The position numbers and the translations under genes are program-made. 42,384 nucleotides of DNA from a virus. Below, one piece after another: positions 1 to 42,384 of this stretch. The notes beneath the pieces are model-generated. The model was not told the origin of the DNA, made no database searches, and saw nothing but the letters and a program-made list of their open reading frames with translations. The stretch spans positions 1-42,384 of the IMG/VR virus record IMGVR_UViG_3300046373_000031; one strand, written 5' to 3'. Position 1 is the stretch's first letter. The number at the start of each line of letters is the position of its first letter.

Positions 1-127
1 CATCGACGCCGGCGCACCCATTGGAGGCTTAACGCCCTTCTTGAGCAATTCCAGCTTATCTCGCTCCATGATCTGCAGGCTCAGCACCTCACCGATACAG
101 AACGAGCCAGGGCCCTTGCCGTACACG
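1..127. repeat. Terminal direct repeat, left copy (assembly overlap)
   Basis: These 127 bases are identical to 42258-42384. Both copies lie in the portal coding sequence and keep its frame, so joining them gives one uninterrupted gene. The length 127 is a common k-mer value of short-read assemblers, so the repeat is best read as proof of a circular or circularly permuted assembly and not as a biological terminal repeat. Confidence 0.95.
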
Positions 128-933
128 TTCTCACCGGTGACCTTCCACCGCGGCGCCATGATCGGGAACTTCTTAAACCCGCTGACCTTCAGGATCTCGT
201 TGCGCGGGCTGCCCTTCTCCCAGTACACGGACCGATAGGGCATGTTCTTGTTGTCCATGCGCCCGGGCTCGCGCGTGTCGTTTGGCTCGATGGCATGGCA
301 CACCTCAACCCAGACTTCGCTGTTGCGGTCCAGCATGTTCTTGACCGTGTCAGACAGTTTGTCGCGGCCGAACTGCTGGGCCATCTGGCGCGGCGTCATG
401 CTGAAGTCACGGTAGAGAGTGTCGACCAGTGAGCGGTTGGACGTTGCCAGGTAGTACGAGCCGATCGTGAAGTTGTAGAACCGCACCACCGTCTTCTCAT
501 CAGGGATTGCAGCGATAACACCGGTACCAAAAACGCCCTGCTCCCCGTAGCAGGAGGGCAGGACGTTGTAGAGGTTGGACCGGATGAACACTTCCCGCAT
601 CGCGTTCTGGCAGTACCACAGCCAGTTCTTAACCGGGGCGTATTCAGTCAGCTGCGGGTCAGGCGCGGCCAGTTCAAACCATGGGCGGGCCGGGCTTGTC
701 ATGCCAGACTGCATGCCCGCGGCAAGTACGCCGGCCGAGATGGTTGCCGTGTTGTTGATGATGCGCTGATCCCTGCGGCCGCCATCGTTGACCTCTTCGT
801 CAGGGAAGCGGCCAGTGTCTGGGTCGATGTTGTCTCGCAACACCATCCAGTTCTGGTCCCAAGTCTTCATCCGCTCGTTTCGGAGCTGATCGCGCTTGTT
901 CTCCAGCTTATCCCGCAGCTTGTCGTTATCCAT
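1..933 (-). CDS. Portal (head-to-tail connector) protein, N-terminal 311 codons
   Basis: The portal forms the dodecameric ring at the capsid vertex through which DNA enters and leaves. The frame opens with ATG at 933 (MDNDKLRDKLENKRDQ), preceded by GGGGCAATAACCC, and runs open to base 1. It continues at 42257 across the contig junction to the stop at 41493, giving 565 residues in total. The acidic/basic helical N-terminus, the segment with NNTATISAGVLAAGMQSG and the size match the podovirus head-to-tail connector family (T7 gp8 / BPP-1 type). It starts 4 bases after the stop of the upstream 99-residue gene and follows the terminase genes, the usual packaging order. The gene is broken only by where the circle was opened. 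Confidence 0.92.
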   Translation of the reverse strand, partial: MDNDKLRDKLENKRDQLRNERMKTWDQNWMVLRDNIDPDTGRFPDEEVNDGGRRDQRIINNTATISAGVLAAGMQSGMTSPARPWFELAAPDPQLTEYAPVKNWLWYCQNAMREVFIRSNLYNVLPSCYGEQGVFGTGVIAAIPDEKTVVRFYNFTIGSYYLATSNRSLVDTLYRDFSMTPRQMAQQFGRDKLSDTVKNMLDRNSEVWVEVCHAIEPNDTREPGRMDNKNMPYRSVYWEKGSPRNEILKVSGFKKFPIMAPRWKVTGENVYGKGPGSFCIGEVLSLQIMERDKLELLKKGVKPPMGAPASM

Positions 934-936
934 GGG

Positions 937-1236
937 TTATTGCCCCAGCAGGGTCTTGCCGCCGCTGGTGCTGCCTGCGAGACCGCCGGCGCCAGTGAGG
1001 ATGGTTGAGTTCTGCCCGGACAGGGCCAGCTTGCGTTGGCGCTCAGCCTCACGGGCCGCTGCAACGTCATCACCGCCGAGGGTTGGCGTGTTGGTTGCCG
1101 ACGTGGCCACTGCTGCCCGGTCGAGCGCAGCCTGCTCGTTGGCGTTCTTCTGCGCTGCCGCTGCCTTCTCGCCATACACGTCGAGCGGGTCAGGAAGGCC
1201 CAGCGGATCCAGCACCTTGCGAATGTTCTTGCCCAT
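937..1236 (-). CDS. Small alanine-rich protein upstream of portal, probable virion-associated
   Basis: This encodes 99 residues, starting MGKNIRKVLDPLGLPDPLD, after a good ribosome site (CTGGAGATAGAC). It is rich in Ala, Gly, Ser and Asn with a charged helix (REAERQRKLAL), and has no transmembrane segment or recognisable enzyme motif. It lies between the GNAT gene and the portal, where podoviruses of this type often encode a small head-completion or minor structural protein. That role is inferred from position only. The sequence looks partly disordered. Confidence 0.75.
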   Translation of the reverse strand: MGKNIRKVLDPLGLPDPLDVYGEKAAAAQKNANEQAALDRAAVATSATNTPTLGGDDVAAAREAERQRKLALSGQNSTILTGAGGLAGSTSGGKTLLGQ

Positions 1237-1238
1237 GT

Positions 1239-1661
1239 CTATCTCCAGATAAATGTGAAGTGTGCCGTGTCGGCGGTTGTGCGTAACTTCCTGAACCCGG
1301 CTGCACGCAAGAATACCTGCGCGGCGCGGTCATGGGCAGAGCATGAGGCGTTGGCCACGATGATGCCGGTGTGCTGCATCCACTGCCTGATCTGATTGTG
1401 GGTGATTCTTGCGAGATCTGCACCAATACCCTTGCAGGCTTGGCGATCAATGACAGCGAAGGCGTCAGCTTTGCGCCTGGTGATCGGGATGTAACCGATG
1501 GTGGCCACTGGCGCTCCGTCCAGGTAGATCGACCGCATGTCGTGCGCGTCACGCTCTGTGATTGATGCCCAGTCAGGGAATGGATCAGGCTCTGCGCATG
1601 GGATGCTGGCGAGCTGGCCGCGAAGGTAGGGGCCAAGCTCAGGCGAGCGGATCGTACTCAT
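1239..1661 (-). CDS. GNAT-fold acetyltransferase-like protein
   Basis: This encodes 140 residues, starting ATG at 1661 behind GGAGGTCTCGTCC and overlapping the terminase stop by 23 bases. The region around residues 45-115 reads as a GNAT acetyltransferase: a strand (APVATIGYIPI), a basic loop, then a Q-x-x-x-G-I-G-type acetyl-CoA loop (RQACKGIGADLA, residues 73-84), and a C-terminal helix plus strand (DRAAQVFLRAAGFRKLRT). Small GNAT proteins encoded next to terminase or portal are common in podoviruses, and the fold also occurs in T7 gp13-type virion proteins. The substrate is unknown, and it may be a structural use of the fold and not an enzyme. Confidence 0.75.
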   Translation of the reverse strand: MSTIRSPELGPYLRGQLASIPCAEPDPFPDWASITERDAHDMRSIYLDGAPVATIGYIPITRRKADAFAVIDRQACKGIGADLARITHNQIRQWMQHTGIIVANASCSAHDRAAQVFLRAAGFRKLRTTADTAHFTFIWR

Positions 1662-3135
1662 GGACGAGACCTCCAGCGCTGGAACCCTTGATGTGTTTTG
1701 CCTTCATGACTGGCATGGTGCACGTCAGGGCGAGCGCATCACCGTCATCAGGAGAGATCCCCAAGCGTTTCTTCAGTTCGGACTTCTTCTCCAGCATGAT
1801 CTGGTCCTTGGCGTTGTGGCCGTACTCTGGGCTGCACAGCTCCCGCTCCAGTGCTGGATCATCCTCAATGGCCAGGCCAGCCTTCAGCATTTCGCGCAGA
1901 CGCCACCAGATGTAGGTTCGCATGTTGGCGTAGTGACGGTCTGGTGCCTGGTTGGCAAACCCTACGTCGATCACCGTGGTTCCGGGCATGAGGCGGCGTA
2001 GCTGGTCAGCGATTGGACCACCAACACCAGTGGAGTCGACGAATACGGCGTCCGGGCGCAGCTCCTGGATAACGGTCACGGCCTTGGCGATGAACAGCGT
2101 GGTGTCGCGCGTCTCGCTGCCTGGGATCTTGATCACGGGGAATGAGCGTGCGTCCAGGCCGCGCCGAAAGCGCACCACGTTGTTGTCGGCGCCGCCCCGA
2201 GCAATGTCGATGCCGCACACGAGAGCGTCATCCATGCCGTAATAGGGCTCACGGCGCATGGCGTCTGCCACCCAGTCAGAAGAGATCAGCTGCAAGTCGG
2301 AAGCCCTCGGAAACATGCCGCGGACACGGACACGGAAGAAGTCGGAGTCTTCGCCATAGTCCTTGTTCCACTGCTCAATAAGCACCTTGTTGGTCATCTT
2401 GGCCTTGCGGCTGTCGACGGTCTTGTTGTTCCACCGGTGGGCGAAGCGTGTGAAGCAGTCGTGGAAGCGACCACTGTTCCGGGTCGGGTTGCCGAACGCG
2501 AACCAAAATGGCTCACCGTCAGTCAGGCCACCCTCTGCCACCTCCCAGATCTTGTCTGGCACGGCCGAGGCTTCGTCGAACAGATACCAGGGTGACGATG
2601 TGGCGGCGTGCAGGCCGGCAAAAGACTCGCTGTTCTCTTCACGGCAGGTCTGGCCATCCACGCGCCAGGTCTCTTTATGCTCCTTGTGGAACATATTCAT
2701 GTTGCCCTTGCCGTTGTTGTACTCGAACCAGTGCCCGGTGATGCAGCGCTTCTTCCACTTTCCGAGTTCGCCCCAGGTCTTTGTGCGCAGCTGGTCGCTG
2801 GTGTTAGAGGTGACTACTCCCTTGCTGTGCGGCCTGGTGGACATGATGTAGAGCGTCACCCATGCACTGAACGCGCTCTTGCCGATACCGTGGCCTGAGC
2901 TGGTGGCCGATCGGTATGCCTGGACCGGGCTGATCCCGTCGAAGTTGTTGAGCCGTATTGCATGCCCCCATTCCTCAAGCTCTTTGCGCTGCCACTCATC
3001 CGGGCCGTCGAAGCCTTCCAGTTCGCCAACGCCCCACTCAAATGCGTACATGACCCAGCCAAGGGGGTCATAGAAGAACCGCCCCATGTCCTCGGCCAGG
3101 AGAACGTCCGGGTCAATCCTGCTCTGGGGCTGCAT
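1639..3135 (-). CDS. terL: Terminase large subunit
   Basis: This is the motor ATPase and nuclease that cuts concatemers and pumps DNA into the prohead. It has 498 residues. The ATPase domain carries a Walker A-like loop GHGIGKS (81-87) after SATSS, and Walker B at WYLFDEAS. The C-terminal RNase H-like nuclease shows the acidic motifs GIDIARGGAD, VFVDSTGVGG and DDGDALAL. The length is normal for phage TerL. The start ATG at 3135 lies inside the end of the small-subunit gene (23-base overlap), with GAGAGCG upstream, so the two subunits are probably translationally coupled. Confidence 0.95.
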   Translation of the reverse strand: MQPQSRIDPDVLLAEDMGRFFYDPLGWVMYAFEWGVGELEGFDGPDEWQRKELEEWGHAIRLNNFDGISPVQAYRSATSSGHGIGKSAFSAWVTLYIMSTRPHSKGVVTSNTSDQLRTKTWGELGKWKKRCITGHWFEYNNGKGNMNMFHKEHKETWRVDGQTCREENSESFAGLHAATSSPWYLFDEASAVPDKIWEVAEGGLTDGEPFWFAFGNPTRNSGRFHDCFTRFAHRWNNKTVDSRKAKMTNKVLIEQWNKDYGEDSDFFRVRVRGMFPRASDLQLISSDWVADAMRREPYYGMDDALVCGIDIARGGADNNVVRFRRGLDARSFPVIKIPGSETRDTTLFIAKAVTVIQELRPDAVFVDSTGVGGPIADQLRRLMPGTTVIDVGFANQAPDRHYANMRTYIWWRLREMLKAGLAIEDDPALERELCSPEYGHNAKDQIMLEKKSELKKRLGISPDDGDALALTCTMPVMKAKHIKGSSAGGLVHEYDPLA

Positions 3136-3559
3136 TCTTGCGCGCTCTCATGATGCGGTCAGTGAGTTCCACGGTGCCCGTGTGCTGAACTTCCTGCTTG
3201 TCGCTCCAGCTGTTGGACTTGCGGTTCTTCAGCCAGAAGATCATGGCGGTAGTATCCGGCGGGTAATAGCGCTCAACTTCAACCTTGGTCAGCTTGCCGC
3301 CAACCACCTTGAGTTCCGTCTCAGTGCGCGTGTAACCCATGGCCCTGCGGTACAGCGAATCCTCGACGTTTGAGTCTGCAATGGGCTTTGCGACCCTTAT
3401 GGCGGCCAGAAAATCGGGGTATTCAAGCTTCCACGTCGTGATGGTGCTGACAGAAACACGGAATGCGCGAGCCAAGTCAGCGTCCACTGCTCCATTCAGG
3501 CAGAGGTTCTTGGCGATCTCTACGTACTCGGTCCTGTATTTGGTTGGTCTACCTGCCAC
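3113..3559 (-). CDS. terS: Terminase small subunit
   Basis: This encodes 148 residues and recognises phage DNA to begin packaging with TerL. GTG at 3559 is chosen because AGGGGAATAACC precedes it and the protein then begins AGRPTKY, a typical TerS opening. A helix-turn-helix follows (CLNGAVDADLARAFRVSVSTITTW cut here as residues about 18-41), then the region with SLYRRAMGYTRTE and PPDTTAMIFWLKNRKS, a hallmark of this TerS group in which the last helices oligomerise. It lies directly upstream of terL and overlaps it. Confidence 0.92.
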   Translation of the reverse strand: MAGRPTKYRTEYVEIAKNLCLNGAVDADLARAFRVSVSTITTWKLEYPDFLAAIRVAKPIADSNVEDSLYRRAMGYTRTETELKVVGGKLTKVEVERYYPPDTTAMIFWLKNRKSNSWSDKQEVQHTGTVELTDRIMRARKNAAPEQD

Positions 3560-3569
3560 GGTTATTCCC

Positions 3570-3950
3570 CTATGGAAGCCCCATGAGCTTCTTGATGATC
3601 TCGCCGAAGATTGGGCCCAGCGCAAACAGGCCACCGATGATGCCGCCAATCCACAGGACGCCCTTGATGAACGACTTGTCTTCGGCGCGGTTAAGCTCGA
3701 TGCGGTCCATGCGTGAATTGGATTCGGTCGCAATCTTCTCGACGCCGCTGTCGAGCTTCACGCCGATACCCCTGGCGATTTCTTTGATGGCTGTCACCTC
3801 GCCCTGGAGCTGGCCTATCACCAGTTCAGCGGCTTGCATGCGGCGGGGTAGTGCTTCGTCTTCCAGCACCTTGAGTCTGTAGTCGATGTGTTCAGGGCTC
3901 ATTTGGAATAGCCTCCGGTTTTCGCCTGTTGGCGGTTTCTCTTCAGACAT
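3570..3950 (-). CDS. Coiled-coil protein with C-terminal membrane anchor (XhlA-like)
   Basis: This encodes 126 residues. The start MSEEKPPTG at 3950 follows GAGGGGATAACG; an upstream in-frame start at 4055 would read through a terminator. Residues about 20-92 are a charged, heptad-like helix. Residues 94-115 are one hydrophobic segment (FIKGVLWIGGIIGGLFALG), followed by a short basic tail. This layout resembles the XhlA haemolysin/holin-accessory family, membrane-anchored proteins often found in lysis modules, but the lysis genes here are 20 kb away. It sits just before terS, so a DNA-packaging or membrane role cannot be excluded. Confidence 0.7.
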   Translation of the reverse strand: MSEEKPPTGENRRLFQMSPEHIDYRLKVLEDEALPRRMQAAELVIGQLQGEVTAIKEIARGIGVKLDSGVEKIATESNSRMDRIELNRAEDKSFIKGVLWIGGIIGGLFALGPIFGEIIKKLMGLP

Positions 3951-3989
3951 CGTTATCCCCTCATTGTTTGTGGCCATGGGCCAGATAGC

Positions 3990-4016
3990 AAAAAGCCCAG
4001 CATTGCGGCCGGGCTT
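3990..4016 (-). terminator. Intrinsic terminator upstream of the XhlA-like gene
   Basis: On the minus strand, AAGCCCGGC (4016-4008) and GCTGGGCTT (4001-3993) pair over nine positions with one G-U, loop CGCAAT, and are followed by five T residues (3994-3990). It ends transcription from the 4092-4415 gene, 39 bases before the next start. Confidence 0.85.
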
Positions 4017-4091
4017 GGTGTCTTGTAGCTGCTGGCAGCGTGACAGAAGGTTCAACGATACCGAAGGGCCATCTGTACAACAAGTGTAGGG

Positions 4092-4415
4092 CTATTCTTC
4101 TAGATCGTCGGCAACTTCACGATCTTGCGGCTCCTGTTCAGTCGGCGGCTCTGGTTCTGGTTCTGGTTCAATCGGCAGGCCAGGCTCATCAACTGGGGTT
4201 ACAGGTGGCTTCTCTTCTTCAGGGGCCAATACTGGGACAAGTGCATCCTGGGCAAGGCGGTCAGCAACACCAGAAAGGGTCAGGATGCACTTCTGGTATT
4301 CCTGGTAGATCGGGCCGTCTTGCGGGTATACCGATGCGGCGGTCATTGCCCGGGCCACAACCTCAGTACAGCGGATGGCGGCATCCAGTGAATCCTGGTT
4401 CTTGATGATGCTCAT
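4092..4415 (-). CDS. Small acidic protein with Pro-Glu repeat tail, unknown function
   Basis: This encodes 107 residues, ATG at 4415 after GTAGGAGCGCCGC. The first 60 residues look like an alpha-helical domain (DAAIRCTEVVARAMTAA; YQEYQKCILTLSGVADRLA). The rest is a low-complexity acidic tail with PEPEPEPEPP and many Glu and Asp residues. I do not recognise the family. It is flanked by terminators at 3990-4016 and 4621-4648, so with the 42-residue gene upstream it may form a separate small transcript. Confidence 0.75.
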   Translation of the reverse strand: MSIIKNQDSLDAAIRCTEVVARAMTAASVYPQDGPIYQEYQKCILTLSGVADRLAQDALVPVLAPEEEKPPVTPVDEPGLPIEPEPEPEPPTEQEPQDREVADDLEE

Positions 4416-4444
4416 GCGGCGCTCCTACGTGAATTGTGTGGGTG

Positions 4445-4573
4445 TCAGTCCTGACCAAGCTGCGCGATTGCAAAGGGAGACGCGAAAAATGCGGTCATGG
4501 TCAGCGCATTGGGCCAGATGCTGATGCCGGTGACGACTGCGGCGAGGATGGCAAGCTGGATCAGAAAGGTCAT
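4445..4573 (-). CDS. Small membrane protein, 42 residues
   Basis: ATG at 4573 has AGGTG seven bases upstream. The translation begins MTFLIQLAILAAVVTGISIW, one clear transmembrane helix, with a second moderately hydrophobic stretch (TMTAFFASPFAIA). It has very few charged residues. It lies between a terminator (4621-4648) and the acidic-tail gene. Its function is unknown; small phage membrane proteins of this kind include holin-like and superinfection-exclusion proteins, but nothing here decides between them. Confidence 0.6.
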   Translation of the reverse strand: MTFLIQLAILAAVVTGISIWPNALTMTAFFASPFAIAQLGQD

Positions 4574-4620
4574 ATGGCACCTGTCACGGTTGTTTGAGGC
4601 TCAATAATACCACAGGCATG

Positions 4621-4648
4621 AAAAAGCCCGGAAAGTGTCCGGGCTTTT
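4621..4648 (-). terminator. Intrinsic terminator (bidirectional-looking)
   Basis: A perfect 11-bp stem, AAAAGCCCGGA (4622-4632) with TCCGGGCTTTT (4638-4648) and loop AAGTG, gives a T-run on both strands. On the minus strand it follows the stop of the secreted-protein gene. Nineteen bases further on is an extended -10-like TGGTATTAT (minus strand). Confidence 0.9.
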
Positions 4649-4667
4649 CTGTTACTTCCAGGCGTAT

Positions 4668-4952
4668 TTAGCAGGGGGTCATGCCGACGCCATCAGGTGC
4701 AGACTTGGCCGAGGCCATTACGAAGTGGTTGCTGGATGCGCGCAGATTGGAGGCAAGGCTTTCTTCGGTGGACTGGCTACCCGTTCGCCAGATGGCCAGG
4801 GTCAGCTCCAGGCGCTTAACGCCGACGCTCGGCAGTTCGGACAACATCACTACGGTGCGGTAGGCGTAAGCCACGGGCTCGGCGAAGGCCGAAATGGAGA
4901 AGCAAGACAGGCAGGCAGCGAGCGCCAAGCCAAGGTAACGGGTCAGTCGCAT
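4668..4952 (-). CDS. Putative secreted (periplasmic) protein with signal peptide
   Basis: This encodes 94 residues, ATG at 4952 after AGAGGATTCATC. The N-terminus is a classical Sec signal: MRLTR, a hydrophobic core (YLGLALAACLSCFSISAF), and a probable AFA|EP cleavage near residue 24. The mature part is about 70 residues with no recognised domain and ends in MTPC. The gene has its own terminator at each end, so it may be expressed alone. A phage protein exported to the periplasm could act in lysis, exclusion or envelope modification, but none of these is shown by the sequence. Confidence 0.75.
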   Translation of the reverse strand: MRLTRYLGLALAACLSCFSISAFAEPVAYAYRTVVMLSELPSVGVKRLELTLAIWRTGSQSTEESLASNLRASSNHFVMASAKSAPDGVGMTPC

Positions 4953-5014
4953 GATGAATCCTCTTGTTGCGTTGGGTTTTGATCAAAGAACTGTGAGCAT
5001 AGTACGCGGGCATG

Positions 5015-5044
5015 AAAAAGCCCAGCTGGTTTAGGGCTGGGCTT
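5015..5044 (-). terminator. Intrinsic terminator after the tRNA region
   Basis: Minus strand: AAGCCCAGC (5044-5036) pairs with GCTGGGCTT (5026-5018), loop CCTAAACCA, followed by a TTTTT run (5019-5015). It ends a transcript that would carry the RusA-like gene, tRNA-Trp and the folded segment at 5078-5141. Confidence 0.88.
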
Positions 5045-5077
5045 AGTGTAGATGGCGGGCCAGATGTGTGCTGCGTA

Positions 5078-5141
5078 GGGGATCGTTGCACACCCACGCC
5101 CTAAATCGACTCAACTTCGAATCGGCTTAGGGTTGATCCCC
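5078..5141 (-). ncRNA. Folded non-coding segment downstream of tRNA-Trp
   Basis: No open frame with a credible start fits 5045-5253. On the minus strand GGGGATC (5141-5135) can pair with GATCCCC (5084-5078), enclosing an imperfect hairpin of about 12-13 pairs between GAATCGGCTTAGGG (plus-strand positions 5119-5132) and CCCTAAATCGACTC (5099-5112), with loop about 5113-5118. It lies 113 bases beyond the mature tRNA 3' end and 34 before a terminator. It may be a processed trailer RNA or simply a stabilising hairpin; no known family is recognised. Confidence 0.4.
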
Positions 5142-5253
5142 CTGATAGCCAGTTATTCCCCGCCTGGGGCTAATCCGCGCGACCTTTCGGTTTCGTCCTT
5201 CTGGACTCTTCAGGCGCGTTCCGCATCTGCGGGCACTTGGCGTTGGTTGATGC

Positions 5254-5329
5254 TGGCGTCGAGGCTAGGATTCGAACCCAGAACGCACGGCTTTGGAGGC
5301 CGGCATGTTGCCGATTACACCACCTGGAC
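5254..5329 (-). tRNA. tRNA-Trp (anticodon CCA)
   Basis: Read on the minus strand from 5329, the 76 bases fit a full cloverleaf: acceptor GTCCAGG with CCTCGAC, U8, D-arm GTGT-AATCGGCA-ACAT, anticodon arm CCGGC-CTCCAAA-GCCGT with CCA at positions 34-36, five-base variable loop, T-arm CTGGG-TTCGAAT-CCTAG, discriminator G73 and an encoded CCA. Conserved A14, G18 G19, A21, T54 T55 C56 and A58 are all in place. Two pairs are broken: C4-C69 in the acceptor and C27-U43 in the anticodon stem. G73 and anticodon CCA are tryptophan identity elements. It follows the RusA-like gene and is the only tRNA found. Confidence 0.92.
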
Positions 5330-5426
5330 GAATAGGCCTCGGAATTTTTAGAGAGGCTCCGAGTCCTCTTGCAGACCGAGAAGGGAAACCGTGACGAAAA
5401 CCCTGGCTGCGTGGGTGATGTTACGG

Positions 5427-5861
5427 TCAGCAAGACTGAAGATCAAGCGGCGTCACGATGGCGATGACACATGGTTCATCGCTGAACCGCTTGGTGATGT
5501 GATGATCGACAACCTGACAGTCATCCACCCACACGGCACCGGTGAATCCGTCCTCGATCGCCTTCAGGCAGTTGGAGCTGTCGGGTTTCTTGGTCGGCAC
5601 GATCTGGCCCAAGCGCGCAGCCTCCTGCTTCTTCTTGCTCCAGGACCCAGGGATTGGGTAGAACAGCTGCAGCTTCAGTTCCACCGGCCCTTCGATCATC
5701 GCCCGGCCCTGCATGCTCGCCTTGGCTTCGTAATAGCACTTGTCCTCGTACTCGACCGTCTCCTTGGGCATGTACGTAATCACGCGCTTACCGCGAAGCC
5801 CAGCGCGCACGGACTGCTTACCAAATGGCGCGCCGGGGATTAGGATGAATAACTCAGTCAC
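5427..5861 (-). CDS. rusA: RusA-like Holliday junction resolvase
   Basis: This encodes 144 residues. RusA-family endonucleases resolve four-way DNA junctions made during phage recombination and replication, and so prepare DNA for packaging. The family motif is clear: KPDSSN (92-97) followed by D104 in KAIEDG and the paired acids D113-D114 in AVWVDD, the magnesium-binding residues. The N-terminal strand LFILIPGAPFGK and basic residues (RGKRVITYMP) agree. It starts with GTG at 5861 in a GTGA overlap with the upstream gene and is the last protein gene before tRNA-Trp. Confidence 0.88.
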   Translation of the reverse strand: MTELFILIPGAPFGKQSVRAGLRGKRVITYMPKETVEYEDKCYYEAKASMQGRAMIEGPVELKLQLFYPIPGSWSKKKQEAARLGQIVPTKKPDSSNCLKAIEDGFTGAVWVDDCQVVDHHITKRFSDEPCVIAIVTPLDLQSC

Positions 5862-6118
5862 TCTTCAGCTCCAAAGCCCATATCCCGAATAAACCTGGTA
5901 GTGGCTATCGACATCAGCCCGACGATTCGCGCGTTGTCGAACGGTCCGCCGGCGACCCAGGTATTCACATCGCTGCCGGCCTCCATGATCAGAGCCACCT
6001 GCCGTATCTCGCCGTGGCTGCCGACTTCGACGTTATCGGCCATCTTGCGCAGAAACTTCGCCACATCTGCGTTGCAGTTGGCGAACCCGGTGGTCGGCAT
6101 TGCCTTGATGTTGCTCAT
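5858..6118 (-). CDS. Small phage protein, unknown function (86 aa)
   Basis: ATG at 6118 (MSNIKAMPTTGFANCNADV) has AAGGGAGAAGTC in front and overlaps the previous stop as ATGA. It has an N-terminal helix rich in Ala and Lys (ADVAKFLRKMADNVE) and a later helix (ARIVGLMSIATTRFIRDMGF). There is no metal or nucleotide motif. Upstream in-frame starts to 6169 lie inside the neighbouring gene and lack a ribosome site. The family is not recognised. Confidence 0.78.
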   Translation of the reverse strand: MSNIKAMPTTGFANCNADVAKFLRKMADNVEVGSHGEIRQVALIMEAGSDVNTWVAGGPFDNARIVGLMSIATTRFIRDMGFGAEE

Positions 6119-6531
6119 GACTTCTCTCCCTTGCCCATGGCGGCTTCGGCAAGCGCGTCGGCAGCGCACTCACAGGCTCCGATATCGTGGGATTCTTCAC
6201 GAATCGTCTTGAGTGCCTTGCGCAGCGCCTCGTTCTCGGCCTTGAGCTGGTCGACCTCGGAGATATGGTTTTCATGCGCAGGAAGCGCCCCGCAAATATC
6301 TACGAGCATCATCGACATGTTGGCCACGTCTGCGGCGTACTCGGTGATGCCTTCAATATCGCCGCGCTTCACAGACGCCTGTAACTTTCCGAAGTGGTAG
6401 ATGATTTCGAGCAGGCAGGTATCAGTGGACATGGATAGCCAGCCCGGGCGATCACCTTTATCGGCATTGGCGTGGAGTTCTTCCTCCATCATCTTCACGA
6501 AAGGCTTGAGAACTTCGTCGTATTTGCTCAT
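6115..6531 (-). CDS. Helical protein, possibly MazG/NTP-pyrophosphohydrolase-like
   Basis: This encodes 138 residues, ATG at 6531 overlapping the upstream stop (ATGA). The core is all-helical with spaced acidic residues: MMEEELHANADKGDRPGW, then LLEIIYHFGKLQASV, then EYAADVANMSMMLVDICG, and a C-terminal coiled coil (DQLKAENEALRKALKTI). The E-x-x-H-x-x-K-L and E-x-A-A-D-x-A-N arrangement resembles phage proteins with MazG-like nucleotide pyrophosphohydrolase folds. The full EExxE...ExxD signature is not evident, so the enzymatic role is a guess. Confidence 0.7.
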   Translation of the reverse strand: MSKYDEVLKPFVKMMEEELHANADKGDRPGWLSMSTDTCLLEIIYHFGKLQASVKRGDIEGITEYAADVANMSMMLVDICGALPAHENHISEVDQLKAENEALRKALKTIREESHDIGACECAADALAEAAMGKGEKS

Positions 6532-6704
6532 AGCACCACCATCATGGCCAGAATAACGGCACCCATTGCCAGCGCGCAGACGGCGGCGAACTTGGCAGTC
6601 AGCTTGACCATATCGCCTGCTGTTGCAATCTCAACTGGATTTGCCTTCGCGTACTGACGAAGCCACACCTCTTGCACGTCATTGCGGAATTCACGGTTTT
6701 TCAT
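6528..6704 (-). CDS. Small single-pass membrane protein (58 aa)
   Basis: ATG at 6704 has an excellent ribosome site, AAGGAGTAACACC. The translation starts MKNREFRNDVQEVWLRQYAK, is charged to about residue 35, then ends in a hydrophobic helix (AAVCALAMGAVILAMMVVL). It is probably a C-terminally anchored inner-membrane protein. The stop overlaps the next start as ATGA. The function is unknown. Confidence 0.75.
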   Translation of the reverse strand: MKNREFRNDVQEVWLRQYAKANPVEIATAGDMVKLTAKFAAVCALAMGAVILAMMVVL

Positions 6705-6708
6705 GGTG

Positions 6709-6993
6709 TTACTCCTTTGGGTTGAGGCGGGTTACTTCGTCTAGGCAGGCGTTCCAGCCCTTAGCCTCAAGCTTACTAAGCGTTGGACCAGAATCGTGAT
6801 TCTCAATACGCTCAGGCATCACCACAGCTACCGGCGCGGGCTGCTCGGCGTAAACGATCCGGAATTTGTAGCCGGGCAGGTCTGCACAGTATTCGTATCG
6901 AGCCTTGTCTACATCCTGCCAGCCTTCACCATATGCACGAACTTGATAGATCGGCTCACGCGGCACGCCGTTAATTGTTTGGTTGGTGGTCAT
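6709..6993 (-). CDS. Small phage protein, unknown function (94 aa)
   Basis: ATG at 6993 (MTTNQTINGVPREPIYQVRA) overlaps the upstream stop as ATGA and follows GGTGAAGCC. It contains the stretch PIYQVRAYGEGWQDVDKARYEY common in short tailed-phage accessory proteins, then a proline/valine linker (EQPAPVAVVMPER) and a C-terminal GWNACLDEVTRL helix like those of the 107-residue gene at 7742-8065. It is probably one of several related accessory proteins; no activity is known to me. Confidence 0.78.
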   Translation of the reverse strand: MTTNQTINGVPREPIYQVRAYGEGWQDVDKARYEYCADLPGYKFRIVYAEQPAPVAVVMPERIENHDSGPTLSKLEAKGWNACLDEVTRLNPKE

Positions 6994-7181
6994 GGCTTCA
7001 CCGTCGTGCAGCCATTCGGCCATGGGTTGTATTGTTTATCGAGGTACTGCCAAGCCTTCCATGCGCTGCGAGTTTCGATGTTGGTGTAGTCGCCCTTTCC
7101 ATGAATCCATAGATCGCGGTCAGTGTTCATCGGTGGGCGCGTGCGTCGACAGAACTCTTCAAAATCCTTTCTCTTGCTCAT
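6990..7181 (-). CDS. Small phage protein, unknown function (63 aa)
   Basis: ATG at 7181 follows GATGAGGTGATTT. The sequence MSKRKDFEEFCRRTRPPMNTDRD cut here at its first third is charged, then has aromatic-rich RSAWKAWQYLDKQYNPWP. The W-x-A-W-Q pattern is shared with other small phage accessory proteins. No further function can be assigned. Confidence 0.75.
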   Translation of the reverse strand: MSKRKDFEEFCRRTRPPMNTDRDLWIHGKGDYTNIETRSAWKAWQYLDKQYNPWPNGCTTVKP

Positions 7182-7192
7182 AAATCACCTCA

Positions 7193-7252
7193 TCAAATCA
7201 GTTGTGCCAGTGCCAGCAGGCACCAGCAGTAGGCGGGGAGTTGGGGTTTCAT
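7193..7252 (-). CDS. Possible 19-residue hydrophobic peptide
   Basis: ATG at 7252 overlaps the upstream stop as ATGA and encodes MKPQLPAYCWCLLALAQLI before TGA. It would be a short membrane peptide translated by coupling. It fills an otherwise empty gap between two genes, but 19 residues is too few to judge coding bias, and there is no strong independent ribosome site. Confidence 0.3.
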   Translation of the reverse strand: MKPQLPAYCWCLLALAQLI

Positions 7253-7749
7253 GGCGCGCACTTCGGACAAGACGGTTTGCCGCCAATCCCGAACAACTCT
7301 TCCGGCGTGTAATCGCCAGCGTCCAGCAGCGCCTGGTCTTCTGCCGAAACCGTGCAACACTCTGCCGGCTTATCTACCGCCGAAAATTCTTTAATCCTTT
7401 TCCAAAAATGGACTGGCACTGCGACCGCATGCGGGGAATTAACTAGGTCAGAAAACAGCTTTTCACACTCGGATACCCTCCCGGCGACTTCTTTATTCAA
7501 GTACTGCGCGGCCTCTAGTGCGTCACGCGTTGCTTCTAGGAGTTGCTTACTGGCTGCAACATCTCCCAGCAACGCAGCCTCACGCCCAAGCGCCGCGTCA
7601 CGCTCGGCGGTTACGCGGTCGAAGTCTTCATCGAGATAGAAGTAACGCCCTTCGTCCTGATGAATGATCTCTAGCTTATTCGGCGAACAAGTACGCGCTT
7701 CAGCTTCACCACTATATGCGCCGATGTAATACCGCTTCACTTCACTCAT
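7249..7749 (-). CDS. Coiled-coil accessory protein, unknown function (166 aa)
   Basis: The start MSEVKRYYIGAY at 7749 overlaps the upstream stop by 8 bases; the longer in-frame opening to 7896 lies inside the neighbour and is rejected. The N-terminal 45 residues form a small domain (KRYYIGAYSGEAEAR; GRYFYLDEDFDRV), then a long heptad helix follows (TAERDAALGREAALLGDVAAS; LEATRDALEAAQYLNKEV). The C-terminus ends GGKPSCPKCAP with a CxxC pair. This Ead/Ea22-like layout is common in phage early regions. The role is unknown. Confidence 0.8.
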   Translation of the reverse strand: MSEVKRYYIGAYSGEAEARTCSPNKLEIIHQDEGRYFYLDEDFDRVTAERDAALGREAALLGDVAASKQLLEATRDALEAAQYLNKEVAGRVSECEKLFSDLVNSPHAVAVPVHFWKRIKEFSAVDKPAECCTVSAEDQALLDAGDYTPEELFGIGGKPSCPKCAP

Positions 7750-8065
7750 GACCCATCTCCCCAGCTTTGGCGCGGGATTGGGCGCAGGCGAGCCAGGATT
7801 CCCACGAATACTGCATATCAGTGTCCTTATACTCGCCATCCTCCATGGCCACCTCGCAGCCTCCAAGGTAGTAATGGTTAGCCGACCAGGTCTCAAACAG
7901 CTCCCGCTCCTTGGTCTCGTCGTAGATGGGTTTCGGCGGCGTTGGGGCGGCGGCGAGCATCTTGCGATATCTGTTGTTGTAGCTAGATCTTGCGCCTTCC
8001 CACGCCATGAACATTTTCTCAGTCATGTTGTTAGGCACCAGCTTGTAACCCTTCGGAATATTCAC
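7742..8065 (-). CDS. Small phage accessory protein (107 aa), IP-x-GY-x-LVP family
   Basis: This uses GTG at 8065 after GAGGATTGAACC. The opening NIPKGYKLVPNNMTEKMFMAWE and the following KMLAAAPTPP linker are a very common pattern in phage accessory proteins, where an N-terminal mini-domain joins a variable tail. The tail here is rich in aromatic residues (WSANHYYLGGCEVAMEDGEY; YSWESWLAC). No enzymatic motif is present. The function is unknown despite the wide distribution. Confidence 0.8.
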   Translation of the reverse strand: MNIPKGYKLVPNNMTEKMFMAWEGARSSYNNRYRKMLAAAPTPPKPIYDETKERELFETWSANHYYLGGCEVAMEDGEYKDTDMQYSWESWLACAQSRAKAGEMGHE

Positions 8066-8068
8066 GGT

Positions 8069-8245
8069 TCAATCCTCGTTCAGTACGGCAGTGCCCCAGG
8101 CACCGCACTTTGGGCATTCGCCGTGGCGCGCACGCCAGACGGTTGCATCGGTCTTGCATTTGCAGTTTTTGCACTCGACTTGTACGGGCTCGTCGGGCGG
8201 GTCGAGCAGCGGACCACCTACGTAAATACGGTTTGCTGGCTTCAT
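8069..8245 (-). CDS. Zinc-ribbon protein (58 aa)
   Basis: ATG at 8245 is preferred over 8254 because GAGG lies nine bases upstream of it, and it forms a TGATG overlap with the preceding stop. Two CxxC knuckles are present, C25-x-x-C28 and C44-x-x-C47 (ECKNCKCKTD; GECPKCGAW), the layout of a zinc ribbon. Such small proteins may bind nucleic acid or a host protein. The partner cannot be named. Confidence 0.8.
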   Translation of the reverse strand: MKPANRIYVGGPLLDPPDEPVQVECKNCKCKTDATVWRARHGECPKCGAWGTAVLNED

Positions 8246-8421
8246 CACAGCCATCCTCGGCTATTGGCCACAAGAACGCAGGCGACCAGAAGAATTGTCA
8301 CAGCCAGCTCAACCAGTCGCGGCCGGTCATTCTCGCCAATCATCCGTTCGCCAAGCGCCTTCTGACGGGAAATATGCAGACGAACTTGAGCTGGTGTTGC
8401 TTTGGTTGCTTGAGTCTTCAT
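8245..8421 (-). CDS. Small tail-anchored membrane protein (58 aa)
   Basis: ATG at 8421 has CTGGAGGCGACC upstream; extension to 8616 would overlap the DUF551 gene completely. The first 37 residues are basic (MKTQATKATPAQVRLHISRQ), followed by a single hydrophobic helix (LVELAVTILLVACVLVA) and a short NSRGWL end. It is probably anchored in the inner membrane. The function is unknown. Confidence 0.72.
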   Translation of the reverse strand: MKTQATKATPAQVRLHISRQKALGERMIGENDRPRLVELAVTILLVACVLVANSRGWL

Positions 8422-8440
8422 GGTCGCCTCCAGGGTGGCG

Positions 8441-8701
8441 TTATTCGGTGGGCGGGGCGGGGAGCGGCTGCCAGTGGGTGATCCACCAATCATCGCCGTG
8501 CGGGGAGCTGTAGCTATCGAAGTAAGAGAGGGCGCGGTTATTGCAAACGGGGACGTACTCGCCCATTGCGACCTCATTTCCTTCTTCATCGACTTGAAAT
8601 CCTTCTTCGTTTTCATGTCGGCGGATGTACTTCACTGAAACCAGCAGATCGCAGCGATGCTCAGGCCTGCGATCGTCGTTGACGCTGATCCAATCGCTCA
8701 T
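8441..8701 (-). CDS. DUF551-domain protein
   Basis: This encodes 86 residues, ATG at 8701 after GGAGGTCGCC. It begins MSDWISVNDDRRPEHRCDLL and ends WWITHWQPLPAPPTE. The W-I-S-V-x-D start and the T-H-W-x-P-L-P end are the signature of the DUF551 family, found in many phages and prophages. The biochemical role of the family is not known to me. Confidence 0.85.
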   Translation of the reverse strand: MSDWISVNDDRRPEHRCDLLVSVKYIRRHENEEGFQVDEEGNEVAMGEYVPVCNNRALSYFDSYSSPHGDDWWITHWQPLPAPPTE

Positions 8702-8722
8702 GGCGACCTCCAGTGTTTGGGG

Positions 8723-9013
8723 TTAGGCGGAAAGCTCAGAAAGTGTTTTCTGATGCTCTTTTACGTCCTTGCCGTGTGCTTTTCGCCACGCGATTTGCAG
8801 CTTAAGCAGGTGGATGTCGCCGGACTTTGATGTTTTGTAGTAGCAGCCCGAGTCATCCTCACCGCAAAGGTGGATGTCGCCCTTTTCAATGAGCGCCGAC
8901 ACAGTGCGATGCAGGTCGGTGTCGCGGGCCTCTTCGTCTGGCGCTACGTGAAGCGCGCTTTTCTGAGCTGCGAAATACAAGACTTTTTCAACCGTGTACT
9001 TGGTCTTGGCCAT
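8723..9013 (-). CDS. Small phage protein with two GDIHL repeats (96 aa)
   Basis: The start MAKTKYTVEK at 9013 follows GGAGAGAGTC. The segment GDIHLCGEDD (residues about 48-57) is echoed by GDIHLLKLQI (66-75), and a 14-base sequence is repeated in the DNA (8810-8823 and 8867-8880). The strands and basic helices (IAWRKAHGKDVKEHQK) suggest a small winged-helix-like domain, but the evidence is weak. The function is unknown. Confidence 0.75.
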   Translation of the reverse strand: MAKTKYTVEKVLYFAAQKSALHVAPDEEARDTDLHRTVSALIEKGDIHLCGEDDSGCYYKTSKSGDIHLLKLQIAWRKAHGKDVKEHQKTLSELSA

Positions 9014-9041
9014 GACTCTCTCCATTCGTTGGTTCGCCCGG

Positions 9042-9368
9042 TTAGGCGATTGGCTTGATCTCAGCTTGAACAACTTCAAGCTTCACGTTGTTGCAGAGCT
9101 CTACGTAGTCCAGCCATGGCCCGTGGTCGATGGCACCAAGCGTGTAGGCCGTGTCGACCATTGACCGGGCAGCAACCACGTTCTCCATGGCTGTAAGCGG
9201 GTACTGAGGATTCACAGCAAGGGCCAGGTATTCGCGCAGAAGATCGCTCAACGGCTCGATCAAGTAGCGCGGCTTCGGCTCAGACTTCGGCGTTTCTTTG
9301 TGCGGGAATCTTGCGAGTGATACCGCCAGGGCATTCTCCGCATGAGCTCGTTGTTCTTCTGTGTTCAC
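9042..9368 (-). CDS. Small phage protein, unknown function (108 aa)
   Basis: GTG at 9368 (NTEEQRAHAENALAVSLARF) is chosen for its AGGAGATCCAAACC ribosome site; the frame extends to 9407 without one. It is mostly helical: YLIEPLSDLLREYLALAVN, then MENVVAARSMVDTAYTLGAIDHGPW shortened here, then a strand-rich end (VELCNNVKLEVVQAEIKP). I do not recognise the family. It precedes a weak hairpin on its 5' side (9398-9418). Confidence 0.75.
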   Translation of the reverse strand: MNTEEQRAHAENALAVSLARFPHKETPKSEPKPRYLIEPLSDLLREYLALAVNPQYPLTAMENVVAARSMVDTAYTLGAIDHGPWLDYVELCNNVKLEVVQAEIKPIA

Positions 9369-9397
9369 GGTTTGGATCTCCTGTTTTGGTACTGGCA

Positions 9398-9418
9398 AAG
9401 CCCGCACATGGCGGGCTT
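9398..9418 (-). terminator. Weak terminator-like hairpin
   Basis: The stem AAGCCCGC (9398-9405) pairs with GCGGGCTT (9411-9418), loop ACATG. On the minus strand it is followed by only TTTGCC, so it may be an attenuator in the leftward leader and not a full stop. Confidence 0.5.
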
Positions 9419-9540
9419 GCGGTCAGCTTGTGTGCCGATCTTTGGTCGGCGGGCGCATGGTCAAATCCTCTTTCCGGTTGAACCTACTCACCCCAAATGG
9501 CTTTCGGCGCGATCAAAAATAATCGTCTTTGCACTGACTC

Positions 9541-9558
9541 AGCCCCAGTGAAGGGGCT
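9541..9558. terminator. Short hairpin without T-run
   Basis: AGCCCC (9541-9546) pairs with GGGGCT (9553-9558) around AGTGAA, just beyond the 29-residue gene on the minus strand. No T-run follows on that strand. The stretch 9459-9578 shows no other gene. Confidence 0.35.
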
Positions 9559-9578
9559 TGAGGTGGGCGGGGTTGGGG

Positions 9579-9668
9579 TTAGCGCTTGGCGCGGGCCTTG
9601 TTGGCGGCCTTTCGAGCCTCGATTTCTTCCAGGTCTTTCAGGGCTTGCTTGATTTCTTCTTCGGTCAT
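9579..9668 (-). CDS. Small charged peptide, first gene of the leftward operon (29 aa)
   Basis: ATG at 9668, with ACGGAGCAAGATC upstream, encodes MTEEEIKQALKDLEEIEARK then a basic AANKARAKR end. It is a single amphipathic charged helix. It is the first reading frame after the strong leftward promoter (transcript start near 9705), so it would be made early and abundantly. It is too short for the family to be recognised. Confidence 0.55.
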   Translation of the reverse strand: MTEEEIKQALKDLEEIEARKAANKARAKR

Positions 9669-9712
9669 GATCTTGCTCCGTTGTTCGTAGGCGGTGTGCC
9701 TTGGTGAGACGA

Positions 9713-9741
9713 ACTGTAGATTGGCCACCACCATGTGTCAA
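9713..9741 (-). promoter_or_regulatory. Leftward sigma70-type promoter
   Basis: Read on the minus strand, TTGACA (9741-9736, perfect -35) is followed by a 17-base spacer and TACAGT (9718-9713, 4 of 6 matches to TATAAT). It would start the small-gene operon about 37 bases before the ATG at 9668. Confidence 0.8.
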
Positions 9742-9761
9742 CGGGTAAATCATATTTTCTT

Positions 9762-9792
9762 TCGGTACCATTGCAATGTCAGTCGGTACCAT
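9762..9792. promoter_or_regulatory. Paired operator-like repeats in the divergent control region
   Basis: TCGGTACCAT occurs at 9762-9771 and 9783-9792, exactly 21 bases (two helical turns) apart, each with the palindromic core GGTACC. They lie between the two divergent promoters and upstream of the Cro-like gene at 9848, the position expected of its binding sites. The second copy overlaps the putative rightward -10. Confidence 0.65.
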
Positions 9793-9798
9793 ATAGAT
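9771..9798 (+). promoter_or_regulatory. Putative rightward promoter
   Basis: TTGCAA (9771-9776) lies 15-16 bases before TATAGA/ATAGAT (9792-9798). The match is moderate and the spacing slightly short, but it is the best candidate for starting the Cro-like/replication operon, and it overlaps the operator-like repeats. Confidence 0.5.
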
Positions 9799-9847
9799 TG
9801 AACCCATTGAATCACCACCACCTACCCGCCACCAAGGAAACTGCAAT

Positions 9848-10048
9848 ATGAATTTTCGTCGAAGCCTCAAGCTGGCACTGGCTCAGCGCGACATGACACA
9901 GAAAGCACTGGCCGAAAAGCTGGGCATGCGTGAGACCAGCATGAGCCAGCTGGCAGCCCAAACATCGTGCACTGGTGCAACTCTTCAGAAGATCTCGGAA
10001 GCCTTCAACATGAAGGTCAGCGAGTTCGTGGCGCTGGGGGAGGACTGA
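9848..10048 (+). CDS. Cro/CI-family helix-turn-helix regulator
   Basis: This encodes 66 residues, ATG at 9848 with AAGGAA upstream. A helix-turn-helix occupies residues about 18-45 (QKALAEKLGMRETSMSQLAA, then a recognition-helix region with TGATLQKISEAF), ending KVSEFVALGED, as in XRE-type repressors. It is the first gene of the rightward operon and faces the leftward operon across two operator-like repeats, so it probably tunes both promoters as lambda Cro does. No CI-like partner or integrase is present in the genome. Confidence 0.88.
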   Translation: MNFRRSLKLALAQRDMTQKALAEKLGMRETSMSQLAAQTSCTGATLQKISEAFNMKVSEFVALGED

Positions 10049-10051
10049 TCC

Positions 10052-10834
10052 ATGAGTTTCCAGGCGATGACATGGGCAGTCGGACAAGATCTGCCCTGCA
10101 AAGAAAAGATGGTGCTGATGATGCTGGCCAACAGGACAAACCAGGACACAGGGCGCTGCGACCCGTCGCATAAGCGTCTGGCTTTTGATTGTGGGCTAAG
10201 CGAATCCAGCGTTAAGCGAGCTATCTCCCAGCTTTCCGAAAGGGGTCTTCTGAACATTGAGCAGCGTCTTTTCGGTGACGTTAACTTGCCAAACCAATAT
10301 GTGCTTGAAATGGGGGGGGTGGGGTCACACAGACCTGGGGGTGGGGTCACAGTGAACCCAGGGGTGGGGTCACACAGACCTACTAAACAAGAAGATTTAA
10401 AACAAGAAGGTAAACACATACAGGATGAAGTGTTTGAAATGGCCTGGGCAGCATATCCAAAACGTGACGGATCGAATCCCAAGGCAGCTGCACAGAAATG
10501 CTGGAATGCTCGCCTGAAGGAAGGCGTTACCGTGGAGGAAATGATGGCCGGAATCAATCGATACAAAGACTATTGCATGAGCAAGGAAACCATCGGCACC
10601 GCGTTCGTCATGCAGGCAGCTCGATTTCTGGGAACCAACCGCGAGTACGAAGCGGCATGGTCAGCACCTGCTGGACTCAGTTCTGCACCTGCTGGAAACG
10701 GTAAGCGCCCGCGCCCGACGAATCTGCCCGAACACAAGTTCCCTCACCCGGAATGGGATAACGGCGTGTACGAGATCTGCACAGTCGGCCGTCACAACCC
10801 TAAGACTGGCTACCTTCTGCCGGGGCAGTACTGA
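10052..10834 (+). CDS. Replication initiator-like protein with N-terminal winged helix
   Basis: This encodes 260 residues, ATG at 10052 after GGGGGAGGACTGATCC. Residues about 1-80 are a winged-helix domain (NRTNQDTGRCDPSHKRLAFD, then GLSESSVKRAISQLSERGLL). The middle (residues about 88-112) is a Gly/Val/Pro-rich linker encoded by DNA iterons. Residues about 125-205 contain WAAYPKRDGSNPKAAAQKCW and FVMQAARFLG, as in phage replication proteins that load a helicase (lambda O and DnaT-like types). It is followed immediately (TGATG) by the primase-helicase. It probably binds its own gene to open the origin. A run of eight G lies in the linker. Confidence 0.82.
   Translation: MSFQAMTWAVGQDLPCKEKMVLMMLANRTNQDTGRCDPSHKRLAFDCGLSESSVKRAISQLSERGLLNIEQRLFGDVNLPNQYVLEMGGVGSHRPGGGVTVNPGVGSHRPTKQEDLKQEGKHIQDEVFEMAWAAYPKRDGSNPKAAAQKCWNARLKEGVTVEEMMAGINRYKDYCMSKETIGTAFVMQAARFLGTNREYEAAWSAPAGLSSAPAGNGKRPRPTNLPEHKFPHPEWDNGVYEICTVGRHNPKTGYLLPGQY
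10316..10380 (+). repeat. Three iterons inside the replication gene (candidate origin)
   Basis: GGGGTGGGGTCACA starts at 10316, 10338 and 10361; copies 1 and 3 continue identically (CAGACC) while copy 2 differs after CACA. The spacing of 22-23 bases is two helical turns. An AT-rich run follows at 10381-10425 (TACTAAACAAGAAGATTTAA and onward). The same arrangement, iterons plus an AT-rich segment within the initiator gene, marks the lambda origin. The G-tracts could also form a quadruplex. Confidence 0.65.
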
Positions 10835-12660
10835 TGATTACGCCTTCTGAGATTGCATCACGGCTTGCTGCGCGCGTGCATGACGTGGCGGCTTACCTGC
10901 TGCCAGGTGGCAAGCGCCAAGGTTCGGAATGGATGTGCGGCGATACCAGCGGCGAGAAGGGTTCAAGCCTGGGCGTATGCCTGAAGGGCGAGAAGGCCGG
11001 GATTTGGTCGGACTTTGCCAAGGGTGAAGCTGGCGACCTGCTGGACCTGTGGTGTGCTGCCCGCCGGGTGGACATGAAGACCGCCATGCAGGAAGCGAAG
11101 GATTACTTGGGCGTCAGCGAGCCTCGCCTAGCTGAACCGGCCAAGCGGTCGTACACGCGCCCCGAGAAGCCACGCTGCAAGACGCCAGTACCTGACAGCC
11201 CCGTGATCGCTTACCTGAAAGGTCGGTTCCTGACCGAAGAAACGATCAAGGCCTTCAAGATCGCCGAGCAGGGCCGCAACATCCTGTTCCCGTTCCTGCG
11301 CGATGGCCAACTGATCCATTGGAAAACACTCGGCATTGATCGCCCGGACGGCAAGAAGAAAATCATGGCCGCCAAGGATTCGGAGCCGTGCCTCTTCGGC
11401 TGGCAGGCTATCCCTGCTGAAGCACGTGAAGTCACGATCACTGAAGGCGAGATCGACGCCATGAGCGCATGGCAGTACGGCCGGCCAGCGCTGTCGGTGC
11501 CCATGGGCGGCGGCACGGGCGCCAAACAGAACTGGATCGAACACGAATACAAGAACCTGGAGCGGTTCGACGTGATCTATCTTTGCCTGGACGACGACGC
11601 CCCCGGACAGGAGGCTACCGACGAGATCATCAAGCGCCTTGGGCGTGAACGCTGCCGTGTGGTCAAGCTGGGCTGCAAAGACTTCAACCAGACCATGGCC
11701 CTGTACTACGACAAGGACGATATCGACGCCTGCTACGAGAAGGCGAAGAGCATGGATCCGGACCTGCTGCGCAACGTCAGCGACTTCCGCGACCAGGTGA
11801 TGGGCGAATTCTTCGACAAGAACCCGGTGCTGTTGGGAATGGAAACGCCATGGGAAAAGTCCAAGGAGACGATCAAGTTCCGCGGCAGCGAGGTGACCGT
11901 CTGGACCGGCTGGTCTGGCCACGGCAAGTCACAGGCGCTGAACTACGTCGCCTATCACGGCATGCTTCACGGATCGAAATTCTGCATTGCGTCCATGGAG
12001 ATGCCCGGCCGCCGAACCCTGCAGCGAATGGTTCGACAAGCAAGCGGCATGGCTCATCCAAGCCGCGAGTACGTAGACAAGATCCTGGACAGCCTCGGCG
12101 GCAGTCTTTGGGTGTACGACCAAGTGGGCACCGCCAAGACCACAGAGATGCTGGAAACTTTCCGTTATGCCGCGCGCCGGTATGGGGTCAACCAGTTCAT
12201 CGTGGACAGCCTCGCAAAGCTTGGCATGGCAGAGGACGATTACAACGGCCAGAAGGTGGCTGTAGAGGCGCTGGTGGCGTTTGCGCATGAAATGGATGTT
12301 CACGTACACCTTGTGTGCCATCCGCGCAAGAGCGACGACGAGAACAAGATTCCTGGAAAGCTGGATGTTCGCGGCGGCGCCATCATCACTGACCTTGCCG
12401 ACAACGTCGTTACGGTATGGCGAAACAAGCGCAAGGAAGTGGCCAAGAAGTTCGATGATGCGGACGATGCTGAGCTGGACAGTCTGCCGGATGTGAAACT
12501 GATCATCGGCAAGCAGCGCCTGACCGGGGTAGAAGACACGATCACGCTTTGGTTTGACCCAGGGTCTGCCCAGTACATGGAACGCTCAGGACACAAGCCC
12601 AGGCAGTGGGTGAAGTATTCAAACAGCGAGGATTTACCTCATGAGCAAGCCGCGAATTAA
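10834..12660 (+). CDS. Bifunctional primase-helicase (TOPRIM + DnaB/RecA-like)
   Basis: This encodes 608 residues and makes primers and unwinds DNA at the fork. An N-terminal region (residues about 1-95) with WMCGDTSGEKGSSLGV and GIWSDFAKGEAGDLLDLW resembles the primase DNA-binding part, though only scattered Cys residues are present and not a clear zinc finger. A TOPRIM domain follows (TEGEIDA 203-209; DDDAPG 253-258), then a RecA-like helicase domain with Walker A GWSGHGKS (359-366), Walker B-like FIVDSL, and VHLVCHPRKSDDE and RGGAIITDLADNVV motifs as in T7 gp4/DnaB helicases. The TGATG junction couples it to the initiator. Confidence 0.93.
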   Translation: MITPSEIASRLAARVHDVAAYLLPGGKRQGSEWMCGDTSGEKGSSLGVCLKGEKAGIWSDFAKGEAGDLLDLWCAARRVDMKTAMQEAKDYLGVSEPRLAEPAKRSYTRPEKPRCKTPVPDSPVIAYLKGRFLTEETIKAFKIAEQGRNILFPFLRDGQLIHWKTLGIDRPDGKKKIMAAKDSEPCLFGWQAIPAEAREVTITEGEIDAMSAWQYGRPALSVPMGGGTGAKQNWIEHEYKNLERFDVIYLCLDDDAPGQEATDEIIKRLGRERCRVVKLGCKDFNQTMALYYDKDDIDACYEKAKSMDPDLLRNVSDFRDQVMGEFFDKNPVLLGMETPWEKSKETIKFRGSEVTVWTGWSGHGKSQALNYVAYHGMLHGSKFCIASMEMPGRRTLQRMVRQASGMAHPSREYVDKILDSLGGSLWVYDQVGTAKTTEMLETFRYAARRYGVNQFIVDSLAKLGMAEDDYNGQKVAVEALVAFAHEMDVHVHLVCHPRKSDDENKIPGKLDVRGGAIITDLADNVVTVWRNKRKEVAKKFDDADDAELDSLPDVKLIIGKQRLTGVEDTITLWFDPGSAQYMERSGHKPRQWVKYSNSEDLPHEQAAN

Positions 12661-12781
12661 GTGTTACCGGAGCAATGGAGAACTCTGGTGGACGTGCGAA
12701 GACGAGTTTGGCTGTTACGGCTGCGCACGCGATCCATACGGATCATGGGAAAACTGGTTCAACCGATCGATACCGTTCTGA
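12641..12781 (+). CDS. Small cysteine/tryptophan-rich protein (46 aa)
   Basis: ATG at 12641 lies 20 bases inside the helicase gene, with GAGG upstream. The translation has MSKPRIKCYRSNGELWWTCE and then C-x-x-C (GCYGCARDP), and ends SWENWFNRSIPF. The W and C content suggests a tiny metal-binding or nucleic-acid-binding protein; similar short proteins are frequent next to phage replication genes. The function is unknown. Confidence 0.7.
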   Translation: MSKPRIKCYRSNGELWWTCEDEFGCYGCARDPYGSWENWFNRSIPF

Positions 12782-12794
12782 CTGGAGAATAACC

Positions 12795-13154
12795 GTGAAC
12801 ACAAAAACCGAAGAAACCAGACACACGATGTACCAGCACCTGGAAGGCGTGAAGAAAACGATCAAGAAGGGCTTCAGCCCGCGCGCGAAGATGTCCGACT
12901 TTGAATCGGCACTTGAGGAACATCTTGAGGCGTTGCGCCAGGATCAGGCTTTCTCACGGGCCCAGCTCATGAACTGCCGTCAGGCCAACACTGACCTGCA
13001 GTTACGCATTCATGCCTTGGAACACGCGGCGCATGTGAATGGTCAGGCCAACCTTGCAGCCGGCGATCAGCTGCGTGAGGCCCAGGCATTGATCCTTAGC
13101 CAGCGCCAAGCCATCGCCGACATGTACATGGCAAGCCGGGCGGTGAAGCCATGA
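12795..13154 (+). CDS. Coiled-coil accessory protein (119 aa), unknown function
   Basis: GTG at 12795 follows CTGGAGAATAACC; the longer frame from 12675 would overlap the small Cys/Trp gene and has no ribosome site. After a charged N-terminus (KTEETRHTMYQHLEGVKKTI) the residues about 35-105 form a long amphipathic helix (ALEEHLEALRQDQAFSRAQL; DLQLRIHALEHAAHVNGQ). The stop overlaps the next start (ATGA). Confidence 0.75.
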   Translation: MNTKTEETRHTMYQHLEGVKKTIKKGFSPRAKMSDFESALEEHLEALRQDQAFSRAQLMNCRQANTDLQLRIHALEHAAHVNGQANLAAGDQLREAQALILSQRQAIADMYMASRAVKP

Positions 13155-13324
13155 TCACAACCTATTTTCTCATCTCGGCATTCATCATGGGCTGGATGTT
13201 CGGCGTGGACTACATGAACGATATCCGCTGGACGTTCTGGGAGCGCGTCGGTACCGCAGCTCTCGCCATCGCATGGCCATACCTTGCATACCTTTTGTGG
13301 CGCGAGTGGAGGAAAACCAAATGA
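13151..13324 (+). CDS. Small two-pass membrane protein (57 aa)
   Basis: ATG at 13151 overlaps the previous stop. Two hydrophobic segments, ITTYFLISAFIMGWMFGVDY and AALAIAWPYLAYLLW, are separated by a charged turn (NDIRWTFWERV), with a basic end (REWRKTK). It is probably in the inner membrane with both ends on the same side. The function is unknown. Confidence 0.75.
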   Translation: MITTYFLISAFIMGWMFGVDYMNDIRWTFWERVGTAALAIAWPYLAYLLWREWRKTK

Positions 13325-13665
13325 GCGCAAATCACGCCAAACACTTCGACACTCGAAAGGCTTCGGCAGAGGAAACCGCGCGCTGGCTTCTCCCGGAAGT
13401 TCAGCGGGCCGAGGGACGGGGATTCGATGAAGTCTCGATCAAGGTCCGCGACATGAAGGAACTGCTGTCGTACATCGAGGCCGTGTCTTACCGGGCCCGG
13501 GTCGAGTTCTCTGGCAAGCGCCTGGGTTACGCAAACCCCCAGGCCATGCGCGACTTGCTGAGCCGCAAGGTGGACAAGATCGAGGTGTTCGCCATCCAGT
13601 CGAAGCAGGCCTGCACGCTGGCCAGTTACACGGATCTTCCGCCGAAGGGGGTTGGTGATGAGTGA
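13321..13665 (+). CDS. Small phage protein, unknown function (114 aa)
   Basis: ATG at 13321 (MSANHAKHFDTRKASAEETA) overlaps the membrane-protein stop and follows GAGGAAAACCAA. It is charged and mostly helical, with the stretch SYRARVEFSGKRLGYANPQA and then AMRDLLSRKVDKIEVFAIQS. No motif is recognised. It overlaps the next gene by 8 bases. Confidence 0.75.
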   Translation: MSANHAKHFDTRKASAEETARWLLPEVQRAEGRGFDEVSIKVRDMKELLSYIEAVSYRARVEFSGKRLGYANPQAMRDLLSRKVDKIEVFAIQSKQACTLASYTDLPPKGVGDE

Positions 13666-13855
13666 TTTTTACTGCATCAAGACCAGGCGATTCATCAAGT
13701 CGCACTGCTACGCCGGCCACGAATACACGCCTGAGAACACCGGCATAGATTCAAGAGGCAGTCGATTCTGCAAATGCTGCGCACGCACCAACGGACGGAA
13801 CCGTCTACGAAAATTCCGTATCCGCGAAGCTATTGCAAGTGCGGCCGAGCCGTAG
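13658..13855 (+). CDS. Small zinc-finger/HNH-like protein (65 aa)
   Basis: ATG at 13658 is chosen because AGGGGG lies upstream. The core YAGHEYTPENTGIDSRGSRF is followed by CKCCARTNGRNR. The G-H-x-Y-T-x-E-N-T and C-x-C-C pattern resembles the zinc-knuckle part of small phage HNH-type nucleases (H plus CxxC), but the protein is short and lacks an obvious catalytic HNH triad. It could bind DNA or RNA. It is followed directly by the structured non-coding region. Confidence 0.72.
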   Translation: MSDFYCIKTRRFIKSHCYAGHEYTPENTGIDSRGSRFCKCCARTNGRNRLRKFRIREAIASAAEP

Positions 13856-13861
13856 CATTAT
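13833..13861 (+). promoter_or_regulatory. Putative promoter for the structured RNA region
   Basis: TTGCAA (13833-13838) and CATTAT (13856-13861) are separated by 17 bases. Each hexamer matches the sigma70 consensus at 4 of 6 positions. Transcription would start near 13868, just ahead of the first pairing segment. Confidence 0.5.
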
Positions 13862-13867
13862 CACTCC

Positions 13868-14018
13868 CGCTGAAGCCGTGGAACGCAGAAGCAAAGACAG
13901 ACCAGTTGCCGGGGATGAAACCCATGAAGCAAGCGCCGTTCTCCTGATGATCAAGCCTCCCCGGCACTGGTCGATCAGAAAGGAGAGTTCCACCGGCGCT
14001 TGGCTTGATGGGTTTTTT
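13868..14018 (+). ncRNA. Structured RNA candidate with crossing helices and terminator
   Basis: Intergenic, with no credible gene. Four paired sets are visible. E-F: GCCGTGGAAC (13875-13884) with GTTCCAC/GGC (13987-13997), 10 pairs, one bulge. A-C: GACCAG plus TGCCGGGG (13900-13914) with CCCCGGCACTGGTC (13959-13972), 14 pairs, one bulge. B-D: 13918-13938 with 13994-14015, about 20 pairs with one mismatch and one bulge, followed by TTTTTT (14013-14018). Inside B-D, TTCTCCT (13939-13945) can pair with AGGAGAG (13981-13987). A-C and E-F nest, but both cross B-D. The RNA must therefore be pseudoknotted or switch between folds, B-D being an intrinsic terminator. It could be a free small RNA or the leader of the gene at 14055. 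Confidence 0.6.
13994..14018 (+). terminator. Terminator arm of the structured RNA
   Basis: This is the 3' strand of the B-D helix (CGGCGCTTGGCTTGATGGG) followed by six T residues. The 5' strand is at 13918-13938. It would end transcription 37 bases before the start of the 313-residue gene unless the alternative pairing forms. Confidence 0.65.
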
Positions 14019-14054
14019 GTTGCCTTGAATTAACCAACCGAGAAGGAAAATCAC

Positions 14055-14996
14055 ATGTCTCCAGAACAACGCGCCATTATCGCCGCCGCTGCAAAAGACG
14101 GCGTATCACCAATCGAACGTGACGCGCGCCTGATCGTGCACGGCATGGTCAACGCCACCCGCGATCAGATGCGCAAGTACCAGGTCGGGTACGACAAGAT
14201 GGGCGAGCAGCAGCAAGACGCCGTGCTTGCCGATCTGACTGCCGCCTACAACGACCTGGCCATGACCATTGCCCGGGCCCTGGCCAGCGCCGGCACGCCG
14301 TTCGTGATCGCCACCTGCAAGAAGCTGGAAGTGTCCAATGGCAACTTCACCGCGATCATCAAGAGCGACCAGGACCACTACAACGATCTGATCTCCAAGG
14401 TCCAGGACAAGGGTGAAGTTGTGATCGCGCTGTACGAACGCCAGTTCCGTGACGGCATGGACGATATCCAGTCGGACAAGGATCAGCGCTCTCTTCCTTT
14501 GGCTGGTGACGACAAGCCAACCAAGCCAAAGAAAGCCACCGAGCCCAAAGCAATTACGCTGACCGAAAAGCAGATCCACGACGGCCGTCAGTTCCTGGTT
14601 GAGTTCCGCAAGCCTTCGATCTCCGGCATGCAGGCTCAGCTCAAGGTCGGTTTCGACAAGGCCCTGGTAGCGCTTGAGCTTTTCGCCGATGAAGGCCTGA
14701 TCGTTCGCCTGGGCGACGACAAGTACGAGATGGCCGGCACTGCCCCGGCGGCACCAGCTGATCCAGACTTGTACGGCGAACTGACCTACAGCGAAGTTCA
14801 GCAGACTGTCGTGCTGCATGCCACGAACTTCGAACTGGCCTGGCTGGTGTCGCGCTTCAAGATCGACGAAGAGCGCGCAAGCCACTTGTGTCTGCGACTG
14901 CTGGATGATCAGGTGATTGCACCGGCTGCGTCCACGGATCTCGATGCTGAGCCTCAATACAACGTAGTCGCCAAGCTGGAAGATCTGACCATCTAA
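14055..14996 (+). CDS. Protein with two FtsK-gamma-like winged helices
   Basis: This encodes 313 residues, ATG at 14055 behind GAGAAGGAAAATCAC. Residues about 1-150 form an N-terminal domain (YDKMGEQQQDAVLADLTAAY; GTPFVIATCKKLEVSNGNFT) seen in phage and plasmid proteins of unknown role. A Lys/Pro-rich linker (DKPTKPKKATEPK) follows. Then come two copies of an FtsK gamma-like domain: residues about 170-220 with FRKPSISGMQAQLKVGFDKA, and about 245-295 with NFELAWLVSRFKIDEERAS. FtsK gamma binds polar DNA motifs and activates XerD, so a sequence-specific DNA-binding role is likely. There is no ATPase motor here. Confidence 0.8.
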   Translation: MSPEQRAIIAAAAKDGVSPIERDARLIVHGMVNATRDQMRKYQVGYDKMGEQQQDAVLADLTAAYNDLAMTIARALASAGTPFVIATCKKLEVSNGNFTAIIKSDQDHYNDLISKVQDKGEVVIALYERQFRDGMDDIQSDKDQRSLPLAGDDKPTKPKKATEPKAITLTEKQIHDGRQFLVEFRKPSISGMQAQLKVGFDKALVALELFADEGLIVRLGDDKYEMAGTAPAAPADPDLYGELTYSEVQQTVVLHATNFELAWLVSRFKIDEERASHLCLRLLDDQVIAPAASTDLDAEPQYNVVAKLEDLTI

Positions 14997-15037
14997 TAAA
15001 CACACGGCCGGGTAAACCTGGCCACTGAGGTAGCACC

Positions 15038-15139
15038 ATGAGAGTTTTAGCGATGTTGATCGGCGCTCTCGTATTGATCGCCCTACTCCTGTACGGCGGT
15101 TACCACTTCATCAAGTTCATAACCGAGAAAAAACCATGA
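15038..15139 (+). CDS. Small membrane peptide (33 aa) upstream of the SPFH protein
   Basis: ATG at 15038 with GAGGT upstream encodes MRVLAMLIGALVLIALLLYG, then YHFIKFITEKKP. This is a single transmembrane helix with a basic tail. It overlaps the SPFH gene start (ATGA at 15136-15139), which suggests that the two are made together at the membrane. Confidence 0.7.
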   Translation: MRVLAMLIGALVLIALLLYGGYHFIKFITEKKP

Positions 15140-15987
15140 AAAAGATTATTGGTTTATCTGCTGGCAGCCTGCTGGCAATTGTTTTGCTCTGCGTACTCTT
15201 CGGCAGCTGGTACACAGTAGACGAAACTGAACGCGGCGTTCTTCTGCGCAACGGAGCGCTGGTCGGCGTTGTTGACCCAGGCCTGAGCTTTAAGACTCCA
15301 TTCATTGAATCCGTGAAGTTCATCAGCACCCAAAGCCAGGTCACGGGTTACGACGGCCTGCAGGCATACAGCAAAGATCAGCAGTCGGCGAAGTTGAAGG
15401 TCTCGGTCAGCTGGCACGTAGCGCCTTCCGATGTCGCGAAGGTCTACACCCAGTTCAAAGACATCGACGGTATCCGTGATCGCTTGATCAGCCGGCAGGT
15501 GCCGACTCAAGTTGAAAACGTCTTTGGCAAATTCAACGCCGTGGCCGCTGTGCAAAACCGCGTGCAACTGGTCAATGATATTTCCAACGCGATCAAGAAC
15601 AACATCAACGGCCCGGTGGTGATCGACTCAGTTCAGGTCGAGAACATTGACTTCAGCGATGCGTATGAGAAGGCGATCGAGGCTCGCATGTCGGCTGAAG
15701 TGCAGGTCAAGACTCGCGAACAGCAACTGGCAACCGAGCAGGTGCAAGCGCAGATTCGCGTGACCCAGGCCCAAGCAGAGGCAGACTCAAAGGTCGCTCA
15801 GGCAAAGGCTGATGCAGAAGCTACGCGTCTTCGTGGCAACGCAGAAGCCGACGCGATTCAAGCCAAAGCAAAAGCACTGGCCAGCAACCAGAACCTGGTC
15901 GAGCTGACCAAGGCGGAACGATGGAATGGCGTCTTGCCTACCACCATGCTGCCAAACAGCGCGGTACCTTTCATCGAAGCAAAATAA
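15136..15987 (+). CDS. SPFH/prohibitin-family membrane protein
   Basis: This encodes 283 residues. An N-terminal membrane helix (IIGLSAGSLLAIVLLCVLFG, residues 4-23) leads into an SPFH domain (VDETERGVLLRNG; VDPGLSFKTPFIESVKF; SWHVAPSDVAKVY; VIDSVQVENIDFSDAYEKAI) and then an Ala/Gln/Glu-rich coiled coil (residues about 185-255), as in HflK/HflC and prohibitins. Bacterial members form ring-like membrane assemblies that regulate FtsH protease; HflKC affects lambda lysis-lysogeny. A phage copy might alter host proteolysis or membrane defence. It ends at a strong terminator. Confidence 0.9.
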   Translation: MKKIIGLSAGSLLAIVLLCVLFGSWYTVDETERGVLLRNGALVGVVDPGLSFKTPFIESVKFISTQSQVTGYDGLQAYSKDQQSAKLKVSVSWHVAPSDVAKVYTQFKDIDGIRDRLISRQVPTQVENVFGKFNAVAAVQNRVQLVNDISNAIKNNINGPVVIDSVQVENIDFSDAYEKAIEARMSAEVQVKTREQQLATEQVQAQIRVTQAQAEADSKVAQAKADAEATRLRGNAEADAIQAKAKALASNQNLVELTKAERWNGVLPTTMLPNSAVPFIEAK

Positions 15988-16003
15988 TCCATCGCTGAAA
16001 CAC

Positions 16004-16035
16004 AAAAGCCCCGGCCAAAACGCCGGGGCTTTTTT
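16004..16035 (+). terminator. Strong intrinsic terminator after the SPFH gene
   Basis: AAAAGCCCCGGC (16004-16015) and GCCGGGGCTTTT (16022-16033) form a perfect 12-bp stem with loop CAAAAC and a T-run to 16035. A promoter follows five bases later, so transcription is restarted here. Confidence 0.93.
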
Positions 16036-16039
16036 GTGC

Positions 16040-16068
16040 TTGACGGTAACTACCAGTGTAGGTACATT
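16040..16068 (+). promoter_or_regulatory. Promoter for the recombination operon
   Basis: TTGACG (16040-16045), a 17-base spacer, and TACATT (16063-16068) form a good sigma70-type promoter directly after the terminator. It serves the small basic gene at 16093 and the ERF/YqaJ genes that follow. Confidence 0.75.
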
Positions 16069-16092
16069 ACCAGAACACAAAAAGGAGGCGAC

Positions 16093-16233
16093 ATGCGCAC
16101 ACCACTACGCAACATCAGGCTCAGCGATGAGCATTGGAAGACCTTTCGCGAACAGCTCGGCATGGACTGGCTGCGAAAGCAGATCGAGAAGGCCGACAAG
16201 AAAGCGAACAAACCCGACAACGCAGCACAGTGA
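16093..16233 (+). CDS. Small basic protein, ribbon-helix-helix-like (46 aa)
   Basis: ATG at 16093 has a near-perfect ribosome site (AAAGGAGGCGAC). The translation begins MRTPLRNIRLSDEHWKTFRE and continues QLGMDWLRKQIEKADKK. A short strand (RNIRLS) followed by two helices is the pattern of Arc/MetJ-type ribbon-helix-helix DNA-binding proteins, though only one such unit fits. As the first gene after a dedicated promoter it could be an autoregulator. The ribbon-helix-helix call is an inference from pattern. Confidence 0.72.
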   Translation: MRTPLRNIRLSDEHWKTFREQLGMDWLRKQIEKADKKANKPDNAAQ

Positions 16234-16248
16234 TAAAGGAATAAAACC

Positions 16249-17010
16249 GTGAGCAAAGATCTGATTGACGTACGACCAGAAGAAATACGAGGCATGCAAG
16301 TTCAGTCCCCGGCCCAGTCCTTCATGAGCATCGTTGAGCGTGTGGCAACCATGCCAGACATCAACATGGACGCCCTGGAACGCATGCTGAACATGCAGGA
16401 GCGCATCATGGCCCGCGATGCAGAGTCCGCATTCAACGCCGCCATGGCCGAGATGCAGTGCGAGATCCCGACCATCGCCGAGCGCGCCAAGGGCCATGGG
16501 ACCATCAAGTACGCAACGCTGGAAGACATCAGCGACATCGTGAAGCCGATCATGAAGACCCACGGGTTTGCGATCTCGTTCAAGGTTGAGCATGCGGCCG
16601 CCGGTCTGAGCGTCACCGGCATCCTGATGCACCGCGCCGGTCACCGTGAGCAGACCACCATGCTTTTGCCGATCGATACCAGCGGCAGCAAGAACGCCGT
16701 TCAGGCCGTGGGCTCGTCTACCAGCTACGGCAAGCGCTACGTAATGTGCGCCCTGCTGAACATCACCACGCGCGGCGAAGACGATGACGCCTACTCGGCC
16801 GTCCCGTCCAACCAAGAGCCAGTCATCACCGAGATCCAGGTGCGCCAGCTCAAAGCGCTTTTGGTCAAGTGCAGCGAGAAGGCCCAGGGCCAATTCAACA
16901 AACTGTACCCGGACGTGGCGTCTATCCAACGCAGCGCCTTCGACACCGTACTCAACCAGCTGACCACATCGGCACAGAAGAACGCCCAGGCGCAGGAAGG
17001 TGATGTATGA
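16249..17010 (+). CDS. erf: ERF-family single-strand annealing protein
   Basis: This encodes 253 residues, GTG at 16249 after AAAGGAATAAAACC. ERF proteins (P22 Erf type) anneal complementary single strands during phage recombination and genome circularisation. The family core is visible at residues about 55-180: AFNAAMAEMQCEIPTI, KYATLEDISDIVKPIMKTHG, HRAGHREQTTMLLPID and SSTSYGKRYVMCALLNI. The C-terminal part (residues about 195-253) is helical. It is paired with the YqaJ-type exonuclease just downstream, a complete recombination module. The stop overlaps a small membrane gene (ATGA). Confidence 0.92.
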   Translation: MSKDLIDVRPEEIRGMQVQSPAQSFMSIVERVATMPDINMDALERMLNMQERIMARDAESAFNAAMAEMQCEIPTIAERAKGHGTIKYATLEDISDIVKPIMKTHGFAISFKVEHAAAGLSVTGILMHRAGHREQTTMLLPIDTSGSKNAVQAVGSSTSYGKRYVMCALLNITTRGEDDDAYSAVPSNQEPVITEIQVRQLKALLVKCSEKAQGQFNKLYPDVASIQRSAFDTVLNQLTTSAQKNAQAQEGDV

Positions 17011-17159
17011 GCGACTGGCCAATTGCAACATTTCTCATCGTTTGCCTTATCGGGTTTCTTTCGGGCATTGGGTATGCGATTTATTCAGAGAACGAATGCC
17101 GGATCGCAGCAATTCATCAGGGCATGAGCGCCATTGAGATTCAGGCGGTGTGCAAATGA
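17007..17159 (+). CDS. Small membrane protein between ERF and exonuclease (50 aa)
   Basis: ATG at 17007 overlaps the ERF stop, and its own stop overlaps the exonuclease start (ATGA both times). It begins MSDWPIATFLIVCLIGFLSG, a clear membrane helix, followed by YAIYSENECRIAAIHQGMSA. The position suggests co-translation with the recombination genes, but no function is evident. Confidence 0.75.
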   Translation: MSDWPIATFLIVCLIGFLSGIGYAIYSENECRIAAIHQGMSAIEIQAVCK

Positions 17160-17779
17160 GCGTCCCTATCTACCTGAACTGCGAGCAGGGCACGGATGAA
17201 TGGTTTGCCGCCCGCGCAGGTATTCTCACGGCCTCGGTTATGAGCTGCCTGCTGGTCAATGGCAAGGACAAGTCAGGCTTCGGCGCCGGTGCATTCACGC
17301 TGATGAACCAGCTGATCGGCGAGCGCTTCACCGGCGAGGCGGCGGACAAGTTCGAAGGCAACCGTCACACAGAGCGCGGTCATGAGCTTGAGCCGGTAGC
17401 GCGCAAGTTCGTCAGCGAGCGCCTGGGCATCGAGATCGTGGACTGCGGGATCATCCTAAACCACGGTTGCGGGTACAGCCCTGATGGCCTGGTAGCTGAC
17501 GATGGCCTGGTCGAGATCAAGACCAAGCTGCCAAAGCTGCAAGTCGAAGTAATCCTGGGCGGCGTGATCCCGGCCGAACACATGGTGCAATGCCAAGTCG
17601 GGATCTGGCTCAGCGAGCGCGACCACCTGGACTTCGCCTCTTTCTACCCAGGCATGCCGCTGTTCCACAAGCGCACGTACCGCGATGAATCCATGATCGC
17701 CACGCTGCAAACCAAAGTCTCGCGTTTCTACGAAATTATGGAAGAGCGCACCCAACAAATCATCGACCTGACGAGCTGA
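17156..17779 (+). CDS. YqaJ-like (lambda exonuclease-type) recombinase
   Basis: This encodes 207 residues, ATG at 17156 in an ATGA overlap. These enzymes digest 5' strands of duplex DNA to expose the single strands annealed by ERF. The PD-(D/E)xK core is present: E77 in ERGHELEP, D110 in GYSPDG, and E120-x-K122 in GLVEIKTK, with the family-typical opening QGTDEWFAARAGILTAS and the Q-C-Q-x-G-x-W motif (MVQCQVGIW). The length is normal. It belongs to the recombination operon started at 16040. Confidence 0.93.
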   Translation: MSVPIYLNCEQGTDEWFAARAGILTASVMSCLLVNGKDKSGFGAGAFTLMNQLIGERFTGEAADKFEGNRHTERGHELEPVARKFVSERLGIEIVDCGIILNHGCGYSPDGLVADDGLVEIKTKLPKLQVEVILGGVIPAEHMVQCQVGIWLSERDHLDFASFYPGMPLFHKRTYRDESMIATLQTKVSRFYEIMEERTQQIIDLTS

Positions 17780-17783
17780 TGCC

Positions 17784-18113
17784 ATGAACGATATCGAGAT
17801 GGTTGAGCTGGCAGCCAAGACTGTCCGCGCGAAAGTTTGGGAGCCGTCATTTAAAGGGGATCACCGAAAATTCACAGCTGAAGGCTTCTCTGGCTGGTTC
17901 GATCCTCTTAATTGCGACGGCCACGCCTTGACGCTGGCGTGCCATTTGTCCATGTCAGTCAGTACCGGACCGTGCCAGGCGACTGCAAACACTATCGAGG
18001 GGGCACTTCGCGGCTGCTTTCCGAAGCACGACACGATTTACACCGATACAAAGCGAGCAGTGCGGTGGGTAATTGTGCGCGCGGCTGCTGATGTCGGAGA
18101 ACACATGGCATGA
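17784..18113 (+). CDS. Small phage protein with W-x-PL-x-x-DG motif (109 aa)
   Basis: ATG at 17784, five bases after the exonuclease stop. It contains GWFDPLNCDGHALTLACHL, the W-x-P-L-x-x-D-G-x-A-x-x-L-A pattern common in phage accessory proteins, and a C-terminal helix (KRAVRWVIVRAAADVGEHM). The function of this family is unknown to me. It is coupled to the DUF1367 gene by ATGA. Confidence 0.8.
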   Translation: MNDIEMVELAAKTVRAKVWEPSFKGDHRKFTAEGFSGWFDPLNCDGHALTLACHLSMSVSTGPCQATANTIEGALRGCFPKHDTIYTDTKRAVRWVIVRAAADVGEHMA

Positions 18114-18697
18114 GTGACCTGGCCCTTGTACGCACAGCCAACGGGCTTGTTGGCGCCACGGAAGCGGATCGCGAGCTGGTCAGCAAGATCAAGTTCGGCG
18201 CGACGATCCACGGCGACTTCAAGAAGATGCGAAATGCCAAGCTGCACGGAAAGTTCTTCGCACTGCTTGATTTGGCGTTCCAATATTTCGAGCCTACTGG
18301 CGGCCTGGTACCTCGCCAGGAGCTGCGTGGCATCGAGGGCCTGGCCAAGTACTTCGAAGAGTTGAACGGTAAGCCAGGGCAGCTCACAAACGCTGTCATG
18401 GCCTACATCAAGAAGCTGGAGACCGAACGAGCAGAACGATTCCCTGCGGTCGACAAAAGCCGTGAGGCGTTCCGCGAGTTCATCACGATCGATGCCGGTC
18501 ACTTTGATCTGGTCATGACGCCCGATGGCGTGAAGAAGGTGGCCAAGTCGATCAGCTGGGGCCGCATGGATGACCTTGCCTTCAGCGCGCTCTACAAGGA
18601 CGTGTTCAACGCATGCTGGCGCCTGGTGCTTTCCTCTCACTTCAGTAGTGAAGAGGAAGCCATGGGCGCCGCTGAACAGATTTCGACATTCGCATAA
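18110..18697 (+). CDS. DUF1367-family phage protein
   Basis: This encodes 195 residues, ATG at 18110. It shows the DUF1367 features: KIKFGATIHGDFKKMRNAKL followed by HGKFFALLDLAFQYFEP, and later MAYIKKLETE and ISWGRMDDLAFSALYKDVFN. Members lie in the nin-like/recombination regions of lambdoid phages and phages of Pseudomonas. The biochemical activity is not established; a role in recombination is suggested by neighbours. Confidence 0.85.
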   Translation: MSDLALVRTANGLVGATEADRELVSKIKFGATIHGDFKKMRNAKLHGKFFALLDLAFQYFEPTGGLVPRQELRGIEGLAKYFEELNGKPGQLTNAVMAYIKKLETERAERFPAVDKSREAFREFITIDAGHFDLVMTPDGVKKVAKSISWGRMDDLAFSALYKDVFNACWRLVLSSHFSSEEEAMGAAEQISTFA

Positions 18698-18722
18698 CCA
18701 ACCAAAGCAACTGGAGAGAGAT

Positions 18723-19226
18723 ATGGAAACCGTGATTGATTGGAGTAAGAAGCCGGATGGTGCGACTCACTATGCACCGGCCGGCGATGATCTAGCGCTC
18801 AGGTGGTTCAACATGGACAAAGGAGAATTTGGCGCTTCCTGGATTTACGGACGCTGGTATCTTTTCGACCGTCCTTCTAACCGTGATGACATGGTGGAAA
18901 TTAAAGCGCCATGGACCGGCGCCGGCCTTCCGCCTGTTGGGACGGTGTGTGAGTACACCAGCAATGGCGGCCTGAACTGGCGCGAAACTTCTGTTCTTTT
19001 CATCGATGAGCAAGTTGTTTTGCTGACCGGTTATGCGCTTTACAAGCTCGTCGACCCTGACATTGCCTTCCGCCCCATCCGCACGCCCGAGCAGATCGCG
19101 GAGGAAAAGCGAAAGTCTGAAGTGGATGCTCTTATTGACGTACTCCGCACGATCCATACCACGTATTACCCCGAAGTAGCAGAGGCAATCCTGAAATCAG
19201 GCTATCGCCTACAGGTGCAGCCATGA
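18723..19226 (+). CDS. Phage accessory protein, unknown function (167 aa)
   Basis: ATG at 18723 follows CTGGAGAGAGAT; the frame open from 18570 lies within the DUF1367 gene. It has the WSKKPDGATHYAPAGDDLAL opening and GSKx-like aromatic strands seen in many phage accessory proteins, then PWTGAGLPPVGTVCEYTSNG and a C-terminal helix (EEKRKSEVDALIDVLRTIHT). It is probably a two-part mosaic protein. No activity is known. Confidence 0.8.
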   Translation: METVIDWSKKPDGATHYAPAGDDLALRWFNMDKGEFGASWIYGRWYLFDRPSNRDDMVEIKAPWTGAGLPPVGTVCEYTSNGGLNWRETSVLFIDEQVVLLTGYALYKLVDPDIAFRPIRTPEQIAEEKRKSEVDALIDVLRTIHTTYYPEVAEAILKSGYRLQVQP

Positions 19227-19378
19227 CCACGCACCGAATACAAGACAACAAAGGCCGCTGGCACCGGGTCAGCAAGTCGACAAGTCACGTCGGCGCTTAT
19301 GTCAGCTATCTGAAGACCGGTCTTCCAGATCGGTTGTGGTTCCCCAGACAATTCAAATCTGTGGAGTCAGAACAATGA
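19223..19378 (+). CDS. Small basic protein (51 aa)
   Basis: ATG at 19223 overlaps the upstream stop (ATGA), and its stop overlaps the next start. The sequence, MTTHRIQDNKGRWHRVSKST then HVGAYVSYLKTGLPDRLWFP, is basic and strand-rich. No family is recognised. Confidence 0.7.
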   Translation: MTTHRIQDNKGRWHRVSKSTSHVGAYVSYLKTGLPDRLWFPRQFKSVESEQ

Positions 19379-19563
19379 GCCGAATCGAAGAGATCCAAGG
19401 CCGGCGCTGGGCCTGCGACATGTGCAACGACCGGGCGCGTGATGCGGTCATTGGGAAAGAGGGCTTGATCCAACTGCTGGAGCGCGGCCTGGTCGATAAG
19501 CCAGAAGGCTACAAGAAAGGCGTTCTGGAGATCATTGAGATTGTGCGGAGGGTTGAGGCATGA
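19375..19563 (+). CDS. Small protein with CxxC motif (62 aa)
   Basis: ATG at 19375 in an ATGA overlap; the upstream in-frame codon at 19336 is inside the neighbour. It begins MSRIEEIQGRRWACDMCNDR, with one CxxC pair, and is helical afterwards (GLIQLLERGLVDKPEGYKKG). It may need a partner for metal binding. The function is unknown. Confidence 0.72.
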   Translation: MSRIEEIQGRRWACDMCNDRARDAVIGKEGLIQLLERGLVDKPEGYKKGVLEIIEIVRRVEA

Positions 19564-19754
19564 GTGCTGTGCTGCTTGCCTTGAGCGCTGCCAATCCTGG
19601 ACTTCTGCCTATGGCAGTCGGGCATAGCGGTGGTGGATATAGGGATCCTGAGTTCGAAGACTTCACGAATGCCCAAGTTCTATTTGGATTTATTCTAATT
19701 TTTGGATTCCTTACGATAGCTGTAATAAATCTCTCCCTCATGGAAGTTCCGTAA
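19560..19754 (+). CDS. Small membrane protein (64 aa)
   Basis: ATG at 19560 overlaps the previous stop. A weakly hydrophobic N-terminus (MSAVLLALSAANPGLLPMAV) is followed by a Gly-rich turn and a strong transmembrane helix (VLFGFILIFGFLTIAVINLS). Codon use in this part is noticeably more AT-rich than in its neighbours. The function is unknown. Confidence 0.7.
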   Translation: MSAVLLALSAANPGLLPMAVGHSGGGYRDPEFEDFTNAQVLFGFILIFGFLTIAVINLSLMEVP

Positions 19755-20053
19755 TGAACAAGCAAGACAAGTTCACCAGGGCAGCGCGCGGCCGGGATTG
19801 CACAGTCCGGCTGCCTGGCTGCCCGAATGACACGCAGACGGTCGTCCTGGCGCACTACCGACTGGCCGGCACATGCGGCGTCGGCATTAAGCCGAACAAC
19901 CTGCAAGGCGCATGGGCGTGCCAGTATTGCCACGATCAAATTGATGGCCGCACAAAGGCCGGCCTGACACGCGATGAGCTGCGCCTCTACCACGCCGAGG
20001 GCGTATTCCGCACAATCGATACACTGATCAGTGAAGGGGTACTGAAGATATGA
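19754..20053 (+). CDS. YbcO/DUF1364-family putative nuclease
   Basis: This encodes 99 residues. It has the conserved opening FTRAARGRDCTVRLPGC, H34 in LAHYR and the C56-x-x-C59-H60 group (ACQYCHDQIDGRT), a treble-clef, HNH-like layout. E. coli YbcO, from a cryptic lambdoid prophage, is the known relative. Such proteins occupy the nin region beside recombination genes and are thought to be DNA nucleases. The ATG at 19754 overlaps the upstream stop. Confidence 0.87.
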   Translation: MNKQDKFTRAARGRDCTVRLPGCPNDTQTVVLAHYRLAGTCGVGIKPNNLQGAWACQYCHDQIDGRTKAGLTRDELRLYHAEGVFRTIDTLISEGVLKI

Positions 20054-20190
20054 GATCTCGCCGCTACTCGTTCAACCAACTGATGGACCGGCTGACATCC
20101 GGCGTATGGTGCGTGGTCGAGTTCGGCCACGGCTACGAATTCGTGCAGGTTCTGCACCGTGACTATGGGAAGAAGACCGATGGGAAATAA
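20050..20190 (+). CDS. Small protein, unknown function (46 aa)
   Basis: ATG at 20050 overlaps the nuclease stop (ATGA). The product begins MRSRRYSFNQLMDRLTSGVW and ends with KKTDGK. It overlaps the next gene by 11 bases. It is too short for a family call. Confidence 0.65.
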   Translation: MRSRRYSFNQLMDRLTSGVWCVVEFGHGYEFVQVLHRDYGKKTDGK

Positions 20191-20431
20191 ACCTGAGATG
20201 CCAGAGAAGCTGGAGTTTGAAACCGTGGCCATGGCTGACAGCGCATCGACCGGCGGCAGGCGCGAAGTTCTGAAGAACAAGGAGTTCGGCGTAACTCTTG
20301 TGGTCACATGGGCACCACCACACCTTGATATCGGCCTGCAGTCTTTCAGCTGCAAAGCGCTGCCACACTGGTCCTGGGACAACTTCAACGCGATGCGCAA
20401 AACCTACAACGAGAAGGTAGCGACAAAATGA
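20180..20431 (+). CDS. Small protein, unknown function (83 aa)
   Basis: ATG at 20180 (MGNKPEMPEKLEFETVAMAD) is preferred because GGGAAGAAG lies just upstream. It has strands (EFGVTLVVTWAPPHLDIGLQ) and an aromatic helix (PHWSWDNFNAMRKTYNEKV). The stop overlaps the next start as ATGA. Confidence 0.72.
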   Translation: MGNKPEMPEKLEFETVAMADSASTGGRREVLKNKEFGVTLVVTWAPPHLDIGLQSFSCKALPHWSWDNFNAMRKTYNEKVATK

Positions 20432-20928
20432 TGATCAACGAGAAAGAACTGGCGCGGGCCATGGAAGATAACCCGGTGCAGACCGTGGCCATGGTGGCCG
20501 TTCAGGCGATCGGCGAGCTGTCCGGGGTGATGGATAAGGCTGGTGCGCACGATGAGGCAAGTGAAGCGCTGGTGATCGGCCTGTGCGCATGGCTGACGAG
20601 CGTGCTGGATGGAAAGGATGCGGCTCCTGGACAGGCATTGGTCGATACTGCGAAGACGATGGCGAGATCGTTGGTGGAAGAAGTCAGCCGCTGCCAGCAC
20701 TTTGTCGCCGAGCTTAATGATCGCACGCGCAAGGCGGAGAGCGAGGCGCTGGTGAGCAAGCAGTATGCCAGCTGGTACTTGCGATTGCGTGATGGTAATG
20801 CCGGTGATGCTGTGGTTATAACTGGTGATCTGCGAGATCCGATTCATTGTGAGCGCGAAGACCTGGATGCGCTCATGGAAGACCTTGACGAACCAGATCC
20901 AGGCAACGACATCGACAAGCCAGAATGA
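20428..20928 (+). CDS. Helical protein at the end of the rightward operon (166 aa)
   Basis: ATG at 20428 (a second ATG follows at 20431). The N-terminal two thirds are alpha-helical (EDNPVQTVAMVAVQAIGELS; LVDTAKTMARSLVEEVSRCQ), and the C-terminal tail is acidic (DALMEDLDEPDPGNDIDKPE). No motif is recognised. It is the last rightward gene, ending 3 bases before the bidirectional terminator. Confidence 0.78.
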   Translation: MMINEKELARAMEDNPVQTVAMVAVQAIGELSGVMDKAGAHDEASEALVIGLCAWLTSVLDGKDAAPGQALVDTAKTMARSLVEEVSRCQHFVAELNDRTRKAESEALVSKQYASWYLRLRDGNAGDAVVITGDLRDPIHCEREDLDALMEDLDEPDPGNDIDKPE

Positions 20929-20930
20929 AG

Positions 20931-20956
20931 AAGGGCGCCGCAATGGCGCCCTTCCT
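20931..20956. terminator. Bidirectional terminator between convergent operons
   Basis: AAGGGCGCC (20931-20939) and GGCGCCCTT (20945-20953) form a perfect 9-bp stem with loop GCAAT. CCTGTTTC follows on the plus strand and CTTCATT on the minus strand. It separates the rightward operon from the last leftward gene; the T-runs are imperfect. Confidence 0.75.
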
Positions 20957-20960
20957 GTTT

Positions 20961-21992
20961 CTACATCAGGGTTTCCTGGCCCGCCCGATAACTGAACGTC
21001 GGCGTGCCGGTGTTGTTCACCGTCCGCAGCCTGACGTAATACCCGGCCGGGATATACCCGGCAACAACCCCGGTCTGCGGCTGCACGCCAGCCAGAGCAA
21101 TTGCCAAGGTGTAAGTCTGGCCCAGGCCGGCAATTGCCACCGTCTGCACCGATGCCGTGAATCCGGCATCGCTGGCGATCTCCATGATCACGTCACCATT
21201 CTGGCCGCCGGTTATGCTTGCCGATACCGTCAGCTGTACGCTGTAGGTGGCCCAGGCACCGCGCGAAGCACTGACTTGGAAGATGGTGTTCAGCGCACGG
21301 GTTGCCGCGGCCTGAGAAGGCACAGACGCCACAGGAAGCGTTGCCAGTGATCCGTCACCACGGACGTACTGAGCAGTCGTGCCGGAAGGCGTGTTGAACT
21401 TCGTAGCCAGACCGGACGTGACTGATGCCGTAGTCGCGTACGGGGCAAGCGATGAAGCCGTCAAACCATCTGTTATGCCGTATCCAGAAAGCGTAGTTGG
21501 AGTAGCGGTAATCGTTGACCAGGCCTGCGTGTGAGCTGCGGGAGCGAACGTTGCAGGTATGCCGGTAAGAGAGCTGTAAGCCCCTGAAAACAAAGAAGGC
21601 TTGTTCAGGATTGCCGCGGGAGCGGAAACCGCGTTCCAGTCGGACTGGACCTGGGCCGCAGGAATTGTAGGGGCGCCAGTCAGGTCTGCATAAGCACCAG
21701 TCGTAGCAACCGTAGCGAACGCAGGCTTACCGGTGATCGAGACCCAGGACTGTGGCAATGCCACAAGCGATCCCGACGAGATGCCAAGGCCGCCGCCGAC
21801 CAGCCAGTGCACTGGAAGATTGGTGGTGCCGTTGTACCCCATGATCGCATTGGCGCCGCCGGTTGGGGCTGTGACTAGGCGCGCCGGGGCCAGGCCGGTG
21901 TCCGTGGCATTGCGTTGAGTGGCGACAATGTCGTTAGGTCCGCCAAAGGCCATGGCCGGCAGAAGGATGAGTAGAGCAAGGAATCGTTTCAT
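20961..21992 (-). CDS. Fibre-like repetitive protein with a signal-peptide-like N-terminus
   Basis: This encodes 343 residues, ATG at 21992 overlapping the upstream stop. The first 18 residues (MKRFLALLILLPAMAFGG) look exactly like a Sec signal peptide. The body contains tail-fibre-like repeats: SWVSITGKPAFATV, YADLTGAPTIP, AILNKPSLFSGAYSSLTGIP and YVRGDGSLATLP, the 'x-x-I-T-G-K-P' type found in phage tail fibres. The C-terminal domain (residues about 235-343) is strand-rich. Whether it is a virion fibre or an exported surface-binding protein is unclear. Confidence 0.78.
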   Translation of the reverse strand: MKRFLALLILLPAMAFGGPNDIVATQRNATDTGLAPARLVTAPTGGANAIMGYNGTTNLPVHWLVGGGLGISSGSLVALPQSWVSITGKPAFATVATTGAYADLTGAPTIPAAQVQSDWNAVSAPAAILNKPSLFSGAYSSLTGIPATFAPAAHTQAWSTITATPTTLSGYGITDGLTASSLAPYATTASVTSGLATKFNTPSGTTAQYVRGDGSLATLPVASVPSQAAATRALNTIFQVSASRGAWATYSVQLTVSASITGGQNGDVIMEIASDAGFTASVQTVAIAGLGQTYTLAIALAGVQPQTGVVAGYIPAGYYVRLRTVNNTGTPTFSYRAGQETLM

Positions 21993-22390
21993 GACGTGAC
22001 CCTCGACCAGATGGTGGGCTGATTTCGGTAATAAACGTAGTTGTCGCCGGGCGAGAACATCACGTCGGCGTTGTTAACCTGGTTGGCGCCTGCGCTGAAT
22101 GACACCTGTGCTACCTGGCCATCGCTGTTCACAAACACCCGCTGACCGACGAATCCATCAGAGTTTCCCGGCAGCGAGACATTGACCTGAGTCAGGGCTG
22201 AGCCTCCAGTCAATAGGTTGAGCGTGATGCTTTGATTGGTTGCGGGCAGAGTGATCGTCTGCCCTTCGGCCGTGGCCTGGTTTATTACCAGCTGGGCCAT
22301 CGCTGCATCCATGGCTGAATCGACCATGGCCTGCACATCCTGGGGATCAACAAAGCCGTTTTGTAAAATCCCGTCATCGTGTCTTTTCAT
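21989..22390 (-). CDS. Probable structural protein, unknown (133 aa)
   Basis: ATG at 22390 (MKRHDDGILQNGFVDPQDVQ) follows GAGGACAGAGTC. A helix (AMVDSAMDAAMAQLVINQAT) leads into a Gly/Asn/Thr-rich strand region (TITLPATNQSITLNLLTGGS; QVSFSAGANQVNN). Its position between two fibre-like genes, and its composition, suggest a minor fibre component or chaperone. Confidence 0.72.
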   Translation of the reverse strand: MKRHDDGILQNGFVDPQDVQAMVDSAMDAAMAQLVINQATAEGQTITLPATNQSITLNLLTGGSALTQVNVSLPGNSDGFVGQRVFVNSDGQVAQVSFSAGANQVNNADVMFSPGDNYVYYRNQPTIWSRVTS

Positions 22391-22400
22391 GACTCTGTCC

Positions 22401-22691
22401 TCAGAGCGCAAAGTGAAGTGTGGCGGTACCGCCGGATACTGCCGTGAGCCGAGCGCGCATCAGTGGCCAATTGGTTTCAAGTGGTCCACCATCAGTTGCG
22501 TAGGTCGTCCCGCTTGCCGTGAGAGTGGCGATTGCGATCCAACCCTGACCATCATGCCCGCCTTCTACGATCGCCTGCGCAGAGACTGCTGCAGCGCCTT
22601 GAACGGCAAGCTGGAACGAAGGCTTGCTGGCCCCGTTCATGTTGACGATGTAAGAGGTGGTCGGTGTTGCAGAACTGAAGAACTGCGGCAT
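22401..22691 (-). CDS. Small probable structural protein (96 aa)
   Basis: ATG at 22691 with AAGGAGATTCAC upstream, directly after a terminator. It is strand-rich with small residues (ATPTTSYIVNMNGASKPSFQ; LTASGTTYATDGGPLETNWP), like capsid-decoration or tail proteins. Being separated from the lysis genes by a terminator, it may be read at a different level. The function is unknown. Confidence 0.72.
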   Translation of the reverse strand: MPQFFSSATPTTSYIVNMNGASKPSFQLAVQGAAAVSAQAIVEGGHDGQGWIAIATLTASGTTYATDGGPLETNWPLMRARLTAVSGGTATLHFAL

Positions 22692-22706
22692 GTGAATCTC
22701 CTTGAT

Positions 22707-22733
22707 AAAAAAGCCCGACCTATTTGGCCGGGC
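22707..22733 (-). terminator. Intrinsic terminator after the lysis genes
   Basis: Minus strand: GCCCGGCC (22733-22726) pairs with GGTCGGGC (22720-22713), loop AAATA, followed by six T residues (22712-22707). The hairpin overlaps the last codons of the o-spanin gene. Confidence 0.88.
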
Positions 22734-22923
22734 AGTGGCTCTTGTAGAGCCGGTTGTGCGCGGCAAGCTGCACCGCGAGTCCATCGGCCATCGCATCGCG
22801 ATCAGCCTTGTTCGTGTAGATCGGCTTAACCCACCCACAGGCCGTGTCAACCGGGACGATCGAACTCCGACAGCTCACGATCGATATCATCGCGAGAAGT
22901 AGTAGCAACTTTTTGATCAACAT
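22720..22923 (-). CDS. Outer-membrane spanin subunit (Rz1-like lipoprotein)
   Basis: This encodes 67 residues, ATG at 22923. The N-terminus MLIKKLLLLLAMISIVSCRS is a lipoprotein signal with lipobox I-V-S-C (Cys18), so the mature protein would be acylated and held in the outer membrane. It overlaps the inner spanin gene by 77 bases in another frame, the classical Rz/Rz1 arrangement. Spanin pairs fuse the two membranes at the last step of lysis. The mature part is longer than lambda Rz1 and not especially proline-rich. Confidence 0.82.
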   Translation of the reverse strand: MLIKKLLLLLAMISIVSCRSSIVPVDTACGWVKPIYTNKADRDAMADGLAVQLAAHNRLYKSHCPAK

Positions 22924-23101
22924 CAGATCGCTCCTGGACGGCCTTCACCGTCGCCTGGGCCTGGGTTATTTGCTGTTCCTGGTTGGCTTGCTCGGCGCCT
23001 TCCTTTCGGCCAGTTGACTTGCCCATCTTGTTGCCGGCGATACCGCCCAGCAGGGCGGCGATACCGGCGATCACCAATGCAATGATCGCCCCGATGCTCA
23101 T
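22847..23101 (-). CDS. Inner-membrane spanin subunit (Rz-like)
   Basis: This encodes 84 residues. ATG at 23101 is chosen because TTGAGGATTGACGCC precedes it. One N-terminal membrane helix (MSIGAIIALVIAGIAALLGG) is followed by a periplasmic coiled coil rich in Gln, Glu and Lys (EGAEQANQEQQITQAQATVK). With the overlapping lipoprotein gene it forms a two-component spanin downstream of the endolysin. Confidence 0.83.
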   Translation of the reverse strand: MSIGAIIALVIAGIAALLGGIAGNKMGKSTGRKEGAEQANQEQQITQAQATVKAVQERSDVDQKVATTSRDDIDRELSEFDRPG

Positions 23102-23105
23102 GGCG

Positions 23106-23618
23106 TCAATCCTCAATTAGGTTGGTGGCAATGCGCGCTGCCCAGCCGCGGCCGAAATCAGGCCAGATTTTTAGGCTAGCCATGTACTTCAAGCGGTAAC
23201 CGCTGATGCGCTTATCCAGTACCTGCGGATCGATCTTGGCCACGGCCTTGATGCTATTGCTGCCAATCATCCCATCGACCTCTTGCCCATCCATGCCGGC
23301 CGCCAACTGCACAAACTTGCCAGCCTGCCGGACCCCAGAATTGACCGCCGCATCGAAGACATCGAACCTCACGCACTCTGGTAGCTTGTCAGTCCAGCAC
23401 TTTTCCCAGAAATCACGTCTGTAAATGGACTTTGCCTGCTCAAGCGTCAGGTTTTTAATGTCCAGGTCCGGGTAGCTCTTGGCCGAGATACCGAACTTGG
23501 TCCCTTTGCAGATCCCGACACCAACCTTACCTCCAGTCCAGTTGCCGGGATCTTTTGGACTTTCTGTGAATCCACCCTCATGCCCAATCAGCTTTTCAAA
23601 TGCATCATCGAACTTCAT
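23106..23618 (-). CDS. Endolysin, glycoside hydrolase family 108-type lysozyme
   Basis: This encodes 170 residues. ATG at 23618 is preferred to 23624 and to the GTG at 23627 because GGGAG is then eight bases upstream. The family opening FEKLIGHEGGFTESPKDPGN contains the catalytic Glu of H-E-G-G (E14). GGKVGVGICKGTKFGIS, AKSIYRRDFWEKCWTDKLPE and the C-terminal peptidoglycan-binding-like half (ECVRFDVFDAAVNSGVRQAG onward) agree with GH108 phage lysozymes. There is no signal peptide, so it needs the holin just upstream. Confidence 0.93.
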   Translation of the reverse strand: MKFDDAFEKLIGHEGGFTESPKDPGNWTGGKVGVGICKGTKFGISAKSYPDLDIKNLTLEQAKSIYRRDFWEKCWTDKLPECVRFDVFDAAVNSGVRQAGKFVQLAAGMDGQEVDGMIGSNSIKAVAKIDPQVLDKRISGYRLKYMASLKIWPDFGRGWAARIATNLIED

Positions 23619-23832
23619 GGTCATCACTCCCAGATACTGAACGTTGACGGATCTGCATAGCGATCACCACGGCGAATCCGAGACCGCCAGAGATGTATTT
23701 GTAGGCCTCGATTGGGATCACTTCACGAAGCTCTGGAAGAGCCTCGCGAAGCCCGGCAAGGATAGGTATGGCCAGGGCCAGCCAAGTGCTGTATCGGCGC
23801 CACCACCGGCGCCATTGTGGGATTGGTTTCAT
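23605..23832 (-). CDS. Holin
   Basis: This encodes 75 residues. ATG at 23832 has a perfect AGGAGG ribosome site; an ATG at 23847 would start within it. There is a basic N-terminus (MKPIPQWRRWWRRY), one membrane helix (residues about 16-28, WLALAIPILAGL), a second (about 46-61, YISGGLGFAVVIAMQI), and a charged tail. It lies immediately upstream of the endolysin and overlaps it by 14 bases. This is the usual arrangement of a two-helix phage holin. Confidence 0.85.
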   Translation of the reverse strand: MKPIPQWRRWWRRYSTWLALAIPILAGLREALPELREVIPIEAYKYISGGLGFAVVIAMQIRQRSVSGSDDHEVR

Positions 23833-23843
23833 GTTAATCCTCC

Positions 23844-26024
23844 TCATGTAGCGCTGAGCCCAATAACGCCGGCGGTACCACCAAGCGCCGTAACAAGCGT
23901 AGCTTTCGAAGACAGCGTGGCGGTAAGTGGTGCGCCAGTTATCACGCTGCTCAAAGACAACAGACCACCAATCAGCGTTACCCTGTTCAGGGTCGCGCCT
24001 GCATCTTTTCCTTCATAGCGCGAACTGCCTGGGTTCACAATGTCATTCATAAGGCTGGTAACTACAGATGTGTTTGCTGCATAGATACCGTAGGACGTCT
24101 GGCTCTGGGCATGAATCCCATTGATGAGAACTTGTGAAGTCCCGGATGCATAAACGCCAAACGTTCCGCCAAACAGATTAGATCCCGATTCAACTACGCA
24201 GTCCGTACAATCTCCGTTGAACTGGATGCATGAAAGCGCAGGGCCCGTTACCCGTACGTTAAGACTCACGCGCTTCGCCGAATCAATAAGAATTCCCTGC
24301 GCGTTACCATTCCTCACGGACCCTTGAATTGTCAGGCCGTCCACACGCCCAGTGCCCGTTCTACGGACACTTATGCCGGGGCCGATAAAGCTCGCGACGC
24401 CAACCATCTTCACGCCTAGCGCCTCGCAATCAATCAGATTGCCATCACCAAATACGCCGATCTGAATACCGCCGGTGTTGGTTGCGGTCCAATCTTCAGC
24501 GGTAATTCCGTGGATGTAGTTGCCGTATTTGTCTGATGCTGTGGCATTTGTAATCGCAGCCGCCGCCCCACATCCAATAGAAACTGCGCCGACAATGCCT
24601 GAATAGGAACAGCTTTCCAGAACATGCCCAGTGTCACGGCAGTTGATCGATACGTTGCCCGTGTTCACCGAGTAAGATGAGCTACAGAAGAAGCCGTCTG
24701 CAGCCTTGCCGACGACGCCGCAGTTGACTGCTGTGCAGTTTGTGGTATGGACGCGAACGCCACCGCCTGCTGTCGAAATGCCAATCCCAGGAATGCCACC
24801 AAATCCAATTGCCTCCGTTCCCCTGACCTCGGTGAGTTGGCAGTCTGTGCAATTGACGAGACTCACACTCACGGTTCGAACAGTCAGGGCGGATTCGCGG
24901 CCCGTCTTGTTCGAGTCGACAGTAAAACCTTTGAAACTAAGTCCCGACTTACCAACAGCAGACAGTGTGTACTCGAAGTTGGTACCACTAATCGCCTTGA
25001 TCATGGCCGCCGGAGTCTTTGCCTCAAGCCTGAGCGTATTGACCGGGATAACAATCGACCGGCCAACCATACTCTGACCTTCCCACACCACTTGTTTACC
25101 CTGGGAGACAGCAAGCAATCGGTCCCAGGCATCTGCGTCATCTGTTACGCCGTCTTCCTTGCCGCCAGCCATCTTCAGTGTGTATGCGTCTGCATGCTTC
25201 AGTTTCCACCGGCCGCCATCAGCTGCCTGAACGACAGTAAAGTCATTGCCAGTAGTAGTGGTATCAGTCAGATCGAGATGGTATCTGGTATTAATAACGC
25301 CAGCACCCGCACTGTATTCAAGTACCTCGGCATATGGGCCGCCGAGCTTTGAAAGTGTTTTCAGTTCGGCGATGGTGTCAACTTGCCGATATACCCGACC
25401 AACCATTGCAGAACCTTTGGTAGAGTCTGTCCTGTTAGAAAGGTCTTGAACGTTTCGAACCTGTCCAGTAGGGGTGATAAAGACAATATTGGATGCGTTA
25501 TTTATCGGGCCCTGACCGGTTGCCAAAACAGATCCAACATAAGCCTCGACAGAAGATTTAGTTGCGCCGTCCTGCGGCTCAACAGGGTTCGCCAAATTTG
25601 CAGCTCTGTGATTAAGAAAATCCCAGTACGTACCAGATGGATCTAGCTGAATTGAGTTGTTGGCAATTGCTAATACCTGCTGAATAAGCATGGTAAGTCG
25701 ATCAAAAACATCTTCATGAATAGCCGGGAAAAATGCACCCTGATTCCGTATTGATGTTGGCTGAGAAACAGGAAGAATACGCCTGACGAGCAGCCGGTAA
25801 TTTAATGGCGGTGCCACAGACATTACGACAGTGCCACCAGATGGAGACATAGCGCCAGATAGCGTGTAATCCACGTTAAGGATCTTTCCAGTAGTGAACC
25901 CAGAAGGATCAATCAGATAAACAAATATCTGAGAGTTGTCGAAAAACTTGAAATTGAACGGGAAGTTCTTGTTTGACCCGTCTCCTGGGAATTCCTGACG
26001 GTCAAGCGTTGTGGTCACAGTCAT
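23844..26024 (-). CDS. Tailspike protein (beta-helix)
   Basis: This encodes 726 residues, ATG at 26024 after GTAGGAGATGCGCAG. The N-terminal about 130 residues (MTVTTTLDRQEFPGDGSNKN; QIFVYLIDPSGF; DYTLSGAM; LNYRLLVRRILPVSQPTSIR; VFDRLTMLIQQVLAIANNSI) match the T7-type fibre/spike head-binding domain. The rest is a long right-handed beta-helix with repeated short strands (residues about 290-680: SGLSFKGFTVDSNKTG; VRVHTTNCTAVNCGVV; GRVDGLTIQGSVRNGNAQGI). Such spikes usually bind and degrade surface polysaccharide. It is probably the main host-range determinant. Confidence 0.9.
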   Translation of the reverse strand: MTVTTTLDRQEFPGDGSNKNFPFNFKFFDNSQIFVYLIDPSGFTTGKILNVDYTLSGAMSPSGGTVVMSVAPPLNYRLLVRRILPVSQPTSIRNQGAFFPAIHEDVFDRLTMLIQQVLAIANNSIQLDPSGTYWDFLNHRAANLANPVEPQDGATKSSVEAYVGSVLATGQGPINNASNIVFITPTGQVRNVQDLSNRTDSTKGSAMVGRVYRQVDTIAELKTLSKLGGPYAEVLEYSAGAGVINTRYHLDLTDTTTTGNDFTVVQAADGGRWKLKHADAYTLKMAGGKEDGVTDDADAWDRLLAVSQGKQVVWEGQSMVGRSIVIPVNTLRLEAKTPAAMIKAISGTNFEYTLSAVGKSGLSFKGFTVDSNKTGRESALTVRTVSVSLVNCTDCQLTEVRGTEAIGFGGIPGIGISTAGGGVRVHTTNCTAVNCGVVGKAADGFFCSSSYSVNTGNVSINCRDTGHVLESCSYSGIVGAVSIGCGAAAAITNATASDKYGNYIHGITAEDWTATNTGGIQIGVFGDGNLIDCEALGVKMVGVASFIGPGISVRRTGTGRVDGLTIQGSVRNGNAQGILIDSAKRVSLNVRVTGPALSCIQFNGDCTDCVVESGSNLFGGTFGVYASGTSQVLINGIHAQSQTSYGIYAANTSVVTSLMNDIVNPGSSRYEGKDAGATLNRVTLIGGLLSLSSVITGAPLTATLSSKATLVTALGGTAGVIGLSAT

Positions 26025-26035
26025 CTGCGCATCTC

Positions 26036-29000
26036 CTACTTAGGTTCTTTTGGCGGCCCAAACATCAGGCCTCGGATGAATTCCAGCATGTTGTCGTCTT
26101 GGCGCTCTCCACGCTCCACGCTGAACAGATATTTCAGCGTGCGTTTTGGCTGTGCCGTAGGAAGCCCAAAGCCCATGCCGACCACATCCATCGTGGACAT
26201 GGTGATCTTCTCTGCATCAAGCTCATCTTGGCTGGCAGCCGCAGCAAGTCGAGTGGCCGACTTGAACACATCACCAATCGGAGTAGCCCCGCTGTATGCC
26301 CATCCGCTTTCAAGGCTGCTGGCCACATCTCGCAAAAGTGGCACTGCCATCAGAGGATAAGTGGAAACCTTGAGCGCCGCCCATTTGCTCCATGACTCAT
26401 CGTCTTTTGGGCCCTGGCCCGTCATGAGAGGTGCAAGTACAGCCGGCAATGCAATCAAGAATAGAGTTCGCTCAAAAGCTTGCAGATAATCCTTCACGCC
26501 TTCGGCGGTCTTCATCGAATGAACCAGGTCGGCCTGTCGGTTATAGAGCAGGTTGAAGTAGCTGTAGACGATCGTCAGCGCTTTCATCAGGCCATCCTTG
26601 CGCTGCACTGCCGCCAGATCCTTCGGCCCACCAGACATCTGTGAAAGACGAACAGCCCTATCTCCCATGGCGACGGACGTGTCGAGGGTTTCACCGTCTG
26701 CCATACCCTTGTGATAAGCGGCCATCCACGTCGGGTAGTCGACCATCGATTGGATGATACTGATGTGCTTGAACGCCAGGCGCTGGATGATCGCCTTGGG
26801 GCCATTCTTTCCGCTGATGCGCTTCAGAACCTCACGCATGTTGTTGTCCAGGTTGGCATCACGGTTTCGCATCTCGCCAGACAAAGACTTCACAAACTCG
26901 ATTGTCTTGAAGGGATGGGTGACAAAATCGCTCATACCCTGGAACAGATATTTTCTGGCGCCAAGTTGAGCCAGATGCTCCCAGCTTTGGGAGAAGCCAA
27001 GGATCTGCTGAATGCCGGTGGTGGCGCTAAAGCCCATCCATCCCACGGACAGGTTGGCGCGCAGTGTGCTGGATAAGTTGGTCCAAGCGTCGATCCCCTT
27101 TCTGCTATCCATTACCATGTCATTGGCCACGCCTTGCAGCCACGGGTTGAATTGGTTGGCAATGTTCACGCCCAGAGTCTCGTTCAGAGCCTGCTTGACC
27201 TCCTTGTTGCTTATGATCTTGGCCGCGTCGATGATCGCCTTGCGGTGTGTAAGGTCGTGAATTACCTGGCCCAGGTGGCTGGCCACGATGCTGGTGTCGA
27301 GCATGATCGGCGCGGCGAATGAATCGACACGCGCCTTTGTGTGGCCCTTGGGCGTCGTGGCCTTGGCATACCCCTGTTCAAATAGACCGGTGTTGTCGGT
27401 CAGGTTATTGGCGACCTGGGCGTATTCTGGAGAACTGGTGTCATACACCAGAGGCCAGTAGCCGCCGCTGTACTCGCCGTATTGTGTGCTGACCGGTGTT
27501 GCAACGATCTTGTCCGGCGCCACGCCATGAAGGTCTTTTTCAAGCTGCTCTATCTGCGGCCACAGCTTCTCGACCAAATCCCACTGGCTCTGCGCAAACT
27601 CCCAGTCATCTTTATTCATATTGCGCAGGATCGCGCCCAGCTGGTTTTCATCCCATCCATAACCCTTCAGCAGCTTTTCCCGGTTGCCGGCGTTTCCGGT
27701 GTTCAGGGCAGCACTGATGATTGCGTTGCGCGTCAGGGCCTGGCCAATTTCAGGAATATTGATCTGCTCACGCATGGCCCGCTGACCGCGGGCAGCAATG
27801 TACTTGTCGACATTGGTCATCAGCTGCGTTGTGAACTCTCGGTTCAGATCATCCTTGGCTGCCTGGGCTTCAACGAAAGGATTCCAGAACGTGGTGTGCC
27901 ATGGCCCTTCAATATCTCCATCGTCCAGCCATTGAACGATCTGCTCCATCTTGAGCAGTGCTGCCGACATGCTGCCGGCCCAGTCGCTCATGCTCTCCAG
28001 AGCAGTCAAGGTTCCCTTGTCGATTGGTGGCGCCTTGCGCTTTCCGAGGTTGGCATAGGCAGATCGAACCAGTAGATCCTTGGCTTCTGTGAAATCCTTC
28101 AGGCGCTTGTTGGCGAGCAACTTGTTCTTGAGGCCGGCCAGGTGATTCACGTTCTGCACGAAGTCATTCAACTCGGATAACTGGGACAGAGAAAGATCCT
28201 TGTAGTTGACCTTCTGCGAGGTGTTCAGAATGAACTCGGGCACATCTGGCTCGTTACCCTGGGCCAGCTGATCGGCATACCACTGCGCGAACGACACACG
28301 CTTATCCAGGTCGCGCAGGCTTACGTTGCGGAACTCGTATTGCTCCATGACTGCATCGATCTGGTCCAGGTACGAGTGCCCGGCTTTGCCCAGTTTCTCC
28401 CGGCGCGTCGACTTGTTGAAGTCAGCCATGCGATTGACGATTGAGTCGATCTCTTCGCGGGCCTTCTTGGCTTCGCGCCACAGGTGATAGTTCAGCAACT
28501 GCTGCTGTTTGGCCTCGTACGCTGCGGCCAAGTCACCTTTTGCTGCGGCTTCAAATGCCCGGCGGCCGGCAGTGCCTTCTGCGCGCTGGTATTCAAATGG
28601 CTGGATGTCGCGCACCTTGCGGTTCTGCATGATGCGTTCGGCGGCGGCCTTCAATACTTGCTGACTGGTGATATTCTTGCGATTACCCTGCTTGCCCAGA
28701 GCATTCAACTCTTTCAGCAGCACAGCGCCGCGCTTCTCGTTGTGCACTGCAGCCATGGCCTTCTCAGTTGAAGCACCATCAGCGCGCGCACCGTGACGCT
28801 CCATCATGCGAGCCTGGGTCTCGGCGCGGATGGCCTCGCCGCGTGGAGGCGCGCCAAGGATCGCCTTGACCATCTCATCACCAGATTTAAACCCCAGGAT
28901 CTGGGCGGCGATGTCCATCGGTATGCCGTCCTTGCCATGCATGAAAGCCAACTTGCGCAGCACGGCGGTGCCATACAGCTCTTTGATCTCAGAGCCCTGA

Positions 29001-32000
29001 AGCTTGATGTTCTGCTGGGTTCCGTCTGGCATGATTCCGCGGCGCAAGGCCCGGATTGCCTGGTATTCGGGCAGGGTGTCAAGCTCTTCGGAAACCTCTG
29101 TAGCAATGCGCGCCGACTCTTCGCCCCACCACTTGCTGCGGCGCTGCTCTTCTTCGCGGATAACCTGCTGTTCAACCGTGGTAGCGGCTTCGGCATGTGC
29201 CAGGTCTACTTGATCGCGGTAGGCAGCAAATTCGGTTTCCGTCATGTCAGCCTTTGCCGCGCTTTCGAACATGGGCATGGCCTGGGTCACGTCCTGGGCC
29301 GCGCGGATCTGGTCATCTGTTGCAACGATGCGATCCATCACACCGCGGATCTCATCGGACAGCTGCACATTCAGGCGGGTCAGGTCTTTGTAGATGGCGA
29401 TGATCCAGCGCTTGAACCGGGCGAATGCGCCTTGCAGTTCAGGGTTGGGCGCCTTGCCCTCTGCCAGATATGCCTCAAAGCCCCGGGCGAACTGCTCGTG
29501 CTGCTCAACTTCGAAAGGGCCATCTGGCTTGGCGCCAGTCCACTCGCGAATCGCTGCAACGTCCTGCTGCATCTGCAAGGGTGCGTCAGCATCGGCGGCC
29601 AGGTCAGTCACCACCTCAAGGTAGAAGTGCCCGAACTCATGCAGAAGTGTGGACAAGTCGCGGCGCGCAGTAACGGTGATCTGGAACTTACGCTGCTCGC
29701 CAGGCTTGCCATCGTTGAAGGTGATGTAGCCGCGCGGCTCTCGCGGCGATCCGGTCTGATCAAGTTGAACCCCCTGAATCGACTCAGGATCACGCAGGAT
29801 GGCCAGTACTTGATCGTCGCTCAACTCATTCAGGTTAACGCCGAGCTGATCAAGATAGTCCTGAAGCTGCTGGAGATTGGTGGCCTGGTCTCGCAGCGTG
29901 CCATTCTCCTGCTCGCTGCTGAAGGTTGGTTGATCATTCATGTCGCGCTGCACGGCATCGACGATAAGTTGCGGGCCAACGTCTTCACGGGCCACGCCGG
30001 GGAAGTAACCGTTTTCCCACGCACGCATCGCCGCGTCATCCAGGCTAAGGCCACCTTCGGCCTTGACCAGACGATTGCGGCCAACCTTGCCAACGTTCAC
30101 GTCCAGAGCTGCCAGCTCACCGCCGGCGTCGTTCAGTCCTCCTGCGTCACGGAGGTACTCGACCAGTGACTTGCCGAACATGTCACGTGATTGCGGGATG
30201 TCGCCGGTACGAAGCCTGCCAATGGCAAGCCGCATATCGTCGACAGAGACGCGCTGTATTGCATCCGGGGCCTTGTTCCGTACATCGAGAGGAAAGCGCG
30301 CCAGCAGCTCCTGAAGTGGCTTCCCGGTGCGGTCTGCGAGCGTAGACATGGCAGAAAGGTGCAATGCAGCGTATTGCTCTGCATCAGCACGGCGGTATCC
30401 TGCCTGCTGAAGTTCGCCCATCATGCCGATGAAAGCGTCATCACGCGCATCAGGACCGCGCTCAAGTGACTTGGCCAGTTCGTTGATCTGTTCTTCTTGG
30501 GCCGCCTGCCAGGTTGCAGACTCTTCGATACTCATGCCTTCGACTTGGGTGCGGACTGAGTTGGCCAAGGCCGCATGGTGTTCAGCAAACGCCGTCAGAT
30601 AATCGGCGGTCTTCATGCTCACTGATCCGCCGCTGGCCGTGGCTTCAGCGAATTGCTCAGAGAGCCCGGGCACTCTTTGCAGCAAAGCGTCTAGCACCGG
30701 CGGCGCACCATCCTGATTCAACTTGGCCAGGGCCTCTGCGGGGATGGTGATCATCTCCATAGGCGAATCTTTCAGCTGCTCGGTGGCGACAGTGTTGAAT
30801 GCATCTGCATCACGCGAACGCAGCTTGCTATCCAGAGAGGCTGAAACCATCTCGTCCAGAGTCGCCTTCCCCTGGCGAGCTTGCCGGGACTGCGCCAGGC
30901 CATCCTTGATGGTTTCGATGATTCGGCCGCCACCGAACGTGGCCACCTCGATTGAGGACATGCCGGCGCCAGCCACGGCTTCCATAAGCACATCGCCACC
31001 GCTGATTTTCTGGTCAGCGGCATACTGGCCGGCGGCCTCGGATGCGCCGCCAATCACGCCCTGAACGGGGAATTGGACTGCAAGGTTGGTGGCTTCTCGC
31101 TGAGTGGCAGTAAGAGCCTTTCCACCAATAGCCTTGGGCACAAGCAGCTTGCCAGCCAGGCCCATGCCCAGAACGTCCACAGCCGTAGTGCCGGCGGCCT
31201 TACGTGCGGCGCGCACCCTTGCGCCATCCATCAGATCATCATCTTGCAGCGCAGTCAGCACGGCCTTTGGATTGGTCAGATCAACTTTGGCTTCACGCAA
31301 AACATCCAGAAGTTTGGCATTGCCTTCGGTGCCGAACTCAACAACACCAGCAGCGAGCGGACCACCAATTGCACCAGCAACCAGCATTTCTGCCGAACTT
31401 ACCGCAGAACCGGCGGCGGCCCGGGCGGCATAACCCGGGTTCTCAGCAATCGCCTGGGCCATTGCTGAAGTGTCGCCGCCAAGTTGCTGATACCTGAGCG
31501 CTCCAGGCTCAATAGGCATCTTGTCTAGGTCTTCTTGCTTGGCAACCACATCGCTGATCGTGTCCGCCTGGCGCCCCAGTAGACGGTTGCGCATCTCTAC
31601 GCGGCCTTCTGGAGTTTGCTGCATGTAGTCAAAGCCGAAGCCGGTAGGGTTGTCACCGTTCGGGTATGGATTCTCACCGACGAGCGCGGCCCGGGTAATT
31701 TCCTGGTCAATGGAGTCGAATGATCGACGCAGACGCTCAAGACGATCGGCGTAACCGATGCCTGCCGCCTGACGGCCCTGCGTGACAGCCTGGTCGATGG
31801 CGCCAAAAAGCTTCTCACCGGTCGATTGGTTATCGAACTTGGTGATCTGCTTGGCGTACTCAATACGCGTCAGATTGTCTATGTCGTCCTGGGCCAGTGC
31901 GGCTGTCTGCCCGTTAGACAGTGCGGCGGCTGTCTTAGGGAAACTGTCGTACACAGCTGCATAGCGGTTGTTCTTCAGCAGCTTCTCCATCTGATCTTGC

Positions 32001-32224
32001 TGCTTGTGCAGAACCTCAGCCGGGATCCCGGAGTACTTCGACACCGCCGTCGCCTTGGCGAACTGATCAGGGTTTACCTCGCCGACCACCTCCAGGGTCG
32101 ACATGAAATCGTCGCGCTGACGATCCTTTGTCTGCTGAATGGCATCAGCCAGCATTGATGGCTGGCTGGGGATGATGTCTGCGCCTTGCTCAGGAAGCAG
32201 GCCGGTGGTCGGTACGGTTGGCAT
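26036..32224 (-). CDS. Giant internal virion (ejection) protein with zinc-protease motif
   Basis: This encodes 2,062 residues, ATG at 32224 sharing a base with the preceding stop (TAATG). By position and size it corresponds to the large ejected inner-core proteins of T7-like podoviruses (gp15/gp16), which build a channel across the envelope. The N-terminus is helical and Gln/Asp-rich, a Gly/Ala-rich part (residues about 265-330) may be amphipathic, and HEFGH at 862-866 (TLLHEFGHFYLEVV) is a metallopeptidase-type HExxH. Near the C-terminus a hydrophobic stretch (LFLIALPAVLAPLM) could enter the membrane. The cell-wall transglycosylase is on a separate gene here. Confidence 0.88.
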   Translation of the reverse strand: MPTVPTTGLLPEQGADIIPSQPSMLADAIQQTKDRQRDDFMSTLEVVGEVNPDQFAKATAVSKYSGIPAEVLHKQQDQMEKLLKNNRYAAVYDSFPKTAAALSNGQTAALAQDDIDNLTRIEYAKQITKFDNQSTGEKLFGAIDQAVTQGRQAAGIGYADRLERLRRSFDSIDQEITRAALVGENPYPNGDNPTGFGFDYMQQTPEGRVEMRNRLLGRQADTISDVVAKQEDLDKMPIEPGALRYQQLGGDTSAMAQAIAENPGYAARAAAGSAVSSAEMLVAGAIGGPLAAGVVEFGTEGNAKLLDVLREAKVDLTNPKAVLTALQDDDLMDGARVRAARKAAGTTAVDVLGMGLAGKLLVPKAIGGKALTATQREATNLAVQFPVQGVIGGASEAAGQYAADQKISGGDVLMEAVAGAGMSSIEVATFGGGRIIETIKDGLAQSRQARQGKATLDEMVSASLDSKLRSRDADAFNTVATEQLKDSPMEMITIPAEALAKLNQDGAPPVLDALLQRVPGLSEQFAEATASGGSVSMKTADYLTAFAEHHAALANSVRTQVEGMSIEESATWQAAQEEQINELAKSLERGPDARDDAFIGMMGELQQAGYRRADAEQYAALHLSAMSTLADRTGKPLQELLARFPLDVRNKAPDAIQRVSVDDMRLAIGRLRTGDIPQSRDMFGKSLVEYLRDAGGLNDAGGELAALDVNVGKVGRNRLVKAEGGLSLDDAAMRAWENGYFPGVAREDVGPQLIVDAVQRDMNDQPTFSSEQENGTLRDQATNLQQLQDYLDQLGVNLNELSDDQVLAILRDPESIQGVQLDQTGSPREPRGYITFNDGKPGEQRKFQITVTARRDLSTLLHEFGHFYLEVVTDLAADADAPLQMQQDVAAIREWTGAKPDGPFEVEQHEQFARGFEAYLAEGKAPNPELQGAFARFKRWIIAIYKDLTRLNVQLSDEIRGVMDRIVATDDQIRAAQDVTQAMPMFESAAKADMTETEFAAYRDQVDLAHAEAATTVEQQVIREEEQRRSKWWGEESARIATEVSEELDTLPEYQAIRALRRGIMPDGTQQNIKLQGSEIKELYGTAVLRKLAFMHGKDGIPMDIAAQILGFKSGDEMVKAILGAPPRGEAIRAETQARMMERHGARADGASTEKAMAAVHNEKRGAVLLKELNALGKQGNRKNITSQQVLKAAAERIMQNRKVRDIQPFEYQRAEGTAGRRAFEAAAKGDLAAAYEAKQQQLLNYHLWREAKKAREEIDSIVNRMADFNKSTRREKLGKAGHSYLDQIDAVMEQYEFRNVSLRDLDKRVSFAQWYADQLAQGNEPDVPEFILNTSQKVNYKDLSLSQLSELNDFVQNVNHLAGLKNKLLANKRLKDFTEAKDLLVRSAYANLGKRKAPPIDKGTLTALESMSDWAGSMSAALLKMEQIVQWLDDGDIEGPWHTTFWNPFVEAQAAKDDLNREFTTQLMTNVDKYIAARGQRAMREQINIPEIGQALTRNAIISAALNTGNAGNREKLLKGYGWDENQLGAILRNMNKDDWEFAQSQWDLVEKLWPQIEQLEKDLHGVAPDKIVATPVSTQYGEYSGGYWPLVYDTSSPEYAQVANNLTDNTGLFEQGYAKATTPKGHTKARVDSFAAPIMLDTSIVASHLGQVIHDLTHRKAIIDAAKIISNKEVKQALNETLGVNIANQFNPWLQGVANDMVMDSRKGIDAWTNLSSTLRANLSVGWMGFSATTGIQQILGFSQSWEHLAQLGARKYLFQGMSDFVTHPFKTIEFVKSLSGEMRNRDANLDNNMREVLKRISGKNGPKAIIQRLAFKHISIIQSMVDYPTWMAAYHKGMADGETLDTSVAMGDRAVRLSQMSGGPKDLAAVQRKDGLMKALTIVYSYFNLLYNRQADLVHSMKTAEGVKDYLQAFERTLFLIALPAVLAPLMTGQGPKDDESWSKWAALKVSTYPLMAVPLLRDVASSLESGWAYSGATPIGDVFKSATRLAAAASQDELDAEKITMSTMDVVGMGFGLPTAQPKRTLKYLFSVERGERQDDNMLEFIRGLMFGPPKEPK

Positions 32225-34365
32225 TATTTGACTTTAACCCCGAGCTTAGAGATGTCGTTCACATAGCGGGCGACGATATTTGCCTCGCTGGCCTGCTGAC
32301 CTTCGGCGCGCAAAACATTGATGATTCTGCGCCGGTCAGATGGTGGAATCTTATCAAGCTTGAGCGTAGCCCCGTTGAGATACGTACTATCCAGATCTTC
32401 GGGCTTTGTCTCCCACAGTGCCTGCTCTTTGTCGCCAAACAGCATGCCGCCACCAGTAAGCTTTACCTTCAGCAGAAGCTGATTCGCAAGATCTTCGGTC
32501 TCCTGGATATTTGGAGCTCTCCCGTTTTTTGCCTCAAATGAGTCCTGCCGCTCCTGCATCGCACTGCGGAATTGTTGCTGCTTCTCCAAGTTGCCTGGGG
32601 CCTTGGCCTTGGCATTGTCACCGGTGACGATCCCGGCCATGGCCATGGTTGTCTGAATGATCTTCTCCTTACCGGCCGCGACCTTCTGCGGCCCACCATC
32701 GCCACTCTGAGACTTCTGCCAGGCGCCACGCACGGTATTGAAGTCCGCGGTGTTCAGATATGGACGGATGTCCTTTTCCAGCCCAAGTCCCGCCAATCGC
32801 TCTGGCGGCATCTGCAAGAACTCCTGAAGCTTTCCATAATCGGTCTTCGGCTCTTCACCCTTGCGCCGGTAATCGTCAAGCCGTTGCAGCTTGACCAGTT
32901 CATCGCCAGGCAGGTTGTTGATCAGTTGCGCGGGAATCGTCGAGAAGCCGCCGTCAAGCACGTACTTGCTGGCCTGGTCATAAAGCGCATTGTTCTGAGC
33001 CTCGTAGGCCTTCTTGCGGTCATCCAAATTGTTCAGCACGAACTTCTTCAGCTGTGGATCCTGAATTGTGTTCGCCTGCGCCAGGCCATCCGCATACTTC
33101 TGGGACGCCGGAACCGTTGGCGCAGCCTGCGACATGATGCCGGCCGTGTAGTTGCGGGTTTCCTGAAAAGGGATTTTCTGGATGAACTCCTGCGCGGCCG
33201 CGGCTCCCTGGCGAGGGTCTGGCAATTGCAACTTTGACGGGTTCTTGCCGGTCTTGTTGGTGCCGTTGATCCAGTCATCCACCATGCCCGGGCCAGCGTT
33301 GTAAGCGGCCACGGCTAGGGTCTGATTGCCGTCGAAGCGGCCCAGCATCTTGTTGATGTAGAAGGTTCCAAGCGCGGAATTGTATTGGGGATCTGTGGCC
33401 AATCGCTCCTTACTATATGGAACACCCATTTCGCGCGCCGTCTCTTCAGCCGTATCTGGCATCAGCTGCATAGCTCCAAGCGCGCCCTTCGGGGAAACTG
33501 CGTTCTGATTGCCACGGCTTTCAGCCTGCATGATCAGCGCCGGCAGTGCAGCCTGGCCAACCTCGCCCTTGTCCCAGATATCGGCCGCCATCTTCGTCGC
33601 CATCTGCTGGCGAACGGATGTTCCGAGCAGCTTCTGGGCCTTAATCTGATCTGCCGCGGTCATGGTTGCCGCCGACTGCGCGTAATACTGCTGGGCCTGA
33701 AGCGGGTCAGAGGTCACAAGACGCTGAATCACGCTCGTCGCGACCTGGCTGTCAAACTTCGTCTGAGCCTCCAGGACAGCCTGCGGAGCCATACCCTTAC
33801 GCTCACCCATCTGGCCGATAACAAACGCCCCCTTGCTGCGGTAGAAAGCCACCTGTTCAGGATCGTTGGCGTACTTCACGGCGCCGTCCAGAGATGTTGC
33901 TATGTTTGCCTGATCGGCCTGGTCATAGAAGACGTTGCGCTGGGTATGTTCGTATCGGTTCAACTCGCCGCTCAGGCCAAGTCGCTGGTTCTGCACAATC
34001 CGCTGGAACTGTTCTTTCTGCCGCGGATTGGTCAGCCCCATGCCGATCTGCTCTGCCTGCTTGTCGAACTGCGGCAGCGTCTGATTGGTGATGTCCAGAG
34101 CGTCCTTGCCCTGGCGGGTGTAGACACCACCATCCTTGTTGAACATCAGATCCAGGCGGTTCTGTGAAAGCTTTGCTTCTGCATCCATCAAAGCTGCATT
34201 GTCGGCACGTTGCATCTCACGCTGCGCAAGATCACCGGCCACGCCTAGCGCTGTCTGCTGAAGCTGGTAGCCGGACATGTCAGGCCCGACGGATTGAACC
34301 TGCGGAGCCGGTAACGCCCGGTTTGCAACGCCTGGTAGTTCTTGGGTAGGTACGGTGATGGCCAC
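32224..34365 (-). CDS. Internal virion protein with lytic transglycosylase domain
   Basis: This encodes 713 residues, GTG at 34365 behind AAGGAGATAAAC. A soluble lytic transglycosylase domain occupies residues about 270-400: AALPALIMQAESRG with catalytic E282, SPKGALGAMQLMP, NSALGTFYINKMLGRFDGN and AVAAYNAGPG. The long helical flanks are typical of ejection proteins. It would open peptidoglycan during infection, the job of the T7 gp16 N-terminal domain. The gene is placed between the gp14-like and the giant protein. Confidence 0.92.
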   Translation of the reverse strand: MAITVPTQELPGVANRALPAPQVQSVGPDMSGYQLQQTALGVAGDLAQREMQRADNAALMDAEAKLSQNRLDLMFNKDGGVYTRQGKDALDITNQTLPQFDKQAEQIGMGLTNPRQKEQFQRIVQNQRLGLSGELNRYEHTQRNVFYDQADQANIATSLDGAVKYANDPEQVAFYRSKGAFVIGQMGERKGMAPQAVLEAQTKFDSQVATSVIQRLVTSDPLQAQQYYAQSAATMTAADQIKAQKLLGTSVRQQMATKMAADIWDKGEVGQAALPALIMQAESRGNQNAVSPKGALGAMQLMPDTAEETAREMGVPYSKERLATDPQYNSALGTFYINKMLGRFDGNQTLAVAAYNAGPGMVDDWINGTNKTGKNPSKLQLPDPRQGAAAAQEFIQKIPFQETRNYTAGIMSQAAPTVPASQKYADGLAQANTIQDPQLKKFVLNNLDDRKKAYEAQNNALYDQASKYVLDGGFSTIPAQLINNLPGDELVKLQRLDDYRRKGEEPKTDYGKLQEFLQMPPERLAGLGLEKDIRPYLNTADFNTVRGAWQKSQSGDGGPQKVAAGKEKIIQTTMAMAGIVTGDNAKAKAPGNLEKQQQFRSAMQERQDSFEAKNGRAPNIQETEDLANQLLLKVKLTGGGMLFGDKEQALWETKPEDLDSTYLNGATLKLDKIPPSDRRRIINVLRAEGQQASEANIVARYVNDISKLGVKVK

Positions 34366-34375
34366 GTTTATCTCC

Positions 34376-34939
34376 TTATGCGTATGCTTGGTTGCTGTTC
34401 AGCAGGTTGCCGTTGCTACCAAGAGCTGCAGTTGTCCCGGCGCCAGTACCGCCACCGAACATCGACATGCCGCCACCGCCAAAGAACGAGCCTGCACCCT
34501 TGATCACGCCGCCCAACAAGCTGTTCTGCTTTGCGTTCTTGCCTGCCAACTCGGTATCGGTCGCGTTTCGAAATCCTTGCATGGCCTGCACCTTCAAGCC
34601 ATACGCCTCCCGGGCCGCGTTGTTTTGGATCGTCAGGGCGTCAAGTTCGCCCAACTGCGCTGTATCCTGCTGCAGTACAGCGTTGGTGCCTTCGTCCACC
34701 AAGCCGCCGTTGGCCGCCATAGCCGTACGCTGGGTGCCGATCATCTGACCGGTTCTCAGGCGCTGAAGGTCGGCGTCATAACGCCCACGATTCAGTGCGT
34801 CATCAGCAGCATTGTTGGCGTACATCGCGTTTGTACGCATATTCCTCGCCTGGCTCTGGGCCTGGGCGTCCTGCGCATTACCTTGTGAAATACCGCCGAC
34901 CACAGCCAGCGCTACCGGAATCAATGCCATCCAGCACAT
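34376..34939 (-). CDS. Internal virion protein, T7 gp14-like
   Basis: This encodes 187 residues, ATG at 34939 after CGAGAGGTGTAACC. It opens with a hydrophobic helix (MCWMALIPVALAVVGGISQG), then a long Ala/Gln/Asn-rich helix (QDAQAQSQARNMRTNAMYAN), and ends in a Gly-rich tail (GGVIKGAGSFFGGGGMSMFG). T7 gp14, which has the same layout, is ejected first and forms the outer-membrane part of the DNA channel. The gene order with transglycosylase and giant protein supports the call. Confidence 0.85.
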   Translation of the reverse strand: MCWMALIPVALAVVGGISQGNAQDAQAQSQARNMRTNAMYANNAADDALNRGRYDADLQRLRTGQMIGTQRTAMAANGGLVDEGTNAVLQQDTAQLGELDALTIQNNAAREAYGLKVQAMQGFRNATDTELAGKNAKQNSLLGGVIKGAGSFFGGGGMSMFGGGTGAGTTAALGSNGNLLNSNQAYA

Positions 34940-34941
34940 GG

Positions 34942-35412
34942 TTACACCTCTCGTTTAAGTTGGAATTGGAAGAATGGTAGGCCTTTGGGGCCGTATGGCA
35001 CAGCCTCGCCGAACTTGAACCCCAACCACTTGAGCCAGCGGATGGCCTGCGTGTTCCGGGCATCGACGTAGTTGATCAGGGTTTCATGCCTGGTCAGCAT
35101 CTCAAGCACCTCTTCTCGGCACACACGAAGGAAAGGCTTTGCTCGTTTTTCCACATGAATGGTGCTGATCAGCCACGGCACGCCAATGGAATTCTGGATG
35201 TCGTGCACGCTGTCACCGAACACAGCCACAACCTTGCCGTCCACCACGATCTTGCTGGCCTTGCAGCTGCCCCCGAAACACATCCTCAACCCATGCTCCA
35301 TCTCAATATCTAGAGCCTCTGTGATCTCGTCCAGATCAGCCTGGCGCACGATGGCCGCAATCTCTGCGGCCTCGTCAACGCTCACCGGTAACACCTTCGC
35401 CTTCTGCTTCAT
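34942..35412 (-). CDS. T7 gp13-like internal protein with GNAT-type fold
   Basis: This encodes 156 residues. ATG at 35412 is chosen: it forms TGATG with the preceding stop and has GGGGAGAAAGTG in front. The core SKIVVDGKVVAVFGDS, PWLISTIHVEKRAKPFLRVC and the ending YVDARNTQAIRWLKWLGFKF resemble both GNAT acetyltransferases and the T7 gp13 family needed for virion maturation. The acetyl-CoA loop is not well conserved, so a structural or assembly role is more likely than catalysis. Confidence 0.82.
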   Translation of the reverse strand: MKQKAKVLPVSVDEAAEIAAIVRQADLDEITEALDIEMEHGLRMCFGGSCKASKIVVDGKVVAVFGDSVHDIQNSIGVPWLISTIHVEKRAKPFLRVCREEVLEMLTRHETLINYVDARNTQAIRWLKWLGFKFGEAVPYGPKGLPFFQFQLKREV

Positions 35413-37787
35413 CACTTTCTCCCCGCCAATGTCAGTTCAGGGATGATAGCGAGAATGGTGATGGGCAGCGGATCCACCTGGCGGATGAATACCTGGCCCT
35501 GGGCGTCCCAGTCGTTCGGAATGTTCACGCGGCCTGTGCCTGACAGCAGTTCGGTTGGATCGTTGTAGTTCTCAAACTCACGCTGCTTGAGTTCGTAAAG
35601 CTCCTTCCCTTCACCGGAAGACGCAAAGATTCCTCGTGATTCCTCGACAACCACGGTCACAGAAGAAACTGTCTTATGCTTGTCGTTCAGCGTCTCCTGG
35701 CCCTGGATGTTGATCCTTAGAGTTTCAAGGTCACTGACGTATGGAAGGCCGATGTGAGCGACAGCCGCATGATTTGGCAGGGTTACAGAGCCACCAGACA
35801 CAACCAGATTGACTGGCGTTGAATCTGGCCCGTTCTCGCTGACCACGTTCCCATCAGCAAGGATTGCCACGCCCTTTCCTTCAATGTGCGACAGACCGCC
35901 AAATGTCTTCAGGGCCAAAGCCCAGTTGACGACTGGAACATTTCTCAGGCCCACGGGCACGACGCTTGTCGGAACTACGGACACAACACCGGCCGAAACA
36001 AACGCTGCAACGTCGAGCGGCAGAATGTTCTGCGTTTGCGGATCACGAAGATGGATCTGCCGACCAACGTCAGCACCACTGAAGCCCGTGCCTGATGAAC
36101 TTGTTACGGTCATGGTCTCCGGGTATTCCCAAGTCACGCCGCCAGACAACGTGTAGGTGGTTGCACCAAGATTCCAGCCCTGGTAGCTCAGTCCGCAGTC
36201 AACGAAGTACGACTGGGCCACGTCGCGCTCCTTGGAGTTCCTGATAAGCGGGATCTGGCGAGACTGCATGCGCTCAATGTAGCGCCGGGTAACACCCTGG
36301 ATGATTCGGCGAACAACCATGTAGACGATATCGTCTGAGCCTTCAGGGATGCATGTGATCGACTCGACAAAGCCGTCAGTCTCATGCTGGTGCCAGGCCA
36401 CGACATCCTGCTTTTTCATGTAGGTCAGGCCCAGCAGCGCGCCGTCACCACGAACCGCCCAGACAATTGAATCTGGCAGCTTCTGATAGGTCCACTCGAC
36501 AACCGGATAATCCCGGAATAAATGCGCACTCCAGATCGTCAGGTCATCGCTGGCCAGTCCATCAGCCTCAAGCGAGTAGTTCAGGGATGAAACCGCTTGC
36601 CCGCGCCCTTGCAGGTACAGTGCCGTGTCGTTCAGCACCAGTGGCGGGACAAACCCTGAGCCGTTGTAGCTCTGTGGGTTGCCGTTGATGGTCTTGCCCG
36701 TGAATCCTGACGTTGCCCCGGCGATGATCCATTCAGCGCCTGATGTCAGTGTAAGCAGCTGGCGCAGCGGCAGGTAGTTCAGAATCCTGTTCACCTCGGT
36801 GCTGGCCATTGTCCAGGTGATTGCGTCATCGTCCTTACTCGGGGTGGCATACCCGAAGTTGTTGAACACCCCGGTTCGGCTGAAGTAGCTGGTCTGTGGA
36901 CGGTTTAGCGTGCCGCCGTATACCTTGCGCTGCTGGTAGTAGCCGACGGCGCCCGGGTAGTTGCCAGCCCCCACAAACGGATCAAGGCCGGATGGAGGCG
37001 TATCAGTCTTGGTCGGGATGATGTTCACGTCCGTGAAGGTCGCAGTCGTGGACCTCCCTGTGAAGCCGTACACGCCCGCACCAGAGTTATCCTTGTAGAT
37101 GTTGTAGTACGTGGCTCCGGCAACCGTTGGCCACGTCACAGTGGCTTGCAGGACGCTCGCGAACACGGTGATGGAGTTTGACGTTACAGGCAGCGACTCT
37201 TCCAGGGTGTTCGCATCGTCGTAAACTGCAGTGACCTGGTATCGCCACACCTGAGTGTTACCGGTGCCTGTGGCTGGCGTGGCCGTGGCCGATGCAGGCG
37301 CCGCAATCGATGGCAGATAGGTTGCCTCGGTCAGCGTCCAGTTGTCGTTGGCGAAGCGCTTCAGTTCGCGGGGTCGGTATAGCGTGTGCACGAAGGTCAT
37401 CACATCAGCCGACTGGGTGAAGTTCAGCTGGGCCAGGTCTGCAAGCGTATACGGCGTGACCAGCTCGAAAGGCTGACCGATGTTTGGGCCGGCGCTATTC
37501 ACCACGTACACGCCGTTTCGCACAACGCGCATCTTCAGGTTGCTGAACACCAGCACGCACGCATCGCTGATGCTGAACTTGAAACGGATCAGCCTGACCT
37601 GTTCATTGTTGACGGTCTGATCGACATAGCGAGTGCCAGGGCGATTGCGCACGCCGCCCTGAGACATGACCGTAAAGTTCTTGCAGGTCTTCAGGCTGAT
37701 CTGGTAACGCTGAAGGTCTACCCGGGCGCCAAGGGCTGGTGATATCTCCCCGCCGCCAAAGCTTGGCTGAATGACAGAGATGCCCAT
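35412..37787 (-). CDS. Tail tubular protein B (nozzle), T7 gp12-like
   Basis: This encodes 791 residues. ATG at 37787 (MGISVIQPSFGGGEISPALG) has GGAGGTACTGAA upstream and begins one base after the tube A stop. The opening F-x-G-G-E-I-S-P and the segment TCKNFTVMSQGGVRNRPGTR are hallmarks of the podovirus nozzle protein. A beta-rich body follows (NYLPLRQLLTLTSGAEWIIA; SYFVDCGLSYQG). It forms the distal tail tube carrying the spikes. The length is like T7 gp12. Confidence 0.92.
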   Translation of the reverse strand: MGISVIQPSFGGGEISPALGARVDLQRYQISLKTCKNFTVMSQGGVRNRPGTRYVDQTVNNEQVRLIRFKFSISDACVLVFSNLKMRVVRNGVYVVNSAGPNIGQPFELVTPYTLADLAQLNFTQSADVMTFVHTLYRPRELKRFANDNWTLTEATYLPSIAAPASATATPATGTGNTQVWRYQVTAVYDDANTLEESLPVTSNSITVFASVLQATVTWPTVAGATYYNIYKDNSGAGVYGFTGRSTTATFTDVNIIPTKTDTPPSGLDPFVGAGNYPGAVGYYQQRKVYGGTLNRPQTSYFSRTGVFNNFGYATPSKDDDAITWTMASTEVNRILNYLPLRQLLTLTSGAEWIIAGATSGFTGKTINGNPQSYNGSGFVPPLVLNDTALYLQGRGQAVSSLNYSLEADGLASDDLTIWSAHLFRDYPVVEWTYQKLPDSIVWAVRGDGALLGLTYMKKQDVVAWHQHETDGFVESITCIPEGSDDIVYMVVRRIIQGVTRRYIERMQSRQIPLIRNSKERDVAQSYFVDCGLSYQGWNLGATTYTLSGGVTWEYPETMTVTSSSGTGFSGADVGRQIHLRDPQTQNILPLDVAAFVSAGVVSVVPTSVVPVGLRNVPVVNWALALKTFGGLSHIEGKGVAILADGNVVSENGPDSTPVNLVVSGGSVTLPNHAAVAHIGLPYVSDLETLRINIQGQETLNDKHKTVSSVTVVVEESRGIFASSGEGKELYELKQREFENYNDPTELLSGTGRVNIPNDWDAQGQVFIRQVDPLPITILAIIPELTLAGRK

Positions 37788-37788
37788 T

Positions 37789-38430
37789 TCAGTACCTCCA
37801 GCCATTTGTGCAGAACGGTCCGCCAGACTCTCGGCCGGTGATGTAATCGACGCTTGCGCCCAGGATATCGCCAGTCGACTCGTTCAGATCCTGAGATGCA
37901 GCCAACTGCCAGGCCTGCGCATAGCCGGCCATGGCGTTTTGCACAATCGATGTCTGCGCAGTCATTGGCGTGGCGATCAACTCTGCAAGCTTCCAGGACA
38001 GAGCCTCAACGAAAAGCGGGGGAAATCGCCCGGTATCGGTGATGCGAACGACATAAGCCAGTTCGGCCGCTTCCTCGTTGGTCCAGATCACCTGGCCTCC
38101 ATCCCCATAACCGGTGTTGAAGTTCTGGCGCTCACGCAAAGACTGCGGACGAGGGATGCGTCCAGCCGGAGTCAAATGCATGGCCTTCAGGCAGTCAGTG
38201 GGGTACTGATACTGATAGAGCCATCCGCGCGGCGGCGTGCCGATCAGTGCCAAGGTGGCAATTTTGGTTGCGAACTGCCATGGGAACTGGGCCAACGCCG
38301 TGTCGCGTGCCAGATCCCAGAACCTGCTGCACACCTGCTGCGCCTTGGAACGCTCTTCCAAGCTGGCTACCGTCTCGGATATTCCGATATTGCCAAGGGC
38401 CATGTTGTAAATCTCGACCTGCGATGTCAT
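37789..38430 (-). CDS. Tail tubular protein A (adaptor), T7 gp11-like
   Basis: This encodes 213 residues, ATG at 38430 after CTGGAGATTTGCT. The sequence YNMALGNIGISETVASLEER followed by CSRFWDLARDTALAQFPWQFA is typical of gp11/adaptor proteins that link portal to nozzle. SWKLAELIATPMT and the C-terminal helix agree. It is the first gene after the terminator at 38447-38474. Confidence 0.92.
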   Translation of the reverse strand: MTSQVEIYNMALGNIGISETVASLEERSKAQQVCSRFWDLARDTALAQFPWQFATKIATLALIGTPPRGWLYQYQYPTDCLKAMHLTPAGRIPRPQSLRERQNFNTGYGDGGQVIWTNEEAAELAYVVRITDTGRFPPLFVEALSWKLAELIATPMTAQTSIVQNAMAGYAQAWQLAASQDLNESTGDILGASVDYITGRESGGPFCTNGWRY

Positions 38431-38446
38431 AGCAAATCTCCAGATG

Positions 38447-38474
38447 AAAAAAAGGGAACCAAAAAGGCTCCCTT
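38447..38474 (-). terminator. Intrinsic terminator between capsid and tail genes
   Basis: Minus strand: AAGGGAGCC (38474-38466) pairs with GGTTCCCTT (38460-38452) with one G-U, loop TTTTT, and a T-run (38453-38447). It lies 16 bases before the tube A start, so tail genes may be read by partial read-through, giving more capsid than tail transcript. Confidence 0.88.
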
Positions 38475-38494
38475 AAGATTAACGCTTCCTGCTG

Positions 38495-38956
38495 TTACGC
38501 GTCCGGCAGGTTGTCGTCCTGCTCTTGAGCCTGCGCGGCTTGCTGCGGGCTCAGCGTGGACTTGGCAGCATCCTGGTTGAGACGATCGGCTTCGGCCTGG
38601 GCATTACCCTTGGCTTCGCCAGCCTTACCCTTGACCGCGGCAAATAGTTCACCGACGCGGTTGCCATCGGCATCTACCACTTCGAAGTTGCCAACCGGTA
38701 CATGACGCACGGTGTACAGAGCTGCCGGTGGAGTGAACGGCGCAGAAGATGGAACAGAACCGACTTCAGCCTTCTGTGGCACGATCTCGGCCGGCACCTT
38801 CCCGACTTTCTGATCCTTGCTCAGCTTCTGGCTTCCATCGGCATTGGCCAGCACCATCCAGGCGCCAAGTTCTTCATCGTCAGGGATCTCAAACCGCTCG
38901 CCCGCTTCCCGCAGATGACCGTAGAACCCCAATGCTTTCGCGATAACGAGCGGCAT
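38495..38956 (-). CDS. Capsid-module accessory protein (153 aa)
   Basis: ATG at 38956 with GTAAGGAGGCCGT. An N-terminal domain with ALGFYGHLREAGERFEIPDD and EELGAWMVLANADG is followed by a Pro/Val linker, a small domain (VRHVPVGNFEVVDADGNRVG) and a helical Gln/Ala-rich tail (QQAAQAQEQDDNLPDA). It lies after the cement protein and may be a minor head protein or head fibre. The role is inferred from position. Confidence 0.78.
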   Translation of the reverse strand: MPLVIAKALGFYGHLREAGERFEIPDDEELGAWMVLANADGSQKLSKDQKVGKVPAEIVPQKAEVGSVPSSAPFTPPAALYTVRHVPVGNFEVVDADGNRVGELFAAVKGKAGEAKGNAQAEADRLNQDAAKSTLSPQQAAQAQEQDDNLPDA

Positions 38957-38965
38957 ACGGCCTCC

Positions 38966-39397
38966 TTACAGGTAGTCAGGGTAGTTGAAAGTGAAGTTTG
39001 CACCATCAACGATGTGAGCGGAAACGATACCGGCGGTCATGGGACCGGTGGCCACGGTGTAGTTCACACGGGTATAGCGGCGCGTTGGGATTGGGAAGCC
39101 AACCCAGAAGCCCTTGCCAGCAGTCAGCTGAGCCAGAGTGAATGGGCCCAGGCTCGCCACGTCAGCGAAGGTCGCGTTGTCGGCGGAGTCCTGCAGGGTC
39201 GCTTGCAGGGTCGCTGCGCCGGCGGCGGTGAAGGTCTGGCTGACGTTGACGAACAGATAAAGTGGAGTGCCGGCACCAAGATCACGACCAATGGCCGGGT
39301 TCGTGGTCGCGCCAGCGTCCACCACGTTGGTGCTGACGGCAGTAGCAGTGATCGCTTGCTTGTCCGAGTACTGCAGGTATTTGTCGAGGATAGTCAT
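38966..39397 (-). CDS. Bbp16-like capsid cement (decoration) protein
   Basis: This encodes 143 residues, ATG at 39397 after CAGGAGATGTGAA. It is beta-rich with small residues (PLYLFVNVSQTFTAAGAATL; QDSADNATFADVASLGPFTL; FWVGFPIPTRRYTRVNYTVA). This and its place just after the major capsid gene match the Bbp16 cement protein of Bordetella phage BPP-1, which stabilises the shell. Confidence 0.85.
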   Translation of the reverse strand: MTILDKYLQYSDKQAITATAVSTNVVDAGATTNPAIGRDLGAGTPLYLFVNVSQTFTAAGAATLQATLQDSADNATFADVASLGPFTLAQLTAGKGFWVGFPIPTRRYTRVNYTVATGPMTAGIVSAHIVDGANFTFNYPDYL

Positions 39398-39427
39398 TTC
39401 ACATCTCCTGAATGGGTGACGCGCGGA

Positions 39428-40417
39428 TTAAACCACGCGTGCTTCGGTGTTGAGGATGGCGTCCACACGCTTGACCGGAATGCTGTCGAAAGTCATGACC
39501 TTTCGGCCGGCGACTTCTTCCATGTTCAGCCAGACGTTGGTCTTGTTGACGATCTGGCGGCGCAGGAAGGAGCGGACGCTGCGGTTGACGTAGAACACTG
39601 CGCGGCCCATACGGGTGTTAGGCAGCAATTCGATGGCCTGGATCATCAGATCGATCAGGTTTGCGCCGGTGGCAGCAGTCGGCGACAGCAGGGTACGGTC
39701 GATGTTGGCGATCCGCACGATGTAGCGCCAGTCACGTACGGTCAGGCCGCAGTACCACTGGTAGTGCGTGCGATAACCTTCGTAGCGACCGCCTTGTGGG
39801 TCGAACAACGTTTCATCTTTGGTTGGCCCCATCTTCAGGCCGCCAGTGGTGCCCTTCGGATAGATGCCGTGGATGATGTTCTCGTCCCAGCAGACCAGCC
39901 AGACCGAAGTGTTGTTGTTGCCAGTGCCGCCGGCATCAAGGATGTTCTGACCGTTTTCAGCGGTCAGGCTGTTGAAGCGTGGCGCCAGGCCGGTAAAGCG
40001 CTCAGGGAACACAGACGAGTCACCATAGATCAGCGTGGTGGCCATGTTCTGGTTCATGCCTTCCAAGAAGGCCTTGGATTCGGACAGCAGGAAAGCAGGC
40101 TTGTCGTCCGAGATGTCCACCAGCGATTTGTCGACTTCGCTGTAGGATTCAAGCATGCCGGTGCCGTCGCGCACTTGCACGGTGGTCGACTTCTCTGGCT
40201 GGACGCCGTAGTTCAGCAGGCGCCAGGTGCCGGATGGAAGGCCCGAACGGATCGTGGTCTTGTGGCCGGTACCGTCGTTGGTCGGAAGCCATGGCATGTC
40301 TTCCAGGATTTCGTTGGTGGCGTTCAAGATCTCAATGATCTTGGCAATTTTGCCATCGGTGTCTTTACGCTTAGCGAGATCCGCGAGCGTGAGGTTGGTA
40401 GTAGCGAGTACGGCCAT
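39428..40417 (-). CDS. Major capsid protein (HK97 fold, BPP-1 type)
   Basis: This encodes 329 residues, ATG at 40417 with GAGGAATACTCAAA. It has the sequence characters of the BPP-1/Bbp17 group: MAVLATTNLTLADLAKRKDT, EILEDMPWLPTNDGTGHKTT, SGLPSGTWRLLNYGVQPEKS, ENIIHGIYPKGTTGGLKMGP and SVRSFLRRQIVNKTNVWLNM. About 420 copies would form the T=7 shell. The gene lies between scaffold and cement protein as expected. Confidence 0.94.
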   Translation of the reverse strand: MAVLATTNLTLADLAKRKDTDGKIAKIIEILNATNEILEDMPWLPTNDGTGHKTTIRSGLPSGTWRLLNYGVQPEKSTTVQVRDGTGMLESYSEVDKSLVDISDDKPAFLLSESKAFLEGMNQNMATTLIYGDSSVFPERFTGLAPRFNSLTAENGQNILDAGGTGNNNTSVWLVCWDENIIHGIYPKGTTGGLKMGPTKDETLFDPQGGRYEGYRTHYQWYCGLTVRDWRYIVRIANIDRTLLSPTAATGANLIDLMIQAIELLPNTRMGRAVFYVNRSVRSFLRRQIVNKTNVWLNMEEVAGRKVMTFDSIPVKRVDAILNTEARVV

Positions 40418-40441
40418 TTTGAGTATTCCTCAGTGGTTGTT

Positions 40442-41182
40442 TTAGGTGAACTTCACATCGCCAAACAAGGTTTTAGCCGCGCTTGGTTCCTCTGTCGCGG
40501 ATGCATCAGAGCCTGGGATTACCAGCTTGTCTTCGGAGATGGCCAGGCCGATCTTGTGCATGCCGCGGATCAGGGCCGGGTTGTTGCCGATGCCTGAGTC
40601 GTTGAGCAGCTGGCGGAAGTCATCGCCGAAGAAAGTGGAAATGGCCTTAACGGCCGTTGAAACAGTTGCGTCGAACTTGGCACCGCCAAGCTCTGGGTCA
40701 CTCTTGATCTCGTTGACCCAAGCGTCGCTCTGGGCCTTCAGCGCCTGGGCCAGGAACTCTTCGCGGCCAGTCTCGCCAGCGGCCGCTGTCTCTGCCTGCA
40801 GGTCAACCAGCTTCTGGGCCTGGGCCTGGGTCAGTCCAAGCTCCTTGGCTGTTGCATTGAACTTCGTCAGCAGCGCTTCATCGACCTGAACGCCGTCCGG
40901 AAGCTTGTAGGCCTCGTAGGTCTCAGGCACTTCATTGGCCTTTACCTCGGCAGCCTCGCGGGCAATCTTAGCTTCCGGAGTCTCTGCGTTGTCCTTGGCT
41001 GCCTGTTCAGCTTCCAATTCGCCAACGGTCTTGCTGGCATTGATGTCAGCGAGAACGTCAGTGCTGGCTGGAGTTTCAGCGGTTGTAGCCGGAGCATCAG
41101 AACCACCACCGCCCAACAAGCTGTCGCCGCCTTCTTCTGCAAACAAAAAATGGCCCAGGGCCCTGTGAATAAACATACTCAT
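40442..41182 (-). CDS. Scaffolding protein
   Basis: This encodes 246 residues. ATG at 41182 is preferred to the TTG at 41188 because AAGGG then sits nine bases upstream. The composition is acidic and helical (EAEQAAKDNAETPEAKIARE; ATAKELGLTQAQAQKLVDLQ; FGDDFRQLLNDSGIGNNPAL), and the C-terminus ends in FGDVKFT. It is typical of podovirus scaffolds that guide shell assembly and leave the head. It is directly upstream of the capsid gene. Confidence 0.88.
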   Translation of the reverse strand: MSMFIHRALGHFLFAEEGGDSLLGGGGSDAPATTAETPASTDVLADINASKTVGELEAEQAAKDNAETPEAKIAREAAEVKANEVPETYEAYKLPDGVQVDEALLTKFNATAKELGLTQAQAQKLVDLQAETAAAGETGREEFLAQALKAQSDAWVNEIKSDPELGGAKFDATVSTAVKAISTFFGDDFRQLLNDSGIGNNPALIRGMHKIGLAISEDKLVIPGSDASATEEPSAAKTLFGDVKFT

Positions 41183-41184
41183 GG

Positions 41185-41496
41185 TCAATTACCCTTCTCG
41201 GTTTTCGTCGTGTTCTCGTTGATCATCACCTGGTACTTCTCGGGACAATCGGCTTGGATCTTGCTAATCAGCATCAGGCCCACGTTGCGCCGCCCTTCCA
41301 TGTATGCCATCTGAGCGTGACTTTCAATCGGCATGGCCTTGAACGCCCCGAACTCTTGCAGCATGAACCAGACGAAGCGCCTGCCGCCGTCTGTGGCCAT
41401 TATGCCCCGAAAGTCATCTGACAGTTGGTGTTCGCGCATTGCGATCAACCTGCGAGCTTCCAGAGCCTCCTTGGCCGTCATGCCTTCTGTGTTCAT
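41185..41496 (-). CDS. Bbp19-like small structural-module protein
   Basis: This encodes 103 residues, ATG at 41496 overlapping the portal stop (ATGA). It reads MREHQLSDDFRGIMATDGGR, then FVWFMLQEFGAFKAM and MAYMEGRRNVGLMLISKIQA. The G-R-R-F-x-W...E-G-x-R-N-x-G-L pattern is that of the Bbp19 family in BPP-1-like and related podoviruses. It lies between portal and scaffold; a head-assembly role is likely but unproven. Confidence 0.82.
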   Translation of the reverse strand: MNTEGMTAKEALEARRLIAMREHQLSDDFRGIMATDGGRRFVWFMLQEFGAFKAMPIESHAQMAYMEGRRNVGLMLISKIQADCPEKYQVMINENTTKTEKGN

Positions 41497-42384
41497 TGCT
41501 GCACCTGGTTGGCCAGAGTGGTCAGGGCGTTATCGCCGCCAGTGTCAGTCTCGGAAAGCAGTTTAGCGCCTTCCACCACCTGCTGCATTTGGGCCTGCTG
41601 CTGGGCCTGCTGGGCTTGTTGTGCCCGGGCCTGGCGGATCTGTGCAACTTCCTCATCCGAGTTGAGCATTGTTGGCGGAACGCCGATCGCACTGAAGTAC
41701 TCGTTGATTGTCTGGTCGATGTTCAGCTTGTCGGCCGCCTGCGGGAACGACTGGGCCAGGTTTCCGGTGAAGGCCAGGGCGCGCTCTATGGAGCTGACGC
41801 CCAATGCTTTCTGGGCCTGGGCCAGGATGCTGATGTATTCAACGGCCAGGTCCATGCCCTGGAGTTCCTGCGGAGGTGGCGGCAACACAGGCTTGCCAGG
41901 CAGCAGCCCCTGCCAGCGTGGCATTGACTGCTCAAGCATCAGCTGGAAGGTGATGTCGATCAGCGGGTCCAGAAGTTCGTCGTTCTGGCGCTCAAGCACT
42001 GGGCCCAGCATCAGCATCTTCTCTTCCTTGCGCGTGGCGATCTCGGTCGCGGTACGCACGGAGTCCATGTTGCTGATCATCAGGAACAGGTCTTCATAGA
42101 AGGTCGTCTTGATGCGCTGTTCGCTGGACTGGATCTCACCGCGCAGCTGGCCAAGCCAGTTCGGGTCAATGGTGTAGAGCGGGGCGAACTTGGCGCCGAC
42201 TTGCGAGTCGGGAACCCAGGTTACGTCGCCCGGGACAATAGACACGCGGTCATTGCGCATCGACGCCGGCGCACCCATTGGAGGCTTAACGCCCTTCTTG
42301 AGCAATTCCAGCTTATCTCGCTCCATGATCTGCAGGCTCAGCACCTCACCGATACAGAACGAGCCAGGGCCCTTGCCGTACACG
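41493..42384 (-). CDS. Portal protein, C-terminal part (gene continues at 1-933)
   Basis: This is the rest of the portal gene. Bases 42258-42384 duplicate 1-127, so the unique part is 42257-41493 and encodes residues 312-565. It contains the conserved stretch on subunit packing (MISNMDSVRTATEIATRKEE) typical of head-tail connectors and ends in a glutamine-rich helix (QQAQQAQQQAQ, about residues 515-535), probably in the barrel or crown that faces the capsid lumen. The stop TGA overlaps the next start as ATGA at 41493-41496. The GTG at the extreme contig end is not a true start. Confidence 0.92.
   Translation of the reverse strand, partial: VYGKGPGSFCIGEVLSLQIMERDKLELLKKGVKPPMGAPASMRNDRVSIVPGDVTWVPDSQVGAKFAPLYTIDPNWLGQLRGEIQSSEQRIKTTFYEDLFLMISNMDSVRTATEIATRKEEKMLMLGPVLERQNDELLDPLIDITFQLMLEQSMPRWQGLLPGKPVLPPPPQELQGMDLAVEYISILAQAQKALGVSSIERALAFTGNLAQSFPQAADKLNIDQTINEYFSAIGVPPTMLNSDEEVAQIRQARAQQAQQAQQQAQMQQVVEGAKLLSETDTGGDNALTTLANQVQQ
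42258..42384. repeat. Terminal direct repeat, right copy (assembly overlap)
   Basis: Exact copy of bases 1-127. Removing one copy gives a unique genome length of 42,257 bp. The physical ends of the packaged DNA (pac, cos or true terminal repeats) cannot be seen from this. Confidence 0.95.

Follow-up and report, generated by a model that had tools for sequence, protein, structure and literature searches.

A predicted family of knotted non-coding RNA genes in Pseudomonas phages, with conserved helices and their own promoter and terminator

The preQ1-I, ZTP and fluoride riboswitches are pseudoknotted and possess a terminator, and pseudoknot-controlled terminators are known from the preQ1, ZTP and fluoride classes. 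The HEARO or omega RNA, which Rfam includes, is the RNA of IscB. Phages themselves carry structured RNAs, of which GOLLD, wcaG, manA and abiF are represented in Rfam and were recognised by covariation; S-CREM1 has been reported with abiF, wcaG, manA and glnA (PMC12197685). Others, such as PAK_P4as15 and 24B_1, are small regulatory RNAs of phages that pair with mRNA (PMC12197685).

Here, we compared among phages a locus on a viral DNA stretch of 42,384 nucleotides (IMG/VR record IMGVR_UViG_3300046373_000031, hereafter the window), for which an earlier note, made from the letters alone, had described three long complementary pairs and proposed an attenuator or switch. Our main finding is that positions 13868 to 14018 would constitute an autonomous gene for a knotted non-coding RNA, most likely acting in trans, by its shape, on a protein; we hold this reading with moderate confidence. 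Comparison of 15 members shows a family with five helices, predicted promoters and terminators at corresponding positions, no conserved reading frame, and independent assortment of RNA type and neighbouring gene.

Like GOLLD, wcaG, manA and abiF, this RNA is structured, carried by phages and recognised by covariation, but it matches no sequence or model, is about 150 bases long, and has two predicted pseudoknots and its own putative promoter. As in the preQ1-I, ZTP and fluoride riboswitches, the loop of a 5' hairpin pairs with a strand directly beside the terminator; unlike them, it finds no match in Rfam, any overlap of its pseudoknot with the terminator is not conserved, and the gene that follows it varies among the phages. 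With PAK_P4as15 and 24B_1 it shares its origin in a phage and possibly the state of a free RNA, whereas its helices exchange their sequences freely and remain paired; an antisense target is therefore unlikely. It recalls the HEARO or omega RNA in that three members have the structured RNA beside an HNH gene; it differs in that most members have no HNH gene there, the HNH proteins are of different kinds, Rfam gives no match, and no IscB-type HNH nuclease adjoins the RNA.

At the curated gathering threshold, none of the 4227 families of Rfam 15 matched the RNA of the window or those at eight loci with its relatives, which agrees with the earlier impression that no known riboswitch or ribozyme is present. 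A permissive search gave only weak matches to unrelated families, far below threshold, and those resembling C/D boxes were rejected as chance (E 1.2 and 5). No description of this RNA was found in the literature searched, a body whose coverage excludes most subscription journals. The RNA family is new in the sense of being absent from Rfam 15 and from that literature, structured phage RNAs as a kind being already known. The sole above-threshold Rfam match in the window is a tRNA-Trp gene (anticodon CCA) on the minus strand at 5254-5329.

The RNA, its signals, its five conserved helices (Pa, P0, S1, Pm and S2) and its neighbours are located as follows in the window.

13273 to 13665, plus strand: upstream gene for an orphan protein (family of about 110 to 130 amino acids; BLASTP cluster of 10)
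13833 to 13838, plus strand: -35 element TTGCAA, at an offset to the RNA start identical in 13 of the 15 members
13856 to 13861, plus strand: -10 element CATTAT, ending 6 bases 5' of the predicted +1
13868 to 14018, plus strand: non-coding RNA gene of about 151 bases, from the predicted start to the end of the T run
13868 to 13892, plus strand: Pa, the 5' hairpin CGCTGAAG-N10-CAGAAGC, with an internal purine motif and a loop that is the P0 5' strand
13878 to 13884, plus strand: P0 5' strand GTGGAAC, in the Pa loop
13900 to 13914, plus strand: S1 5' strand, from S1 pairing and compensatory changes
13918 to 13938, plus strand: S2 5' strand, terminator stem, from S2 pairing and compensatory changes
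13941 to 13952, plus strand: Pm 5' strand CTCCTGATGATC, from Pm pairing and compensatory changes
13959 to 13972, plus strand: S1 3' strand, in the Pm loop, separated from the Pm 3' strand by a linker of 0 to 3 bases in every member
13973 to 13985, plus strand: Pm 3' strand GATCAGAAAGGAG, on the same basis as the Pm 5' strand
13987 to 13993, plus strand: P0 3' strand GTTCCAC, immediately next to the S2 3' strand
13994 to 14015, plus strand: S2 3' strand, running into the T at 14013 to 14018
14055 to 14996, plus strand: downstream FtsK-gamma-like gene (Pfam FtsK_gamma, E 1e-4, below the curated cut-off; phrog_6576, E 2e-50)

From 5' to 3', the order is Pa, S1 5', S2 5', Pm 5', S1 3', Pm 3', P0 3', S2 3' and the T run. 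The three pairs of the earlier note are present at about the positions it gave, and its topology holds, P0 and S1 being nested and S2 crossing both. Absent from it were Pm, a fourth long helix that crosses S1 and nests within S2, and the hairpin Pa, which pairs 13869-13871 with 13890-13892 and 13875 with 13886. Its first pair survives in part: the core, 13878-13884 with 13987-13993, is conserved, and the extension into 13995-13997 is not, an extension of P0 into S2 being possible only where the terminator 3' strand starts with CGG (8 of 15 members). In folding, the segment surpasses its shuffled versions: z is -2.8, and none of 200 shuffles is as good.

The 15 distinct sequences come from Pseudomonas phages of podovirus and myovirus type and from contigs of IMG/VR, at least 15 phages in all, and each was checked letter for letter against its source. 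A similarity search showed that AH02, a phage of Pseudomonas koreensis, matches the window at 13868-14022 with 90.5% identity; the flanks differ, yet the match starts with the RNA's first base. AH02 and the members in HU1, Orimi01 and Orisa01-03 were obtained through BLAST and synteny, those on IMG/VR contigs through patterns and a neighbour search. The carriers include AF/HU1-like phage (the window and HU1), a phage with P22-like genes (AH02) and Orionvirus myoviruses, which are predicted to be virulent (PMC11256456). Across these phages most letters of the RNA are changed and its predicted knotted shape is preserved.

A covariance model built from six members, with the nested helices Pa, S2 and Pm only, gave 15 homologues 50 to 114 bits; among those outside model building, Orisa03 scored 50.6 bits (E 2e-10) and the contig member L032 88.7 bits (E 7e-20). 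Eight loci found by P0 complementarity alone, where P0 pairing is present by construction and S1, S2 and Pm had no part in the search, scored 88 to 93 bits with S1, S2 and Pm intact. A structural descriptor applied to both strands of 1.86 million bases returned true members only. Other candidates were discarded: a pattern scan of 84,980 species gave 20 matches, all without the P0 pairing, spacing or terminator; the IMG/VR matches L009-L011 were rejected as members; and a looser pattern of promoter plus Pa gave 40 matches, none of them a member under the structural descriptor. The covariance model found no match in phages AF, PfAn1, phi297 and CF55b, and no copy was found on plasmids. Searches for prophage copies, weak as tests because they scored few candidates per genome and had no positive control, gave none in 298 genomes of the G168 family, 56 of the G168 genus and 56 of the G001 class; G168 was chosen by a Pseudomonas-type 16S probe, and its identity as Pseudomonas is putative.

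Two predicted signals would set the borders of the RNA. In the window, the promoter-like pair TTGCAA/CATTAT, already noticed at 13833-13861, is present with a 17-base spacer and would, as suggested then, allow a free RNA of about 150 bases. The same sigma70-like arrangement (-35 TTGnnn, 17-base spacer, -10 ending 6 bases before Pa) stands at one offset in 13 of the 15 members; the remaining two have TTGACG or TTGACT with TAGACT, a 16-base spacer and a promoter shifted by 1-2 bases. At the fixed offset, the promoter score averages 7.3 of 12 (background 2.8), and this offset is the highest-scoring of all those from -300 to +300; it places +1 at about the first base of Pa. At the other end, S2 and the T run form an intrinsic terminator in 15 of 15 members, and the six T read earlier as the end of the third pair lie at 14013-14018. 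From these two signals, a +1 at about 13868 and a 3' end at about 14018 are predicted, so that the RNA would have its own promoter at the 5' end and its own terminator at the 3' end.

Compensatory changes, whose lack was to count against the structure, are abundant in all five helices. Among the 15 members, the paired cells amount to 57/60 (95%) in Pa, 105/105 in P0, 184/194 in S1, 309/326 in S2 and 137/142 in Pm, and compensatory changes occur at 2, 3, 9, 19 and 9 positions, respectively (in Pm, 9 of 10); in Pa, for instance, GCU/AGC is changed to GUU/GAC and GUC/GAC. When the 3' strands were shuffled among the 15 members, the observed pairing was reached in none of 4000 trials for P0, S1, S2 and Pm, and in 9 of 4000 for Pa. 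In a six-sequence alignment, 95.5% of pair cells are standard, against 33-47% with partners slid by 1-3 columns; none of 500 shuffles matches the observed pairing or the covariation score, the latter being 0.442 versus 0.04-0.07 in controls. The pairing is far beyond chance.

These figures depend in part on how the sequences were aligned. The MAFFT alignments A2 and A3 misplaced S1 and S2 between RNA types, and we therefore aligned by structure with N as padding; because of a two-column shift by MAFFT, Orisa03 was kept out of A5 and of the model and used as a held-out test. Because this alignment is manual and was adjusted to the structure, close pairs of sequences carry most weight, those of the window/AH02 type needing almost no gap choices. 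Between the window and AH02, the few differences lie mostly opposite one another in S2: four pairs are changed on both sides, one is changed to a wobble and none is broken, and the close pairs window/AH02, L085/L084 and AH02/L088 all show double changes and no broken pairs.

In 15 of 15 members, Pa and P0 have the classical proportions of an H-type pseudoknot (2-base loop, 7 bp, 1-base junction), exactly 2 bases crossing the 7-bp P0, and the linker between the 3' strands of P0 and S2 has 0 bases in 14 members and 1 base in Orisa03. In Pm/S1, a linker of 6-8 bases crosses an S1 of 11-14 bp, and S1 abuts Pm with 0-3 bases; at about 6 Å per base this linker would reach about 42-54 Å, compared with the 29-35 Å needed across S1 in A-form geometry. 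On the basis of such simple geometry, we infer that all the helices could coexist in a single knotted fold, and the strand order makes stepwise folding during transcription possible. The conserved helices use disjoint bases, no base being common to two of them. The overlap of the first pair with the terminator is not kept across the family; a switch operated by that overlap, as first proposed, is not borne out.

The RNA belongs to the early operon region and often has recombination genes (ERF, RecT, YqaJ, FtsK-gamma-like) as neighbours. The gene downstream is not conserved, at least seven types occurring among the members, several of them recombination genes: it is FtsK-gamma-like in the window and L007, ERF in L084 and L085, YqaJ/RecE-like in L087, RecT in L089, an unknown protein (phrog_1376) in L008, anti-repressor-like in Orimi01, and HNH in AH02, Orisa03 and HU1. 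One RNA type can stand before different genes (FtsK-gamma-like, ERF, YqaJ, RecT, HNH), and the same FtsK-gamma-like gene follows different RNA types, that of the window and that of HU1. Moreover, the upstream flank and promoter are common to the window and HU1 up to 13875, after which the RNA types differ at the same site; RNA type and neighbour thus assort independently. Just upstream of the RNA, the orphan protein family is present in 10 of the 15 members, its stop codon lying about 14 bases before the RNA start in most of these, and it has no Pfam or PHROG match; this protein is a possible partner of the RNA. Of the HNH proteins, the two in AH02 and Orisa03 are free-standing HNH_3 enzymes, small at about 160 amino acids. 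In HU1, the RNA and the FtsK-gamma-like gene are separated by a region (L075:33376-33979) that looks like an endonuclease of the NUMOD4/HNH type; its ORFs are broken and annotated only as short hypothetical ones, and its type appears different from HNH_3.

A cis-acting leader is the chief rival to an RNA acting in trans: a protein or ligand holding Pa/P0 or Pm/S1 would overcome the terminator, and polymerase would enter the recombination operon. A promoter, about 150 structured bases, a terminator and a start codon within about 40 bases are the usual layout of an attenuator or riboswitch; the RNA, which often adjoins ERF, RecT, YqaJ or FtsK-gamma-like genes, always lies just upstream of an operon with no separate promoter for the next gene identified between them, and the preQ1, ZTP and fluoride riboswitches show that a pseudoknot can control a terminator. 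Against a leader of this kind, only member-specific alternative partners of either terminator strand were found among the 15 members, no conserved antiterminator emerged, and no base serves two conserved helices. The downstream gene also varies, independently of the RNA type; in HU1 and AH02, HNH genes stand between the RNA and its former neighbour, and in Orisa03 an HNH gene comes next after it. The comparison does not support the attenuator or switch that the earlier note placed ahead of the FtsK-gamma-like gene, and we see the cis-acting leader as a credible but minority explanation; the terminator may still influence the downstream operon in cis.

The remaining explanations are far less probable. 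The HNH genes directly downstream in HU1, AH02 and Orisa03 could mean that the RNA is guide or partner of the neighbouring endonuclease, like the omega RNA (HEARO) of IscB, but 12 of the 15 members have no HNH gene there, the AH02 and Orisa03 enzymes are small HNH_3 proteins of about 160 residues, that of HU1 is apparently of another type, and Rfam, HEARO included, is silent; we consider this very unlikely. Less likely still is a merely unusually long intrinsic terminator, the rest being chance or drift: S2 and its T run would indeed make a good terminator alone, yet Pa, P0, S1 and Pm serve no termination and nevertheless covary, at fixed spacing together with the promoter, and the covariation of crossing helices refutes this reading. 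A small protein gene is the most improbable of all. AH02 is annotated with gene 28 (L001:4011-4139), a hypothetical protein whose ORF lies wholly within the RNA, and the copy in the window has one frame free of stops; against this, every frame has at least one stop in 14 of the 15 members, RNA lengths differ by non-multiples of three, and the changes preserve base pairs, not codons. Comparison of frames in the 15 members revealed no conserved reading frame across the RNA, a point on which the first proposal had also been made to depend, and the secondary structure is conserved without one. The broken frames in relatives refute the small-protein reading, and for the same reason gene 28 is probably no gene.

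In the autonomous, trans-acting RNA that we favour, host RNA polymerase would start at about 13868, at the RNA's own sigma70-type promoter in the early operon beside recombination genes. The nascent RNA would fold into two H-type pseudoknots, Pa/P0 and Pm/S1, which the long stem S2 would tie together while simultaneously ending transcription, and the finished knotted RNA would act in trans by its shape and bind a protein of the host or the phage. Accumulation of the RNA and its action in trans on a protein are what we infer; that it acts by shape and not by base-pairing with a target is suggested by the free exchange of helix sequences with pairing kept. Movement of the RNA between unrelated phages, the shape kept and the letters changed, suggests that the shape is recognised by something common to infections. 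Speculatively, and rather improbably, it could represent a new class of RNA machine common to podoviruses and myoviruses, a small RNA with two pseudoknots by which a host protein (a defence nuclease, a recombination enzyme or RNA polymerase, for instance) is put out of action or redirected soon after infection begins. In this view, homing endonucleases would target it and put their own copy in place of a rival's. Few structured RNAs of virulent phages are defined by covariation, and this one offers clear borders, its own predicted signals and a testable three-dimensional plan. Laboratory hosts exist for the carriers AH02, HU1, Orimi01 and Orisa01-03, and finding the RNA's partner could reveal an RNA-made route to host takeover or anti-defence.

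The AH02 locus bears on mobility. On L001, a complete window-type RNA (4001-4154) is followed by the HNH_3 gene and, immediately after it, by the 3' half of an HU1-type RNA (4657-4732), HNH_3 gene and half RNA together occupying L001:4169-4732. The gene after this truncated RNA is the one found directly after the intact HU1-type RNA in L090, which displays the uninterrupted arrangement, and AH02 has one intact RNA although its second copy is truncated. The simplest reading is that an RNA and an endonuclease were inserted together into a rival RNA gene, replacing its 5' half, and the locus suggests an endonuclease carrying a replacement RNA. Nuclease genes have been reported where segments exchanged between phages meet their surroundings (PMC10448857). 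The AH02 locus offers a way to test whether an endonuclease can propagate by cleaving the gene of a phage RNA and providing its replacement. In the window, an ORF of 67 amino acids (13652-13855), also present in HU1, matches part of HNH endonuclease families (phrog_826, E 1e-8) and is possibly an HNH remnant.
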